55,804 nt of DNA from Clostridiales bacterium (GTDB lineage: Bacteria; Bacillota; Clostridia; Christensenellales; Aristaeellaceae): the NCBI GenBank assembly GCA_022787165.1, contig JALFVL010000008.1:1-55804 (forward strand), given 5' to 3'. Shown here piece by piece: positions 1 through 55,804 of this stretch; position 1 is the stretch's first letter; each line of letters begins with the position of its first letter. A program made the translations under genes and the position numbers. A model generated the notes under the pieces. The model saw only the letters and a program-made list of their open reading frames with translations. It was not told where the DNA came from and did not search any database.

Positions 1-252
1 GAGCTGGCCCATCTCAAGCTCGATGGGGAGCAGCGCGCGCAGGCGGCGGCCGATCTGGCGAGGATGATCGGCTATGTCGACAAGCTCTCCGAGCTTGACA
101 CCGAGGGCGTGGAGCCGATGAGCCACGCCTTCCCCGTGACCAACGTGTTTCGGGAGGACGAGGTGCGAGACAGCATGGATCGCGAGCTTGTGCTCGCCAA
201 CGCCCCGGCGGCCAAGGACGGCTGCTTCCTGGTGCCCAAGACGGTCGAATGA
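1..252 (+). CDS. gatC: Aspartyl/glutamyl-tRNA amidotransferase subunit C (5'-truncated)
   Basis: Only the last 83 codons are in the window; the start lies upstream. GatC is the small clamp subunit that holds GatA and GatB together in the GatCAB amidotransferase, which converts Glu-tRNA(Gln) and Asp-tRNA(Asn) to the amidated forms. The visible part has the family pattern: an amphipathic helix ending in IGYVDKLSELDTEGVEP, then MSHAFPVTNVFREDE and a C-terminal LANAP...GCFLVPKTVE tail, typical of GatC. The stop codon overlaps the gatA Shine-Dalgarno region, so gatC-gatA-gatB form a translationally linked operon in the usual order. Confidence 0.95.
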   Translation, partial: ELAHLKLDGEQRAQAAADLARMIGYVDKLSELDTEGVEPMSHAFPVTNVFREDEVRDSMDRELVLANAPAAKDGCFLVPKTVE

Positions 253-269
253 GCGGAGGAGGAAAGCGC

Positions 270-1736
270 ATGGAACTGTTCGAACTGACGGCGCTCGAGC
301 TGGGCGCGGCGATCAAGCGGCGCGAAATCGGCGTCGAAGAGGCGGCGCGCGCCTGCCTTGACCGCATGAGCGCGCAGGAGGGCACGGTCAACGCGTTTGT
401 GACCGTGACGGAAAAGGAGGCGCTGGCGCGCGCGAGAGAGGTGCAGGCGCGCATCGACAGCGGCGAGCTGACGCATCCGCTGGCGGGCGTGCCGATGGCG
501 ATCAAGGATCTGATCTCCACAAAGGGTGTGCGCACGACCTGCTCTTCGAGGATGCTGGAAAACTACGTGCCCGTGTTTGACGCGACGGTGGTTAAGAAGC
601 TGAGCGCGATTGGCGCGGTCTGCCTGGGCAAGACGAACATGGATGAATTCGCGATGGGCTCCTCGACGGAGAGCTCCTGGTTCGGCGTGACGCGCAACCC
701 GTGGGATCCCTCCCGTGTGCCGGGCGGCTCCTCGGGCGGCTCGGCGGCGGCGGTCGCGGCGCGCGAGGTCTTCTACGCGCTGGGCAGCGACACGGGCGGC
801 TCGATCCGCCAGCCGGCGTCCTTCTGCGGTGTGACCGGCATCAAGCCGACCTATGGCGCGGTTTCGCGCTACGGCCTGCTGGCCTACGCCTCCTCGCTGG
901 ATCAGATTGGCCCGCTGACAATCGACGCGCTCGATGCCGCGGCCGTAACCCGCGCAATCATGGGCCGGGACGAGATGGACAGCACGTCCGTCGACGTGCC
1001 GCTGCCGGATATGCCGCAGGGGGACGATCTGACCGGGCTGCGCGTGGGTATCCCGGAGGATTATTTTGGCGAGGGCCTTGATGCGCAGGTGCGCGCGCGC
1101 GTCCTGGACGCGGCGAAGGCGCTTGAAGCGATGGGCGCCGTGCTCGTGCCGGTCAAGATGCCGATGCTTGAATACGCGATTCCGGCGTACTATGTGCTCG
1201 CCTGCGCGGAGGCCTCGAGCAACCTCTCCCGCTATGACGGCGTCAAATACGGCTTCCGTCCGGAGAAATTCGAGGATCTGCACGATCTGTATACGACCGC
1301 GCGCAGCGAGGGCTTTGGCGCGGAGGTCAAACGCCGCATCATGCTGGGCGCGTTTGCGCTCTCCTCGGGCTATTACGACGCCTATTACAACAAGGCGCTG
1401 CGCGTCAAGGCGCTCATCAAGCGCGCGTTCGACGCCTGCTTTGAGCAGGCCGACCTGCTGCTCACGCCCGCCGCGCCGACGACGGCCTTTGCGCTCGGCG
1501 CGCACAGCGATGACCCCATTCAGATGTATCTGGGCGATATCTACACGGTGTCCGTCAACATGGCGGGCCTGCCGGGCATGGTCATGCCCTGCGGGTTTGA
1601 CGCGGCGGGTCTGCCCGTCGGCGCGCAGCTGATCGGCCCGGCGTTCGGCGAGAGCCGGCTCTTCAAGGCGGCGCACGCCTACCAGATGCACACCGATTTC
1701 CACAGGCAGCGCCCGGACGCGCGCAAGGAGGGCTGA
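270..1736 (+). CDS. gatA: Glutamyl-tRNA(Gln) amidotransferase subunit A
   Basis: GatA hydrolyses glutamine and channels the ammonia to GatB. The start at 270 is preferred over the ATG at 249: a GGAGGAGG ribosome site precedes it, and it places the amidase-signature triad at Lys79 (PMAIKD), cis-Ser154 (PGGSSGGS) and Ser178 (GSDTGGS), the numbering known for staphylococcal GatA. The protein is 488 aa, the normal length. It ends 3 nt before gatB. Function is unambiguous; the enzyme implies that the host makes Gln-tRNA and/or Asn-tRNA by the indirect route. Confidence 0.97.
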   Translation: MELFELTALELGAAIKRREIGVEEAARACLDRMSAQEGTVNAFVTVTEKEALARAREVQARIDSGELTHPLAGVPMAIKDLISTKGVRTTCSSRMLENYVPVFDATVVKKLSAIGAVCLGKTNMDEFAMGSSTESSWFGVTRNPWDPSRVPGGSSGGSAAAVAAREVFYALGSDTGGSIRQPASFCGVTGIKPTYGAVSRYGLLAYASSLDQIGPLTIDALDAAAVTRAIMGRDEMDSTSVDVPLPDMPQGDDLTGLRVGIPEDYFGEGLDAQVRARVLDAAKALEAMGAVLVPVKMPMLEYAIPAYYVLACAEASSNLSRYDGVKYGFRPEKFEDLHDLYTTARSEGFGAEVKRRIMLGAFALSSGYYDAYYNKALRVKALIKRAFDACFEQADLLLTPAAPTTAFALGAHSDDPIQMYLGDIYTVSVNMAGLPGMVMPCGFDAAGLPVGAQLIGPAFGESRLFKAAHAYQMHTDFHRQRPDARKEG

Positions 1737-1739
1737 GCG

Positions 1740-3173
1740 ATGGCGACATACGAAATGGTCATCGGTCTCGAGGTTCACGTCGAGCTGGCGACAAAGACCA
1801 AAATCTTCTGCGGCTGCACGACGCGCTTTGGCGGCGCGCCCAACACGCATACCTGCCCCGTCTGCACGGGCATGCCCGGCACGCTGCCGGTCATCAACCG
1901 CAAGGTGGTCGAATTCGCCATTGCGGCTGGCCTGGCGACGAACTGCGAGATCACGCGAAACAACAAGTTTGACCGAAAGAACTACTTCTATCCCGATCTG
2001 CCCAAGGCCTATCAGGTCAGCCAGCTCTACCTGCCGATTTGCCGCAACGGCCATGTCGACATCAAAACCACGGCGGGCGAAAAGGCCATCGGTATCCACG
2101 AGATCCATATGGAGGAGGATGCCGGCAAGCTGATGCACGATCCCTGGATCGATCAGACGATGGTGGATTACAACCGCTGCGGCGTGCCGCTGCTGGAGAT
2201 CGTCTCTGAGCCGGACATGCGCTCGGCGGAGGAGGTCATCGCCTACCTGACCAAGCTGCGCCAGACGCTGCAATACCTCGGCGTGTCCGACTGCAAGATG
2301 CAGGAGGGCAGCCTGCGCGCGGACGTTAACCTCTCCGTGCGCCCGGTGGGGCAGGAGGCCTTCGGCACGCGCACCGAGATGAAGAACCTCAACAGCTTCA
2401 AGGCGATTGCCCGCGCGATTGAGGGCGAGTACCGCCGCCAGGTGGAGCTCATTGAGGACGGCGGCAGGGTGCTCCAGCAGACGCGCCGCTGGGACGACAA
2501 CAAGGGCGCGTCGTTTGCGATGCGCTCCAAGGAAAACGCGCAGGATTACCGTTACTTTCCGGAGCCAGATCTGCCGCCGATCGCCATTTCTCAGGCGTGG
2601 ATCGACGAGGTCAGAGCCCGCCAGCCGGAGCTGGCTGAGGCCAAGGCGGCGCGCTATCAGAAGGAATTCGCGCTGAGCGCCTATGATGCCTCGATCCTCA
2701 CGGCGGAAAAGCCTGTCGCCGACTTGTTTGAGAAGGCGGCTGCCGCCTGCGGCAGGCCGCGCGAGGTCGGCAGCTGGATCATGGGCGAGACGATGGCGAT
2801 GATGAAGGAGAAGCAGGTGCTCGCCGAGAGCCTGACGCTCGCCCCGCAGGCGCTTTCGCGCATCGTCACGCTCGTGGCCGAGGGGAAGCTCAGCCGCCAG
2901 AGCGCGCGCGAGGTCTTCGCCTATGCCTTTGACGGCGGCGAGGATGTCGACGGCTATGTCAAGGCGCATGGGCTGGAAATCGTCGCGGACGACTCGGCCT
3001 ATGAGGCGATTCTCGCCGAGGTGCTTGAAAGGTGCGAAAAGGATGTCGCGGCCTACAAGGCAGGCAACCAGAAGGTCTTCGGCTTCCTCGTCGGCCAGGC
3101 GATGAAGGCGCTGAGGGGCAAGGCCGACCCCAAGAAGATCAACGAGCTGCTGCGCAAGGCGCTTGGCGAGTGA
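1740..3173 (+). CDS. gatB: Aspartyl/glutamyl-tRNA amidotransferase subunit B
   Basis: GatB is the kinase/transamidase subunit: it phosphorylates the tRNA-bound Glu or Asp and amidates it with ammonia from GatA. The 477-aa protein has the N-terminal cradle with the zinc-type cysteines (FCGCTTRFG and CPVCTGMPG, residues about 22-43), the HEIHMEEDAGK segment, a DYNRCGVPLLEIVSEPD motif, and a C-terminal YqeY-like tail domain for tRNA binding. Length and order are normal. A hairpin terminator follows 24 nt after the stop, so gatCAB ends here. Confidence 0.97.
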   Translation: MATYEMVIGLEVHVELATKTKIFCGCTTRFGGAPNTHTCPVCTGMPGTLPVINRKVVEFAIAAGLATNCEITRNNKFDRKNYFYPDLPKAYQVSQLYLPICRNGHVDIKTTAGEKAIGIHEIHMEEDAGKLMHDPWIDQTMVDYNRCGVPLLEIVSEPDMRSAEEVIAYLTKLRQTLQYLGVSDCKMQEGSLRADVNLSVRPVGQEAFGTRTEMKNLNSFKAIARAIEGEYRRQVELIEDGGRVLQQTRRWDDNKGASFAMRSKENAQDYRYFPEPDLPPIAISQAWIDEVRARQPELAEAKAARYQKEFALSAYDASILTAEKPVADLFEKAAAACGRPREVGSWIMGETMAMMKEKQVLAESLTLAPQALSRIVTLVAEGKLSRQSAREVFAYAFDGGEDVDGYVKAHGLEIVADDSAYEAILAEVLERCEKDVAAYKAGNQKVFGFLVGQAMKALRGKADPKKINELLRKALGE

Positions 3174-3196
3174 TTCAAAAGCATTATGAAAACAAG

Positions 3197-3220
3197 GCGT
3201 CCGGATTTCCGGGCGCTTTT
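3197..3220 (+). terminator. Intrinsic terminator after gatB
   Basis: GCGTCCGGA and TCCGGGCGC form a stem with a very short loop, followed directly by TTTT. It lies 24 nt after the gatB stop. The rest of the gatB-gdhA gap holds an A-rich stretch and the gdhA promoter. Confidence 0.75.
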
Positions 3221-3224
3221 GTGA

Positions 3225-4835
<1,611 letters not shown>

Positions 4836-4849
4836 TCAGGGCAACCTTC

Positions 4850-4882
4850 GGGCCGCAGGGATCGCTTCCTGCGGCCCTTTCC
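4850..4882 (+). terminator. Intrinsic terminator after gdhA
   Basis: A perfect 10-bp stem GGGCCGCAGG / CCTGCGGCCC with an 8-nt loop, followed by TTTCCTT. It lies 15 nt past the gdhA stop. Confidence 0.85.
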
Positions 4883-5009
4883 TTGCCTGAACGGCGCAAT
4901 CCTGTGACACGGCGGAAAACAAAGGACTTTTTGTCAACTTCCGGAGCCGGGAAAAAGAAATGAAAAAAAGAATTTTGTAGAAATAGAAAAGAAACCGGGC
5001 GAAACCGTC

Positions 5010-5039
5010 TTGACAAATGTGTGGATGCGGGAATATAAT
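5010..5039 (+). promoter_or_regulatory. Promoter of the first Trp-type ABC operon
   Basis: TTGACA (5010-5015), an 18-nt spacer and TATAAT (5034-5039). The leader to the ATG is about 85 nt and contains only a weak small stem near 5055-5080. Unlike the paralogous operon on the other strand, no T-box was found. Confidence 0.85.
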
Positions 5040-5131
5040 GGCGTTGCGCTTTTGCAGAGGTTTGCCCCTGTTTTTTGCAACAATTCGGCCGTGTGCCGAT
5101 TTGAAGTTTTGAAGCATCGGAGGACATCATC

Positions 5132-6064
5132 ATGAAGAAGATCGTTGCTCTTGCGCTCGCGCTCGTGCTGGTTATGGCCGCAGCCTGCGCCAGCGCCGTC
5201 GAAGTCGGCATCTGCCAGCTCGTGCAGCATCCCGCGCTGGACGCTGCGACGCAGGGCTTTAAGGACGCGTTGAGCGCCAAGATGCCCGACGTCACCTTTG
5301 ACGAGCAGAACGCTTCCGGCGACGCCGTGAACTGTGCGACCATCATCAACACCTTTGTTTCCAACAATGTTGACCTGATCCTGGCCAACGCGACCCCGGC
5401 GCTGCAGGCGGCTGTCGCGGCGACCGCGGACATCCCGATCCTGGGCACCTCCATCACCGAGTACGGCGTGGCGCTGGGCATCGACGATTTCAACGGCGTG
5501 ACCGGCATCAACGTCTCCGGCACCTCCGACCTCGCCCCGCTGAGCGAGCAGGCGGCCATGGTCAAGGAGCTCTTCCCGGAGGCCAAGAAGGTCGGCCTGC
5601 TGTATTGCTCCGCCGAGGCGAACTCCATCTACCAGGTGAAGGTCGTGGGCGAAGAGCTCGTGAAGCTCGGCTATGAGACCGAGGAATACGCGTTCACCGA
5701 TTCCAACGACGTCGCCTCCGTCACCCAGAGCGCGGCGGACAGCTGCGAGGTCATCTACATCCCGACCGACAACACCGCTGCTGCCTACACGGAGACCATC
5801 GCCAACGTTGTGATCCCGGCGGGCATCCCGGTCATCGCCGGTGAGGAAGGCATCTGCGCTGGCTGCGGCGTCGCGACGCTGACCATCAGCTACTACGACA
5901 TCGGCTACAAGACCGGTGAAATGGCCTACGAAATCCTCGCCAACGGCGCGGACGTCAGCGCTATGCCGATCGAGTATGCGCCGCAGTTCACCAAGAAGTA
6001 CAACGCCGAGAATGTCGATGCGCTGGGCATCGAGATTCCGGAGGGCTATGCCGCAATCGAGTGA
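5132..6064 (+). CDS. ABC transporter substrate-binding protein (TrpX-like)
   Basis: Extracytoplasmic binding protein of the ABC_sub_bind family (PF04392), to which TrpX of streptococci belongs. A signal peptide covers residues 1-22 (MKKIV...ACASA), followed by VEVGICQLVQHPALDAATQGF, the typical opening of this family. GGAGG precedes the ATG by 8 nt. It is the first gene of an SBP-permease-ATPase operon; a hairpin after the stop probably lowers expression of the downstream genes relative to this one. A paralogue lies at 9917-10879 and has a Trp T-box, so an aromatic amino acid, perhaps tryptophan or a relative, is the likely ligand. The exact ligand of this copy is not shown by the sequence. 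Confidence 0.85.
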   Translation: MKKIVALALALVLVMAAACASAVEVGICQLVQHPALDAATQGFKDALSAKMPDVTFDEQNASGDAVNCATIINTFVSNNVDLILANATPALQAAVAATADIPILGTSITEYGVALGIDDFNGVTGINVSGTSDLAPLSEQAAMVKELFPEAKKVGLLYCSAEANSIYQVKVVGEELVKLGYETEEYAFTDSNDVASVTQSAADSCEVIYIPTDNTAAAYTETIANVVIPAGIPVIAGEEGICAGCGVATLTISYYDIGYKTGEMAYEILANGADVSAMPIEYAPQFTKKYNAENVDALGIEIPEGYAAIE

Positions 6065-6088
6065 TTTCGCTGCCAAGACGATGATCGG

Positions 6089-6125
6089 GCCAAGGGAGAA
6101 AATTCTCCCTTGGCTTCGCTTTGTT
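6089..6125 (+). terminator. Intercistronic hairpin between binding protein and permease
   Basis: A perfect 12-nt inverted repeat, GCCAAGGGAGAA and TTCTCCCTTGGC, separated by 2 nt and followed by a moderately T-rich stretch. It probably acts as a partial terminator or 3'-end stabiliser, keeping binding protein in excess. The paralogous operon has a hairpin at the same place. Confidence 0.6.
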
Positions 6126-6242
6126 CTTGTGAAAATCCATCCGGCCCGTCTATGGCAGGGCAAACAGCCGCCGTAGTCTCCGATGCGCACGGGGCCGGAC
6201 ATGCGGAAAGAAGGATAACGGAAATACAGGAGGAACAACGCA

Positions 6243-7172
6243 ATGGAGATAGTCAAACTGCTCAACGCGCTCCCGGGCGCCGTTTCGCAGGGCGTCATCT
6301 GGGGCCTGATGGCCATTGGCGTCTATATTACCTATCGGATTCTCGATGTGGCTGACCTGACTGTGGATGGCAGCATCGCCACGGGCGGCGCGGTCGCGGC
6401 CATGCTGGTCATCGGCGGCTGCAACGTGTGGGTGGCGCTGCTCGTCGCGTTCCTGGCCGGCATGCTGGCCGGCTTTGTCACGGGCGTGTTCCACACGTTC
6501 ATGGGCATCCCGGCAATTCTGTCGGGCATTCTGACGCAGCTGGCGCTCTACTCGATCAACCTGCGGATCATGGGCAACAAGGCCAACGTCGCGCTGAGCG
6601 TCAACAAGTATGAGCTGCTCGTCTCCTCGCGCAACGCCCGTGCGCTCAGCCTGGAAAACCCGCTGATCGTGCTGGTGATCTTCACCGCCGCGCTGATTGC
6701 GCTGCTGTATTGGTTCTTTGGCACGGAGCGTGGCTGCTCGCTGCGCGCGACCGGCGCAAACGCGAACATGGCGCGTGCGCAGGGCATCAACACCAACTTT
6801 GACAAGGTCATCGGCCTGATGCTCTCCAACGGCATCGTGGCGCTGTCCGGCGGTCTGCTGACGCAGTACCAAGGCTTTGCCGACGTGGGCATGGGCCGCG
6901 GCGCGATCGTCATCGGTCTGGCCGCCGTCATCATCGGCGAGGTCGTCTTCTCGAAGGTCTTCCACAACTTCGCGCTCAAGCTGCTGGCCGTCTCCCTGGG
7001 CGCCGTGATCTATTATCTCGTCATTCAGGTCGTGCTCTGGCTGGGCCTCAATACCAACGACCTCAAGCTGCTGACGGCGCTGGTCGTGGCGCTGTTCCTC
7101 GCCATGCCCTACTGGAAGGCGAAATACTTCAGCAAGAAGCGCGAGAGCAAGGGAGGCGAGCAGCATGCTTGA
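6243..7172 (+). CDS. ABC transporter permease (TrpY-like)
   Basis: Membrane channel subunit of the BPD_transp_2 (branched-chain amino acid/ribose) permease family. The 309-aa chain has about eight hydrophobic segments and the motif YRILDVADLTVDGS near the N terminus, shared with the paralogue at 8948-9826 (FKILDFPDMSVDSS). ATGANANMARAQGIN marks the cytoplasmic coupling loop to the ATPase. It is preceded by GGAGGAA and overlaps the ATPase start by 8 nt, an arrangement repeated exactly in the paralogous operon. Confidence 0.88.
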   Translation: MEIVKLLNALPGAVSQGVIWGLMAIGVYITYRILDVADLTVDGSIATGGAVAAMLVIGGCNVWVALLVAFLAGMLAGFVTGVFHTFMGIPAILSGILTQLALYSINLRIMGNKANVALSVNKYELLVSSRNARALSLENPLIVLVIFTAALIALLYWFFGTERGCSLRATGANANMARAQGINTNFDKVIGLMLSNGIVALSGGLLTQYQGFADVGMGRGAIVIGLAAVIIGEVVFSKVFHNFALKLLAVSLGAVIYYLVIQVVLWLGLNTNDLKLLTALVVALFLAMPYWKAKYFSKKRESKGGEQHA

Positions 7173-7959
7173 CATCAACCATATTGCCAAGACATTCAAC
7201 CCCGGCACGATTACGGAAAAGACGGCGCTCGTGGATGTCGATCTGCATCTGAATGAGGGCGACTTTGTCACCGTCATCGGCGGCAATGGCGCGGGCAAAT
7301 CCACGATGCTCAACGCGGTAGCCGGCGTCTTCCAGGTGGACAAGGGCAGCATTCAGATCGGCGGCGTTGACGTGACCGGGCTGCCGGAATATAAGCGCGC
7401 CAAATACCTTGGCCGCGTCTTCCAGGATCCGATGACCGGCACGGCGGCGACGATGAACATCGAGGAGAACATGGCGTTGGCCATGCGCCGCGGCGAAAAG
7501 CGCGGCCTGCGCTGGGGCATCAACGCGATGGAACGCGACATGTACCGCGAGCAGCTGCGCACACTCGGGCTGGGCCTGGAGGATCGCATGACCAGCAAGG
7601 TTGGCCTGCTCTCCGGCGGCCAGCGCCAGGCGCTGACGCTGCTGATGGCGACGCTGCGCACGCCGAAGCTCCTGCTGCTGGACGAGCACACGGCGGCGCT
7701 CGACCCCAAGACGGCGGCAAAGGTGCTCGAGCTGAGCGCCAGGATCATCGAGGAGCGCCACCTGACGGCGATGATGATCACGCACAACATGAAGGACGCC
7801 ATCGCGATGGGCAACCGGCTGATCATGATGAACGAGGGACGCATCGTCGTCGACGTCGCGGGCGAGCAGAAGAAACGGCTCACCCGTCAGGACCTGATGG
7901 GCCTGTTTGAAAAGGCCGCAGGCCAGCAGCTCGACGGCGACAAGTTGCTGCTGTCCTGA
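7165..7959 (+). CDS. ABC transporter ATP-binding protein (TrpZ-like)
   Basis: ATPase of the same importer. 264 aa with Walker A GGNGAGKST (residues about 33-41), ABC signature LLSGGQRQ and Walker B LLLLDEHTAALDPKTAA, then the H-loop ITHN. The HTAALDPKT variant is typical of this amino-acid family. The start overlaps the permease by 8 nt, with GGGAGG inside the permease coding sequence. It is the last gene of the operon, followed by a structured spacer and a bidirectional terminator. Confidence 0.92.
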   Translation: MLDINHIAKTFNPGTITEKTALVDVDLHLNEGDFVTVIGGNGAGKSTMLNAVAGVFQVDKGSIQIGGVDVTGLPEYKRAKYLGRVFQDPMTGTAATMNIEENMALAMRRGEKRGLRWGINAMERDMYREQLRTLGLGLEDRMTSKVGLLSGGQRQALTLLMATLRTPKLLLLDEHTAALDPKTAAKVLELSARIIEERHLTAMMITHNMKDAIAMGNRLIMMNEGRIVVDVAGEQKKRLTRQDLMGLFEKAAGQQLDGDKLLLS

Positions 7960-7989
7960 TACTGTTCTCAGATAAAAACGAGCGATAAG

Positions 7990-8078
7990 CGCGAAGCGAA
8001 GAAGGGGGCTGGGGACGAGTCCCCAGGCTAGGGGTTTGGGGGATGAAATCCCCCAACGTTTCCATATCGCGAAGCGAA
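7990..8078. repeat. Small palindromic element bounded by 11-bp direct repeats
   Basis: CGCGAAGCGAA occurs at 7990-8000 and again at 8068-8078. Between them are two hairpins: CTGGGG/CCCCAG (8009-8026) and TTGGGGGAT/ATCCCCCAA (8036-8056). It looks like a short interspersed REP- or MITE-like element placed between convergent operons. No coding potential was seen. Confidence 0.5.
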
Positions 8079-8136
8079 TCCTGACGGGGAATCGCCGCAG
8101 AGTTCAAATTGATTTGAGAATAGTATAATAGAAAAA

Positions 8137-8172
8137 AGCGCGTCCGGAGCAGCTTTTCGCTCCGGACGCGCT
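8137..8172. terminator. Bidirectional terminator between convergent ABC operons
   Basis: A 14-nt perfect inverted repeat (AGCGCGTCCGGAGC and its complement) with AAAAAA on the left flank and TTTATAT on the right, so it can end transcription from both directions. Confidence 0.85.
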
Positions 8173-8181
8173 TTATATGGT

Positions 8182-8955
8182 TCAGTTTCCGCATTCCACG
8201 CTGATCTCGTTGAATCTGCGCAGCAGGTCGTCGACCTTAAGCGCCCGGCGCGCCTCGCCGGAAAGATCCAGCTCGGCCTTGCCCTGGTGCATCATCAGCA
8301 GGCGATCGCCGTATTCGACGGCGTAGCGGAGGTTGTGCGTGACCATGATCGTGGTCAGCTGCTTCTCGGCGACGATTTTGCCGGTGAGCTGCATGATGAT
8401 CTCGGCGGTCTTGGGGTCAAGCGCCGCGGTGTGCTCGTCGAGGATCAAAAATTCGATCGGCGTCATCGTGCTCATCAGCAGGGCCATCGCCTGGCGCTGG
8501 CCGCCGGAGAGGCTGCCCACGCGCACACCCATCTTGTCCTCCAGCCCCAGACCGAGCTGAGCGAGCATGTCGCGATACTGCTCCGTCTTTTTTCGGTTGA
8601 CGCAGGGGAGGAGGTTGAAGGGCTTGCCCTTGTTGTCGGCCATCGACATGTTTTCAAGGATGGTCATCGACGGACAGGTGCCGCGGGCCGGATCCTGATA
8701 GACGCGGCCAATGCGGCGAAGGCGCCTGTGCTCGGGCATGGCGGTGATGTTCTCGCCGCCGATGAGAATCTGGCCTTCGTCCACGGGGATGGAGCCGCAG
8801 ATGATGTTGAGCAGGGACGTCTTGCCCGAGCCGTTGGAGCCGACGACGCAGACGAACTGCCTGTCGGGAATTGTCAGCGAGAATCCATTGAACAGGCAGG
8901 TCTCGTTGACCGTACCGCCCTGATAGATCTTGACGATATCGCGCACCTCAAGCAT
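8182..8955 (-). CDS. ABC transporter ATP-binding protein (TrpZ-like, T-box operon)
   Basis: ATPase of the second, minus-strand importer. 257 aa with Walker A GSNGSGKTS, signature SLSGGQRQ, Walker B FLILDEHTAALDPKTAE and H-loop VTHN. It resembles the protein at 7165-7959 throughout, and its start overlaps the upstream permease by 8 nt in the same way, so the two operons are duplicates or close relatives. It is the last gene before the shared terminator. Confidence 0.92.
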   Translation of the reverse strand: MLEVRDIVKIYQGGTVNETCLFNGFSLTIPDRQFVCVVGSNGSGKTSLLNIICGSIPVDEGQILIGGENITAMPEHRRLRRIGRVYQDPARGTCPSMTILENMSMADNKGKPFNLLPCVNRKKTEQYRDMLAQLGLGLEDKMGVRVGSLSGGQRQAMALLMSTMTPIEFLILDEHTAALDPKTAEIIMQLTGKIVAEKQLTTIMVTHNLRYAVEYGDRLLMMHQGKAELDLSGEARRALKVDDLLRRFNEISVECGN

Positions 8956-9826
8956 GGAGCTTCACCTTCTTCCTGGTTCCGCCAAAGACGATGATAAGCA
9001 GCAGCAGCGCCGCCGTTACGAGCTTGAGATCGAACGGCGAGAGGCCGAGGCTCAGCGCGAGCGCGACGCAGCCCTTGTAAAGGATGGAGCCCAGAATGAC
9101 AGCGGTTGTCGCGCGCAGGAAGCGCAGGCCGCGCAGCAGCTGCGTGCCGACGATGACGGAGGCGACGGCGAGCACAAGCGTGCCCGTGCCCATCGAGATG
9201 TCAAAATAACGCTGATACTGGCACATGATGCAGCCGGAGAGCGAGACGAGCGCGTTGGCGATCATCAGGCCGAGAATCTTGACCTTGCCGCTGTCCTGGG
9301 CGAGCGTGGCGACGAGCGTTGGATTGTCGCCCGTCGCGCGCAGCAGAAAGCCGGAGCGCGTGGCGAGGTAAGCGTCCATCAGCAGCTTGACGACGAGCGT
9401 GATTGCGGCGAGGATGAGCACCGGCGCGTAGGGCTGGATGCCCGTCGGGAGGGAGGAAATCCAGTCGTTTTTGAAGATGGTGTTGAAGGAGAAGAGCTGT
9501 ACATTTGCACGGCCTGCGATATGCAGGTTGACGGAGTAGAGGGCCGTCATGACGATAATGCCCGCGAGCAGGTCGCGCACCTTGAGGCGAACATGGATGA
9601 AGCCCGTCAGCGCGCCGGCAGCGGCGCCCGCGAGCAGCGAGACCGGCAGCGTCAGCAGCGGGGAGCAGCCACCCGCGATCATCAGCGCCGTCACCGCGGC
9701 GCCCAGCGGGAACGACGAATCGACGGACATGTCCGGAAAATCAAGAATTTTGAAGGTGATGTACACGCCCAGCGCGAGGATCGCGTAGATCAGGCCCTGC
9801 TCGAGAACGCTCAGCAGCAACGTCAT
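8948..9826 (-). CDS. ABC transporter permease (TrpY-like, T-box operon)
   Basis: 292-aa polytopic permease of the BPD_transp_2 family: YITFKILDFPDMSVDSSFPL near the N terminus, about eight hydrophobic segments and the loop RATGDNPTLVATLAQD. It lies 90 nt downstream of its binding-protein gene, a gap that holds a hairpin, and overlaps the ATPase gene. The Trp T-box upstream of the operon makes this a tryptophan importer subunit with good probability. Confidence 0.88.
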   Translation of the reverse strand: MTLLLSVLEQGLIYAILALGVYITFKILDFPDMSVDSSFPLGAAVTALMIAGGCSPLLTLPVSLLAGAAAGALTGFIHVRLKVRDLLAGIIVMTALYSVNLHIAGRANVQLFSFNTIFKNDWISSLPTGIQPYAPVLILAAITLVVKLLMDAYLATRSGFLLRATGDNPTLVATLAQDSGKVKILGLMIANALVSLSGCIMCQYQRYFDISMGTGTLVLAVASVIVGTQLLRGLRFLRATTAVILGSILYKGCVALALSLGLSPFDLKLVTAALLLLIIVFGGTRKKVKLHA

Positions 9827-9872
9827 GCGGATAACCTCCGGAGAAATGAGAATTTCAAAAGGCAGGCAAAGC

Positions 9873-9900
9873 GGGAGCCCTCCGCGAAGGAGGGACTCCC
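9873..9900 (-). terminator. Intercistronic hairpin between binding protein and permease
   Basis: GGGAG and CCTCC pair with GGAGG and CTCCC around a 4-nt loop. No strong T tract follows, so it is more likely a processing/stabilising structure than a full terminator. Confidence 0.5.
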
Positions 9901-9916
9901 GGGAAAGGAAGCGGGA

Positions 9917-10879
9917 TTACTCGGCCTCAATCGCGCGGGCCGCGAGCTCGTCGGAGAGGACAATGCCGAAGGATTCGAGCGCGGCGCTGTTGACGTACAG
10001 GCCCGGCTCGGTGATGATCTCGTAGGGGATCTCGCTGGCCTTCGCCTCGCCCTTGAGCACCTTCGCAGCCATCAGGCCGGTCTGGCGGCCGAGCGCGATG
10101 TAGTCAAGGCCCTCGGCGGCGACGCAGCCCAGCTTGACCTGCTCGATTTCGGAGCCGAAGACGGGCTTGCCGGCGGCATTGGCCTTGTCCAGCACGAGCG
10201 CGAGGGCGGCGACGACGGTGTTGTCGGTCAGGTTGGAGAGGCAGTCGACCTTAGGCAGCAGGGCGTCAAGCGCCAGCGGAATGTCGGCGGCAGTGCTCAC
10301 GCCGGACTCGACGATCTCAAGGCCGTAGGCCGGGGCGAGCTGCTTGTATTCCTCGATGGCGGAGATGGAATTGACCTCACTGGTCGTGTAGAGGATGCCG
10401 ACCTTGGTGGCGTCGGGAAGCATGGCGCGGATGGTCGCCAGCTGTGCCTCGATGGGCAGCGCGTCAGAGGTGCCGGTGATTTCGCCTGCGGGCGTACCCT
10501 CCTCAGAGACGAAGCCGGCGGCGACCGGGTCGGTCACGGCGGTGAAGATGACGGGCAGCTTGCCCTCGGCGGCATTGAAGCAGGCCTGCGCCATCGGGGT
10601 GGCGATGCCGACCATCATGTCGACGTTGGCGGCGGCGAACTGCGCGGCGATCTGCTGGGCGATGCCCATGTCGGCCTGGGCGTTCTGAAGATCGATCGTC
10701 AGGTTTTCTCCTTCGACGATCCCCGCCTCCGCCAGCCCGGCGACGAAGCCCTCATAGCAGTTGTCCAGCGAGCCATGCTGCGCGAATTGGCCGATGCCGA
10801 TGGTGTATCCTTCGGCGGTGGAAACGGCGGCGATGGCGAGAAGGGCGATGGCGGCGATGATGGCGATGATGCGTTTCAT
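9917..10879 (-). CDS. Tryptophan ABC transporter substrate-binding protein (TrpX-like)
   Basis: 320-aa binding protein of family PF04392. The signal peptide covers residues 1-22 (MKRIIA...AVSTA); the mature chain opens EGYTIGIGQFAQHGSLDNCYEGF, like its paralogue at 5132. Other family patches: GIATPMAQACFNA, ILYTTSEVNS and YIALGRQTGLMAAKVLKGE. AAGGAGG precedes the ATG. It is the first gene after the T-box leader (10951-11233) with a UGG specifier, so uptake should rise when tryptophanyl-tRNA is uncharged. The ligand is an inference from the T-box and the family. Confidence 0.9.
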   Translation of the reverse strand: MKRIIAIIAAIALLAIAAVSTAEGYTIGIGQFAQHGSLDNCYEGFVAGLAEAGIVEGENLTIDLQNAQADMGIAQQIAAQFAAANVDMMVGIATPMAQACFNAAEGKLPVIFTAVTDPVAAGFVSEEGTPAGEITGTSDALPIEAQLATIRAMLPDATKVGILYTTSEVNSISAIEEYKQLAPAYGLEIVESGVSTAADIPLALDALLPKVDCLSNLTDNTVVAALALVLDKANAAGKPVFGSEIEQVKLGCVAAEGLDYIALGRQTGLMAAKVLKGEAKASEIPYEIITEPGLYVNSAALESFGIVLSDELAARAIEAE

Positions 10880-10950
10880 GATGAGTTCCTCCTTGAGCTT
10901 GGTCGTTTGGTTTGCTGTGCCCAGTCGTGGGAAGCGGAGGGAGACTGGGG

Positions 10951-11233
10951 AAAAGAAAACGCCCCATGTTCCCTGAAGAACATGAGGCGGAAAACTCTTT
11001 CCGTGGTGCCACTCATCTTGGCCTTTCGGCCCGCTTACCCCGTACCAACATACGGTGCAGCCTGATAACGGGTCTGCGTCCCGTCCCGTCTACTAAGGCG
11101 AATGCCCGTTTGACAAGGCCCTCGGAAAGCCCATTTGAAAGATCCCCTATACCGCACTCCCAGCAACGGCGGCTCTCTGTGACAGGAGGATAACCTTCTA
11201 CTTCTCTTTCCTCAATCGGTTTGCTGTTTGATT
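10951..11233 (-). promoter_or_regulatory. T-box riboswitch with tryptophan (UGG) specifier
   Basis: Read on the minus strand from the promoter. Stem I base: GGAAAG (11206-11211) pairs with CTTTCC (11124-11129). The specifier loop has the AGTA element on its 5' side and CAAA-TGG-G on its 3' side, with the specifier at 11131-11133; the same spacing is seen in the B. subtilis glyQS T-box (GAAA-GGC-A). AGAGAG follows in the stem I apex. The region after stem I has the usual AGTAGACGGG...CCCGTTATC pattern. The T-box sequence GAGTGGCACCACGG lies at 11001-11014, followed by the terminator CGCCTCATGTTC/GAACATGGGGCG and TTTTCTTTT (10951-10989). Uncharged tRNA(Trp) should favour antitermination. Confidence 0.9.
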
Positions 11234-11239
11234 GGTTGC

Positions 11240-11268
11240 ATTATAGCGCGCCCTTTTGGCGTTGTCAA
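11240..11268 (-). promoter_or_regulatory. Promoter of the T-box-controlled ABC operon
   Basis: On the minus strand TTGACA (11263-11268), a 17-nt spacer and TATAAT (11240-11245): both hexamers are consensus. Predicted start of transcription is near 11233, at the head of the T-box. Confidence 0.9.
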
Positions 11269-11498
11269 CCCCATATCTCGTTTTTTTGTTTTTTTCGGGC
11301 AGGTTGCCCTGAACGGGAGGGGAAAACTGGGCGGCCTGGCGCAGGAAAGGCGAAAAGGCAAGAGGAAACTTGACAAAATGTCATGATGGAAAGAGAAGCA
11401 GGTGTTTGGGGCCGGCTCTAAAAGGAGGGCGCGTCGCTTTCAGGGCGGCAAGCGTCCGGCTTTTAAAGGCCAATTTATCAGACAACAGCTGTGAGCGC

Positions 11499-11527
11499 TT
11501 GAAGCGCCATGCAAATTATGATATAAT
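11499..11527 (+). promoter_or_regulatory. Promoter of the aminotransferase gene, with a palindrome over the -35
   Basis: TTGAAG (11499-11504), 17 nt, TATAAT (11522-11527). A perfect inverted repeat GCGCTT-G-AAGCGC (11495-11507) covers the -35 box and could be an operator. The rest of the 11270-11490 stretch holds poly-T runs and no gene. Confidence 0.7.
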
Positions 11528-11589
11528 GGTTCCGTTAATTTGGGATGATGTCTTTTTCATTCCAGTATACCCGGCGGGAGGAACAGAGA

Positions 11590-12768
11590 ATGAGCGAATT
11601 CAAGGCGAGAGAGGCGTGGATGCCCTTTTGCATTCCGGATATCAGCGATGCAGAAATCGCTGCAGTCAGCGAGGCTGTGCGTTCCGGCTGGTGGGCGAAG
11701 GGGCCGCGTACCCTCGAGTTTGAAAAGCGCTTTGCGGAATATGTTGGGGCGAAGCACTGCATCGGGGTCAATTCCTGCACGGCGGCGCTCCACCTGGCGC
11801 TGATGACGGCGGGGATCGGCCCGGGTGACGAGGTCATCACCACGCCTCTGACCTTCGCCTCCACGGCCAATACCATCCTGCATGTCGGCGCGACGCCCGT
11901 CTTCGCGGATATCGATCCCGACACCGGTCTGATTGATCCTGACGAGATCGAGCGGCGCGTCACGCCCAGGACCCGCGCGGTCGTTCCCGTGCATTATTCC
12001 GGTCTGGCGGCTGACCTGGGGCGCATTTCCAAAATCTGCGACGAGCACGACCTTTTCCTCTCCGAGGACGCGGCGCACGCGGTCGAGACGCGCTATGGCG
12101 GCGAGTTGATCGGCCATCATCCGCGCAATGCCGTCTCCTATTCCTTCTATGCGACCAAGAATCTTGCCTGCGGCGAGGGCGGTGCGCTGGTGACGGACGA
12201 CGACGAGATCGCGGCGAAGGCGCGCGTGCTCTCCTGCCACGGCATGAGCTCCGGCTCTTGGAACCGCTACGGCAAGGACGGCTCCTGGCGCTATGACATC
12301 GAGGAGCCAGGCTACAAATACAACATGTTTGATATTCAGGCGGCGCTGGCGACAACCCAGCTTGCGCGCATTGAGGATATGCAGCGCCGCCGCTTTGAGG
12401 CTGTTCGCGTCTATGAGGAGGCCTTCGCGGGGGTGCCCGAGCTCCGGCTGCAGAAGACGCCGGACTACTGCCACCACAGCCGCCATCTCTACGTCCTTCG
12501 CGTCGTGCCGGAGCGGCTGACGATCTCCCGCGACCGCTTCATCGACGAACTCAAGGCGCGCAACGTCGGCGTCAGCGTCCACTTCATCGCGCTGCACACG
12601 ATGAGCGCCTACGCCAGGCGCTTTGGCTACAGGCCGGAGGACTACCCGAAGGCCTATGCCTTCTCCGAAAGCGAGATTTCGCTGCCGATGTACTCCAATC
12701 TCGGCGCGGAGAATGCGGCGTATGTGGCGGACGCAGTGCTCGACGTCGTGAGCAAATTCAAAAGGTGA
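11590..12768 (+). CDS. DegT/DnrJ/EryC1/StrS-family PLP aminotransferase
   Basis: Sugar aminotransferase fold (type I PLP). The start at 11590 follows GGGAGGA and is preferred to an ATG at 11545 inside the leader. The 392-aa chain shows NSCTAALHLAL (PLP phosphate contact), TPLTFASTANTI, the aspartate patch SEDAAHA (about 158-164) and the Schiff-base lysine Lys190 in SFYATKNLACGEGG. Family members aminate keto-sugar nucleotides for glycan or lipopolysaccharide synthesis. No other nucleotide-sugar gene lies nearby and the gene is monocistronic, so the substrate cannot be named. Confidence 0.9.
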   Translation: MSEFKAREAWMPFCIPDISDAEIAAVSEAVRSGWWAKGPRTLEFEKRFAEYVGAKHCIGVNSCTAALHLALMTAGIGPGDEVITTPLTFASTANTILHVGATPVFADIDPDTGLIDPDEIERRVTPRTRAVVPVHYSGLAADLGRISKICDEHDLFLSEDAAHAVETRYGGELIGHHPRNAVSYSFYATKNLACGEGGALVTDDDEIAAKARVLSCHGMSSGSWNRYGKDGSWRYDIEEPGYKYNMFDIQAALATTQLARIEDMQRRRFEAVRVYEEAFAGVPELRLQKTPDYCHHSRHLYVLRVVPERLTISRDRFIDELKARNVGVSVHFIALHTMSAYARRFGYRPEDYPKAYAFSESEISLPMYSNLGAENAAYVADAVLDVVSKFKR

Positions 12769-12785
12769 ATCGTTTTCTCTCCTTC

Positions 12786-12818
12786 AAGCGGCTGGCCCGG
12801 CAGGGCGGCCGCTTATTT
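12786..12818 (+). terminator. Terminator after the aminotransferase
   Basis: AAGCGGC pairs with GCCGCTT around an internal G/C-rich loop, followed by ATTTGT; a modest T tract. Confidence 0.55.
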
Positions 12819-12825
12819 GTATATG

Positions 12826-12852
12826 TGAAAACCCCCGCATTGGGCGGGGGTT
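12826..12852 (-). terminator. Terminator of the amylosucrase-like gene
   Basis: On the minus strand AACCCCCGCC pairs with GCGGGGGTT, followed by TTTTCAC. The 130 nt up to the gene's stop hold nothing else recognisable. Confidence 0.75.
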
Positions 12853-12984
12853 CAGAAAGGCGCGACAAGCCCGTTTGCCCTGTGCCGGCACGGGGCAGGG
12901 CATGAAAAGCGTTGCATGAAGGAAAACGAATGCGCAGGAATGCCTTCGTGCATGCGGCGCGGGATTGCCGGGCGCATATCGTGT

Positions 12985-14820
12985 TTAGCCCCTCTTGGGA
13001 CTGTCCGCTTTTTTCAGCCAGAAGGTGCCGTAGCCGGGGAGATGGATATCCCCCAAATCAATCCTGTCTCCGGAAATCAAATCCACCGCCTCGCCTTCCT
13101 CAAGCGCGCAGATTTCGGGTTCACTGGAGAAGTTGAACAGCAGAAGCAGAGTCTCATCCTGATCAGCTCTGGAGACAGCCAAGACCCGGTTGCTGCCGGT
13201 ATCCGGAACAGAGACAACGGCATCGGCCCGGAAGGCGGCGTGCTCTGCGCGAATCGCTTCCAGCCTGCGCAGCAGGGAAAAGAGCCTGCCCTGTACGGAA
13301 GCGGGGTCCTTTCGAAGCGCGGCCTTCTCCCAGTTGAAGCTTCCCCGATGCAGGTAACGGCTGTCCGCGCGCTTGTCGGGATCAAGATGATAGGTGTTGT
13401 CGTTGAGCTGGCCCACTTCGTCGCCGCTGTAAAGGACGGGGATGCCGCTCTGGGTCAGCATCCAGGCATGGAGCATCACGTCGCAGGCGAGGGCCAGTTC
13501 CGTTTCCCCTGAAGTCCGGGCAGACTCCAGGCCGCACAGAGAGGCGGTGGTGCCGCAGAGACGAGCGTCGCCCAGCCGGGGATCATCGTTGTACAGCTCG
13601 CCCCGGGAAGGACTGCCCGGCCACTTCCCGGTGAACCAATCGTTCAAAAACCGCTTGTGGGGCACCTCCTCCATGCCAAACTGCCTCAGCCACGGGTAAT
13701 CCAATCCCCAGCCGATGTCGTCATGGCAGCGCAGATAATTCTGGAACAGACAATCCGCCGGCAGGGCGATGATCTGCTCGAGCTGGTGGCGCAGCAGCCG
13801 CACATCCCGGGTCGCGAGCGTGTGCCATGTGGTTGCCATCGTCGTGACGTTGTAGAGCATGTGGCACTCGGGGCTTTCCTGACTTCCGAAATACGGCATG
13901 ACCTTGGCGGGCTCCATGACCACCTCACCCAGCAAAAGAACGGAGGGGCACACAATCTCGCAGGTCAGCCGCATCAGCCGAACCAGGACATGAACCTGGG
14001 GCAGATTGCGGCAGGAGGTGCCAAGCTCCTTCCAGATATAGGGAACCGCGTCCAGACGAATCACGTTAATGCCCCGGTTCGCAAGGTAGAGCATATTCTC
14101 CGTCATGTCGTTGAACACCATGGGGTTGGCGTAATTCAGATCCCACTGATAGGGATAGAAGGTGGTCATGACGACCTTCCCGCAATCCTCCTGCCATGTG
14201 AAGTTGCCCGGGGCGGTGGTGGGAAACACCTGAGGCACCGTTTGCTCGTAGCGGTTGGGCTCATCCCAGCTGTCATAGAAGAAGTAGCGGCTCTGCGCCA
14301 CCGGATCTCCGGCTTTTGCCGCCTTCGCCCAGGCGTGATCCTCGCTGGTGTGGTTCATCACAAAATCCAGGCACAGGCTGATGCCCCTTTCACGGCAGTC
14401 ATCTGCAAGCGCCTCCAGATCGTCCATGGTTCCCAGCTCGGGCTGGACGCTGCGAAAATCCGCCACGGCATATCCGCCGTCGCTGCGGCCCTTGGGGCTT
14501 TCCAGCAGAGGCATCAGGTGGAGGTAATTGACGCCGCATTCCTCAAGATAGGGGAGCTTTCCGCGAACGCCCTGCAGGTTTCCCGCAAAGGCATTCACAT
14601 ACAGCATCATGCCCATCAATTTGTTGGAGCGGAACCAATCCGGCTCGGCAAGGCGCTTTTCATCCAAAAAGCGCAGGGAAGCCTTGCGGCTGTTGTAGCA
14701 GCGCTCCAGCATGCCGCAGAAATAATCGAAGGCGGCCATGTCGCTGTGATACAGTTCGCAATAGAGCTGCTTCAGCTCTGTATATCGCGCAGAGAGACGT
14801 TTGGAAAACACGGAATCCAT
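12985..14820 (-). CDS. Amylosucrase-like GH13 glycoside hydrolase
   Basis: Cytoplasmic alpha-glucan enzyme of GH13 subfamily 4 type. 611 aa, with no signal peptide. Catalytic residues are visible: nucleophile Asp257 (INVIRLDAVPY), acid/base Glu299 (LLLGEVV) and a transition-state Asp at 367/368 (RCHDDIGWG). The 42-residue distance between nucleophile and acid/base equals that in Neisseria amylosucrase (Asp286, Glu328), and CLDFVMNHTSEDHAWA is the family's region I. Likely reaction: transfer of glucose from sucrose to glucan, or sucrose hydrolysis. Its codon use seems somewhat less GC-rich than the neighbours, which may mean transfer. It has its own weak promoter and terminator and no visible partner. 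Confidence 0.85.
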   Translation of the reverse strand: MDSVFSKRLSARYTELKQLYCELYHSDMAAFDYFCGMLERCYNSRKASLRFLDEKRLAEPDWFRSNKLMGMMLYVNAFAGNLQGVRGKLPYLEECGVNYLHLMPLLESPKGRSDGGYAVADFRSVQPELGTMDDLEALADDCRERGISLCLDFVMNHTSEDHAWAKAAKAGDPVAQSRYFFYDSWDEPNRYEQTVPQVFPTTAPGNFTWQEDCGKVVMTTFYPYQWDLNYANPMVFNDMTENMLYLANRGINVIRLDAVPYIWKELGTSCRNLPQVHVLVRLMRLTCEIVCPSVLLLGEVVMEPAKVMPYFGSQESPECHMLYNVTTMATTWHTLATRDVRLLRHQLEQIIALPADCLFQNYLRCHDDIGWGLDYPWLRQFGMEEVPHKRFLNDWFTGKWPGSPSRGELYNDDPRLGDARLCGTTASLCGLESARTSGETELALACDVMLHAWMLTQSGIPVLYSGDEVGQLNDNTYHLDPDKRADSRYLHRGSFNWEKAALRKDPASVQGRLFSLLRRLEAIRAEHAAFRADAVVSVPDTGSNRVLAVSRADQDETLLLLFNFSSEPEICALEEGEAVDLISGDRIDLGDIHLPGYGTFWLKKADSPKRG

Positions 14821-15057
14821 AGCATTTTCTCCAATCTTTACGCAAACCTCGCGTTGGGTGACTGCGGATGCGGTACCGGGGCTTTCCTAGTCCTCTCCAA
14901 CGCCTTCATCCGACGGCTTGAACCAGCAATGAAGCGGATGCCTTCGCGGCGATTCGCTGCTCCCGCTCGCGGGAGGGTCGTGCGCCCCCGCGCCGCAGAG
15001 CAGACCGATGACCGGCCGCTGCTTTGGCCCGGAGTGCCGCCTTTGCTGGACGCATTC
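14821..15057 (-). other. Untranslated leader of the amylosucrase-like gene
   Basis: About 240 nt between the predicted promoter and the ATG. It contains a perfect hairpin CTCCCGC-TC-GCGGGAG (14960-14975) and other GC-rich stems. A 79-codon minus-strand reading frame (14887-15126) crosses it but starts upstream of the -10 box and resembles no family I recognise. No known riboswitch core was identified. Confidence 0.4.
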
Positions 15058-15086
15058 ATTATACCAGCTAATGGTCGCCGTGTATA
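15058..15086 (-). promoter_or_regulatory. Possible promoter of the amylosucrase-like gene
   Basis: On the minus strand TATACA (15081-15086), 17 nt, TATAAT (15058-15063). The -10 is perfect; the -35 is poor. Confidence 0.5.
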
Positions 15087-15167
15087 CTGCGATTTCGTCA
15101 TTCGTTTCTGAGCTCATCCTGTCCATCCGGCGCCCGCCCGGAGGAATGCGAGCGCCTGCAAGGCCTG

Positions 15168-15908
15168 TCAGCCCTGCGCGCGCATGCGCGCCTCGCGCTC
15201 CTGAATATAGGCGTCAAAGCGCTCGAACGTCAGGTTGACGATCAGCTCCGGCGGAAAGCCGATCTCCCGGAGCATCGCGAGGGCTTTGGGCACCTCGCCG
15301 ATGTTCGCGGAGAAATGCGCGTCGCTGTCGACACACACGCGAACGTCGTAGCGCATGCACAGCTGCGCGATCCTGCGGCAGGCGCCGTCGCAGCCGGGGC
15401 GCGCGACGAAGGAGTTGTTGTTGATTTCGATGAGCCGGCCGCGCTCCGCTGCGGCGCGCACGAGCCGTTCCTCATCCACGGGGTAGGCGGGAATGCCAGG
15501 GTGGCCGATCAGATCGACGCAGGCGTGATCCATCGCGCGGATGTAGGCCTCGGTGTGCGCATCCCGGTCGAGCACGGGCATGACGTTCTTGTGCATGCTC
15601 GCGATGCCGAAGCGGATATGGGGGAACGCGCTGGGCGGGTAGTCATCCAGATGGCCCTGCGTGTCCCAGAGGTTGAACTCCATGCCCGGGTAAACGCGCA
15701 CGCCGGCGATCTCTTCGGGCAGCTGGGAAAAGGACCAGGGCGCCCAGATGGTGCCCGTGCCCTTCATGCGGGAGCCGTGGTCGGTCATGCAGATGGCCCG
15801 GATACCCTTGGCGGCTGCTGCGGCGCAGTTCTCCTGCAGGGTCGACCAGGCGTGGCCGGACATGACGGTATGGGTGTGCGCGTCGACTTCAATGCGGATA
15901 TCCTTCAT
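15168..15908 (-). CDS. PHP-domain phosphoesterase (YcdX/HisK-like)
   Basis: Metal-dependent phosphatase of the PHP superfamily, 246 aa. The metal ligands are in place: DAHTHT at residues 9-14, MTDHG, a Glu in YPGMEFN, the GIASMHKN histidine, LIGHPG, and VDSDAH near residue 195. The family includes histidinol phosphatase, YcdX and PolC-associated PHP domains; the free-standing form seen here is most like the YcdX group, whose natural substrate is usually not known. Stop and start are clean, with TCATGATGAAAACTCC upstream giving a GGAG ribosome site. It is transcribed away from the frl-type operon. Confidence 0.85.
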   Translation of the reverse strand: MKDIRIEVDAHTHTVMSGHAWSTLQENCAAAAAKGIRAICMTDHGSRMKGTGTIWAPWSFSQLPEEIAGVRVYPGMEFNLWDTQGHLDDYPPSAFPHIRFGIASMHKNVMPVLDRDAHTEAYIRAMDHACVDLIGHPGIPAYPVDEERLVRAAAERGRLIEINNNSFVARPGCDGACRRIAQLCMRYDVRVCVDSDAHFSANIGEVPKALAMLREIGFPPELIVNLTFERFDAYIQEREARMRAQG

Positions 15909-16041
15909 GATGAAAACTCCTTCCGGGCCCGAAAGGGCGTTCGACGGCGGGAAAAAGATGAATGCCGGTCATGGACGGCGTGAAATCCGGACACATGACT
16001 GTAGAAATTTGACAGTTTTGAGAAAAAATATCGAAAAGCTA

Positions 16042-16115
16042 TTGACAGAAGCCCCGCCATCATGTAGTATTACGACATAAGATGTCATAAGACATTATAT
16101 ACTGGATTATGACAT
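16042..16115 (+). promoter_or_regulatory. Promoter of the Amadori operon with clustered GACAT half-sites
   Basis: TTGACA (16042-16047), 17 nt, TAGTAT (16065-16070). Just downstream are four copies of GACAT in alternating orientation: 16074-16078, inverted at 16082-16086, 16091-16095 and 16111-16115. The first pair makes the palindrome GACAT-AAG-ATGTC. They cover the start of transcription and are good candidates for operators of the GntR/UTRA regulators encoded at the operon's end. Confidence 0.7.
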
Positions 16116-16158
16116 TGCGCAAGGCATACTGTGCATTTTGTGAAGGAGGATGTTTCGC

Positions 16159-17250
16159 ATGAATCAGGATCAGGTCAAGCAGCTGAACGAGGCCCTCGAG
16201 GCAGTCAAGGGACACGAAATCGAGAACATCTATTTTGTGGCCTGCGGCGGCTCCAAGGCGATCTTCGACCCCGCTCAGTATATCTTTGACCGGGAGTCGG
16301 CGATTCCGACGTTTGTCTTCAACGCCAATGAGTTTATCCACCGCTGCCCGAAGGGCCTTGGCCCCAAGAGCCTCGTGGTGACCTGCTCGCATTCCGGCAA
16401 CACGCTGGAGACCACCCGCGCCACCCAGCTGGCGAACGACAAGGGCGCGCTGACGATCAGCTTCTCCTTTAAGGTGGATTCCCCGCTGTGGAACGCGACC
16501 CAGCATCCGATCTCCTACACCTGGGGCCCCGAGTCCGACCCGGGCGACAGCAACAACGGCATGCTCTTCCGCCTCGTCTTTGGCATTCTCAACGTGCTCA
16601 GCCCGAACGAAAAGTATGAGCGCGCGATCAAGTGCTGCGACGAGCTGGGCAAGGTCTTTGCCGCGAACAAGGAAAAGTTTGCCGAGAGCGCGAAGGCCTT
16701 CGGCGCCAAGTACAAGAACAACAAGCTCATCTACACGATGTCCTCCGGCCCCTGCTACGGCGTCGCGTATTCCTTCGCGATCTGCCTGCTCCAGGAGATG
16801 CAGTGGGTGCATTCTGAGCCGATCCACTCCGGCGAGTTCTTCCACGGCCCGTTTGAGGTGACCGACGCCGACGTGCCCTTCATCATCCTCAAGAACTACG
16901 GCAAGGACTGCGACGAGAACGTCAAGGCGAACTGGATCACCGAGTATGGCGCGGATTACAAGCGCCCGCTCGTGGCGATTGACAGCGCCATCGGTGCCTA
17001 CAGCGACGAGATCGACGGCGAGACCCGCGTGCTGGATGTGCGCGCCGAGGCCTTCTGCAACCGGTTCTCCGAGCATGTGATCCCGGTGGACTGCAACGAG
17101 TTCGACATGACCGGGATCGACGAGGATCTGCGCAAGTATTTCGCCGTGCTCGTCGCGGGCGTCGTGCTGCGCAGCTACGCCGATGCGCTGGCCTATCATC
17201 GCGGCCATCCGCTCTCCGTCCGCCGTTATATGTGGTGCATGGAGTATTGA
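16159..17250 (+). CDS. SIS-domain Amadori-product deglycase (FrlB-like)
   Basis: Predicted to cleave a 6-phosphorylated Amadori compound (for example fructoselysine 6-phosphate) to glucose 6-phosphate and the free amine. 363 aa with two SIS domains: IENIYFVACGGSKAIFDPAQY at the N terminus, TCSHSGNTLETT for sugar-phosphate binding, and HSGEFFHGPFEV, as in FrlB. The C terminus HPLSVRRYMWCMEY parallels E. coli FrlB's RRYYGGLVEY. The start at 16159 is preferred to 16150, which directly abuts the AAGGAGG site. It is the first gene of an operon in the order deglycase, binding protein, permeases, kinase, GntR, matching frlB-O-N-M-D-R of Bacillus. The amino-acid part of the substrate is not determined. 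Confidence 0.85.
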   Translation: MNQDQVKQLNEALEAVKGHEIENIYFVACGGSKAIFDPAQYIFDRESAIPTFVFNANEFIHRCPKGLGPKSLVVTCSHSGNTLETTRATQLANDKGALTISFSFKVDSPLWNATQHPISYTWGPESDPGDSNNGMLFRLVFGILNVLSPNEKYERAIKCCDELGKVFAANKEKFAESAKAFGAKYKNNKLIYTMSSGPCYGVAYSFAICLLQEMQWVHSEPIHSGEFFHGPFEVTDADVPFIILKNYGKDCDENVKANWITEYGADYKRPLVAIDSAIGAYSDEIDGETRVLDVRAEAFCNRFSEHVIPVDCNEFDMTGIDEDLRKYFAVLVAGVVLRSYADALAYHRGHPLSVRRYMWCMEY

Positions 17251-17266
17251 TCCCCTGCGAATTTCA

Positions 17267-17290
17267 GACCGTCGCCGGGCGGCGGCGGTC
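17267..17290 (+). terminator. Intercistronic hairpin between deglycase and binding protein
   Basis: GACCGTCGCC pairs with GGCGGCGGTC around GGGC (10 bp, one wobble). TTGAAAA follows, without a true T tract; likely an expression-balancing structure. Confidence 0.5.
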
Positions 17291-17341
17291 TTGAAAAGGG
17301 AAGACTCGTCTTTCCGCAGAATACATTTGGGAGGTCTGAAC

Positions 17342-18598
17342 ATGAAAAGACGCATTGCTCTGGCTCTGGCGCTGGCGATCTGCCTGACGCTGGTATGCTC
17401 CGTCGCCCTGGCCGACAAGGTGACTGTCAACTTCTTCCATCGCTGGCCCAACGAGCCGAAGAACAGCTACATCAACGGCCTCATCGAGGAGTTCGAAGCG
17501 GCGAATCCCGACATCGACATCGTCTCTGACTGCGTGCTCAACGACTCCTACAAGGAAAAGATCCGCGTGCTCGTCTCCACCGACGATCTGCCCGACGTGT
17601 TCTTCTCCTGGTCCGGCGCCTTTGGCGAGAACCTGACCAAGTCCGGCCGCGTGCTCCCGCTCGACGACGTCCTCGCCGCCGATCCCGAGTGGGCCAGCCA
17701 GATCGTCGAGAGCCAGTGGGCTCCGTTCAACTACAGCGGCAAGCAGTATGGCACGCCGTGGTCCATGGACGGCAAGGCGTTCTTCTACAACGTCGACGTG
17801 TTCAACGAGCTGGGCCTGACGGTTCCGACCACGCTCTCCGAGCTCTACGCCGTCTGTGAAACCCTGAAGGAGAACGGCTATGACGAGCCGATTTCCGCCG
17901 GCTTCTCCGCGCAGTGGGCCGTCTCCCACTACCTGGGCACCATCTGCCAGCGCGTGGTTGATCCTGAGGTTCTGGCCAACGACTACATGAACGGCGGCGA
18001 CTTCAGCGATCCGGCCTACATCACCGCGCTCAACATCTTCAAGGATCTGGGCCAGTACATGACCGCCGATCCCTGCTCCGTCGACCATGAGTTCGCCCGC
18101 AATGCGTTCATCATGGAGGTTTCCCCGATCTGCTACATGCAGCTCGCCGAGATCAAGTATCTGCGCGACGACGCCGAGTTCGAGTACAGCTTCTTCAACT
18201 TCCCGGCTGTCGAGGATGGCAAGGGCGATCCGGGCCAGCTCACCGGCGCGCCGGAGGGCATGATGATCTCCGCGACGGCTGAGCCGGCTGTTCAGGAGGC
18301 TGCGATCAAGTTCATGAAGTTCGTTATCTCCAAGGAAGGCGGCTACAACCTCATCGCCAAGACCGGCGAGATCTCCTGCGTGAAGGGCGCCTGGGACGAG
18401 ACCAACTGCGACGCCAAGCAGCTGGAGGCTATCGACCTGATCCTGGCTTCGACCCAGCCGGCCGTCTGGCAGGACTGCGCGACCGACGCGACCATCGCCA
18501 ACGCGTTCATGGCAGGCGGCCAGCTGCTGCTGACCGGCGACATGACGGCTGAGGATGTCATGGCGTCCGTGCAGACCGCCGCCGCGGCGCTCAAGTAA
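17342..18598 (+). CDS. Family 1 extracellular solute-binding protein (FrlO-like)
   Basis: Binding protein of a carbohydrate-type ABC importer. 418 aa; signal peptide residues 1-24 (MKRRIALAL...VALA), then DKVTVNFFHRW and a type I SBP fold with WSGAFGENL, YGTPWSMDGKAFFYNVD and GAPEGMMISA. The start at 17342 follows GGGAGG and gives the signal peptide; a longer upstream frame is rejected. By position it corresponds to frlO and should bind the Amadori compound. It is flanked by hairpins on both sides, consistent with higher expression than the permeases. Confidence 0.88.
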   Translation: MKRRIALALALAICLTLVCSVALADKVTVNFFHRWPNEPKNSYINGLIEEFEAANPDIDIVSDCVLNDSYKEKIRVLVSTDDLPDVFFSWSGAFGENLTKSGRVLPLDDVLAADPEWASQIVESQWAPFNYSGKQYGTPWSMDGKAFFYNVDVFNELGLTVPTTLSELYAVCETLKENGYDEPISAGFSAQWAVSHYLGTICQRVVDPEVLANDYMNGGDFSDPAYITALNIFKDLGQYMTADPCSVDHEFARNAFIMEVSPICYMQLAEIKYLRDDAEFEYSFFNFPAVEDGKGDPGQLTGAPEGMMISATAEPAVQEAAIKFMKFVISKEGGYNLIAKTGEISCVKGAWDETNCDAKQLEAIDLILASTQPAVWQDCATDATIANAFMAGGQLLLTGDMTAEDVMASVQTAAAALK

Positions 18599-18608
18599 AG
18601 ACTGCTTT

Positions 18609-18826
18609 GAACCGGCGCCCATGCTTTCCGGCCGGGCGCCGGTTCTCGTTACTCCTATACGCCGTAAATCCTTCTGCAAAGCCCCGGCTGCGGGCGCCAG
18701 GCAACGGGATTTACAGCATTTCGTCGGTGATGAAGCCGGCATCATGCCGGTTCGGGCGTCCTGCAGGGCGCGCAGACCGGAGGGGTTGTCTTTCAAGAGA
18801 GGGGCGCGTCCCTTGAAAGGCAACCC
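18609..18826 (+). other. Structured intercistronic region: three hairpins
   Basis: Three stems fill the 268-nt gap between binding protein and permease: GAACCGGCGCCC/GGGCGCCGGTTC, a perfect 12 bp (18609-18645); AGCCGGCAT/ATGCCGGTT near 18733-18752; and a long stem from GGGTTG to CAACCC with CTTTCAAG/CTTGAAAG inside (18783-18826). None has a strong T tract. Likely role: 3'-end protection of the binding-protein mRNA or partial termination. Confidence 0.6.
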
Positions 18827-18866
18827 GCCCATCGTAAAACCCGATCTTTTTCCGGAGGTGACCGTT

Positions 18867-19760
18867 GTGCAAACAAGAAGAGCCGGCATGAACGGAATCG
18901 TCCCGTATCTGTACGTCATTCCGTGCATCCTGCTGCTGGGAATTTTCGTGTACATCCCGCTGGTCGTCAACTTCTACTACTCCACGCTCAACTTCAGCGC
19001 GTTCTCGCCGGCGAAAACCTTCGTCGGGCTGCAAAACTATCGCGAGCTGATCGCCGATCCCGTGATCCGCACGGCGCTGATCAACAACGTCTGGTACTGC
19101 GTGATCTCCGTCATCTTCCAGGTTGGGCTGTCCCTGTGCATCGCGGCCGTGCTGGAGGACAAGCTTTTCCGCCGTGTGAGCACCGTGCTGCGCACGATGT
19201 ACTTCCTGCCCGTGCTCATCTCCATGACGGTTGTCGCGCTGCTGTTCTCCTTCGTGTATCATCCCAAGATCGGCCTGATCAACGCGGGCCTCAAGCTGAT
19301 CGGTCTGGGTCATCTGGCCCATGCCTGGACGGGCGCGACGGATACCGCAATCTTCTCCGCCATCGCCATGAGCCAGTGGCACTCGATGGGCTACACCATG
19401 ATGCTCTTTATCGTCGCGATTCAGGGCATTTCGGAGGACCTGTATGAGGCCGCCGAGATCGACGGCGCCGGCCGCCTGCGCCGCTTCATCCATGTGACGC
19501 TGCCGCAGGTTCGCGAGATGGCGTTTGTGACCATGGTGACGACCGTGACGGGCGCGTTCCTGGTCTTCAACGACGTCTACATCCTCACAGGCGGCGGCCC
19601 GGGCAATGCCTCCACGACGCTAGCCGTCTACATGTACAAGAATGGATTCGCGCTGGACAAGATGGGCTATGCCTCGACCATCGCCGTGCTGATGCTCATC
19701 ATCTGCATGATCCTCGCGCTGATTCAGAACAACGCGTTCCGCTCGGGAAAGGGGGATTGA
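18867..19760 (+). CDS. Sugar-type ABC permease (FrlN-like)
   Basis: Inner-membrane permease of the MalF/UgpA group. The GTG at 18867 is chosen because GGAGGTG lies 6 nt before it; the next ATG is at 18888. The chain has 297 aa with six hydrophobic segments beginning IVPYLYVIPCILLLGIFVYI and the EAA coupling loop YEAAEIDGAGRLRRFIHVTLP. It overlaps no neighbour and is followed 2 nt later by the second permease. No ATPase gene is in the operon; as in Bacillus frl, a shared MsmX-type ATPase elsewhere is expected. Confidence 0.88.
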   Translation: MQTRRAGMNGIVPYLYVIPCILLLGIFVYIPLVVNFYYSTLNFSAFSPAKTFVGLQNYRELIADPVIRTALINNVWYCVISVIFQVGLSLCIAAVLEDKLFRRVSTVLRTMYFLPVLISMTVVALLFSFVYHPKIGLINAGLKLIGLGHLAHAWTGATDTAIFSAIAMSQWHSMGYTMMLFIVAIQGISEDLYEAAEIDGAGRLRRFIHVTLPQVREMAFVTMVTTVTGAFLVFNDVYILTGGGPGNASTTLAVYMYKNGFALDKMGYASTIAVLMLIICMILALIQNNAFRSGKGD

Positions 19761-19762
19761 CG

Positions 19763-20623
19763 ATGGAAAAGCAGAAGCGCAAGCGTTCCACGCTCCCGGG
19801 CAGCAAGATGACGCCGCTCATGGCGCTGATCCTCTTCCTGCTGATCATCTACTTCATCCTCGTCGCCTATCCGCTGTTCTGGATGATCTGCAACTCCCTG
19901 AAGGCCTACAAGGAGATTTACAAGAACATCTGGGCGCTGCCCAAGACGCCCCTGTGGGGCAACTACGCGCTGGCATGGCAGCGGGGCATCTCCAAGTACT
20001 TCCTCAACTCCGTGCTCGTCACGGGCAGCACGATCTTTGGCGCGATTTTCGCGGCCGCGCTGGCCTCCTACTCGTTGGCGCGCTTCCGCTTCAGGGGCAA
20101 CCAGCTGATCTTCGTGCTGTGCATGGGCGGCATGATGCTCTCCCCGCAGGTGACGCTGATTCCGCTGTACAAGATCATTCAGGCGCTGCACATCCACAAC
20201 ACCTATCTCGCGCTGATCATCCCCTACACGGCGTACAGAATCCCGCTGATCGTCATGCTCATCCGCTCGCATTTCCTCTCAATCCCCAAGGAGATTGAGG
20301 AATCCGCGGTGCTGGACGGCTGCTCGAGCTTCGGCGTCTTCTCGCGGATTTTCCTGCCGATGAGCAAGCCGATCCTGCTGACCTGCACGATCCTGATCGC
20401 GTATTACGCATGGAACGAGTTCCTCTACGCCATCATCTTCATCGACAGCGACAAGTTCCGCACGATTCCCGCCGGATTGATGAACCTGCGCGACGCGCTG
20501 CAAACCGACTGGGGCGTGCTACTGGCGGGCATGACGATTTCTGCGACGCCGCTGGTGACGCTGTTCCTGCTGATGCAGAAGCAGTTTATCCGCGGCATGA
20601 CGGCCGGCTCTGTTAAGGGCTGA
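19763..20623 (+). CDS. Sugar-type ABC permease (FrlM-like)
   Basis: MalG/UgpE-type partner permease, 286 aa. The ATG at 19763 follows AAAGGGGG; an upstream TTG at 19757 is in frame but less likely. Six hydrophobic segments, starting MALILFLLIIYFILVAYPLF; the EAA loop reads EIEESAVLDGCSSFGVFSRIFLP and the C terminus MQKQFIRGMTAGSVKG is typical of this family. It forms the channel together with the preceding gene. Confidence 0.9.
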   Translation: MEKQKRKRSTLPGSKMTPLMALILFLLIIYFILVAYPLFWMICNSLKAYKEIYKNIWALPKTPLWGNYALAWQRGISKYFLNSVLVTGSTIFGAIFAAALASYSLARFRFRGNQLIFVLCMGGMMLSPQVTLIPLYKIIQALHIHNTYLALIIPYTAYRIPLIVMLIRSHFLSIPKEIEESAVLDGCSSFGVFSRIFLPMSKPILLTCTILIAYYAWNEFLYAIIFIDSDKFRTIPAGLMNLRDALQTDWGVLLAGMTISATPLVTLFLLMQKQFIRGMTAGSVKG

Positions 20624-20655
20624 GCGGCGGAAAGCAAGAAAGAAGGAAAGAAAAC

Positions 20656-21474
20656 ATGAGTGGAAAAATGATTGCGGTCGGCGACAACGTCGTGGACTGC
20701 TACCTGGACGACGGCGTCTATTATCCGGGCGGAAACGCCGTCAATGTCGCCGTCAACTGCAAGCGGGATGGCCTTGAGGATGTCGCCTATATCGGCATGT
20801 TCGGCAACGACGAAAAGGCGGAGCATCTCAAATGGGCGCTCACGCAGGAGCATGTCCACTTCGAGCGCAGCCGCACGATGTACGCGCCCAGCGGCTCGCC
20901 CGGCGTGCGCCTGGTCGACGGGGACCGCAAGTTCGTCGGCGGCCCGCGCGACACGGCGCAGCACATCGCCCGCATCCGCCTGACGCAGGAGGATCTTGAC
21001 TACATCGCGCAGTACGGCCTGTGCCACACGAGCTGTTTCTCCTCCATCGAGTACGAGCTGCCCGAGATGGCCAAGCGCTGCCAGATCTCCTTTGACTTCT
21101 CGGAGCGCACGGACCCGGACTATCTCGCGCGGGTTTGCCCGCATCTGACCTATGCGTTCTTCTCCGGCTCGGATCTGACGCAGGAGGAGCTCGACGCGCT
21201 AATCGAGCGCTGCCATGCGCTGGGCACACGCGTCGTGGGCATCACGCTGGGCTCCCGAGGCGCGCTCTTCTCCGAGGAGGGCAAGCGCTATCAGCAGGGC
21301 ATCGTGCGCGTGGAGGCGATTGATACGATGGGCGCGGGCGACAGCTTCATCGCCGGCTTCCTGACCCGCCGCGTTCTGGGGGACAACATGGAGGACGCGC
21401 TCCGCTTTGCGGCGGGCGTCGCGGCCAAAACCTGCCAGGTCCGGGGCAGCTTCGGGTATCCGCATGCGCTTTGA
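20656..21474 (+). CDS. PfkB-family Amadori-compound kinase (FrlD-like)
   Basis: Phosphorylates the imported Amadori sugar at C6 so that the deglycase can cleave it. 272 aa. The N terminus MIAVGDNVVDCY...YPGGNAVNVAVNCKR is the FrlD signature (E. coli: IGDNCVDIY...FSGGNAVNVAVYC). The PfkB anion hole and catalytic base are in DTMGAGDSFIAGF with Asp229. AAGGAAAG precedes the ATG. By analogy: fructoselysine 6-kinase or a fructosamine kinase of related specificity. Confidence 0.88.
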   Translation: MSGKMIAVGDNVVDCYLDDGVYYPGGNAVNVAVNCKRDGLEDVAYIGMFGNDEKAEHLKWALTQEHVHFERSRTMYAPSGSPGVRLVDGDRKFVGGPRDTAQHIARIRLTQEDLDYIAQYGLCHTSCFSSIEYELPEMAKRCQISFDFSERTDPDYLARVCPHLTYAFFSGSDLTQEELDALIERCHALGTRVVGITLGSRGALFSEEGKRYQQGIVRVEAIDTMGAGDSFIAGFLTRRVLGDNMEDALRFAAGVAAKTCQVRGSFGYPHAL

Positions 21475-21512
21475 ACAGGGCCGGAGGACTGGAGGAAAGG
21501 TGAGTAGCCGCC

Positions 21513-22271
21513 ATGAAACAGCTGGACACCAACAATGCCGTTCCGCTGTATGAGCAGCTGAGAGTCGCGCTGCGCGAACGGCTGGACAGTGGCGTGCTCG
21601 CCCCGGGAGAGCGGCTCCCTTCGGAAACGGAGCTCTGCCAGAAATACTGCGTCAGCCGCATCACCGTGCGGCGCGCCGTGGATGAGCTCGTCGAAGAGGG
21701 CATTCTGGAGCGGAGGCAGGGAAAGGGCACCTTTGTCGCGCCAAAGCGAGCCGTTGTTTCGATCATGGCGCTCAACGATGACGCGACGGAGGGCTTCTAC
21801 AGCCGCTACAAGGAGCGAAAGCGCAGCCTGATCGTCAGCAAGAAGGAATATCCGGCCAACCGCAGTGAGCGGGAATGGCTTCATCTGGGCGAGAACGATC
21901 ACGTCTTCATCCTGACCCGGCGGTTGCTCCTGGACGGAAAGCCCTGGATGATCGACCGCGCGACCTATGCCGTGCGCCGCTTCCCCGACTTTTTTGACCG
22001 GGTGCAGGACGATACCTCTACCTACCAGCTGATGGAGGAGATTTACGGTGTGTCCATGTGCCGGGCCCATCGGGAGATCACGCTGACCTACGCGACCAAC
22101 GAGCAGGGCGAGCTGCTCGACTGCGCGCCGGGGACGCCGCTGTTCAAGACGTTCAAGGTCGTCTATGATGACCGGGACGAGCCCGTCCATCTCTCTTCGA
22201 CCTTTACGCAGGCGGAGGGGATCGTGCTGACCGTGGAAAACAACCGGTATCGCAGCAGGAAAAAGGAATAA
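21513..22271 (+). CDS. GntR/HutC-family regulator with UTRA domain (FrlR-like), copy 1
   Basis: 252 aa. Winged-helix DNA-binding domain at residues 1-75 (LYEQLRVALRERL, PGERLPSETELCQKYCVSRITVRRAVDEL, wing RRQGKGTFV) followed by a UTRA ligand domain. It is the last gene of the operon and is the likely repressor, relieved by the Amadori substrate or its phosphate. A terminator follows directly, then a second, clearly homologous gene. It may bind the GACAT cluster at 16074-16115. Confidence 0.9.
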   Translation: MKQLDTNNAVPLYEQLRVALRERLDSGVLAPGERLPSETELCQKYCVSRITVRRAVDELVEEGILERRQGKGTFVAPKRAVVSIMALNDDATEGFYSRYKERKRSLIVSKKEYPANRSEREWLHLGENDHVFILTRRLLLDGKPWMIDRATYAVRRFPDFFDRVQDDTSTYQLMEEIYGVSMCRAHREITLTYATNEQGELLDCAPGTPLFKTFKVVYDDRDEPVHLSSTFTQAEGIVLTVENNRYRSRKKE

Positions 22272-22276
22272 CGAAG

Positions 22277-22314
22277 TCCGCCGCGCGACATGAGCTGTGC
22301 GGCGGATTCTTTTA
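22277..22314 (+). terminator. Terminator of the Amadori operon
   Basis: TCCGCCGC (22277-22284) pairs with GCGGCGGA (22299-22306), then TTCTTTT. Confidence 0.85.
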
Positions 22315-22376
22315 TCTTTCGCGGCGAATCCCGCCCTGACCCATAACGGAAGACTGTTTTTCTTGCGCAAATCGGA

Positions 22377-22406
22377 TTGACCGTTTGAAACGCGGCGGTG
22401 TATAAT
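22377..22406 (+). promoter_or_regulatory. Promoter of the second GntR gene
   Basis: TTGACC (22377-22382), 18 nt, TATAAT (22401-22406). An imperfect dyad between two TGCA tetramers (22407-22424) lies just downstream and could be an autoregulatory site. Confidence 0.75.
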
Positions 22407-22476
22407 TGCATCATATCATTTGCACAGACCAAAGAGATGGGCAGCGTCCAAGGGCGGACGAGGATTGGAGCAGAGC

Positions 22477-23220
22477 ATGAACAATCTGGAAAAGAGCAGC
22501 GCCGTTCCGCTGTATGAGCAGCTCAAGCTGTCGCTGCGCAAGAAGGTGGACGAGCAGGTTTGGCAGGAGGGGCAGCGCCTTCCCTCCGAGGCGGAGCTTT
22601 GCGCGGATTACGATGTCAGCCGCATCACCGTGCGGCGCGCCGTCGACGAGCTGGTGGAGGAGGGCGTGCTCGAGCGGCGCCAGGGCAAGGGGACGTTTGT
22701 CGCGTCGAGCCGCATGAGCGTGCAGATGATGCCCATGAACGTGATTATGCAGGGCTTTTACATCCTGGATACCGAGCGCAAGCAGACAAACGTTATCACA
22801 AAGCGGGAGTATGAGGCCAACCGGCATGAGCGCGAGGTGCTCAGGCTTCAGGAGGGCGACTCCGTCTATGTGTTCACGAGGCAGATGATGCTCGACGGGA
22901 AGGTCTGCATGCTCGACCGCAGCACCTTTCCGGCGGGGCGTTATCCGGGCCTCTTCGAGCGGGTGACGGACAACATGTCGACCTATCGCCTGCTCGTGGA
23001 GGAATATGGCGTGGTCATGCACTGCGTACACAAGGAAATCTCCCACACCTATGCCAGCGCTGAGCAGGCCAAATGGCTCGACTGCCCCGTCGGCACGCCG
23101 CTGTTTCGGATATACAAGGTCGTCTATGACCCGCAGGGCGTGCCGATTCACATGTCCTCCTCCTATATGAAGGCGGACAGCATCGTCTTTGTCACCGACA
23201 ACGAGCTGCTTGAGGGCTGA
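22477..23220 (+). CDS. GntR/HutC-family regulator with UTRA domain, copy 2
   Basis: 247 aa. Same domain plan as the gene at 21513: wHTH (SSAVPLYEQLKLSLRKKV, LPSEAELCADYDVSRITVRRAVDELVEEG, RRQGKGTFVA) and UTRA. The start at 22477 is supported by homology to copy 1 (MNNLEKSSAVPLYEQL / MKQLDTNNAVPLYEQL) and GGATTGGAG upstream. It has its own promoter, so it is regulated apart from the operon. Two linked paralogues suggest either two effectors or a second regulon elsewhere. Confidence 0.9.
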   Translation: MNNLEKSSAVPLYEQLKLSLRKKVDEQVWQEGQRLPSEAELCADYDVSRITVRRAVDELVEEGVLERRQGKGTFVASSRMSVQMMPMNVIMQGFYILDTERKQTNVITKREYEANRHEREVLRLQEGDSVYVFTRQMMLDGKVCMLDRSTFPAGRYPGLFERVTDNMSTYRLLVEEYGVVMHCVHKEISHTYASAEQAKWLDCPVGTPLFRIYKVVYDPQGVPIHMSSSYMKADSIVFVTDNELLEG

Positions 23221-23314
23221 TTGAAACGCGCAAAGCCGCCTCCTTGGGCGGCCTTCAAGGGAAAACGGACGGAACATGACGAGGGAGTTTGCTAGGCAGG
23301 AAGGGCAGAAACAA

Positions 23315-23345
23315 AGAGAAGAGGCGGCGGGCCTCTTCTCTTTTT
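23315..23345. terminator. Bidirectional terminator
   Basis: AGAGAAGAGG pairs with CCTCTTCTCT around a 7-nt loop; TTTTC follows on the plus strand and TTGTTTC on the minus strand, serving both convergent genes. A smaller hairpin GCCGCC/GGCGGC lies upstream at about 23232-23252. Confidence 0.85.
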
Positions 23346-25082
23346 CTACATGTCGGAAGCGGTCTGTTCATCCTTGTACAGACTCAGGTCGATGACGGGC
23401 GAGAGCTCAAAATGATCGCTCAGATAGGTCTGGATCTCTTCGCTGGGATTGAGCGTGATCAGATAGTCGTAGTCCCTCCAAAGGTCGGGAAGCTCAATCA
23501 GCCAGGAGAGCTCCGCGGAGGAAACCGCCTGCGGATCAAGCAGGTAGCGCGTCAGATAGAAGAGATAGCCGTCGTCGTTTTGGGAGCGCAGGATCATGTA
23601 GCGGCAGCCGGCTGGGATGTCGTAATCCTCAATCAACCGGTCGTAGGCCTCGCGCGTCGTGCCACGGAGCGTCTGCCGCCTGAAATAGCTGAGCGAGGGC
23701 TTGACGAGCGTGAACACGGAGACGGCACACAGCGCGGCGAGCACGGCGGAGGCAGCGCGGCGCAGCGCGCCGGGCAGGGGGCGGCCCAGCAGTTGACAGG
23801 CGTAGATCCAGACCGCGCCTGCGGAGAAGATCAGGATGGTCTTCTCATAGCGGCTGTATCCCGCGAGAATCAGCGCTTCACCCGTGGGCATCGTCAGCAG
23901 ATACATGAGGAAGAGGCCGAGCTCGTAAGCGGCGTAGCTGCCCAGCACGAGCGGCGCGAGGAAATGGGGAGACTGCCTGTCGCGCAGGCAGAAGCGCCCG
24001 ATCAGGACTAGCGCCAGCAGCAGAAGCAGCACATGGAGCATCGGATTGGAGAGGGAAAACACCCTGCCGAGCATGCTGCTTGCGATCGCGTCGATCGTGT
24101 CTGCGCCCTTCTCCTGAAGCGTTGCGGCGAAGAGGGAGAGGGAGAGCGAATGCTTGGCATGCATGCCGTCGGAAAAGACCAGCCTGACGTGCTTTTGCCA
24201 CAGCAGCAGCAGCGCAAACGGCGAGAGCGCCGTCAGCGCAAAGGCGCGGACGTGGCCGCGAAGCGCCTTGCGGCCGCAGCAGAGCATGCAGACGATCAGC
24301 ACGACGTCAAAGAGCAGACCGCTGTTTTTGATGCTCATCAGGAAGAGCAGAAACGGGAGAAGCAGCCAGGGCTGCTCGCCGAGGCGATCGCGGCAGGCCG
24401 CGCAGAGCGCCAGACCGGCCAGCGCCGTCAGCGGCAGCAGCGTGTCGACCAGCAGCGAGGTGAAGGCAATGTCGCCGGCCAGCAGCGCGACGCCCACGAC
24501 GGCCGTCAGCAGATGCGTCACGGGCCGGCGGGAACAGGAAAAGAGCGCGGCGATCATGCCGAGCATCAGCACGGCCTGGGCGAGCATCTGCATCCATTCA
24601 AAGCGGATGCCGCTGACCTTGGCGATGTAGTAGATGAAGCAGGAGCTGCCCAGCGGATAGGACTGAAACTGGATGTTGACATCTGAGAAGTTCGGAAAGC
24701 GGTCCGTGGCGAGCATCCGCTTGACGACAATCGCCCAATGGCTGAAGTTGTCGTAGCTCGTGAATTTGGTGCGCAGGAGCAGCGCGGCCATCACGATGCT
24801 GCCCACGGCGAAAAACAGCGTGCCGGGGGAGACGAGCGCGAGGGCGCTGTCCCGCCTGCGGATCGAGCAGACGCCCAACGCACAGCCCAGCAGGCAGATG
24901 AAGGCGGCCGTCTCGGGCAGCAGATTCAGAATGCCGGCGGCAAACATCAGCGAGCCGATGGAGGCGAAGATGAACGCCAGAGAGAGATTCACGTCGAGCC
25001 TGCGGCGCGCGGTTTGCATAAAGCCGTAAAACGAGAAGACGAGCAGCAGCAGACGGACAAGCTTTTCCGCGTAGTAAAGCAT
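23346..25082 (-). CDS. Polytopic membrane protein of unknown function
   Basis: 578 aa; the start at 25082 follows AAAGGAGG and the longer upstream frame is not needed. About twelve hydrophobic segments fill residues 8-470, with a soluble tail after about residue 475 (YFRRQTLRGTTREAYDRLIEDYDIPAGCRYMILRSQNDDGYLFY). Overall shape (many helices, a large loop with HWAIVVKRMLATDRFPNF after the third or fourth helix, a small C-terminal domain) recalls GT-C glycosyltransferases or O-antigen polymerase-like proteins, but no decisive motif was seen. It has its own promoter and no functional neighbours. Confidence 0.75.
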   Translation of the reverse strand: MLYYAEKLVRLLLLVFSFYGFMQTARRRLDVNLSLAFIFASIGSLMFAAGILNLLPETAAFICLLGCALGVCSIRRRDSALALVSPGTLFFAVGSIVMAALLLRTKFTSYDNFSHWAIVVKRMLATDRFPNFSDVNIQFQSYPLGSSCFIYYIAKVSGIRFEWMQMLAQAVLMLGMIAALFSCSRRPVTHLLTAVVGVALLAGDIAFTSLLVDTLLPLTALAGLALCAACRDRLGEQPWLLLPFLLFLMSIKNSGLLFDVVLIVCMLCCGRKALRGHVRAFALTALSPFALLLLWQKHVRLVFSDGMHAKHSLSLSLFAATLQEKGADTIDAIASSMLGRVFSLSNPMLHVLLLLLALVLIGRFCLRDRQSPHFLAPLVLGSYAAYELGLFLMYLLTMPTGEALILAGYSRYEKTILIFSAGAVWIYACQLLGRPLPGALRRAASAVLAALCAVSVFTLVKPSLSYFRRQTLRGTTREAYDRLIEDYDIPAGCRYMILRSQNDDGYLFYLTRYLLDPQAVSSAELSWLIELPDLWRDYDYLITLNPSEEIQTYLSDHFELSPVIDLSLYKDEQTASDM

Positions 25083-25122
25083 GCTGTTTTCCTCCTTTGG
25101 AGATCGGGAAACTCTGCCTGAC

Positions 25123-25151
25123 AGTATACCATGTTTTGAAAAGCGGAGCAA
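25123..25151 (-). promoter_or_regulatory. Promoter of the membrane-protein gene
   Basis: On the minus strand TTGCTC (25146-25151), 17 nt, TATACT (25123-25128). The 25152-25300 stretch between this and the efp promoter shows only GC-rich sequence with no gene. Confidence 0.65.
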
Positions 25152-25300
25152 GTGAAGGCGGCGCTTTCCGTTTGCCCGGAGAATGTCCCGACGCGGCAAG
25201 GCATCAGGCCCCTGGGAAGCAAGCCCCTGCGGCAGCGCGCTTTTTCTCTGGGCGCGGCGCAGTTTATTGCGCGAAGACGGATGGAAACTGCTGAAAACTC

Positions 25301-25329
25301 TTGATCTTTTCGTCCAGCCGTGATAAAAT
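25301..25329 (+). promoter_or_regulatory. Promoter of efp
   Basis: TTGATC (25301-25306), 17 nt, TAAAAT (25324-25329); the leader to the ATG is about 100 nt. Confidence 0.65.
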
Positions 25330-25434
25330 CAAAACACGAGTGCACATCGCTTGAACAGCGTCATCCGCACGCGGACGGTGTTTGGCGTGCATTGAAATAC
25401 ACTGATTTTCTAGATTTGATGGAGGGATTTCCAC

Positions 25435-25992
25435 ATGATTACTGCAGGCGATTTCCGCAAGGGCGTCACGATCGAATGGGAAGGCGGCGTCTGGACCATC
25501 GTTGATTTCCAGCATGTCAAGCCGGGCAAGGGCGCGGCCTTCGTGCGCACCAAGCTCAAGAATGTCATGACCGGCGCCGTCGTCGAGCGTTCCTTCAACC
25601 CGACCGACAAGCAGCCGCGCGCGACCATCGAGACCAAGGAGATGCAGTACGTCTATAACGATGGGGAGTTCTACTACTTCATGGATCAGGAGACCTTCGA
25701 GCAGATCCCGCTGACGCTGGATCAGGTCGAGGACGCGATCCGCTTCATGAAGGAAGAGACCATGGCTACCGTCCGCTTCTTCAAGGGCAAGGCCTTCTCC
25801 GTCGAGGCGCCGAACTTCGTCGTGCTCGAGGTCACCGAGACTGAGCCGGGCTTCAAGGGCGACACCACCAGCAACACCACCAAGCCGGCGACCCTGGAGA
25901 CCGGCTACCAGATCTCCGTGCCGCTGTTCATCAACATCGGCGACAAGATCCGCGTGGATACCCGCGACGGCTCCTACATGTCCCGCGCGTAA
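25435..25992 (+). CDS. efp: Translation elongation factor P
   Basis: Relieves ribosome stalling at polyproline stretches. 185 aa, standard length: N-terminal KOW-like domain with [18 protein letters not shown] and the tip loop [17 protein letters not shown] (the modifiable-lysine position), then two OB domains ending [17 protein letters not shown], the usual EF-P signature. GGAGGGA precedes the ATG. The following acidic zinc-ribbon gene starts 32 nt later and may be cotranscribed, an arrangement known in Clostridia. Confidence 0.97.
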
Positions 25993-26024
25993 CGCGATCA
26001 GGCTTTGGGAAAGGCGGTCTGAAC

Positions 26025-26462
26025 ATGAGCAGAATGGCTGAAAAGGTTGCCTACCTCAAGGGATTGGCCGAGGGCATGGGCGTCAGCGGTGACAGCGATC
26101 AGGGCAAGCTGATGCTGGCTGTCATCGATGCGCTGGAGGCCTTCGCGCAGGAGAGCGGGGAAACCTGCGAAAAGCTCGATGAGCTGGAGCAGTATGTTGA
26201 GGAAATCGACAGCGACGTCAGCGACCTCGAAGAGGCGCTCTTCGCGGAGGATGACGAAGACGAAGAGGACGACGACGAGGACGAGGATGACGACGACGAT
26301 GAGGACGGCGACGGCCTGATCGAATACGAATGCCCGCACTGCGGCACGGTGATCTTCTTTGACGAAGAGGCCTTTGACATGGAGGAGGAGCATCTCTGCC
26401 CGAACTGCCATCGCAAGGTGTTCGACGAGGAAGATGACGGCGACGATTCTGACGATGAGTAA
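26025..26462 (+). CDS. CD1247-type acidic protein with zinc ribbon
   Basis: 145 aa, function unknown. N-terminal segment MSRMAEKVAYLKGLAEGMGV matches the CD1247 N-terminal domain found in Clostridia. Residues about 80-100 are an almost pure Asp/Glu run, followed by a zinc ribbon CPHCG...CPNCH at residues about 104-130. Highly negative charge and the ribbon suggest an RNAP- or ribosome-associated small protein, but this is inference. It lies after efp and before a strong terminator. Confidence 0.8.
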   Translation: MSRMAEKVAYLKGLAEGMGVSGDSDQGKLMLAVIDALEAFAQESGETCEKLDELEQYVEEIDSDVSDLEEALFAEDDEDEEDDDEDEDDDDDEDGDGLIEYECPHCGTVIFFDEEAFDMEEEHLCPNCHRKVFDEEDDGDDSDDE

Positions 26463-26488
26463 CCGCTCAATCTCCGATTGACCTCAAG

Positions 26489-26540
26489 AGGACTGACGCG
26501 GATGGGGCGCGCTTGCGCATCCTTCCGTGCAGTCCTTTTC
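26489..26540 (+). terminator. Terminator after the CD1247-type gene
   Basis: AGGACTG (26489-26495) pairs with CAGTCCT (26530-26536) at the base of a long stem, followed by TTTC. Confidence 0.7.
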
Positions 26541-26568
26541 TTGCAATATGGAAAAATCGGGCATGTCC

Positions 26569-26728
26569 GGCCACGGAAGCGGAATGACGGGAAGCACAGA
26601 GCGGTTCGATAGCGGGAGCGGCCACGGGCCGCATTCCCGAGTCAGGGAAAGTGCATTTCCGACGGCCACGGAAGCGGAATGATGGGAAGCACAGAGCGGT
26701 TCGATAGCGGGAGCGGCCACAGGCCGCA
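26569..26728. repeat. Tandem 65-bp direct repeat
   Basis: The 65 nt at 26569-26633 recur at 26664-26728 with two substitutions; the period is 95 nt. Each copy begins GGCCACGGAAGCGGAATGA and ends with GCGGCCAC(G/A)GGCCGCA, itself nearly palindromic. No reading frame of quality crosses it. It fills most of the gap before the SH3/VanW genes. Confidence 0.8.
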
Positions 26729-26764
26729 GCAACTTGGGCGGGCATGGCCCGCAGGGATGGACGC

Positions 26765-28219
26765 ATGAAGAAGATCATTTCTTTTCTGATCGCTTTGTCT
26801 TTGGCGGCAGGCGCAGCCTTCGCCATGGCAGAGGAGATCGTGTATACCGCGACGGTCACCAAGGCGATGACCATACGAGAGAAGAAATCCACCTCCGCCA
26901 AAAAGCTGGGCAGCGTGGAGGCCGGCGAGTTCATCAACATCATCGAATATGAGGAGACCTGGACGCGCATCGAGAAGGACGGTGTGAAGGGCTACATCCT
27001 CTCCAAGAACGTGGAGGATCTGGCGAACGCGGCAGGCTACAACGACGAGGCGGAGGCGCTCTATCTCGGCGTGGCCAGTAAGGCGCTGACCATCCGCGCG
27101 CAGATGAGCCGCTCGGCCAAGAAGCTCAATTCGCTCATCGAGGGCGAGACGGTGTATATCCTGGAGCTGGGCGAGGAGTGGTTCCGCGTCGTCAAGCAGG
27201 GCATCGAGGGCTATGTGCTCGCCAGCCCTATCACGGATCTGAAGCCCGCGCACGAGGGGATCGAGCTGCCCGCGGAGTTTATTCCGCCGCCCCCGTTTGA
27301 GGCCGTCTATACCGCGACGGCGGACGTCAACCTCTCCATCCGCAAGGAGATGGACGCCGATTCCCGCCTGCTGGGCACGGTCTACGAAAACGAGGACGTC
27401 GAGGTCATGGAGATCGGGGGTGACTGGGCGCATGTGCGCAAGGGCGACGCGGAGGGCTATGTCCGCGCCGATCACCTGCGCTATTACAAGCGCCTGGATC
27501 CCTATGGCCCTTACCTGCCGGGCGTCGTCTGGTACCCCTACGCGGCCCGGGCGATTGGCGAGGTTGAGCTTTTCGCAGAGGAGACCGGCGAGCTGCTGCG
27601 CACCGTGCCCTCCGGCTCGATCATGGCGGTTTCGGCGCTCAACGAGGAGCTGGCCGTGACGCTGCCCTATGACCGCATCACCGCGCGCATCCAGGCGACG
27701 GGCGCGCTCGAGCTGGAGCCCGTGCTCCCATGGGACGAGGCGCAAAACGGCGACCTGATCGCGGTCTTTTCCACCTACTACGACCCGGCGCAGGAGACCT
27801 CCGCGCAAATCGGACGCCTGCACAACATCCGCCAGGGCGTCGAGCGGCTCGACGATGTGATCGTCGGCGCCGGAGAAAAGTTCTATTTCAACGACTTCTG
27901 CGCGCCCTACACGAAGGCCAACGGCTATCTTGAGGGCCCGATCGTCAACTATGTCTCCAGCCAGAAGCTGGGCTACGGCGGCGGCATCTGTCAGGTCTCC
28001 ACGACGCTCTACAACGCCATTTTGCAGATTCCCATCGAGGTCATCAAGCAGCAGGTGCATTCCTCCTATGGCATCTCCTATGTGCCGCTTGATATGGACG
28101 CCGCGGTCGGCAACGGCAACATCGACCTTCGTCTGCGCAATTCGCTGCCCTATGACGTGCGCTTTGCGCTCCAGGCGGAGGGCGGCGTGCTGACCGTGCG
28201 CGTGTACAGGGCCAGCTGA
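26765..28219 (+). CDS. Secreted SH3b-VanW protein, copy 1
   Basis: 484 aa. The ATG at 26765 gives a signal peptide (MKKIISFLIALSLAAGAAFA). Three bacterial SH3 repeats follow at about 25-80, 95-150 and 178-235, each with the pattern (T)xxTIRxxxSxxAKxLGxxxxGE...G(Y). A VanW domain covers about residues 300-480 with GEKFYFNDFCAPYTKANGY and LGYGGGICQVSTTLYNAI. VanW domains occur in vancomycin-resistance clusters and many cell-wall proteins of Clostridia, but their activity is not settled; the SH3 repeats suggest peptidoglycan binding. Its stop overlaps the start of copy 2 (TGATG). Confidence 0.88.
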   Translation: MKKIISFLIALSLAAGAAFAMAEEIVYTATVTKAMTIREKKSTSAKKLGSVEAGEFINIIEYEETWTRIEKDGVKGYILSKNVEDLANAAGYNDEAEALYLGVASKALTIRAQMSRSAKKLNSLIEGETVYILELGEEWFRVVKQGIEGYVLASPITDLKPAHEGIELPAEFIPPPPFEAVYTATADVNLSIRKEMDADSRLLGTVYENEDVEVMEIGGDWAHVRKGDAEGYVRADHLRYYKRLDPYGPYLPGVVWYPYAARAIGEVELFAEETGELLRTVPSGSIMAVSALNEELAVTLPYDRITARIQATGALELEPVLPWDEAQNGDLIAVFSTYYDPAQETSAQIGRLHNIRQGVERLDDVIVGAGEKFYFNDFCAPYTKANGYLEGPIVNYVSSQKLGYGGGICQVSTTLYNAILQIPIEVIKQQVHSSYGISYVPLDMDAAVGNGNIDLRLRNSLPYDVRFALQAEGGVLTVRVYRAS

Positions 28220-29259
28220 TGCGCGGCAAGGGCGCGCGCGTGGGCGCGTTGATGCTCGCCGCGCTGCTGGCGCTGGGCGCGCCGGCGACGATATGCGCGC
28301 AGGAGGCGACGGCGCAGGAGGCGGACGCGCAGGAGGCAGAGGAGGCCGCCGAATACTACGGTGTCATCGGCGCCCGCATGACCGTGCACAAGCGGGGCAG
28401 CGAGGATTCGCCCTCGCTGGGCATGATCGAGGCGGGCACGGTCGTCGACGTCTACGTCAAGGGCAGAACCTGGACGCGCATCGACTTTGACGGCCAGCCG
28501 GGTTATGTGCTGACCAAATATGTCGAGCGTGTGCAGCGCAAAAACCCGTTCGACGGGCCGATGCCCGGCGTCAGCACACATGTGGCCGTGGGCTATGTGC
28601 TCTCGGACACGAGCTTTAAGCCGGAGGGCTACAACTATCCCATCGCGATCAGCGCGGGCTCGTGGCTTTCCATCGAGGAGATCGCCGATGGGCGCGCGTA
28701 TTTTCCCTATCGCCGGCTTGAGGACAACATGAGCGTCAGCGTCGACAAATTGAAGCTCTTTGAGTTTGTCCCCTGGGACGAGGCGCAGCCGGGCGACCTG
28801 CTCTATGCCTTTACGACCTTCTTTACGACCAGCACGAACAAGGAAGGCAACGCCGGGCGGCTCTACAACATCGACCTGGCGAGCGAGCGGCTGACGGACA
28901 TCCGCGTGCGCGAGGGGGAGAGCTTCTCCTTCAACGCGGTCTGCGGGCCCTATACCAGGGAAAACGGCTATCGCTCCGCGCCGATTCTCTCCGGCGAGAG
29001 CAGCATGGGCTATGGCGGCGGCGTCTGCCAGGTTTGCAGCACGCTGTACAACATCGTGCTGCGCGTTCCGGCGGTCATCGAGGAGATGAACTGGCATTCG
29101 CAGGCGGGCACGAGCTACCTGCCCGCGGGCTTTGACGCGACCGTCAGCAACACGAAGGACATGGTCTTTCGCAACGTGCTGCCCTATGATCTGCGCATCG
29201 AGTTTGAAACCCTGAACGGCGTGATGACGGCGTTCCTGTTCAGGGATTATGAGGATTGA
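28219..29259 (+). CDS. Secreted SH3b-VanW protein, copy 2
   Basis: 346 aa. Signal peptide up to about residue 28 (ALGAPATICA), then a run rich in Ala, Glu and Gln (QEATAQEADAQEAEEAA), one SH3-like repeat (about 47-100) and a VanW domain with GESFSFNAVCGPYTRENGYR near residue 232 and MGYGGGVCQVCSTLYNIVL. It is a shortened paralogue of the preceding gene with one SH3 repeat instead of three, and is translationally coupled to it. It probably works in the cell envelope. surE follows after 12 nt. Confidence 0.87.
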   Translation: MRGKGARVGALMLAALLALGAPATICAQEATAQEADAQEAEEAAEYYGVIGARMTVHKRGSEDSPSLGMIEAGTVVDVYVKGRTWTRIDFDGQPGYVLTKYVERVQRKNPFDGPMPGVSTHVAVGYVLSDTSFKPEGYNYPIAISAGSWLSIEEIADGRAYFPYRRLEDNMSVSVDKLKLFEFVPWDEAQPGDLLYAFTTFFTTSTNKEGNAGRLYNIDLASERLTDIRVREGESFSFNAVCGPYTRENGYRSAPILSGESSMGYGGGVCQVCSTLYNIVLRVPAVIEEMNWHSQAGTSYLPAGFDATVSNTKDMVFRNVLPYDLRIEFETLNGVMTAFLFRDYED

Positions 29260-29271
29260 CCAGGAGGCTGT

Positions 29272-30018
29272 ATGCGGATTCTGATTTCCAATGACGACGG
29301 CATCTTCGCGCCCGGCATCGCAGCGCTGGTGCGCGCCTTTTCCGCAGCGGGACATGAGGTTTTTGTCGTCGCGCCGGACGCGCAGCGCTCGGCGGCGAGC
29401 CACAGCATGACGCTGAGCGCGCCGCTGTACGTGCGCGAGGAGCGGCTTGAGGGCGCGGCGCGCGCCTGGGCGGCCAGCGGCACGCCGGTCGACTGCGTGA
29501 AGCTCGGCCTGCATACGCTCTGCCCGCAGGCGGAGCTCGTCGTCTCCGGCGTCAACCACGGCTACAACGCGGGCATCGACGTGCTCTATTCCGGCACGGT
29601 GGCCGCCGCGATGGAGGGCGCGCTCAACGGCCGGCCGGCCATCGCCGTTTCCCTCTCGCCCCGGCGCGAGGATACCTACGACCTCGCGGCAGAGCTGGCG
29701 GTGCGGATGCTCGAGCATCTGCGCGAGCATCCGCTGCCGAGGCGAACGGTGCTCAACCTCAACTATCCGGCGGCGGACAGGGCGCTGGGCGTTCGGGTCG
29801 TGCCGGCGGCAAACTCGAGCTACACGGAGCGCTATGTGCCCGATGTCGATGATCAGGGGCGGCCCTGCTATCGCGTGCAGGGCACGCAGGACCCGCTTGA
29901 GCCGGGCGATGACGATTGCTCCCTGCTCGCGCAGGGCTACGCGACTGTGACCCTGTTGGGGCCTGATCTGACGAACGCGGAGGCCACAGCGGCATTTAAG
30001 ACCGATATGAACGCCTGA
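29272..30018 (+). CDS. surE: 5'/3'-nucleotidase SurE
   Basis: Divalent-metal nucleoside monophosphatase of the SurE family. 248 aa: the N terminus MRILISNDDGIFAPGI contains the metal-binding Asp8-Asp9, followed by VVAPDAQRSAASHSMTL, GTPVDCVKLGL, VSGVNHGYNAGIDVLYSGTVAAAMEG, all family signatures. AGGAGG is 6 nt upstream. It is the last gene of a three-gene unit with the VanW proteins. Confidence 0.95.
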   Translation: MRILISNDDGIFAPGIAALVRAFSAAGHEVFVVAPDAQRSAASHSMTLSAPLYVREERLEGAARAWAASGTPVDCVKLGLHTLCPQAELVVSGVNHGYNAGIDVLYSGTVAAAMEGALNGRPAIAVSLSPRREDTYDLAAELAVRMLEHLREHPLPRRTVLNLNYPAADRALGVRVVPAANSSYTERYVPDVDDQGRPCYRVQGTQDPLEPGDDDCSLLAQGYATVTLLGPDLTNAEATAAFKTDMNA

Positions 30019-30032
30019 AATGATGAAAATGT

Positions 30033-30064
30033 TGCAAGAAGAGCGATTCTTCTTGCATTTTTTT
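30033..30064 (+). terminator. Terminator after surE
   Basis: TGCAAGAAGA and TCTTCTTGCA form a perfect 10-bp stem followed by seven T. Its 3' half doubles as the -35 of the next promoter. Confidence 0.9.
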
Positions 30065-30081
30065 GACTTGTCTGTTACAAT
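30053..30081 (+). promoter_or_regulatory. Promoter overlapping the surE terminator
   Basis: TTGCAT (30053-30058), 17 nt, TACAAT (30076-30081). The -35 lies in the terminator stem and T tract. Confidence 0.65.
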
Positions 30082-30126
30082 GGTGCCAGCAAAAAAGCCG
30101 CACAGGCTTCAGGAGGACGAAACCTT

Positions 30127-30993
30127 ATGCAGGATATGCAGGACATGCTGCGCCGGCTGAATCAGTCCGGCAAGCGTCTGAGCAAGGGACACAGGAAGAT
30201 CGCCGAATATATCGTCGAGCACTATGACAAGGCGGTCTTCATGACGGCAAGCAAGCTGGGCGAGAAGGTCGGCGTGAGCGAATCGACGGTCGTGCGCTTC
30301 GCCTCGGCGATGGGCTACGAGGGCTATCCGCAGCTTCAGCGGGCGCTTCAGGAGCTCGTGCGCCATTGGCTGACCGCCGTTCAGCGCTTTGAGATGGCGA
30401 CGGATATCGACCAGAGCGAGGTGCTGCGCACGGTGCTGCATGCCGATATGCAGAATATCCGCACCACGACCGAGGAGATCGACACCGCCGCGTTTGACGA
30501 GGTGGTCGACAAGATCATCGGCGCGCGCAACATCTACGTCATGGGCCTGCGCTCTGCGGCGCCGATCGCGCAGTTCCTGGCCTATTACCTCAACTTCATC
30601 TTCGACAACGTGCGCATCGTCTCCGAGGCGAGCGGCGACGTCTTCGAGCAGATCAGCCGCATCAACGAGAGCGACTTGCTCTTTGGCATCAGCTTCCCGC
30701 GCTATTCGACGCGAACCATCGAGGCGATGAGCTTTGCCAAGGCGCGCGGCTCACAGGTCGTCGGCCTGACAGACGGCCCGATGTCCCCCGTCTACGCGAC
30801 AAGCACGGTCTGCCTCACCGCGCGCACGGATATGGCCTCCTTCGTCGACTCGATGGCCGCGCCGCTTTCCGTGATCAACGCGCTGATTGTCGCGCTGGGC
30901 CTGCGCCGCAAGGAGGAGCTCTCCGAACACTTCAGGCTGATGGAAGGAATCTGGGATGAATACAGGGTCTATGTCGGAAAAGACCGCGCCTGA
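30127..30993 (+). CDS. MurR/RpiR-family transcriptional regulator
   Basis: 288 aa with an N-terminal HTH_6 domain (residues about 5-80; LSKGHRKIAEYIVEHYDKAVFMTASKLGEKVGVSESTVVRFASAMGYEGYPQLQRAL) and a C-terminal SIS domain (about 125-250; IYVMGLRSAAPIAQFLAYYLN, FGISFPRYSTRTIE) that senses a sugar phosphate. It is the first gene of a unit and overlaps the next gene by 38 nt, so its regulated set may include the flavoprotein and nucleoside kinase. No ligand can be named. Confidence 0.92.
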   Translation: MQDMQDMLRRLNQSGKRLSKGHRKIAEYIVEHYDKAVFMTASKLGEKVGVSESTVVRFASAMGYEGYPQLQRALQELVRHWLTAVQRFEMATDIDQSEVLRTVLHADMQNIRTTTEEIDTAAFDEVVDKIIGARNIYVMGLRSAAPIAQFLAYYLNFIFDNVRIVSEASGDVFEQISRINESDLLFGISFPRYSTRTIEAMSFAKARGSQVVGLTDGPMSPVYATSTVCLTARTDMASFVDSMAAPLSVINALIVALGLRRKEELSEHFRLMEGIWDEYRVYVGKDRA

Positions 30994-32224
30994 CGTACTC
31001 GTCATCGGCGGCGGCGCGGCGGGCATGATGGCTGCCCTGCAGGCCGCCTGGGCGGGCGCGCAGGTGCTGCTGCTGGAGAAGAACGAAAAGCTGGGCAAGA
31101 AGATCTATATCACCGGCAAGGGCCGCTGCAACGTGACGAACACCGCCGACGTGGAGGCGTTCATGCGCGAGGTGCCGCGCAACCCGAAGTTCCTGAGCGC
31201 GGCCGTGCGCCAGTTTGGGCATGAGGACGTCGTTTCGCTCCTTGAGATGCTCGGCACGCCGACGAAGGTCGAGCGCGGCGGGCGCGTCTTCCCCGTCAGC
31301 GACCACGCCAGCGACGTGACGCGCGCGCTGCACAGGGGCATGACGGAGGCCGGCGTGCAGGTGGAGCTCAATACCGCCGTTTCGCAGGTCCGCCGGGAGG
31401 GAGAGCGCTTTGCCGTTCAGCTCGCGCAGGGCGGCACGCTGCGCGCCAAATGCGTCATCGTCGCCACCGGCGGCATCAGCTACCCCTCGACCGGCTCGAC
31501 CGGCGATGGCTATGCCTTTGCCCGGGAGAACGGCCACAGCGTCACGCCGCTTCGGGGCGCGCTCGTGGGACTGACGATCGGCGAAAAATGGCCGCAGCTG
31601 CTCCAGGGGCTCTCGCTCAAGAACGTGCGCGTGAGCGCCCGGGACGGCAAAAAGAAGATCTTTGACGAGCTGGGCGAGATGCTCTTTACGCATTTTGGCG
31701 TCAGCGGGCCGCTGATTCTGACGCTGAGCAGCCACATGCCCGATGATCCCGCGCAGGCCGTCGTGACGCTGGACATGAAGCCTGCGCTCACGCCAGAGCA
31801 GGTCGATCTGCGGCTGCAAAGGGAGTTTGCCGAAAACGCGCGAAAGCAGCTCTCCTCCGTGCTGCTGACGCTGATGCCCGCGCGCATGGGGCCGGTGTTC
31901 GCGTCGCTGTGCGGCCTCTCGCCGGAGCTGCCCGTCGGGCAGATCACGCGGGAGCAGCGCCATGCGCTGGGGGCGATGCTCAAGGCGCTGCCGCTGCATA
32001 TCGACGGCGCGCGCCCTGTGGAGGAGGCAGTCGTCACCCGCGGCGGCGTGAATGTGCTGGAGGTCGTTCCGGGAAGCATGATGAGCAAGCTGACGCCCGG
32101 GCTGTTTTTCGCGGGCGAGGTGCTCGACGTGGACGCGCATACCGGCGGCTTCAACCTGCAAATCGCGTTTTCGACCGGCGCGCTTGCGGGCAAAAAGGCG
32201 GCGGAATTCGCGCTTGGGATGTGA
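30956..32224 (+). CDS. HI0933/YhiN-family FAD-dependent oxidoreductase
   Basis: 422-aa flavoprotein. N-terminal FAD-binding motif DVLVIGGGAAGMMAALQAA (about 14-32), GKGRCNVTNT, and a C-terminal GLFFAGEVLDVDAHTGGFNLQIAFSTG, diagnostic of the HI0933 family. The family is widespread and its reaction is poorly known; some members are annotated aminoacetone oxidase. The ATG at 30956 lies inside the RpiR gene with GGAAGGA upstream. Followed by the nucleoside kinase after 60 nt. Confidence 0.9.
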   Translation: MNTGSMSEKTAPDVLVIGGGAAGMMAALQAAWAGAQVLLLEKNEKLGKKIYITGKGRCNVTNTADVEAFMREVPRNPKFLSAAVRQFGHEDVVSLLEMLGTPTKVERGGRVFPVSDHASDVTRALHRGMTEAGVQVELNTAVSQVRREGERFAVQLAQGGTLRAKCVIVATGGISYPSTGSTGDGYAFARENGHSVTPLRGALVGLTIGEKWPQLLQGLSLKNVRVSARDGKKKIFDELGEMLFTHFGVSGPLILTLSSHMPDDPAQAVVTLDMKPALTPEQVDLRLQREFAENARKQLSSVLLTLMPARMGPVFASLCGLSPELPVGQITREQRHALGAMLKALPLHIDGARPVEEAVVTRGGVNVLEVVPGSMMSKLTPGLFFAGEVLDVDAHTGGFNLQIAFSTGALAGKKAAEFALGM

Positions 32225-32284
32225 CCGGCGCGACGGATGGGGCATATCGAATCAGAAGAGCATCATCAAACAGGGAGGATCGGC

Positions 32285-33757
32285 ATGGACGGACGCAACG
32301 AGGAGGATCGCCGCATCTATGAGCGAAGCGCGCGGCTGATCCTGCTGCTGGCGCTGCGCGAGGCGGCTCCGGGCGCAAGGGTGCGCTTTGAGCACAGCAT
32401 CGGGCGGGGCATCTATTTAAACGTCACCGGCGTGAGCCTGACGGCGGCGCTGGTGCGGCGCATCGAGGAGAAGATGCGCGAGGTCGTGCGGCGCGATCTG
32501 CCGATTGTCAAATCCCGCTTGACGCGGGAGCAGGCCATCGCCTATTTCGCCGCACAGGGGCAGGACGACACCGTCCGCCTGCTCGGCTACCGGCCATACG
32601 ACTATTTCGATGTCTACACCTGCGACGGGCTGAGCGAGTACTTCTACGGCGCGATGGCGGCCTCGACGGGGGAAATCGCGAGCTTCGCGCTGCGGTTTTA
32701 CTATCCCGGCATGGTGCTGCTGCTGCCGGGAAGGGATCTTTCCGGCCCGCCTGATCCGTTTGTCGAGCGGCCGCAGCTCATGCGCGCCTACGCCGAGGCG
32801 GGCGAATGCTCGAGGATTCTGGGCTGCGAGACGGCGGCCGATCTCAACGACATCATCGCCCGGGGCGGAGCGCGGGAATTCATCCGCGTGAGCGAGGCCA
32901 TGCAGGAGCGGACAATCGCGCAGATCGCGGAGCGCATCGTCGCCCGGGGTGCGCGCATCGTGTTTGTCGCGGGGCCGTCCTCGAGCGGCAAGACGACGTT
33001 CGCCAACCGGCTCGGCGTGCAGCTGCGCGTAAGCGGCAAGCGCCCCGTCGCGATTTCGCTGGACAATTACTACCGCAACCGCGGCGAGGTGCCGCTTGGG
33101 CCGGACGGAAAGCCCGATCTCGAATGCCTCGAATCGATCGACGTGCCGCTGTTCAACGAGCAGCTCGTCGAGCTGCTGGCCGGGCGCGAGGTGGAGCTGC
33201 CGCTCTACTCCTTTAAGACGAAGACGCGCGAGGAGAAAGGCGTGCGCCTGCGCGTGAGCGAGGATCAGGTGCTGATCGTCGAGGGCATCCACGGGCTCAA
33301 CGACGCGCTGAGCGCGGACATTCCCAGCGAGCTCAAATTCCGCGTCTATGTCAGCGCGCTGACGCAGCTCAACCTGGACAACCACAACCGCATCCGCACG
33401 ACGGACGTGCGATTGCTGCGGCGCATGGTGCGCGACCACAGGACGCGCGCGACCAGCGCGGTGGAGACGCTGGCCATGTGGGACAGCGTGCGCGCGGGCG
33501 AGGAGAGCTACATCTTCCCGTTCCAGGAGCGGGCGGACGTCATGTTCAATTCCTCGCTGCTCTATGAAATCGCCGTGCTCAAAAAATACGCCTATCCGAT
33601 GCTCAGGGCGATTCCGCCGCAGAGTCCGCATTACACGAGGGCGCGCAGGCTGGTGAAGTTCCTCAACTATTTCCTCGACTGCGGCGACGAGAGCGAGATT
33701 CCGCCGACGTCGATCCTGCGGGAATTCATCGGCGGCTGCACGTTCTACGGCGAATGA
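32285..33757 (+). CDS. Uridine kinase-like nucleoside kinase
   Basis: 490 aa. The ATG at 32285 follows GGGAGG. The N-terminal part (to about 200) resembles the TGS/threonyl-tRNA-synthetase-like editing region seen in this family (TGVSLTAALVRRIEEKMREVV and a repeated FY-rich stretch). The C-terminal P-loop kinase domain starts at GPSSSGKTTF (230-239) and contains SLDNYYRN, PLYSFKTKTREEKG and IVEGIHGLN. Such fusions are common in Clostridia; the true substrate is unproven. It ends the RpiR unit. Confidence 0.88.
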   Translation: MDGRNEEDRRIYERSARLILLLALREAAPGARVRFEHSIGRGIYLNVTGVSLTAALVRRIEEKMREVVRRDLPIVKSRLTREQAIAYFAAQGQDDTVRLLGYRPYDYFDVYTCDGLSEYFYGAMAASTGEIASFALRFYYPGMVLLLPGRDLSGPPDPFVERPQLMRAYAEAGECSRILGCETAADLNDIIARGGAREFIRVSEAMQERTIAQIAERIVARGARIVFVAGPSSSGKTTFANRLGVQLRVSGKRPVAISLDNYYRNRGEVPLGPDGKPDLECLESIDVPLFNEQLVELLAGREVELPLYSFKTKTREEKGVRLRVSEDQVLIVEGIHGLNDALSADIPSELKFRVYVSALTQLNLDNHNRIRTTDVRLLRRMVRDHRTRATSAVETLAMWDSVRAGEESYIFPFQERADVMFNSSLLYEIAVLKKYAYPMLRAIPPQSPHYTRARRLVKFLNYFLDCGDESEIPPTSILREFIGGCTFYGE

Positions 33758-33774
33758 CGGCAGGCAGAATTTTC

Positions 33775-33804
33775 TTGTTGCCGGCGTCAAAAAACGTCTA
33801 TACT
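33775..33804 (+). promoter_or_regulatory. Promoter of the lipoprotein gene
   Basis: TTGTTG (33775-33780), 18 nt, TATACT (33799-33804); about 35 nt to the AAGGAGG-GTG start. Confidence 0.55.
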
Positions 33805-33847
33805 TTCGCCTCCTTCCGCGCACAATAGCGGCAAGGAGGCGAATTCA

Positions 33848-34393
33848 GTGAAAAAATGGATGTTGGCTCTGCTGTGCATGGCTGCGGCGAGCCTGGTGAT
33901 GAGCGGCTGCGCGGCGAATGCCAGCGGCACGACGGCGACAGCCGCGCCGCTGACGACGAACGCGCCCATGACGACCATGGAGCCCGCGACGGCCGAACCG
34001 ACGATGGCGGCGACGATTGCGCCGGAGGCGACGGCCAGCGCGCAGACGTCAATGACGCCCGCGGAGGCGGGCCGTCTGGCGGAGAAGATCAGCGAAGCTG
34101 TGGAGCGCATCAGCGAGGTCAATGACGCGGAGGTCGTCGTCAGCGAAAACCGCGTGCTGGTGGCCGTGGAGTTTGAGAACCAGTACAATGCAGGTCTCGA
34201 CGAGCGGATGAAGCAGACGATCATCGAGACGGTGCAGAAGGTCGACGACAGCCTGACGGACATCGAGGTCACGGATGACGACACGCTCTACGGGCAGGTC
34301 AAGGGTCTGGCGGAGCGCGTCGGCAAGGCGACCGGCCTTGACGAGCTGGCGGATGACTTCGGCGACCTGTGGGACAGAATCATCGGAAGATAA
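33848..34393 (+). CDS. YhcN/YlaJ-type lipoprotein
   Basis: 181 aa, GTG start preceded by AAGGAGG. Lipoprotein signal with the cleavage cysteine in LVMSGCAANAS (Cys22), a Thr/Ala/Pro-rich spacer (about 25-65), then a sporulation-lipoprotein-like domain: RLAEKISEAVERISEVNDAEVVVSENRVLVAVEF. YhcN/YlaJ members are found in spore formers, in the spore membrane. That this host sporulates is only suggested. Confidence 0.75.
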   Translation: MKKWMLALLCMAAASLVMSGCAANASGTTATAAPLTTNAPMTTMEPATAEPTMAATIAPEATASAQTSMTPAEAGRLAEKISEAVERISEVNDAEVVVSENRVLVAVEFENQYNAGLDERMKQTIIETVQKVDDSLTDIEVTDDDTLYGQVKGLAERVGKATGLDELADDFGDLWDRIIGR

Positions 34394-34407
34394 GCAAAGA
34401 AGCAGAC

Positions 34408-34450
34408 AGGCGCTGCGGCAGGAATCCCCTGCGGCAGCGCCTGATTTTTC
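34408..34450. terminator. Bidirectional terminator between convergent genes
   Basis: AGGCGCTGC/GCAGCGCCT with an inner GCAGG/CCTGC, followed by GATTTTTC on the plus strand. It serves the lipoprotein gene and possibly the decarboxylase gene. Confidence 0.75.
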
Positions 34451-34465
34451 TGCTGGTAGGCCGCC

Positions 34466-35803
34466 TCAAGCCCGGACGACCGAGACGGTCTCAATCCCGC
34501 AGCGGCAAAACACCTCAATCGCCTCCCGCGTGATGATTTCGCCCGAGACGGCGACGGGAATCGCCGGCGGGCAGGCGACGGTCGGCGCGCCGCAGATGCG
34601 TCCCAGCGCGTCCTGCGCGGGGAGCAGCTCCTGCGGGGCGAGCAGCGCCTGGCGGATGGAGCAGGCGCGCGGGGCGCGCACGACGGGCAGCGGCACGCGA
34701 GCGCGCGGCTTGCCCGCCTCGCCCGCGGCGAACAGCACGCGGTCAAAATCGGCCTCGCCGTTTTCCGGCGTCGCCATGAGGACGAGCGCGTCCTCGTCGG
34801 CGTATTCGCATTCGACGCCGCCTGCGCGCAGTCTCTGCGCGAGCTGTGTGCCTGTCAGGCCGCCGGAGGCCGCGTCGAGCGTCACGCGGAGCGGATCGGA
34901 GGGCAGCGTCCGCCAGCCCAGATCGCGCAAAGCGGCGCGCAGCGCGTCAAGCCGCGAGGCCGTCTCAGCGATGCGCCGGGGATAATCCCCCGCGAGCGCG
35001 GCGTTGCAAAGATCGAGCGAGGCCAGCGTCAGATAGGACGGGCTGGTCGAGCCGAAGAGCGCCATCGCCTGCTTGGCCTGCTGCGCCATGACGGCGGGCG
35101 CGCGGCGCGCGATGTGCAGATAGGCGCCGCCGGTCAGCACGGGGAGCGTCTTGTGCGCTGAATCGCAGCAGATGTCCGCGCCCAGGTCGAGCGGATGGCG
35201 CGAGGGGGAAAGAAAGCGCAGATAGGCGCCGTGCGCGTTGTCGACGGCCAGCAGCGTGCCATGCGCGTGGCAGACCTGCGCCAGCGCGGAGAGACCGGCC
35301 TCGCCGCCCAGGTAATCCGGGCTGGTGACATAGACGGCGGCGGGTGGCTCAGGCATCGCGCCCAGCACGCGCGCCAGCGCATCCGGCGTGATGGGGCAGG
35401 AGCACAGCGAGGCGCTGCTTTCCTCGGGCCAGAGCCACTGCACGTCGATATCCAGCAGCGCCGCAGCATAGACAAAGGCCTTATGCACGTTGCGCGCGGC
35501 GAGCACGACGGGCCGGCCGCTTTGCGGGCGGGCGAGCAGGCAGAGCTGCAGCATCGCGCGGATGCACTGGCTCGAGCCCTCCGTGCTGTATACGGTGCGC
35601 TGGCTGGAAAAGAGAGAGGCGGCGTTCGCCTCGCTCTGCGCGAGGATGCCGTCCGCCTCGTAGAGCGCGTCCGCCCCGGCGATCTCCGTGATGTCAAAGG
35701 CTTCGCAGCCTAAAGATGCCCGGCCTTTGTGACCGGGCATGTGCAGCCGCGCCGTGCCGGAGGCGGCGTAGCGCCTCACGAAATCCGCGACGGGCGTGTT
35801 CAT
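34466..35803 (-). CDS. Orn/Lys/Arg decarboxylase-family PLP enzyme
   Basis: 445 aa; a short form of the basic-amino-acid decarboxylase family (YaaO/SpeA-like), lacking the N-terminal wing domain. LHMPGHKGR near residue 20, TEGSSQCIRAML, AVDNAHGAYLRF, and the PLP lysine Lys218 in DSAHKTLPVLTGGAY are visible. The ATG at 35803 overlaps the stop of the SCIFF maturase as ATGA, with AAGGAG upstream, so it is cotranscribed with that gene. Product probably a polyamine precursor; which amino acid it uses is not shown. The last gene of the SCIFF unit. Confidence 0.88.
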   Translation of the reverse strand: MNTPVADFVRRYAASGTARLHMPGHKGRASLGCEAFDITEIAGADALYEADGILAQSEANAASLFSSQRTVYSTEGSSQCIRAMLQLCLLARPQSGRPVVLAARNVHKAFVYAAALLDIDVQWLWPEESSASLCSCPITPDALARVLGAMPEPPAAVYVTSPDYLGGEAGLSALAQVCHAHGTLLAVDNAHGAYLRFLSPSRHPLDLGADICCDSAHKTLPVLTGGAYLHIARRAPAVMAQQAKQAMALFGSTSPSYLTLASLDLCNAALAGDYPRRIAETASRLDALRAALRDLGWRTLPSDPLRVTLDAASGGLTGTQLAQRLRAGGVECEYADEDALVLMATPENGEADFDRVLFAAGEAGKPRARVPLPVVRAPRACSIRQALLAPQELLPAQDALGRICGAPTVACPPAIPVAVSGEIITREAIEVFCRCGIETVSVVRA

Positions 35804-37191
35804 TTCGTCTGCTCCTTCATGGCGTCCTCGGCGACCTTGATCATGATCGCGCATTCGATGCGCTTGCGGAAGAGCTCGCAGCCCGGCTCGTAGACGCCGC
35901 GGATGGAGCCCGTCGCATGGTAGGCGTTGGCCGCGCAGCCGCCGGAGCAGTAGAGCTTCGCCCAGCAGTCCTTGCATTCCGGGCGGGCGTAGGCGTTGCA
36001 GGCGCGGAATTCCTCGCGCAGGGCGGTGTTGGTGACGCCGTCCCAGATGTTGCCGAGCTTGTAGGCCTCCTCGCCGACAAACTGATGGCAGGGATAGAGG
36101 TCGCCCCAGGGCGTCACGGCCATGTATTCGGTGCCGGAGCCGCAGCCCGAAATGCGCTTGTAGATGCAGGGGCCGCCGGTCAGGTCGATCATGTAATGGT
36201 AGAATGTGAAGGGACGCCCCTCCTGCTCGCGGCGCAGCATCTCTTTGGCGAGCAGCTCGTACTGGCCCTTGACGGTCTCGATGTCCTCCGGCGTCAGCGC
36301 GGCAGGATCAGCGGGGTCGCAGACGACCGGCTCCATGCTCAGCTCGGTGAAGCCCATGTCCGCCATGTGGAAGATGTCGTTGGTAAAGTCCGTGTTGGCG
36401 TGGGTGAACGTGCCGCGCATGTAGTAGTTTTTGCCGCCGCGCGCCGCAACGAGCTGCTTGAATTTGGGCACGATGCGGTCATAGCTGCCGTTGCCGGCGT
36501 AGTCGACGCGCAGGCGGTCGTGTACCTCCTTGCGCCCGTCGAGGCTGAGCACGACGTTGCTCATCTCGCGGTTGGCAAAGTCGATCACGTCGTCGTCGAT
36601 CAGCATGCCGTTGGTCGTGAGCGTGAAGCGGAAGTGCTTGTGATGCGCCTCCTCCTGCGTGCGGGCATACTGGACGAGCTGCTTGACGACGTCCCAGTTC
36701 ATCAGCGGCTCGCCGCCGAAGAAGTCGACCTCGAGGTTGCGCCGCGTGCCGGAATGCTCGATCAGGAAGTCGAGCGCGCGCTTGCCGACCTCAAAGCTCA
36801 TCAGCGCGCGGTCGCCGTGATACTTGCCCTGGCTGGCGAAGCAGTAGGCGCAGTTGAGGTTGCAGGTGTGCGCGACGTGCAGGCAGAGCGCCTTGACGAC
36901 GTCGCCGGAGCGCTCCTTGAGCGTGCCGGCCATCGGCGCGAACGTGTCCGGCGTGAAGAGCTTGCCCATCTCCTTGAGGCGCGCGACGTCGCCGATGCAG
37001 GCGCGAAGCTCCTCCTCGGTCACATCCGGGCGGTCGCCGTACTTTTCGAGCATCTGCCGGACAATCTCGTCCACGGGCGTCGTTTCAAACAGCGCGATGA
37101 TGTCGTAGGCGACCTCGTCCACGGAATGCACCGAGCCGGAGCAGGTGTCCAGCACGATGTTGTAGCCGCCAAGCTGATATTGATGAACCAT
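35800..37191 (-). CDS. SCIFF-peptide radical SAM maturase
   Basis: 463 aa. Forms thioether cross-links in the SCIFF peptide encoded just upstream. The radical SAM cluster cysteines are Cys110, Cys114 and Cys117 (HTCNLNCAYC); FFGGEPLMNW follows. A C-terminal SPASM domain for auxiliary clusters has GCGSGTEYMAVTP...YPCHQF and CKDCWAKLYCSGGC. The N-terminal segment MVHQYQLGGYNIVLDTCSGSVH is the family hallmark and carries the peptide-recognition domain. The pair is nearly universal in Clostridia. Confidence 0.94.
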   Translation of the reverse strand: MVHQYQLGGYNIVLDTCSGSVHSVDEVAYDIIALFETTPVDEIVRQMLEKYGDRPDVTEEELRACIGDVARLKEMGKLFTPDTFAPMAGTLKERSGDVVKALCLHVAHTCNLNCAYCFASQGKYHGDRALMSFEVGKRALDFLIEHSGTRRNLEVDFFGGEPLMNWDVVKQLVQYARTQEEAHHKHFRFTLTTNGMLIDDDVIDFANREMSNVVLSLDGRKEVHDRLRVDYAGNGSYDRIVPKFKQLVAARGGKNYYMRGTFTHANTDFTNDIFHMADMGFTELSMEPVVCDPADPAALTPEDIETVKGQYELLAKEMLRREQEGRPFTFYHYMIDLTGGPCIYKRISGCGSGTEYMAVTPWGDLYPCHQFVGEEAYKLGNIWDGVTNTALREEFRACNAYARPECKDCWAKLYCSGGCAANAYHATGSIRGVYEPGCELFRKRIECAIMIKVAEDAMKEQTK

Positions 37192-37243
37192 AGTACCTCC
37201 AGACCGGCGATGCGCCGGGAAAATGCTGTTGAGATAAAGGGCA

Positions 37244-37268
37244 TAAAAAGTGCCGCCCGCAGGCGGCA
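37244..37268 (-). terminator. Terminator/attenuator between SCIFF and its maturase
   Basis: On the minus strand TGCCGCC/GGCGGCA followed by CTTTTTATG. A larger stem GAAAGCTC/GAGCTTTC (37281-37320) lies upstream of it. Together they would make the short SCIFF mRNA far more abundant than the maturase mRNA. Confidence 0.7.
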
Positions 37269-37341
37269 GCTTTTTTCTTTGAAAGCTCCGCAGGCCCGCA
37301 GGGCCGGCAGGAGAGCTTTCGGGATGTCGTCAGAATGCCGC

Positions 37342-37488
37342 TTACTTGTCGGCGTTCTCGCACTGCTGATTGGCCACGCCGCAGCTGGTCTTGCAGGCAG
37401 ACTGGCAGGAGGTCTGGCACTCGCCGCAGCCGCCGTTCTTCGCGCTCTCGCACATGTTGCGGGTCTCGAGCGTCTTGATTCTTTCCAT
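37342..37488 (-). CDS. SCIFF ribosomally synthesised peptide (six-cysteines-in-forty-five)
   Basis: 48-aa precursor peptide. The ATG at 37488 follows a GGGAG site. The core CGECQTSCQSACKTSCGVANQQC is the SCIFF signature, the substrate for thioether formation by the neighbouring maturase. The leader MERIKTLETRN is the recognition part. Seven cysteines are present (13, 21, 24, 28, 32, 36, 43): one more than the six for which the family is named, the extra one being Cys13 just before the core. The role of SCIFF peptides in cells is unknown. Confidence 0.95.
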   Translation of the reverse strand: MERIKTLETRNMCESAKNGGCGECQTSCQSACKTSCGVANQQCENADK

Positions 37489-37568
37489 AACCCTATCTCC
37501 CATTCTAATCAGATTGGATCTCTGCCCGGGGCGCGGCAGGCGCGCACGGGGCCCGATAATCAAGAAGA

Positions 37569-37597
37569 AGTATAGCACAGCGGTACGCGCAAGTCAA
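37569..37597 (-). promoter_or_regulatory. Promoter of the SCIFF operon
   Basis: On the minus strand TTGACT (37592-37597), 17 nt, TATACT (37569-37574). The leader to the ATG is about 80 nt. Confidence 0.8.
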
Positions 37598-37621
37598 GCG
37601 ATACGCGGCGAAAAGGGCGGA

Positions 37622-39490
37622 TCAGCCACGGGCGGCGTGCAGCGTGAAGCGGAAGGCGGAGCCCTTGCCGGGCGCGCTCTCCACGGTCATCTCCTCGCCG
37701 AGCTGCTTCATGATCTCGTAGGCGATCGCCAGGCCCAGGCCGGTGCCCTTGCTGTGGTGCGCCTTGTCGACCTTGTAGAAGCGGTCAAAGACGTGCGGCA
37801 GATCATCGGGCCCGATGCCGATGCCCGTGTCGCGCACGGTCACCAGGACGACCTCGCCGGAGGCGGCGGCGCTCAGCGTGACCGTACCGCCCTCGGGCGT
37901 GTATTTGAAGGCGTTGTCCAGCAGCGCGACGAGCACCTGCTGCGTCCTGTCCGGGTTGCCCAGCACGTCGGGCAGCGCGTCCTGAACGTCATAGACGAAG
38001 GTCTGCTGGTAGTCCTCGGCATAGGCGGAGTAGGTGTCGCGGACGGCCTCGAGCACGCCGCGCGGATTGAAGACGCTGCGCTCGAGCGACGCCGTGCCGC
38101 TCTGCAGGCGGGAGAGCTCGAGCATGTCGCTGACCAGGCGGGAGAGGCGCATCGTTTCGCGCAGGACGATGTTGTAGGTCTGCTGGCGCTGCTCCTCGGT
38201 CTTGATGAGGCCGTCGCGCAGCGGCTCCATCAGCGCGCGCATCGCCGTCAGCGGTGTGCGCAGCTCGTGGGAGACGTTGGCGACATAGTCGCGGCGCGTC
38301 TGCTCCAGGCGCTCGGCGCTGGTGACGTCGGAGACGATGCCGACGCAGCCGGTGATCTGCCCCTGCGCGTTTGATAGCGGCGAGAGCGAGATGGAAAGCG
38401 CCATGCCGCCCTGCCAGATGGTGCGTCGCAGGCTTTGGCCGCTTTCAAGCGCCTCGTCAAACATCGAGAAGACGTCCGGCGCGGCGGCGCGCACGTCCTG
38501 CTGCGCGCTGTCCAGGCCCAGCAGCTCATGCACGGCGGGATTGAGCAGCGTGGTCGCGCCCTGCGCGTCGACGGCGATGATGCCCTCCGAGAGGCCGTTG
38601 ATCAGGCTTTGCAGGCGGTTTCGCTCCATCTGCAGGGAGGAGATTGTCGCGCCCAGCTCCGAGGAGAGGAAGTTGAGCGCGCGGCCCAGCTCGCCGAATT
38701 CGTCGGGGCGCTGGGCGTCGGCGCGCACGGTCAGGTCGCCGCCGGCCATCGTCAGCGCGACGGAGCGCATCCGCGCCAGCGGGCGGGAGAGGCGCGAGGC
38801 GAAAAAGAGCACGATGGGCAGCAGCAGCAGCGCGACCAGCAGCAGCGAAAACGTGATCGCGTTGGAGAGCGCCTGCATGCCGCTCATGACCTCGGTCATG
38901 GTCTGGGCCATGAAGACCGCGCCGACCACCTCGCCAAAGAGCGCGATGGGCACGGCGACGGCGACGACGCTGCCGCTGATGACCTCCTCGGAGGAGGAGG
39001 CGCTGTCCTCCTCCGAGCCAGCGATGCTGTCGAGCACGCCGGAGGAGAAGGTCGATTTATCGGACGTTTCCGCCGGGGGTGTGAGATCCTCCGGCGGGCC
39101 GATGTGCGTCGCGATCTGGCCGGAGAGCACGGTGGGCAGCATGGACTGCGCCAACGCGGTCGGCAGGCGGCCAACACGGCGGCCGGAGGCCTGCTGCGTG
39201 CGGATGAGCGTGTCGCCCTGCGCGTCGACGACCCAGACGGTCGCCTCCCACTGGGAGGTGCTCCGCCCGATCAGCGGGACGAGAAAGGCCGTGGAGATCT
39301 CGCCGCGCAGCGTGCTCTCGATGTAGCCGGAAATGATCTGCCCCTTGGGAATCAGATCGTCGATCTTGTTGCGCGCAAAGAGGCTCGGGGAGAGCGTGTT
39401 GTAGATGACCATGATGAGCACGGCGAAGAGCAGCACCGTGCCGTAGGCCAGCATCAGCGTGCGCCGCAGGAGCGTGCTGCGCGGCTTCAT
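37622..39490 (-). CDS. Sensor histidine kinase (HAMP-PAS-HisKA-HATPase)
   Basis: 622 aa. TM1 at about 8-28, an extracytoplasmic sensor to about 190, TM2 at about 212-234 (FSLLLVALLLLPIVLFFASRL), HAMP, PAS, then the phospho-accepting H-box NVSHELRTPLTAMRALMEPL, N-box DNAFKYTPEGGTV, and G-boxes DTGIGIGPDDLPHVFDRFYK and GTGLGLAI. The extracellular part contains an acidic-serine run (EEDSASSSEEV). Partner of the response regulator whose stop overlaps its start (ATGA). Architecture resembles PhoR/WalK kinases; the signal is unknown. Confidence 0.93.
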   Translation of the reverse strand: MKPRSTLLRRTLMLAYGTVLLFAVLIMVIYNTLSPSLFARNKIDDLIPKGQIISGYIESTLRGEISTAFLVPLIGRSTSQWEATVWVVDAQGDTLIRTQQASGRRVGRLPTALAQSMLPTVLSGQIATHIGPPEDLTPPAETSDKSTFSSGVLDSIAGSEEDSASSSEEVISGSVVAVAVPIALFGEVVGAVFMAQTMTEVMSGMQALSNAITFSLLLVALLLLPIVLFFASRLSRPLARMRSVALTMAGGDLTVRADAQRPDEFGELGRALNFLSSELGATISSLQMERNRLQSLINGLSEGIIAVDAQGATTLLNPAVHELLGLDSAQQDVRAAAPDVFSMFDEALESGQSLRRTIWQGGMALSISLSPLSNAQGQITGCVGIVSDVTSAERLEQTRRDYVANVSHELRTPLTAMRALMEPLRDGLIKTEEQRQQTYNIVLRETMRLSRLVSDMLELSRLQSGTASLERSVFNPRGVLEAVRDTYSAYAEDYQQTFVYDVQDALPDVLGNPDRTQQVLVALLDNAFKYTPEGGTVTLSAAASGEVVLVTVRDTGIGIGPDDLPHVFDRFYKVDKAHHSKGTGLGLAIAYEIMKQLGEEMTVESAPGKGSAFRFTLHAARG

Positions 39491-40197
39491 ACGTTCGCCT
39501 CAAACTTGTAGCCGACGCCGTAGACGGTGATGATGTCCCAGGTCTTGCCCATCTCCTCGCAGGCGAGCTTCTGGCGCAGGCGCTTGATGTGCGTGTCGAC
39601 GGTGCGCGTATCGCCGAAGAAGTCATAGCCCCAGATGCGGGAGAGAATCTGCTCCCTGTCAAACACGCGGCCCGGATGGCTGGCCAGAAGATAGAGCAGC
39701 TCGACCTCGCGCGGCGTGCAGGAGACGCTCTGCCCGGCGAGCTTGACGCTGTAGCGCTCGGGCTGGATTTCGAGCGAGCCGTAGGTGAGCGTCGTCAGCT
39801 GCTCCTCGTGCGCCTCCTGCGAAGCGGAGGAGGTGCGCCGCAGCACGGCCTTGATGCGCGAGACGACCTCGCGTGGGGAGAAGGGCTTGACGATGTAGTC
39901 GTCCGCGCCCATCTCCAGGCCGAGAATGCGGTCGATCTCCTCGCCGCGGGCCGTGAGCATGATGATGGGCAGCTGGCTCTCGCGGCGGACGGTCTGGCAG
40001 ACCTCCATGCCGGTCATGCCGGGCATCATCTGATCCAGGAGCATGAGGTCATAATGCTCCTTGTGAATCATCTCCAGCGCCTGCTTGCCGTCGTAGGCGG
40101 AGTCGTGGAGGAATTCCTCATTGTCCAGATACAGGGAAAGCGACTGATGGACGATGGCGTCGTCGTCGCAGATCAGAATGCGTGCGTTTTTGCTCAT
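39487..40197 (-). CDS. OmpR/PhoB-family response regulator
   Basis: 236 aa. The receiver has the acidic pair in ILICDDDAIV, the phospho-Asp in LMLLDQMMPGMTG (about residue 54), Thr in MLTARG and Lys in DDYIVKPFSPREV. The C-terminal winged helix (about 140-235) has VSCTPREVELLYLLASHPGRVFDREQILSRIWG and VDTHIKRLRQKL. Coupled to the following kinase gene. A TATACT -10-like hexamer lies at 40219-40224 without a good -35. Confidence 0.95.
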   Translation of the reverse strand: MSKNARILICDDDAIVHQSLSLYLDNEEFLHDSAYDGKQALEMIHKEHYDLMLLDQMMPGMTGMEVCQTVRRESQLPIIMLTARGEEIDRILGLEMGADDYIVKPFSPREVVSRIKAVLRRTSSASQEAHEEQLTTLTYGSLEIQPERYSVKLAGQSVSCTPREVELLYLLASHPGRVFDREQILSRIWGYDFFGDTRTVDTHIKRLRQKLACEEMGKTWDIITVYGVGYKFEANV

Positions 40198-40275
40198 GCG
40201 CGTTCACCTCGATCAATCAGTATACCCGATGGCTGTGGCGGGATTGTGAAGAAAACCCGAAAGGTTGGCAAACAC

Positions 40276-42132
40276 TCAGGCCTGCGGCAGCGCGCTCAGG
40301 CGGATGGGCGCGCTGGCATAGGGCACGAGCTGCGCGGTGAAGGCCTCGCCGGTGCTGGCCAGGTCGATGGGCGGCTGGTCGCAGCTTGCCTCGCGCATGC
40401 CCCAGGCGGGGAGATGCACGGCGCGGGCCAGCAGCGTCACGCTCTCGTCCTCCTCGCGCGCCTCGATGGGCTCGCGAGAAAGGAGCGCGATGCCGAAGGG
40501 CAGATCGGCCTGCATTGCCGTCAGGCCGTCTCGGCCGGTCTCCTGCGTGAAGGCCGGCGCGTAGGCAAAGCGCAGCGGCCCGCGCGCGATGCTCACGGCC
40601 TGATGGAAGGCCGGAATGCGGCGGACGGCCATGGGCAGCGTCAGCAGGATTTCATCGCCGTCGTGCCACTGGCGGTTGACCGTCAGGAAGGCGCCGGCTT
40701 TCGCGGGAACGATTTCGCCCGCGATGGCGGCCGTCGCGCCCTCCGCCCAGGCGGGAATGCGCAGATGCAGGGGGAAAGCGGCGCTTTCGCCGACCCCCAC
40801 GGTGATGCGGATGCTGCCGCTGACCGGGTAGCGGCTCTCGACGTGCAGGCGGACGCTCGTGCCACCGAGGCGGTAGCGCACGGAGCAGGGCGCGTAGCCC
40901 ATCGCGCAAAGCCCCTCGTCCCGGGAGAGCATCCATTGATGCTGGGCAAAGCGCGGCAGCGCGCAGAGCAGCGCGCACAGCGCGCGCCCATCCTGAAGCG
41001 AGAAGAGATTCTCCGTCTCGCCGCACAGCGGGAAGCGCGCCTCGCGGCTCACGCGCGTCTGGTTCGCCTGCTGCACGGGCTGGACGCTGCGCCCGTCCGG
41101 TGCGAAGGCGGCCTCAATGGCGTTGTAGACGAGAGTCTCCAGCGGGTCGGCGGCGAATTCCCCGCCGGGGCAGGCGAGCAGCGTCTCCAGCGAGGCGGCG
41201 AGCTCGCAGGCGCTCAGCGCGCTGACGCCGCGGCTGGGATGCGCGCCCGCGAGCAGCGGGTCGGCCGTGATGCCGCCGCTGACGGCGCCGTGCGCCTTGC
41301 TCATGCGCGCAAAGCCGGCCTCCGCGGCGGAGAGCTGCTTGCCCGAGCCGGAGAGCACGCCGCAAAGCGCGCTCTGGCGCAGGCCCTCGCAGAGGTTCGC
41401 GCCGTCGGCCATGCGCAGCAGATGATGCGCGTAGCCCTCCTCGCCCTCGCTCTCAAGCGCGTCAAGCAGCTCCTGCGCGCTCATCGTGCGGGAGACGGGC
41501 GTGCGGTAGGGAAAGGCGTGAAAGAGGGAGGCAAAGTCCGCGCCCTGGCTGGTCAGCATCGAGAGCACGGGGAGAATTGCCTTCTGCCCGGTGACGTTGT
41601 AGAGGAAGAGACCGGCCTCCAGCGTGTCCGCGGTGTGCAGCGCGTCCTGCACGCCAAGCGGCGAGGCGGCGAGCGTCTCCTTCAGGTATTTCATGTAGCG
41701 GAGCATGAAGGTGAGGATGCGCTTTTCACCGCTCATCGTGTAGGCGGCCTCCAGCGCGCGCAGCATCCTGCCGCGGGCGGCGAAGCTCTCGCCCTCTGCG
41801 CCGAAGCTGCCATCCTCGCGCTGCGCGTCGATCACGCGGCTGCACAGGCGCAGGCTGTCGCGGCGAAGCTCCTCGTCACAAAGCAGCGCGGCGGTCAGCA
41901 GGGAGGCCTCCAGCGCGTCGGGGGCCAACATGCCGCCGCCCTGTGTGCCGCCGAACCAGACGCTCTGCTCGCCGGACTCGGGAAAGAGAGACGCGCAGCG
42001 GGAAAGAAGCCCCGCGCGAAGGGAGACGAGGCGCTCAGAGAGCGCGCCGCGGGCGGCAATCGCGCCGGCCGGGAGCGGCGCAAAGCGGCCGGGCGCCAGC
42101 GGGGCGCGGGAAAAGAAGGTGCGGGTCAGCAT
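40276..42132 (-). CDS. Divergent GH127/DUF1680-like protein
   Basis: 618 aa; start at 42132 behind AGGAGG. The fold is suggested by the N-terminal all-helical barrel (QDGS..., MLRALEAAYTMSGEKRIL, HTADTLEAGLFLYNVTGQKAI), the patch EFAADPLETLVYNAIEAAF (typical: YADxxERALYN), and the C-terminal beta domain (LRIPAWAEGATAAI, ISIARGPLRFAYAP). GH127 beta-L-arabinofuranosidases need a Glu and three Cys around zinc, with a CC pair holding the nucleophile. At that place this protein has LFSLQDGRALCALLC, no CC pair, and the Glu region is also changed. It may therefore be inactive or act differently. Own promoter; no sugar operon nearby. Confidence 0.7.
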   Translation of the reverse strand: MLTRTFFSRAPLAPGRFAPLPAGAIAARGALSERLVSLRAGLLSRCASLFPESGEQSVWFGGTQGGGMLAPDALEASLLTAALLCDEELRRDSLRLCSRVIDAQREDGSFGAEGESFAARGRMLRALEAAYTMSGEKRILTFMLRYMKYLKETLAASPLGVQDALHTADTLEAGLFLYNVTGQKAILPVLSMLTSQGADFASLFHAFPYRTPVSRTMSAQELLDALESEGEEGYAHHLLRMADGANLCEGLRQSALCGVLSGSGKQLSAAEAGFARMSKAHGAVSGGITADPLLAGAHPSRGVSALSACELAASLETLLACPGGEFAADPLETLVYNAIEAAFAPDGRSVQPVQQANQTRVSREARFPLCGETENLFSLQDGRALCALLCALPRFAQHQWMLSRDEGLCAMGYAPCSVRYRLGGTSVRLHVESRYPVSGSIRITVGVGESAAFPLHLRIPAWAEGATAAIAGEIVPAKAGAFLTVNRQWHDGDEILLTLPMAVRRIPAFHQAVSIARGPLRFAYAPAFTQETGRDGLTAMQADLPFGIALLSREPIEAREEDESVTLLARAVHLPAWGMREASCDQPPIDLASTGEAFTAQLVPYASAPIRLSALPQA

Positions 42133-42233
42133 GGCTGGTTCCTCCTGAATTTCGTTGTCAAGGGATGCAGAATGGCGCTTGAGGACGGGCCCACAGGCGC
42201 CGGGCTCCGGCACGGGCCGGAAAAGACAGATAC

Positions 42234-42262
42234 AGTTTACAACCTTCCTCGCCGGGCGTCAA
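42234..42262 (-). promoter_or_regulatory. Promoter of the GH127-like gene
   Basis: On the minus strand TTGACG (42257-42262), 17 nt, TAAACT (42234-42239). Confidence 0.7.
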
Positions 42263-42291
42263 CCATTCTTGGCTTTGATTCAACGAAAGTG

Positions 42292-42320
42292 TTGAAAACG
42301 CGAGCAAAATAGAGTACAAT
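42292..42320 (+). promoter_or_regulatory. Promoter of glgB
   Basis: TTGAAA (42292-42297), 17 nt, TACAAT (42315-42320); GGGAGG then the ATG at 42355. Confidence 0.75.
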
Positions 42321-42354
42321 TATACAAAAGAAAATCGCTGGGAGGCCTCTTTTT

Positions 42355-44379
42355 ATGGAAGAAGTGACGAATAAAAATCCACGAAAGCTGAAGATCCTCG
42401 AATATGATCCTGCCCTCGCTTCCTTCGAGGGCGAACTCAGGGAGCGTATGAAGCGCTACCGCCGGCGCAAGCGCCAGCTTCTTGCCGACGGGCAGTCGCT
42501 GTCCGATTTCGCCAGCGGTCATCTGTACTATGGCTTTCACAAGACCAAGACGGGCTGGGTCTACCGCGAATGGGCGCCCGGCGCAAAGGAGATGCACCTG
42601 ATCGGCGATTTCAACGGATGGGACAGGACGAGCCACCCGATGAAGCCGGTGGGCAACGGCAACTGGGAGATCGAGATTCCCGGCAGGCGGACGCTGCGCC
42701 ATCTCTCCAATGTCAAGGTCTGCGTCACCAGCGAACGGGGCACGGAGGACCGTATTCCGCTCTACGCCACCTATGTCACACAGGACGAGAAGACGCACAG
42801 CTTCAGCGCGACCGTCTGGAATCCGCGCAAGACCTTTACCTGGACGGACGAAAGCTTCCGCCCGCGCCGCAACGTGCCGCCGCTGATCTACGAGGCGCAT
42901 GTGGGCATGGCGACCGAGGAGGAGCGCGTGGGCACCTATGCCGAATTCACGCGCGACATCCTGCCGCGCATCAAGCAGGACGGCTACAACACCGTGCAGC
43001 TGATGGCGATCATGGAGCATCCGTATTACGCCTCCTTCGGCTATCAGGTATCGAATTTCTTCGCGGCCTCCTCGTGGTATGGCACGCCGGACGACCTCAA
43101 GGCGCTGGTCAACGAGGCGCACAGGCTGGGGCTGACGGTGCTGCTTGACCTCGTGCATTCTCACGCGGTCAAGAACACGGCCGAGGGCATCAACGGCTTT
43201 GACGGACGGGATGACCAGTTCTTCAAGGCCGGCGCGGCGGGCGATCATCCGGCCTGGGGCTCCAAGGTCTTTGACTACGGCAAGAACGGCGTCGTCCATT
43301 TCCTGCTCTCCAACATCAAGTTCTGGATCGAGGAATACCACTTCGACGGCTTCCGCTTCGACGGCGTGACCAGCATGATCTATCAGGATCACGGCCTGGG
43401 CAGCGCGTTCACCGATTACAGGCAGTATTTCTCGATGAACACCGACGTCGACGCGCTGACCTATCTCCAGCTGGCGACCGAGCTGACGCACGAGCTCAAG
43501 CGCGGCAGCGTCTGCATCGCCGAGGAGATGAGCGGCATGCCGGGCATGTGCCTGCCCATCCGCGACGGCGGCATCGGCTTTGATTACAGGCTGGCGATGG
43601 GCCTGCCGGACTTCTACATCAAGACGATCAAGGAGAAGGAGGACGGTCATTGGGATATCGGCAGGCTCTACTATGAGCTGATTTCCCGCCGCCCGGGCGA
43701 GAAGGTCATCGCCTATGCGGAGAGCCACGACCAGGCGCTCGTGGGCGACAAGACGATCATGTTCCGCCTTGCCGACAAGGAGATGTACTGGGGCATGGAC
43801 CGCGCCGACCCGAACATCCTCGTCGAGCGCGCGGTTGCGCTGCACAAGATGATCCGTCTGGTGACGATCGCGGCGGGCGGCGACGGCTACCTCAACTTCA
43901 TGGGCAACGAGTTCGGCCATCCCGAGTGGATCGATTTCCCGCGCGAGGGCAACGGCTGGAGCTTTGCGCATGCCAGACGCCTGTGGTCGCTGGCGGATAA
44001 CGGCTTTTTGCGCTATGAGCTGCTGGGCAACTTCGACAAGGCGATGCTGCGGCTCGTGCGCCAGTACGGCGTGCTCCAGGGCGGCATGGCCAGATGCCTG
44101 CGCCAGCATGAGGCCGATCAGGTGCTCGTCTTTGAGAAGGCGGGCTGCGTCTTCGTCTTCAACTTCCATCCGACGAACTCGCAGGCCGGGCTGTTCGTGC
44201 CCGCGCCGCAGCTGGGCGACTATCGGGTCGTGCTCTCCAGCGACGACAAGGAATTCGGCGGCTACGAGCGCGTGGACAAGTCCGTCGTCTACCATACCTG
44301 GTCGAAGGACCCGCAGCTGGGCGATGGCTTCCCGGTCTATGTGCCGGCCCGCACGGCGCTGGTGCTGCGCAAGGTATGA
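42355..44379 (+). CDS. glgB: 1,4-alpha-glucan branching enzyme (eukaryote-like GH13_8 type)
   Basis: 674 aa. Makes alpha-1,6 branches in glycogen. N-terminal CBM48 (GWVYREWAPGAKEMHLIGDFNGWD) precedes the (beta/alpha)8 barrel. Catalytic Asp336 (DGFRFDGVTSM) and Glu390 (CIAEEMSGMPG) are present, as are YAESHDQALVGDKT and FMGNEFGHPEWIDFPREGNGWSF. The last pattern and GFDYRLAMGLPDFYIK are those of the plant/animal/Bacteroides-type subfamily GH13_8 rather than E. coli GlgB (GH13_9). No other glycogen gene is in the window, though an amylosucrase-like enzyme lies 28 kb away. Confidence 0.9.
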   Translation: MEEVTNKNPRKLKILEYDPALASFEGELRERMKRYRRRKRQLLADGQSLSDFASGHLYYGFHKTKTGWVYREWAPGAKEMHLIGDFNGWDRTSHPMKPVGNGNWEIEIPGRRTLRHLSNVKVCVTSERGTEDRIPLYATYVTQDEKTHSFSATVWNPRKTFTWTDESFRPRRNVPPLIYEAHVGMATEEERVGTYAEFTRDILPRIKQDGYNTVQLMAIMEHPYYASFGYQVSNFFAASSWYGTPDDLKALVNEAHRLGLTVLLDLVHSHAVKNTAEGINGFDGRDDQFFKAGAAGDHPAWGSKVFDYGKNGVVHFLLSNIKFWIEEYHFDGFRFDGVTSMIYQDHGLGSAFTDYRQYFSMNTDVDALTYLQLATELTHELKRGSVCIAEEMSGMPGMCLPIRDGGIGFDYRLAMGLPDFYIKTIKEKEDGHWDIGRLYYELISRRPGEKVIAYAESHDQALVGDKTIMFRLADKEMYWGMDRADPNILVERAVALHKMIRLVTIAAGGDGYLNFMGNEFGHPEWIDFPREGNGWSFAHARRLWSLADNGFLRYELLGNFDKAMLRLVRQYGVLQGGMARCLRQHEADQVLVFEKAGCVFVFNFHPTNSQAGLFVPAPQLGDYRVVLSSDDKEFGGYERVDKSVVYHTWSKDPQLGDGFPVYVPARTALVLRKV

Positions 44380-44401
44380 AGACATAACAATGCATGACCT
44401 C

Positions 44402-44441
44402 GGCGGCTTCCCCTTCCCGGGCGGGAGGGAAGCCGCCTTTT
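44402..44441 (+). terminator. Terminator between glgB and the kinase gene
   Basis: GGCGGCTTCCC (44402-44412) pairs with GGGAAGCCGCC (44427-44437), followed by TTTT. Leakage probably drives the next gene, for which no separate promoter was seen. Confidence 0.8.
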
Positions 44442-44456
44442 GAAGGGAGACTTGCC

Positions 44457-45239
44457 ATGGAAGCGGCGCGCAAGACCGTCCTGCTGCTGGGCGATCTGAC
44501 GGGAAAGGGCCGCGTCGGCGTGCGCATGCTGACCGCCGCGCTGGAGGCGAGGGGGCATGAGGTGCTCTCACTGCCGACGGCGCTGATCTCCAACATGCTC
44601 AACCTCGGCGCACACGAGGCGCTGGATACGACGGACTATCTGCTCCGGACGCTGGAAACATGGAAGGCGCTGGGCGTCGGGTTTAACCTCCTCTACATCG
44701 GCTATATCACGGGGCTTGCGCAGGCGCGCTCGCTCGTGCCGGTGGCCGATGAGGCGCGCGGGCGCGGCATCCCCGTGCTTGTCGACCCGATTCTGGGCGA
44801 CGGCGGCAGGCGATATCGCTCCGTCAGCGACGATCAGCTTGCGGGCATGGCGCTGCTTGCGCGGCACGCGACGCTGATCACGCCAAACCTGACCGAGGCC
44901 TGCCTGCTGACGGATACGCCCATTGAGGCGGCGGAGCGGGGCGGCGAAGCGGCGTGGCGCATGATCGAGCGGCTGGGCGGTGGGCAGCGCAGCGTGCTCG
45001 TGACGAGCGCGCGCATGGATGGGGCGCATGCCGTGCTCGGATGGGACGCGCAGGGCGGCGAGCGCATCGCGCTGCCCTATGAGCGGCTGCCCGCAAGGGG
45101 CTTTGGCACAGGCGACCTCTTCTGCGCGCTGCTGGCGGACGCGCTGCTCTCGGGCGAGCCGCTTCGAGCTGCCGCGCGCCGGGCAAGCGACGGCGTCGCG
45201 CAGCAGATCCGGCTGGGCGGGCGCGGGCTGCTGGAATGA
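44457..45239 (+). CDS. Pyridoxal kinase (PdxY/PdxK-like)
   Basis: Ribokinase-fold kinase, 260 aa; salvages pyridoxal to PLP. The ATG at 44457 follows AAGGGAG. Visible: VLLLGDLTGKGRVGVRMLTAALEARGHEVLSLPTALISNM, IPVLVDPILGDGG, LITPNLTEACLLTD and the catalytic region RGFGTGDLFCALLADALL. The opening matches the PdxK/PdxY family more than hydroxymethylpyrimidine kinases (ThiD). Some members phosphorylate other pyridoxine forms, so specificity is assigned at family level only. Confidence 0.82.
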   Translation: MEAARKTVLLLGDLTGKGRVGVRMLTAALEARGHEVLSLPTALISNMLNLGAHEALDTTDYLLRTLETWKALGVGFNLLYIGYITGLAQARSLVPVADEARGRGIPVLVDPILGDGGRRYRSVSDDQLAGMALLARHATLITPNLTEACLLTDTPIEAAERGGEAAWRMIERLGGGQRSVLVTSARMDGAHAVLGWDAQGGERIALPYERLPARGFGTGDLFCALLADALLSGEPLRAAARRASDGVAQQIRLGGRGLLE

Positions 45240-45277
45240 AGCAGGCCCTTTGCCGCGATAAAAGAATACCATTCCGC

Positions 45278-45317
45278 GCCGCAGGCTCTTCCGGAATCCG
45301 GGGGCCTGCGGCGTTTT
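45278..45317 (+). terminator. Terminator upstream of the CRISPR locus
   Basis: GCCGCAGGC (45278-45286) pairs with GCCTGCGGC (45304-45312), followed by GTTTTTG. It isolates the CRISPR locus from the metabolic genes. Confidence 0.8.
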
Positions 45318-45374
45318 TGCGCAGGAGCAGCGAGGGAAGAAGGGAACCATAAGCACGTTTTGGGTCGTATGTGC

Positions 45375-45403
45375 TTGTCGGCTGACAGCATCAATTGTAT
45401 AAT
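45375..45403 (+). promoter_or_regulatory. Promoter of cas3
   Basis: TTGTCG (45375-45380), 17 nt, TATAAT (45398-45403); TTGGAGGGG precedes the ATG at 45454. Confidence 0.75.
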
Positions 45404-45453
45404 GAAGAATACCATAATATGTATGTTCTGATCATTTTGGAGGGGATAAAGCC

Positions 45454-47898
45454 ATGATTGCCCATGTCAGAGCCTCGGATGGCGCGCTACAGCCGCTGAA
45501 GGCGCATTGCGAAAACGTCAGCATGCTCTGCGCGCGCGCCGGTGAGGCCGCCGGTCTGACGCAGACCGCGGGGCTCATCGGCCTGCTGCACGATATGGGA
45601 AAGGCGACGCGGGCGTTTGAAGCGTATCTGCGCGCTGCCGCCTGCGCCGCGGACAGGCAGACGTCGCCGCATCCTCATGCGCCGGCCGGCGCGATATACG
45701 CTTATCGCCGCTGGTTCTTGAAGCCGGGTGTTTCCGCTGCCGGGCGGGTGACGGCGCAGCTCATCTCGCTGTGCATCCTGGGCCACCATGCGGGGCTGTG
45801 CGACTGTCTGGATGAAAAGGGCAAGTCGCCCTATATCGAGCAGATGAAGGATCCGAAGAACCTCTTCCATTACGATGAGGCCAGCAGCTGGTTCCTTGAA
45901 AACGTCGCTGATGAAGCGGAGCTGGACGCGCGTTTCGCCGCGGCCTGCGGCGAGATCGGGCGCTGCCTCGCCGCCTTCCGCGAGCGCGTTCCCGACAAGG
46001 CCGAGCAGAATTTCCGCCTGGGCATGACCGGCCGCCTGCTGCTCAGCTGCCTCGTCGACGCCGATCGCTGGGATTCCGCGTGCTTTGAATACGGCCAGGA
46101 TGCCCTCGCCGGGCCTGCGCCTGCGCCCGACTGGGATGCGCTCCTTGAAACCTTTGAAGCCTATCGCAAGGCCCATCTGAACGGCACGGGGGAAATCAAC
46201 CGCATCCGCGCAGAGATTTCCGATATTTGCTGGGAAAAAGCCGGCTCCGCGCCCGGTATCTTCACGCTCAGCGTACCCACGGGCGGCGGCAAGACGTTTT
46301 CCAGCTTGCGCTTTGCGCTCAGGCATGCGATAACGAACGGACAGCGCCGAATCTTCTACATCATCCCCTACAACACCATCCTCGACCAGAACGCCAGGGA
46401 TATCCGCGAGGCGCTGGGCGATTCCCCCTCCATCCTCGAGCACCACGCCAACGTCGTCCCCGAGCCGCGCGACGGCCGCAGCCAGGAGGAGGAGCAGGAG
46501 GCCTACAAGCGCCTGACCGAGCGCTGGGACAGCGACATCATCCTGACCAGCATGGTGCAGTTCCTCAACGCCTGCTATGCTGCGCCCAACACGGATGCCA
46601 GACGGCTGCACAGGCTGACCGGCGCTGTGCTGATCTTTGACGAGGTTCAGGCGCTGCCCAAGCACTGCAAGACGCTGTTTGAGCGCGCGATCCGGTTTCT
46701 CAGCGCCGAGTGCGGCAGCACCGTCGTGCTCTGCACGGCGACACAGCCGCGCCTGGCGCTCTCGAGCGCGCCTGTCGAGCTGATGCCCGACGTCGGGGCG
46801 CTCTGCGAGCGGCTCAAGCGCGTGCGCTATCTTCCCGAGCTGAACGCTGTCCGGGACGCGGAGGACGCCGCCGCGCGCATCGCGCAGATGCTCAAGAGCC
46901 GCTCCGTGCTGACCATCGTCAACACGAAGGCGACGGCGCGTGCGGTCTTTGACGAGGTTCGCGCTCGGCTCGCGGAGCAGGATATCCCGCTCGCCGACGC
47001 CTGCCTCTCCCTGCCTGAGGATGCGCTGGCGGAGGCCGCGCAGACCTGCCCGGCCGGCCATGTGCTGTGCGTCTACCTGAGCACGCTGCTCTGCCCAGCG
47101 CATCGCAAGAGGCTGATTGCGCGCATCAAGGCCTGGCTCAGGGCGGGCAAGCGCGTGTTCTGCGTCTCCACGGCGCTCATCGAAGCCGGCATCAACGTCA
47201 GCTTCCCCACCGTCATTCGCAGTCTGGCCGGGCTGCCCAGCATCGTGCAGGCCGCGGGCCGTGCCAACCGCAACATGGAGTATGGCGAGGGCGAGGTCCA
47301 TGTCTGGGACTTTCACGAGGAGGGACTTTCATTCCTGCCGGATATCCAGAATGGCGCAGATGTCACCCGCTCCCTGCTGCATCAGGAGGGGATTTCTTCC
47401 GCGATGGATGCCCCGACGGCTCTGGCGCAGTATTTTCTCCGGGAGGAGGACTATGTTCGCGAATACCAGAACTATCCCCTTCCCGACCTGAACGACGATG
47501 CATGCAACCTCCTCGCCTCAAACGAAAACCGCCGCAGCAAGGCGAAAATGTACAAATCCACGCAGGCGCTCATGCTGCGCCAGAGCTTCCGCTCGGTCGC
47601 CACGAACTTTGAGGTCATCCCCGATCAGACGAGGGCCGTTCTCGTCCCCTTCATGGAGGGCGCGGCGCTCATCGCCGCGCTGAACGGCCGGCACACCATG
47701 CGCGAGGAAATCCGGCTGCTGCGCCGGGCACAGGCGTACAGCGTCAGCGTCTACCCGGGGGATTACGAGCGGCTCAGCGACGCCAATGCGCTGTATGCCG
47801 TCGGGGAGAGCGGCGCGATTGCCCTCGGAGAGGGGTACTATGACGAGGAGAGCGGGCTGCGGGTGGAGCAGAAGAAGCTGCGCTTTCTCGAATTTTGA
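45454..47898 (+). CDS. cas3: Type I-C CRISPR helicase-nuclease Cas3
   Basis: 814 aa. Recruited by Cascade to an R-loop; nicks and degrades the displaced strand. HD nuclease domain at about 1-215 with the HD pair in GLLHDMGKATRAF (His46, Asp47) and LGHHAGL. SF2 helicase from about 255: motif I VPTGGGKTFS (Lys280), HHANVV..., motif II FDEVQAL (Asp396-Glu397, a DEVQ variant), motif III TATQPRL, and motif VI-like region QAAGRANRN. Length and fusion are as in type I-C. It has its own promoter and is separated by 240 nt from cas5, a gap that holds the mini-CRISPR. Confidence 0.95.
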   Translation: MIAHVRASDGALQPLKAHCENVSMLCARAGEAAGLTQTAGLIGLLHDMGKATRAFEAYLRAAACAADRQTSPHPHAPAGAIYAYRRWFLKPGVSAAGRVTAQLISLCILGHHAGLCDCLDEKGKSPYIEQMKDPKNLFHYDEASSWFLENVADEAELDARFAAACGEIGRCLAAFRERVPDKAEQNFRLGMTGRLLLSCLVDADRWDSACFEYGQDALAGPAPAPDWDALLETFEAYRKAHLNGTGEINRIRAEISDICWEKAGSAPGIFTLSVPTGGGKTFSSLRFALRHAITNGQRRIFYIIPYNTILDQNARDIREALGDSPSILEHHANVVPEPRDGRSQEEEQEAYKRLTERWDSDIILTSMVQFLNACYAAPNTDARRLHRLTGAVLIFDEVQALPKHCKTLFERAIRFLSAECGSTVVLCTATQPRLALSSAPVELMPDVGALCERLKRVRYLPELNAVRDAEDAAARIAQMLKSRSVLTIVNTKATARAVFDEVRARLAEQDIPLADACLSLPEDALAEAAQTCPAGHVLCVYLSTLLCPAHRKRLIARIKAWLRAGKRVFCVSTALIEAGINVSFPTVIRSLAGLPSIVQAAGRANRNMEYGEGEVHVWDFHEEGLSFLPDIQNGADVTRSLLHQEGISSAMDAPTALAQYFLREEDYVREYQNYPLPDLNDDACNLLASNENRRSKAKMYKSTQALMLRQSFRSVATNFEVIPDQTRAVLVPFMEGAALIAALNGRHTMREEIRLLRRAQAYSVSVYPGDYERLSDANALYAVGESGAIALGEGYYDEESGLRVEQKKLRFLEF

Positions 47899-47928
47899 AA
47901 AAAATAGCCCTTTTTTCTACTATGACGG

Positions 47929-47957
47929 TTGAAAAATGAATGATGTCGTGTTATACT
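47929..47957 (+). promoter_or_regulatory. Promoter of the Cascade/adaptation operon, predicted guide-RNA target
   Basis: TTGAAA (47929-47934), 17 nt, TATACT (47952-47957). It is the only good plus-strand promoter before cas5. The -35 lies in a sequence (47925-47935) that matches 10 of the first 11 positions of the mini-CRISPR spacer. Confidence 0.7.
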
Positions 47958-47966
47958 GCAATCAAC

Positions 47967-48056
47967 AGAAAAGGATGCCGCCTCTCAGCGACATCCTCCT
48001 CAGCCGAAATATCCCTGTTTTCAACTGTATTTCAATCCACGCCACGAGATGGCGAC
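47967..48056 (-). ncRNA. Single-spacer mini-CRISPR RNA (CreR/CreA-like guide)
   Basis: A degenerate repeat on the minus strand (48056-48029) keeps the first five bases GTCGC and the last 14 bases GCGTGGATTGAAAT of the array repeat but has a different, shorter hairpin (CGCCA/TGGCG). The 11-nt 5' handle TGGATTGAAAT expected after Cas5c cleavage is intact. A 36-nt spacer follows (48028-47993), then GTCGCT opening a second degenerate repeat that is also the arm of an intrinsic terminator: GGATGTCGC/GCGGCATCC and TTTTC. A promoter lies upstream, with the predicted start at the first repeat base. Expected RNA about 90 nt. Confidence 0.75.
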
Positions 48057-48062
48057 TTTGAA

Positions 48063-48091
48063 ATTATACCCTATCTTCCTCCTTCGGGCAA
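48063..48091 (-). promoter_or_regulatory. Promoter of the mini-CRISPR RNA
   Basis: On the minus strand TTGCCC (48086-48091), 17 nt, TATAAT (48063-48068). The -10 box ends 7 nt before the first base of the degenerate repeat. Confidence 0.75.
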
Positions 48092-48138
48092 GAGGCGGCA
48101 TCCTTTTCTCCATTTTTCGTACAAGAAGGTGAAGCAGA

Positions 48139-48918
48139 TTGAAAGACAAAACCCGCAATTCCGTCGAGTACAGGGTCTGGGGGCGCTATGCGCTCTTCAG
48201 CGACAGCCTCGTGCGCATGGGCGGCGAGCGCTCCTCCTACCTTGTGCCCACCTATCAGGCACTCAAAAGTATAACAGAACAAATTTATTGGAAGCCCAGC
48301 ATCCTTTGGCTTGTCGATTCCGTCCGCATCCTGAATCCCATCCAGACGGAGAGCAAGAGCATACGGCCCATCAGCTATGACGGGCAGCCCAACACCCTCT
48401 CCATCTACACCTACCTCGTCAATCCATGCTACGAGGTCCGCGCGCATTTCATCGCCAACCCCTACCGCACCGAGCCCGACCTCATCGCGGACGGGCAGAA
48501 CGAGAACAAGCACCACAACATCGCCAGGCGCATGGTCGCCCGGGGTGGACGGCGCGATATCTTTCTGGGCACGCGGGAGTGCCAGGCCTATGTGGAGCCC
48601 TGCGTGTACGGAGAAGGCGCGGGGTACTACGACGATCGCGGCGAAATCGATCTGGGCGTGATGTTCCATTCCTTCGCCTATCCCGACGAGACGGGCAGGG
48701 AGGAGCTGGGCGTGCGTCTCTGGCACGCCAGGATGAACCACGGCGAGATCGTCTTTCCTGCGCCGCAGGATTGCCCGCCGGAGATGTACCGCCGCATCCG
48801 GCCGATGAAGCCCAAGGCCTTCGGCGGAAAATACGGCAACTTCTCGGGCCTGCAGGAGGACGCGCTGGCGGATGAGCTGTGCGGGCCCTTCCCCGAAGGA
48901 GGTGAAGCGGACGGATGA
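48139..48918 (+). CDS. cas5c: Type I-C Cas5 (Cas5c/Cas5d), crRNA endoribonuclease
   Basis: 259 aa, TTG start behind AAGAAGG. In type I-C Cas5 both cleaves pre-crRNA in the repeat (Cas6 is absent) and caps the 5' end of the crRNA in Cascade. The N-terminal ferredoxin-like fold begins NSVEYRVWGRYALFSDSLVRMGGERSSY; GQNENKHHN and GTRECQAYVEP are family segments. No cas6 gene is in the locus, which fits this role. The stop overlaps the cas8 start (ATGA). It lies directly after the mini-CRISPR. Confidence 0.93.
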   Translation: MKDKTRNSVEYRVWGRYALFSDSLVRMGGERSSYLVPTYQALKSITEQIYWKPSILWLVDSVRILNPIQTESKSIRPISYDGQPNTLSIYTYLVNPCYEVRAHFIANPYRTEPDLIADGQNENKHHNIARRMVARGGRRDIFLGTRECQAYVEPCVYGEGAGYYDDRGEIDLGVMFHSFAYPDETGREELGVRLWHARMNHGEIVFPAPQDCPPEMYRRIRPMKPKAFGGKYGNFSGLQEDALADELCGPFPEGGEADG

Positions 48919-51560
48919 GCTGGATGCAAAAGCTGTGCGCCGTCTACGACAGCGTCATCAACACGGCAGGCGCGCAGGGGCAAAGCCCGCTGTTGCCCGT
49001 CGGCTTTACCCAGAAGACGATCAAGGTCAACATCATCCTCTCTCCCGAAGGGCGGTTTGTCACCGCGCAGCTCATCCCCGAGGAGGATCAGCTCTGCGCC
49101 GTGCCCAGCACGCCGCAGGCGGAGGGGCGAACCGGCGACAACGGCGCGCCCTTCCCGCTCGCCGATCAGTTCAAATACCTGCTGACCGATGAGGGAGCGG
49201 AGAATCCCCGATTTGAAAGCTATCTGCGCCAGCTTGCGGCGTGGAGCGAAAGCCAGGACGCGCCGTCGTGCCTGCGCACCCTGCGGGCGTATCTGGAAAA
49301 GCGGACGCTCTGCGCCGATCTGGCGGGGGTGCCTGGACTCAAGCTCAAGCTCCACAAGGACGAGGCCGCGAAGGACGGCAAAGGCGCGGATGCCAAGAGC
49401 ATTGCCTGCTTCAGCATCGAATATCCCGACGAGGAAAACCGGCTCTGGATGCGCCATGATGTGCGCGAGAGCTGGAGCCGCCATCTTTCCTCTCTCTCCG
49501 GAGGGGAAACCGCGCTGTGCTACGTCACCGGCGAGCAGCTGCCCACGCTGGCCAAGCATCCCAAGCTGCTGGGCAATGCCAAGCTGATTTCCTCCGACGA
49601 CGCGGGCTTCCCCTTCCGCTATAAGGGCCGCTTCGTCGAGGATGGCAGCGCCGCCACGGCCAGCACGCTCGCCTCCGTCAAGGCGCATAACGCGCTCAAG
49701 TGGCTGCTGGAGCATCAGGGCTTCCGTCGGTTTGGCATGGTTTTTGTCGGATGGAATGTCGATTGCCCGCCGCTTCCCGCGTCCATCGTCAGCGACGACT
49801 GGTCTCCCGACGAGGAGCCGGATGCGCAGGAGGACGCCGCGCGCCAGCCCGACACGCTGGAGGCATACGTCAACGCGCTGTTCAAGGCGATGGGCGGCAA
49901 CGCAAACGATCTGCAAAGCGTGTCCGATCCCAACGACCTGACGGAGGAATATGCCGGGCGCATCGCCGGCGTCGTCCTGCTCGGATTGCAGGCGGCGACG
50001 CCGGGGCGCATGTCCATCACCTATTATCAGGAGATGCCCGGCAATCAGCTTGTCGAGCGCGTGAATGCGTGGCATCGCGACATGCGCTGGAGGATGCGGG
50101 ACAGCAAGCATCCCGACCGCGCGCCGAAGTGGAGGGAAATCTGCGAGGCCGTCATGGGCGCCGACGCCGTGCAGACCGCCCGGGCCGACTTCAAGGCGGA
50201 CAAATCCGCCACCAAGCTCATGCGCGAGATGCAGCTGCGCTTGCTGCATTGCACGGTCAACGGCGCGGCGCTGCCGCAGGACATGGTTGATTCGGCCTTT
50301 GCCCGGGCGGTTTCTCCGCTCTCCTTCACCGATTCCAAGGGCAAGTGGCAGGGCTTTGCGTGGGCGCAGTGCATGGCTGCCGCCTGCGCGATGATCCGCA
50401 AGCACCTGCTCGACCAGCCGCGGCCCTTCGAGGTGACGCCCGAGCTCGACCCGGCGCTGCGCAGCCGCGATTATCTCTACGGCCGCCTGCTGGGCGTCGC
50501 GCATCAAATCGAACAGACCGCCAGCCAACAGCCGGAGGACAAGTGGAATTCCATCCGGATGATGGCGCAGCTCGTTCAGCGGCCGTATGATACCTGGCCC
50601 AAGCTCTGGCTCAAGCTGATGCCGTACCTGGGCAGCATCGGCGATCAGGCTCGCAAGCCCGAGGATGCCGCGAAAAAACGATCCGATGCCCGCCGGTTTC
50701 AGCTCCTGCTGGGGCAGGTTGAAAGCCTGTTCACCCCGGAGGATCGCGTGGACACGCGCCCGCTCTCCTACCTGTTCCTCGTCGGATACTTCGCGCAGAG
50801 CCGAAGCTTCAGACTGAGCGGCGAGGGACGCCCGTTTGCGCCGCCCACGACGCGGGACGAGCTCTACGGCTGCCTGCTGGCCGTCGCGGATGACTGCGAG
50901 TGGAACGCCGGGGTGCTCCCGGATGGGAAAAACAGCCGGGATGGGCGAACCAACGCCTTGGGGATGATGGGCGCGCTTGCCGCCGCGCCCGCCAGAACGT
51001 GGCAGCAGATTCACGACAGGCTGATCCCCTATCTGGAGAAGTCCGGCGTGCGCGCGGCGCGGGAGGCGCAGCGCCTGCTGCAAAGAATCGAGCAGGGCTT
51101 TTCCGCAGAGGAACGCGCATCGGACAGGCCGCTGGGCAGTCTCTTCCTGCACGGCTATCTGTGCATGCGGCTCGCGCTGGCGCAGCATGCGCTCGATCTC
51201 AAGGCATGGGCGCCCGCCGGCCGCGCTTCGGCGGCGCCCGATACCCGCGAGGCGGCCTTCGGCGCGCTGCTCGCGCTGGAAAACGATGTGGAGCGCCGCG
51301 TGCTCGACCTCGAGGCGGGCGAAGAAAACCGCCCCAGCAACGCCATGCGCTTCCTGCCGCGTGCCGCCCAGCGTCCCAATGAGGTCTGGGGCTACCTGCG
51401 CGAGCGGATGAGGCCCTACGAAAACAAGCTCTGGATGGCCGGGAGCGTCCGCCGGGAGCTTGACGCGCTCCATGCGCTGATTGTGCAGAAGGGCTTTGAT
51501 ACCGACGAGCCGCTTCGCCCGGAATACCTGCATTTCTTCTACCTGTACAGCGACCATTGA
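48915..51560 (+). CDS. cas8c: Type I-C Cas8c with three tandem C-terminal Cas11-like domains
   Basis: 881 aa, about 260 longer than usual for Csd1/Cas8c (roughly 560-640). Residues 1-515 are the usual PAM-recognising part (KIDxx-type start MSWMQKLCAVYDSVI, LLSPEGRFVTAQLIPE, CYVTGEQLPTLAKHPK, FRRFGMVFVGWN). The normal C-terminal domain is then present three times, starting YGRLLGVAHQIEQ (522), YGCLLAVADDCEW (651) and FGALLALENDVER (782). Each copy has N-x-x-x-MM (or RFL), a xPxxxW segment and PYL/PYEN, then DxRPL-S/G-xLFL-x-GY or its degraded form. In the related complexes this domain forms the inner belly and is also made alone as Cas11c. GGAGGTG precedes the ATG. Confidence 0.92.
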   Translation: MSWMQKLCAVYDSVINTAGAQGQSPLLPVGFTQKTIKVNIILSPEGRFVTAQLIPEEDQLCAVPSTPQAEGRTGDNGAPFPLADQFKYLLTDEGAENPRFESYLRQLAAWSESQDAPSCLRTLRAYLEKRTLCADLAGVPGLKLKLHKDEAAKDGKGADAKSIACFSIEYPDEENRLWMRHDVRESWSRHLSSLSGGETALCYVTGEQLPTLAKHPKLLGNAKLISSDDAGFPFRYKGRFVEDGSAATASTLASVKAHNALKWLLEHQGFRRFGMVFVGWNVDCPPLPASIVSDDWSPDEEPDAQEDAARQPDTLEAYVNALFKAMGGNANDLQSVSDPNDLTEEYAGRIAGVVLLGLQAATPGRMSITYYQEMPGNQLVERVNAWHRDMRWRMRDSKHPDRAPKWREICEAVMGADAVQTARADFKADKSATKLMREMQLRLLHCTVNGAALPQDMVDSAFARAVSPLSFTDSKGKWQGFAWAQCMAAACAMIRKHLLDQPRPFEVTPELDPALRSRDYLYGRLLGVAHQIEQTASQQPEDKWNSIRMMAQLVQRPYDTWPKLWLKLMPYLGSIGDQARKPEDAAKKRSDARRFQLLLGQVESLFTPEDRVDTRPLSYLFLVGYFAQSRSFRLSGEGRPFAPPTTRDELYGCLLAVADDCEWNAGVLPDGKNSRDGRTNALGMMGALAAAPARTWQQIHDRLIPYLEKSGVRAAREAQRLLQRIEQGFSAEERASDRPLGSLFLHGYLCMRLALAQHALDLKAWAPAGRASAAPDTREAAFGALLALENDVERRVLDLEAGEENRPSNAMRFLPRAAQRPNEVWGYLRERMRPYENKLWMAGSVRRELDALHALIVQKGFDTDEPLRPEYLHFFYLYSDH

Positions 51561-51582
51561 CCACAGAAAGGATGATAGAACC

Positions 51583-52506
51583 ATGACCGCTCTGAACAAC
51601 AAGATCGATTTCGCCCTCGTCTTCACCGTGCGCAACGCCAACCCGAACGGCGACCCGCTCGACGGAAACCGCCCCCGCACGACCTACGCCGGTCTGGGCG
51701 AGGTGTCGGACGTCTGCCTCAAGCGCAAGATCCGCAACCGCTGGATCGACGAAGGCTATCCGGTCTTCGTTCAGTCCGACGACCGCCGCGCGCCCGGAGA
51801 CGCCTATCGCTCCCTCAAGGACCGTGCGGATGGATGCCAGGCGCTCAGGGACTGCCTGGCCGCGATGAACGCGCAGAAGAAGGCCAAGGGCAAGGAGGAC
51901 GCGCCCATCGTAACGCGAGAGGACTACGGCCGCATTGCCTGTCAGACGTGGCTCGACGTGCGCGCGTTCGGCCAGGTGTTTGCGTTCAAATCGAAGAAGG
52001 ACGACGAGGGGAGCGACGCCGTCTCCATCGGCATCCGCGGCCCGGTCAGCATCCAGCCGGCCTTTAGCCGGGAGACCGTCCACGTCGTCAGCACGCAGAT
52101 CACCAAATCCGTCAACCTTGAAACCGGCGCAGACCCGGACAAGAAGGCCGCCGACACGATGGGCATGAAGCATCGCGTCGACTACGGCGTATACGTCACC
52201 TTCGGCTCAATCAACGTGCAGCCCGCGCAGAAGACCGGCTTCAGCACCGAGGATGCCGCGGCGCTCAAGGAGGCGCTGCGCACGCTCTTCCGCAACGACG
52301 CAACCTCTGCCCGGCCCGACGGCAGCATGGAGGTGGTCAAGCTCATCTGGTGGGAGCACAGCTGCCCCTGCGGCCAGTATTCCTCCGCCAAGGTGCATCG
52401 CTCCCTCAAATTCAGGGAGGGTGCGCAGGCCGGCGACCTGCCCGAGGTCTATGTGGATGAGTCCGCCATCCCCGGCCTCCGCTATACCCTGATCGATGGC
52501 GAATAA
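51583..52506 (+). CDS. cas7c: Type I-C Cas7 (Csd2), Cascade backbone
   Basis: 307 aa. Binds the crRNA spacer as a helical filament of several copies. The start MTALNNKIDFALVFTVRNANPNGDPLDGNRPR is diagnostic of Cas7c; DVRAFGQVFAF, SIGIRGPVSIQPAFS, and MGMKHRVDYGVY follow. AAAGGAT lies before the ATG at 51583; an upstream frame within cas8 is rejected. Overlaps cas4 by 11 nt. Confidence 0.95.
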   Translation: MTALNNKIDFALVFTVRNANPNGDPLDGNRPRTTYAGLGEVSDVCLKRKIRNRWIDEGYPVFVQSDDRRAPGDAYRSLKDRADGCQALRDCLAAMNAQKKAKGKEDAPIVTREDYGRIACQTWLDVRAFGQVFAFKSKKDDEGSDAVSIGIRGPVSIQPAFSRETVHVVSTQITKSVNLETGADPDKKAADTMGMKHRVDYGVYVTFGSINVQPAQKTGFSTEDAAALKEALRTLFRNDATSARPDGSMEVVKLIWWEHSCPCGQYSSAKVHRSLKFREGAQAGDLPEVYVDESAIPGLRYTLIDGE

Positions 52507-53158
52507 CGACGACGGCTTCCTGATGCTCTCCGGGCTGAACCATTTCACCTTCTGCCGCAGGCGCTGGGCGCTCATCCATATCGAGCAGCTGTGGCGCGAG
52601 AACACACTCACCCTCGACGGACATTACATGCATGAGCGCGTGCATGACGCGGGATTTACGGAGCTGCGGGGGAGCACGCTGCTCTCCCGCGCGATGCCCG
52701 TGCGCTCCGAGGCGCTGCGCATCACCGGCGAATGCGACATGGTGGAGCTGCATCGCGATCCTTCCGGCGTGCCCATCCACGGCAGAGAGGGCCTCTGGCG
52801 GCTGTATCCCGTGGAATACAAGCGCGGCAGGCCGGGGGAACGCGGCGCGGACGAAATGCAGCTCTGCGCCCAGGCGCTGTGTCTGGAGGAGATGTTCGTG
52901 ACGGAGATTCCCGAGGGCGCCGTCTACTACGGCGAAACACGGCACAGGCTCAGGGTCGAGCTGACAGACGAGCTTCGCAGCCGCGTGCGGGAGGCGATCG
53001 CGGAAATGCACCGCCTGTTTGAGCGCGGCCACACGCCGAGGGCAAAGATGACGCGTGCCTGCAAGAGCTGCTCGCTGGTCGAGCTCTGCCAGCCTGCTCT
53101 GAGCAAGCAGATCAGCGCATCAGAGTACGTTCGCCGGGCCATGGAGGATGAGGCATGA
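52496..53158 (+). CDS. cas4: CRISPR-associated exonuclease Cas4
   Basis: 220 aa. Trims and orients prespacers, working with Cas1-Cas2. A RecB-type nuclease core with an Fe-S cluster: the first Cys in NHFTFCRRRWALIH (Cys20) and three in ACKSCSLVELC near residues 185-195. The nuclease motifs ITGECDMVEL and YPVEYKRG are intact. Its start lies in the end of cas7 and its stop overlaps cas1 (ATGA). Confidence 0.95.
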   Translation: MANNDDGFLMLSGLNHFTFCRRRWALIHIEQLWRENTLTLDGHYMHERVHDAGFTELRGSTLLSRAMPVRSEALRITGECDMVELHRDPSGVPIHGREGLWRLYPVEYKRGRPGERGADEMQLCAQALCLEEMFVTEIPEGAVYYGETRHRLRVELTDELRSRVREAIAEMHRLFERGHTPRAKMTRACKSCSLVELCQPALSKQISASEYVRRAMEDEA

Positions 53159-54186
53159 AGAAGCTGCAAAATACGCTATATGTCACCAATCCGCAGGCCT
53201 ATCTGTCGCTGGACGGGGAGAATGTGGTTGTGTGCAGCGGGGAGGATGTGCTCGGGCGTGTGCCGCTGCACAATTTGGAGGACATCGTCAGCTTTGGCTT
53301 TCGCGGGGCGAGTCCCGCGCTGATGGGAGCCTGCGCCGAGCGAGGCGTCGGACTGTGCTTTCTGACCCGGCACGGCCGCTTCCTTGGCCGCGTCTGCGGC
53401 CCTGTTCAGGGCAATGTGCTGCTGCGCATGACGCAGATGCGCGTCGCGGAGGATCCCGCACGCAGCGTCTCCGTCGCGCAGATGTTCCTGATCGGAAAGA
53501 TTTACAATGGCCGCTGGCTGCTGGAGCATTTTTGCCGCGACCATCCCATGCGCATCGACACACAGGCGGTCAGCGGCAGCATCGACCAGATGAAAACAGC
53601 GCTTCGGCTTGTTCCGTCGGCGTCCTCCTGTGAGATGCTCATGGGCATCGAGGGCAGCGCGGCCAAGGCGTATTTTGCTGCTTTTCCGCATCTGATCCTG
53701 CGCAGCCCTGCGGATTTTCCGTTTGACGGACGCAATCGCCGCCCGCCGATGGATCCGGTCAATGCCCTGCTCTCTTTCACCTATACGCTGCTGGGCAATG
53801 AAATCGCCGGTGCGCTGGAATCCGTCGGCCTTGATCCGGCCATTGGCTTTCTGCACGCGCTACGGCCCGGAAGGAAATCCCTCGCGCTCGACCTGCTCGA
53901 GGAGCTTCGCGCGCCGCTCGCCGACCGGTTTGTCCTCTCGCAAATCAATCTGGGCGCAATCACCCGAAAGGACTTTGATCAAAAGGAAAATGGCGCATTT
54001 TTCCTGAGGGACGATGCACGGCGGGCATTTCTCGCAGCCTGGCAAAAGCGAAAGCAGGAGACGCTGACCCATCCATATCTCAAAGAAAAGCTCGCCTGGG
54101 GCCTCGTGCCCTATGCGCAGGCGATGCTGCTGTCCCGGTACCTGCGCGGCGATCTGGAGGCGTATCCGCCGTTTTTATGGAAGTGA
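53155..54186 (+). CDS. cas1: CRISPR integrase Cas1
   Basis: 343 aa, type I-C form. Catalyses spacer insertion at the leader end. N-terminal beta domain to about 85 (KKLQNTLYVTNPQAYLSLDGENVVV), then helical domain with the metal ligands in MGIEGSAAKAYF (Glu), FLHALRPGRKSLALDLLEELR (His and Asp). Nothing appears degraded. Coupled to cas4 upstream; cas2 follows 10 nt later. Confidence 0.96.
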   Translation: MKKLQNTLYVTNPQAYLSLDGENVVVCSGEDVLGRVPLHNLEDIVSFGFRGASPALMGACAERGVGLCFLTRHGRFLGRVCGPVQGNVLLRMTQMRVAEDPARSVSVAQMFLIGKIYNGRWLLEHFCRDHPMRIDTQAVSGSIDQMKTALRLVPSASSCEMLMGIEGSAAKAYFAAFPHLILRSPADFPFDGRNRRPPMDPVNALLSFTYTLLGNEIAGALESVGLDPAIGFLHALRPGRKSLALDLLEELRAPLADRFVLSQINLGAITRKDFDQKENGAFFLRDDARRAFLAAWQKRKQETLTHPYLKEKLAWGLVPYAQAMLLSRYLRGDLEAYPPFLWK

Positions 54187-54196
54187 GGAATGGGGC

Positions 54197-54487
54197 ATGC
54201 TGGTTTTGGTGACGTATGATATCAATGTCGAGACGGCAGAGGGAAAGCGCCGGCTGCGCCGGGTGGCCAAGCAATGTGTCAACTATGGCATCCGCGTTCA
54301 GAATTCCGTATTCGAATGCCACGTCGATGCTGCTCAATACACAAAGCTCAAGCATCTCATTCAAAGCGAGATGGACGAATCCCGGGACAGCGTCAGGTTC
54401 TACATGCTTGGCAGCCATTACGCAGGGAAGGTCGAGCACCTTGGCGTGAAGCTGGGCATGGACCTGGATGAACCGCTCATCCTCTGA
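54197..54487 (+). CDS. cas2: CRISPR-associated Cas2
   Basis: 96 aa. Structural partner of Cas1 in the integration complex. MLVLVTYDINVETAEGKRRLRRVAKQC and NSVFECHVD are the family signatures. The start at 54197 follows GAGGAATGGGG; an upstream frame inside cas1 is rejected. Last cas gene before the leader. Confidence 0.96.
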   Translation: MLVLVTYDINVETAEGKRRLRRVAKQCVNYGIRVQNSVFECHVDAAQYTKLKHLIQSEMDESRDSVRFYMLGSHYAGKVEHLGVKLGMDLDEPLIL

Positions 54488-54660
54488 GGCGAACCTCCTG
54501 TGCACAGAGTATTCTCGGGAGGTTCGCACCCAAAAAGAGGAGTCAGGCGGGGAGAGAGCCCTCGTTTTTCCCCTGTTGGCTGGCCTGCGACACAGAAAAC
54601 TTGTGCAGTTTTTCTGTGTTCCTGAGCCGTTTGTAGGTGGTTGTGTATAAATCACCTGCT
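54488..54660 (+). promoter_or_regulatory. CRISPR leader
   Basis: 173 nt between cas2 and the first repeat. It holds a perfect 10-bp stem GCGAACCTCC/GGAGGTTCGC (54489-54527) directly after cas2, and a second dyad ACACAGAAAA/TTTTCTGTGT (54590-54619). A TATAAA (54646-54651) could be the -10 of the array promoter but no good -35 was found. The array handle orientation puts the leader here. Confidence 0.7.
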
Positions 54661-55804
54661 GTCGCTCCCCACGCGGGGAGCGTGGATTGAAACCGATGAC
54701 GGCGGTGCCTGGAGCGAGGACGCCGGGTCGCTCCCCACGCGGGGAGCGTGGATTGAAACAAACTTCGACAAATTGATGAACGCGCTGGCGACGGTCGCTC
54801 CCCACGCGGGGAGCGTGGATTGAAATTGAATGTAACTGAGCCGCAACGTAACGCGCAGGGGTCGCTCCCCACGCGGGGAGCGTGGATTGAAATATCACGT
54901 TACGCTTGTGCCTGACGTAAGAATGTATGTCGCTCCCCACGCGGGGAGCGTGGATTGAAATAAACTGGGCTTGCGTCATCTGCCCGCTCTGCAAGAGTCG
55001 CTCCCCACGCGGGGAGCGTGGATTGAAATTTTTTACCAAGCATAATCTGCTGCGCCCAAATCGTCGCTCCCCACGCGGGGAGCGTGGATTGAAATGAGGC
55101 CCTTCTGTTTAACGGAAACGTTATCGGGCCGTCGCTCCCCACGCGGGGAGCGTGGATTGAAATTGATGTGGGCGCACTGGAGGCATTAGACGGCGCTGGG
55201 TCGCTCCCCACGCGGGGAGCGTGGATTGAAATGACCGGCCGCAGCACGAAGCCACCCCGGGCCGCGTCGCTCCCCACGCGGGGAGCGTGGATTGAAATAC
55301 TCTGTTTGTGGAAATGGCTGTAACGAACCTGGTCGCTCCCCACGCGGGGAGCGTGGATTGAAATAAGGCCCTTCTGTTTAACGGAAACGTTATCGGGCGT
55401 CGCTCCCCACGCGGGGAGCGTGGATTGAAATTCGTCGATCGAATCGGCAGAGTCATTATTCGTTCGTCGCTCCCCACGCGGGGAGCGTGGATTGAAATAG
55501 CTTCGGCCGGTTGTGAAGATGGAAACTGATAAGTCGCTCCCCACGCGGGGAGCGTGGATTGAAATTTCGTTAATAAGGACGTCGAGCCGAATATTGATGT
55601 CGCTCCCCACGCGGGGAGCGTGGATTGAAATCATCGTCGACGCGCATAGCCACGCAAAGGCGACGGGTCGCTCCCCACGCGGGGAGCGTGGATTGAAATT
55701 TGGAACATTGAACGATACCTATACGACACAGGAAGTCGCTCCCCACGCGGGGAGCGTGGATTGAAATTGATGTTGTTTTCCGCAAAACTTCGCCGCTTTT
55801 CCGT
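54661..55804 (+). CRISPR. Type I-C CRISPR array, 17 repeats, continuing past the window
   Basis: The repeat is 33 nt, from GTCGCTCCCC through a hairpin CGCTCCCC-ACGC-GGGGAGCG to the handle TGGATTGAAAT. Repeats start at 54661, 54727, 54794, 54861, 54929, 54997, 55063, 55131, 55200, 55266, 55332, 55399, 55466, 55533, 55599, 55667 and 55735. The 16 complete spacers are 33-36 nt; a 17th begins at 55768, and the final GT at 55803-55804 could open another repeat. Repeats 1 and 2 end in C, all others in T; the body is invariant. Spacers 7 and 11 are nearly identical. Confidence 0.99.

Follow-up and report, generated by a model that had tools for sequence, protein, structure and literature searches.

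The type I-C CRISPR-Cas locus in the stretch of DNA analysed here (the window, all 55,804 nucleotides of it) carries on its minus strand, in the gap between cas3 and cas5c, a small crRNA-like gene that is probably a CreR-type autorepressor of the cas genes. At the level of sequence the gene has a promoter and a terminator of its own, and it sits outside the CRISPR array, between intact cas genes. A first-pass annotation of the window had likened its layout to that of the regulatory RNAs CreR and CreA, and the likeness has held up: the same layout is found in 34 other type I-C loci, with guide and target matched within each.

Profile searches place the genes of the window in the order cas3, cas5c, cas8c, cas7, cas4, cas1 and cas2; the array follows, and the locus is of type I-C. 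The features that bear on the argument are the following.

45454..47898, plus strand: cas3 (NCBIfam HD domain above its cut-off, helicase-core models below theirs)
47902..47923, minus strand: proposed protospacer (guide match 18/22; mismatches at 2, 6, 12 and 17)
47924..47926, minus strand: proposed PAM, GTC (in relatives, TTC 31/34 and CTC 3/34)
47929..47957, plus strand: putative promoter TTGAAA-17-TATACT with extended TG (10/12 consensus)
47967..48109, no strand: perfect 19-bp inverted repeat bracketing the creR-like gene (47967-47985 and 48091-48109; arms 105 nt apart)
47968..48001, minus strand: intrinsic-terminator-like hairpin of the creR-like gene (15-pair stem, by folding)
47987..47992, minus strand: GTCGCT, possible remnant of a second pseudo-repeat inside the terminator hairpin (equal to the first six bases of the array repeat)
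47993..48028, minus strand: pseudo-spacer (guide), 36 nt, similar in length to array spacers
48029..48056, minus strand: first pseudo-repeat GTCGCCATCTCGTGGCGTGGATTGAAAT (28 nt), a short hairpin plus the 11-nt Cas5c handle TGGATTGAAAT (fold -7.4 kcal/mol)
48063..48091, minus strand: promoter of the creR-like gene, -35 TTGCCC at 48091-48086, 17 nt, -10 TATAAT at 48068-48063 (10/12 consensus)
48139..48918, plus strand: cas5c, the crRNA-processing subunit in I-C (TIGR01876, 212 bits against a cut-off of 85)
48915..51560, plus strand: cas8c with three tandem C-terminal units (TIGR01863)
54661..55804, plus strand: CRISPR array, 17 repeats up to the end of the window (by repeat comparison)

Anatomy of the crRNA-like gene

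All the parts that the first-pass annotation placed on the minus strand (promoter, pseudo-repeat, spacer, GTCGCT and terminator-like hairpin) are found at 48091-47967. The promoter is as it was described, and six bases separate its TATAAT from the pseudo-repeat; the predicted start of the transcript is the pseudo-repeat's first base or a base close to it. A promoter scan of 600 bases gave 4 sites where 0.5 would be expected from shuffles, and two of these reach 10/12, one on each strand. The pseudo-repeat contains both the short stem and the full handle attributed to it. Most copies of the array repeat read GTCGCTCCCCACGCGGGGAGCGTGGATTGAAAT, and the stem of that repeat is indeed gone from the pseudo-repeat; however, a shorter, different stem replaces it, so the earlier claim of a lost array hairpin is right only in part. 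The guide has the size of an array spacer, as claimed: counted in the same way, after GAAA, it is 37 nt long and the 16 complete spacers of the array are 34-37 nt.

The GTCGCT motif was said to be merged into a terminator, and it does overlap the 15-pair stem. A scan for terminators found 1 site against 0.7 expected from shuffles, an uninformative count, so the call rests on the stem and its place. The predicted transcript as a whole folds with -38.9 kcal/mol (z -3.4), and an equally good fold was reached by 1 of 200 shuffles. A search of Rfam gave a single match, whose 19.9 bits fall well short of the gathering score (97).

The 19-bp inverted repeat also forms the outer stem of a predicted plus-strand leader RNA (182 nt, -53.8 kcal/mol, z -3.8), where it may act as an attenuator or a stabiliser, or be a remnant. 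The possibility that the repeat marks the ends of an invertible or transposable element was considered and set aside: the assembly has one copy of the gap, and by eye there is no target duplication.

Elements of the same kind in other type I-C loci

The DNA of the element and its gap, when searched for in 60 genomes, was found in the window only and was absent from the 59 relatives, as expected, because a short RNA gene evolves fast. Relatives were therefore compared by layout. Loci were fetched by Cas5c similarity (the best 80 of 192, with 20 more from 396 genomes of the order and 4 from 29 genomes of the genus), and the fetches L003-L006 were replaced by the longer L130-L133. There were 105 loci including the window, 104 after removal of L117 (a duplicate of L064), and hence 103 other unique loci. 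Six plasmid loci, from 35 matching records, were looked at apart from the 104.

Non-array sequences near cas3 and cas5c with at most 2 mismatches from GTGGATTGAAA were taken as candidate handles. The sequence following each handle was then matched against both strands of the 1.2 kb around it. A candidate passed if nt 1-5 and 7-11 all matched a site flanked by TTC or CTC, or if 9 of these 10 matched beside TTC and at least 13/14 matched when nt 13-16 were included. The seed positions and the TTC PAM come from the rule given for CreA in excerpts of PMC8501985 (seed nt 1-5 and 7-11, TTC PAM); the 9/10 clause, the admission of CTC and the 2-mismatch limit on the handle were set after first looks at the data. 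L019, whose guide is masked, and L121, which scores 14/14 but beside TTT, were left out of the count, and the many raw match rows that came from repeats matching repeats were not used.

By this rule, a minus-strand pseudo-repeat with a matched target is present in 34 of the 103 loci. The match covers all ten seed positions in 28 of them (25 with TTC, 3 with CTC) and nine positions in 6, all with TTC. The other 69 loci show no element by the same rule, and none of the 46 plus-strand handles, which serve as the control, passes. Seventeen minus-strand handles failed, including that of the window (GTC) and one of L121 (TTT); most of the others have 1-2 mismatches from the handle and no close target. 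None of the six plasmid loci passes either, the nearest being L164 (TTC, 9/10 in the seed, 10/14 overall).

The profile of matches along the 34 pairs has to be read with the rule in mind, which selects for positions 1-5 and 7-11 and, only in the six 9/10 cases, for 13-16, leaving 6, 12 and 17 onward unselected. Identity is found in 34 pairs at each of nt 1-5, in 4 at nt 6, in 32-34 at nt 7-11, in 13 at nt 12, in 34 at nt 13, in 28-30 at nt 14-16 and in 19 at nt 17, with background beyond. Position 6 is thus mismatched in 30/34 pairs. In an earlier set of 23 loci (22 relatives and the window), a guide finds a TTC site with 10/10 in its own gap in 20/23 cases, as against 8 of 506 for a foreign guide, and guides shifted by 1-3 nt find none.

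There are 31 distinct seeds among the 34 elements, each matching its own target, so guide and target change together. The first-pass annotation had looked to conservation of handle and spacer in relatives as a check. The handle does recur, but the spacer is not conserved, and a test so framed was partly mis-set, because the spacer changes together with its target.

Other parts of the gene recur as well. Stem positions of the pseudo-repeats are paired in 118 of 136 cells, where 2000 shuffles gave a mean of 90.5 and a maximum of 104; some elements are misanchored in this count, which should have depressed its score. The handle and the covarying stem fit an RNA that would be cut by a Cas protein and carried by Cascade. 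A TATAAT-like hexamer lies 4-8 nt before the pseudo-repeat in 27/34 elements (6/34 in the shuffled control). In 33 of the 34 relatives, no more than 5 shuffles in 100 equal the hairpin after the guide, a per-element comparison that replaced a threshold of -8 kcal/mol; all 34 hairpins reach that threshold, and so do 1719 of 3400 shuffles, which makes it uninformative. In the gaps of relatives that were inspected, the single pseudo-repeat leads directly into the hairpin, which sets these genes apart from the CreR genes described for other subtypes.

Since degenerate repeats do occur beside CRISPR arrays, one might take the window's element for a relic of a decayed array, or for a chance resemblance to a repeat, functionless in either case. 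Set against its recurrence in relatives, the controls, the coupling of guide to target and an anatomy ready for transcription, that explanation is scarcely credible.

The placement of the elements follows that of the operon. Twenty-four lie in the cas3-cas5 gap and 10 upstream of cas3, and in all 34 the target lies toward the first cas gene, in 27 of them at most 120 nt from its estimated start. In the gaps inspected (e.g., those of L003, L015 and L081), the protospacer overlaps or precedes a -35 of the TTGAC type. An element occupies the cas3-cas5 gap in 24 of the 30 loci where that gap exceeds 150 nt (by the rule, the window counts with the remaining six) and in none of the 71 where it is shorter.

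Some of the gaps are unusually long. Those of L081 and L049, about 1.0 and 2.2 kb, look by eye like the entry of an insertion sequence beside the element. Two others contain small frames between the target and cas5c, of 72 and 75 amino acids (L011, 9692-9910; L022, 9683-9910); the element may repress them as its cargo, in the manner of CrePA.

L087 and L110, the closest by Cas5c among the genomes searched (67% identity), have a doubtful pseudo-repeat and no target, the best match in register being 9/14; other registers in L087 give at most 10/14. L007, which shares with the window an unusual Cas8c, has its element upstream of cas3, with a CTC PAM. Members of the window's own genus carry distant I-C systems (Cas5c identity 32-43% over the matched part), and three of these, L130, L131 and L133, each have in the cas3-cas5 gap a creR-like element of their own with 10/10 and TTC. 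The fourth, L132, has none by the rule.

The unusual Cas8c is an observation in its own right. Three tandem copies of the C-terminal unit occur in the proteins of the window (881 aa), L110 (907) and L007 (868). The median length of Cas8c in 92 loci is 635 aa, and 87 have one copy; two that were counted as having two copies look like split hits of one. The separate small subunit Cas11c is known to be made from an internal start in cas8c. An internal Shine-Dalgarno sequence and start codon were found near the beginning of the C-terminal unit in 74 of the 87 single-copy genes (7/87 in a control window) and in 0 of the 3 triple-copy genes. The I-C Cascade has been described, in excerpts of PMC7684278, as containing one Cas8c and two Cas11c identical to the C terminus of Cas8c. 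From that stoichiometry, this clade seems to have fused both small subunits onto Cas8c. No paper title on such a fusion appeared among the matches listed in the literature search, and a sequence search of solved structures gave no relative of the window's Cas8c or of its C-terminal unit.

The proposed target in the window

The first-pass annotation named no target for the guide. We propose one at 47923-47902, beside the plus-strand promoter. The guide pairs with it at nt 1, 3-5, 7-11, 13-16 and 18-22, which amounts to 9/10 in the seed and 13 of the 14 scored positions (nt 1-5, 7-11 and 13-16). That score was reached within the gap by 1 of 3000 shuffled guides, whether shuffled by mono- or dinucleotides, and within 1.4 kb by 0 of 800 mononucleotide and 2 of 800 dinucleotide shuffles. 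Across the 2.49-Mb assembly (90% complete), the pattern NTCACAGTNGAAAANAGGG was sought with up to 2 mismatches: only the proposed target has a single mismatch, and the other matches are the creR-like gene itself and one site with 2 mismatches. Another site, at 47925 on the plus strand, scored lower (10/14, with ATG upstream) and was dropped as a candidate.

With 2 bp between the PAM of the proposed target and the -35 of the plus-strand promoter, a Cascade bound there should block polymerase. That promoter likely serves cas5c-cas8c-cas7-cas4-cas1-cas2 and is likely the thing repressed.

The window nonetheless fails the rule that 34 relatives pass, owing to its GTC PAM and the mismatch at spacer position 2. 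Relative to the creR-like gene, moreover, its target is toward cas3, whereas in 34/34 relatives the target lies toward the first cas gene. The PAM and the mismatch at position 2 keep the assignment uncertain, and the lack of a convincing element in the closest relative also speaks against it. Perhaps creR has lost its function in this lineage, the gene staying intact while the target drifted (to GTC, with a mismatch at 2) and repression disappeared. Failure of the PAM and seed rule is what one would expect in that case, as is the state of the nearest relative, and in a haloarchaeon the change of one base in the seed was enough to inactivate CreA (excerpts of PMC8501985). However, the gene lacks none of its parts (promoter, handle, hairpin, terminator-like stem), and the 18 of 22 target bases that still match make a longer match than the 16-17 usual in relatives. 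A single seed mismatch is found in 6/34 relatives as well, and the CTC PAM of L007 makes a relaxed first PAM base in this clade possible. On balance, loss of function is unlikely.

The PAM preference of the window's system was sought through its array, but no protospacer was identified for the array's spacers. Among phage records, 8 matched the array region, by position mostly at repeats or other arrays, and none was identified as holding a protospacer. Two exact spacer cores in viral contigs yielded none, and a search of 100 genomes with the array spacers gave, to judge from the match table, mostly stretches that cover several repeats, again with no protospacer. Three stretches of viral contigs fitted a Cas5c pattern, and 0 were confirmed.

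Two features of the array may be recorded here. The spacers at 55095-55130 and 55364-55398 are near-identical over their length (99% over 67 nt with a repeat), which suggests repeated acquisition or recombination. Another contig of this genome has a second array-like stretch at one end (L162, G000:C23:11-711), possibly the rest of the array, which the contig boundary would have cut off.

Guides of this sort are also known from toxin pairs, and the transcript repressed in the window might be a small toxic RNA or protein rather than cas mRNA, the creR-like gene then being the CreA of a CreTA or CrePA pair. The 19-bp stem in the plus-strand leader might end a short transcript, short plus-strand frames are present in the leader, and the I-F CreTA lies in a comparable place, the cas3-csy1 gap (excerpts of PMC10097628). 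Yet neither frames nor Pfam reveal a recognisable gene between the 47929 promoter and cas5c. The sole listed plus-strand frame of at least 80 aa (47940-48380, 146 aa) overlaps cas5c out of frame and has no Pfam match; no plus-strand terminator passes the scan; and the nearness of the target to the first cas gene in most relatives points elsewhere. A toxin pair is very unlikely.

Relation to known guide RNAs and proposed mode of action

CreR RNAs, which regulate cas genes, were described by Liu et al. (2023, Cell Host Microbe), as recounted in excerpts of PMC13131331, PMC12948488 and PMC12737573; the first of these has CreR demonstrated for I-B, I-E and V-A, and the last describes it for type I broadly. 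As far as those excerpts go, the window's gene resembles CreR in encoding a crRNA-like RNA beside cas genes, in its limited pairing with a cas promoter and in having no recognised toxin gene. It differs in belonging to subtype I-C, which works without Cas6, and in having its target on the far side of the gene, with a GTC PAM. With CreA of the CreTA pairs of Haloarcula and Halobacterium (I-B) and Acinetobacter (I-F), as excerpted from PMC8501985, PMC9458426 and PMC10097628, it shares one or more pseudo-repeats, the seed at nt 1-5 and 7-11, a PAM beside a promoter and a terminator close after the guide; CreA, however, represses a toxin gene, and none was seen in the window. Solitary repeats outside arrays, I-C included, are common also to Racr, the solitary repeat units of phages such as RacrIC1 (excerpts of PMC10651486), but Racr is phage-borne and inhibitory, whereas the window's element lies in a cas locus and has a guide and a target. 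Identity with Racr, a guide-less repeat decoy on a phage or plasmid, was ruled out by the guide with its target and by the place between intact cas genes.

Titles and abstracts among the matches listed in our search held no creR-like element of type I-C. Shmakov et al. (2023, NAR) reportedly surveyed standalone repeats and mini-arrays, mostly of type I, with spacers that partly match cas promoters, and their survey may list I-C cases. We therefore present the I-C case as a new instance of the known CreR kind and do not claim that such cases are absent from print.

From the parts of the gene, the match of guide to target and the recurrence in relatives, we infer a course that would run from transcription through processing and binding to repression and its relief. 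A one-spacer crRNA-like RNA would be made from its own promoter, antisense to the cas genes. Since I-C has no Cas6, its processing should fall to Cas5c, which would cut the RNA after the pseudo-repeat hairpin; the product, expected to begin with UGGAUUGAAAU and to continue into the 36-nt guide, would be loaded into the type I-C Cascade. Within Cascade, the guide would form a partial duplex with its target, immediately upstream of the likely plus-strand promoter of cas5c. Pairing so limited should not let Cas3 destroy the site, while the bound Cascade should block RNA polymerase and thereby limit the production of Cascade itself. Competition from canonical crRNAs should lift the repression, and so should the removal of Cascade by an anti-CRISPR. 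There is precedent for the central step: according to excerpts of PMC10865793, I-C Cascade without Cas3 represses promoters, with PAMs TTC and TTT, even from an array of a single repeat and a single spacer.

The arrangement in the window invites a variant, tentative and rather unlikely, in which the repressor gene, lying inside and antisense to the leader of its own target operon, takes part in a switch based on mutual inhibition. Transcription of the cas genes from 47929 would run through the creR promoter and make an RNA complementary to CreR; CreR-Cascade, in turn, would shut the 47929 promoter, and the 19-bp inverted repeat would tune the leader. If this is true, the simple autorepression of the relatives would have been turned in this lineage into a switch between two transcripts that inhibit each other.

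As for CreR-type autorepression itself, the case indicates that autoregulation of cas genes by guide RNAs extends to type I-C, among the commonest of subtypes. It also offers a rule for finding such genes, in that a cas3-cas5 gap longer than 150 nt pointed to an element in the present sample, and it supplies 34 guide-target pairs ready for testing, both for binding and repression by I-C Cascade without Cas3 cleavage and for the effects of anti-CRISPRs on cas expression.
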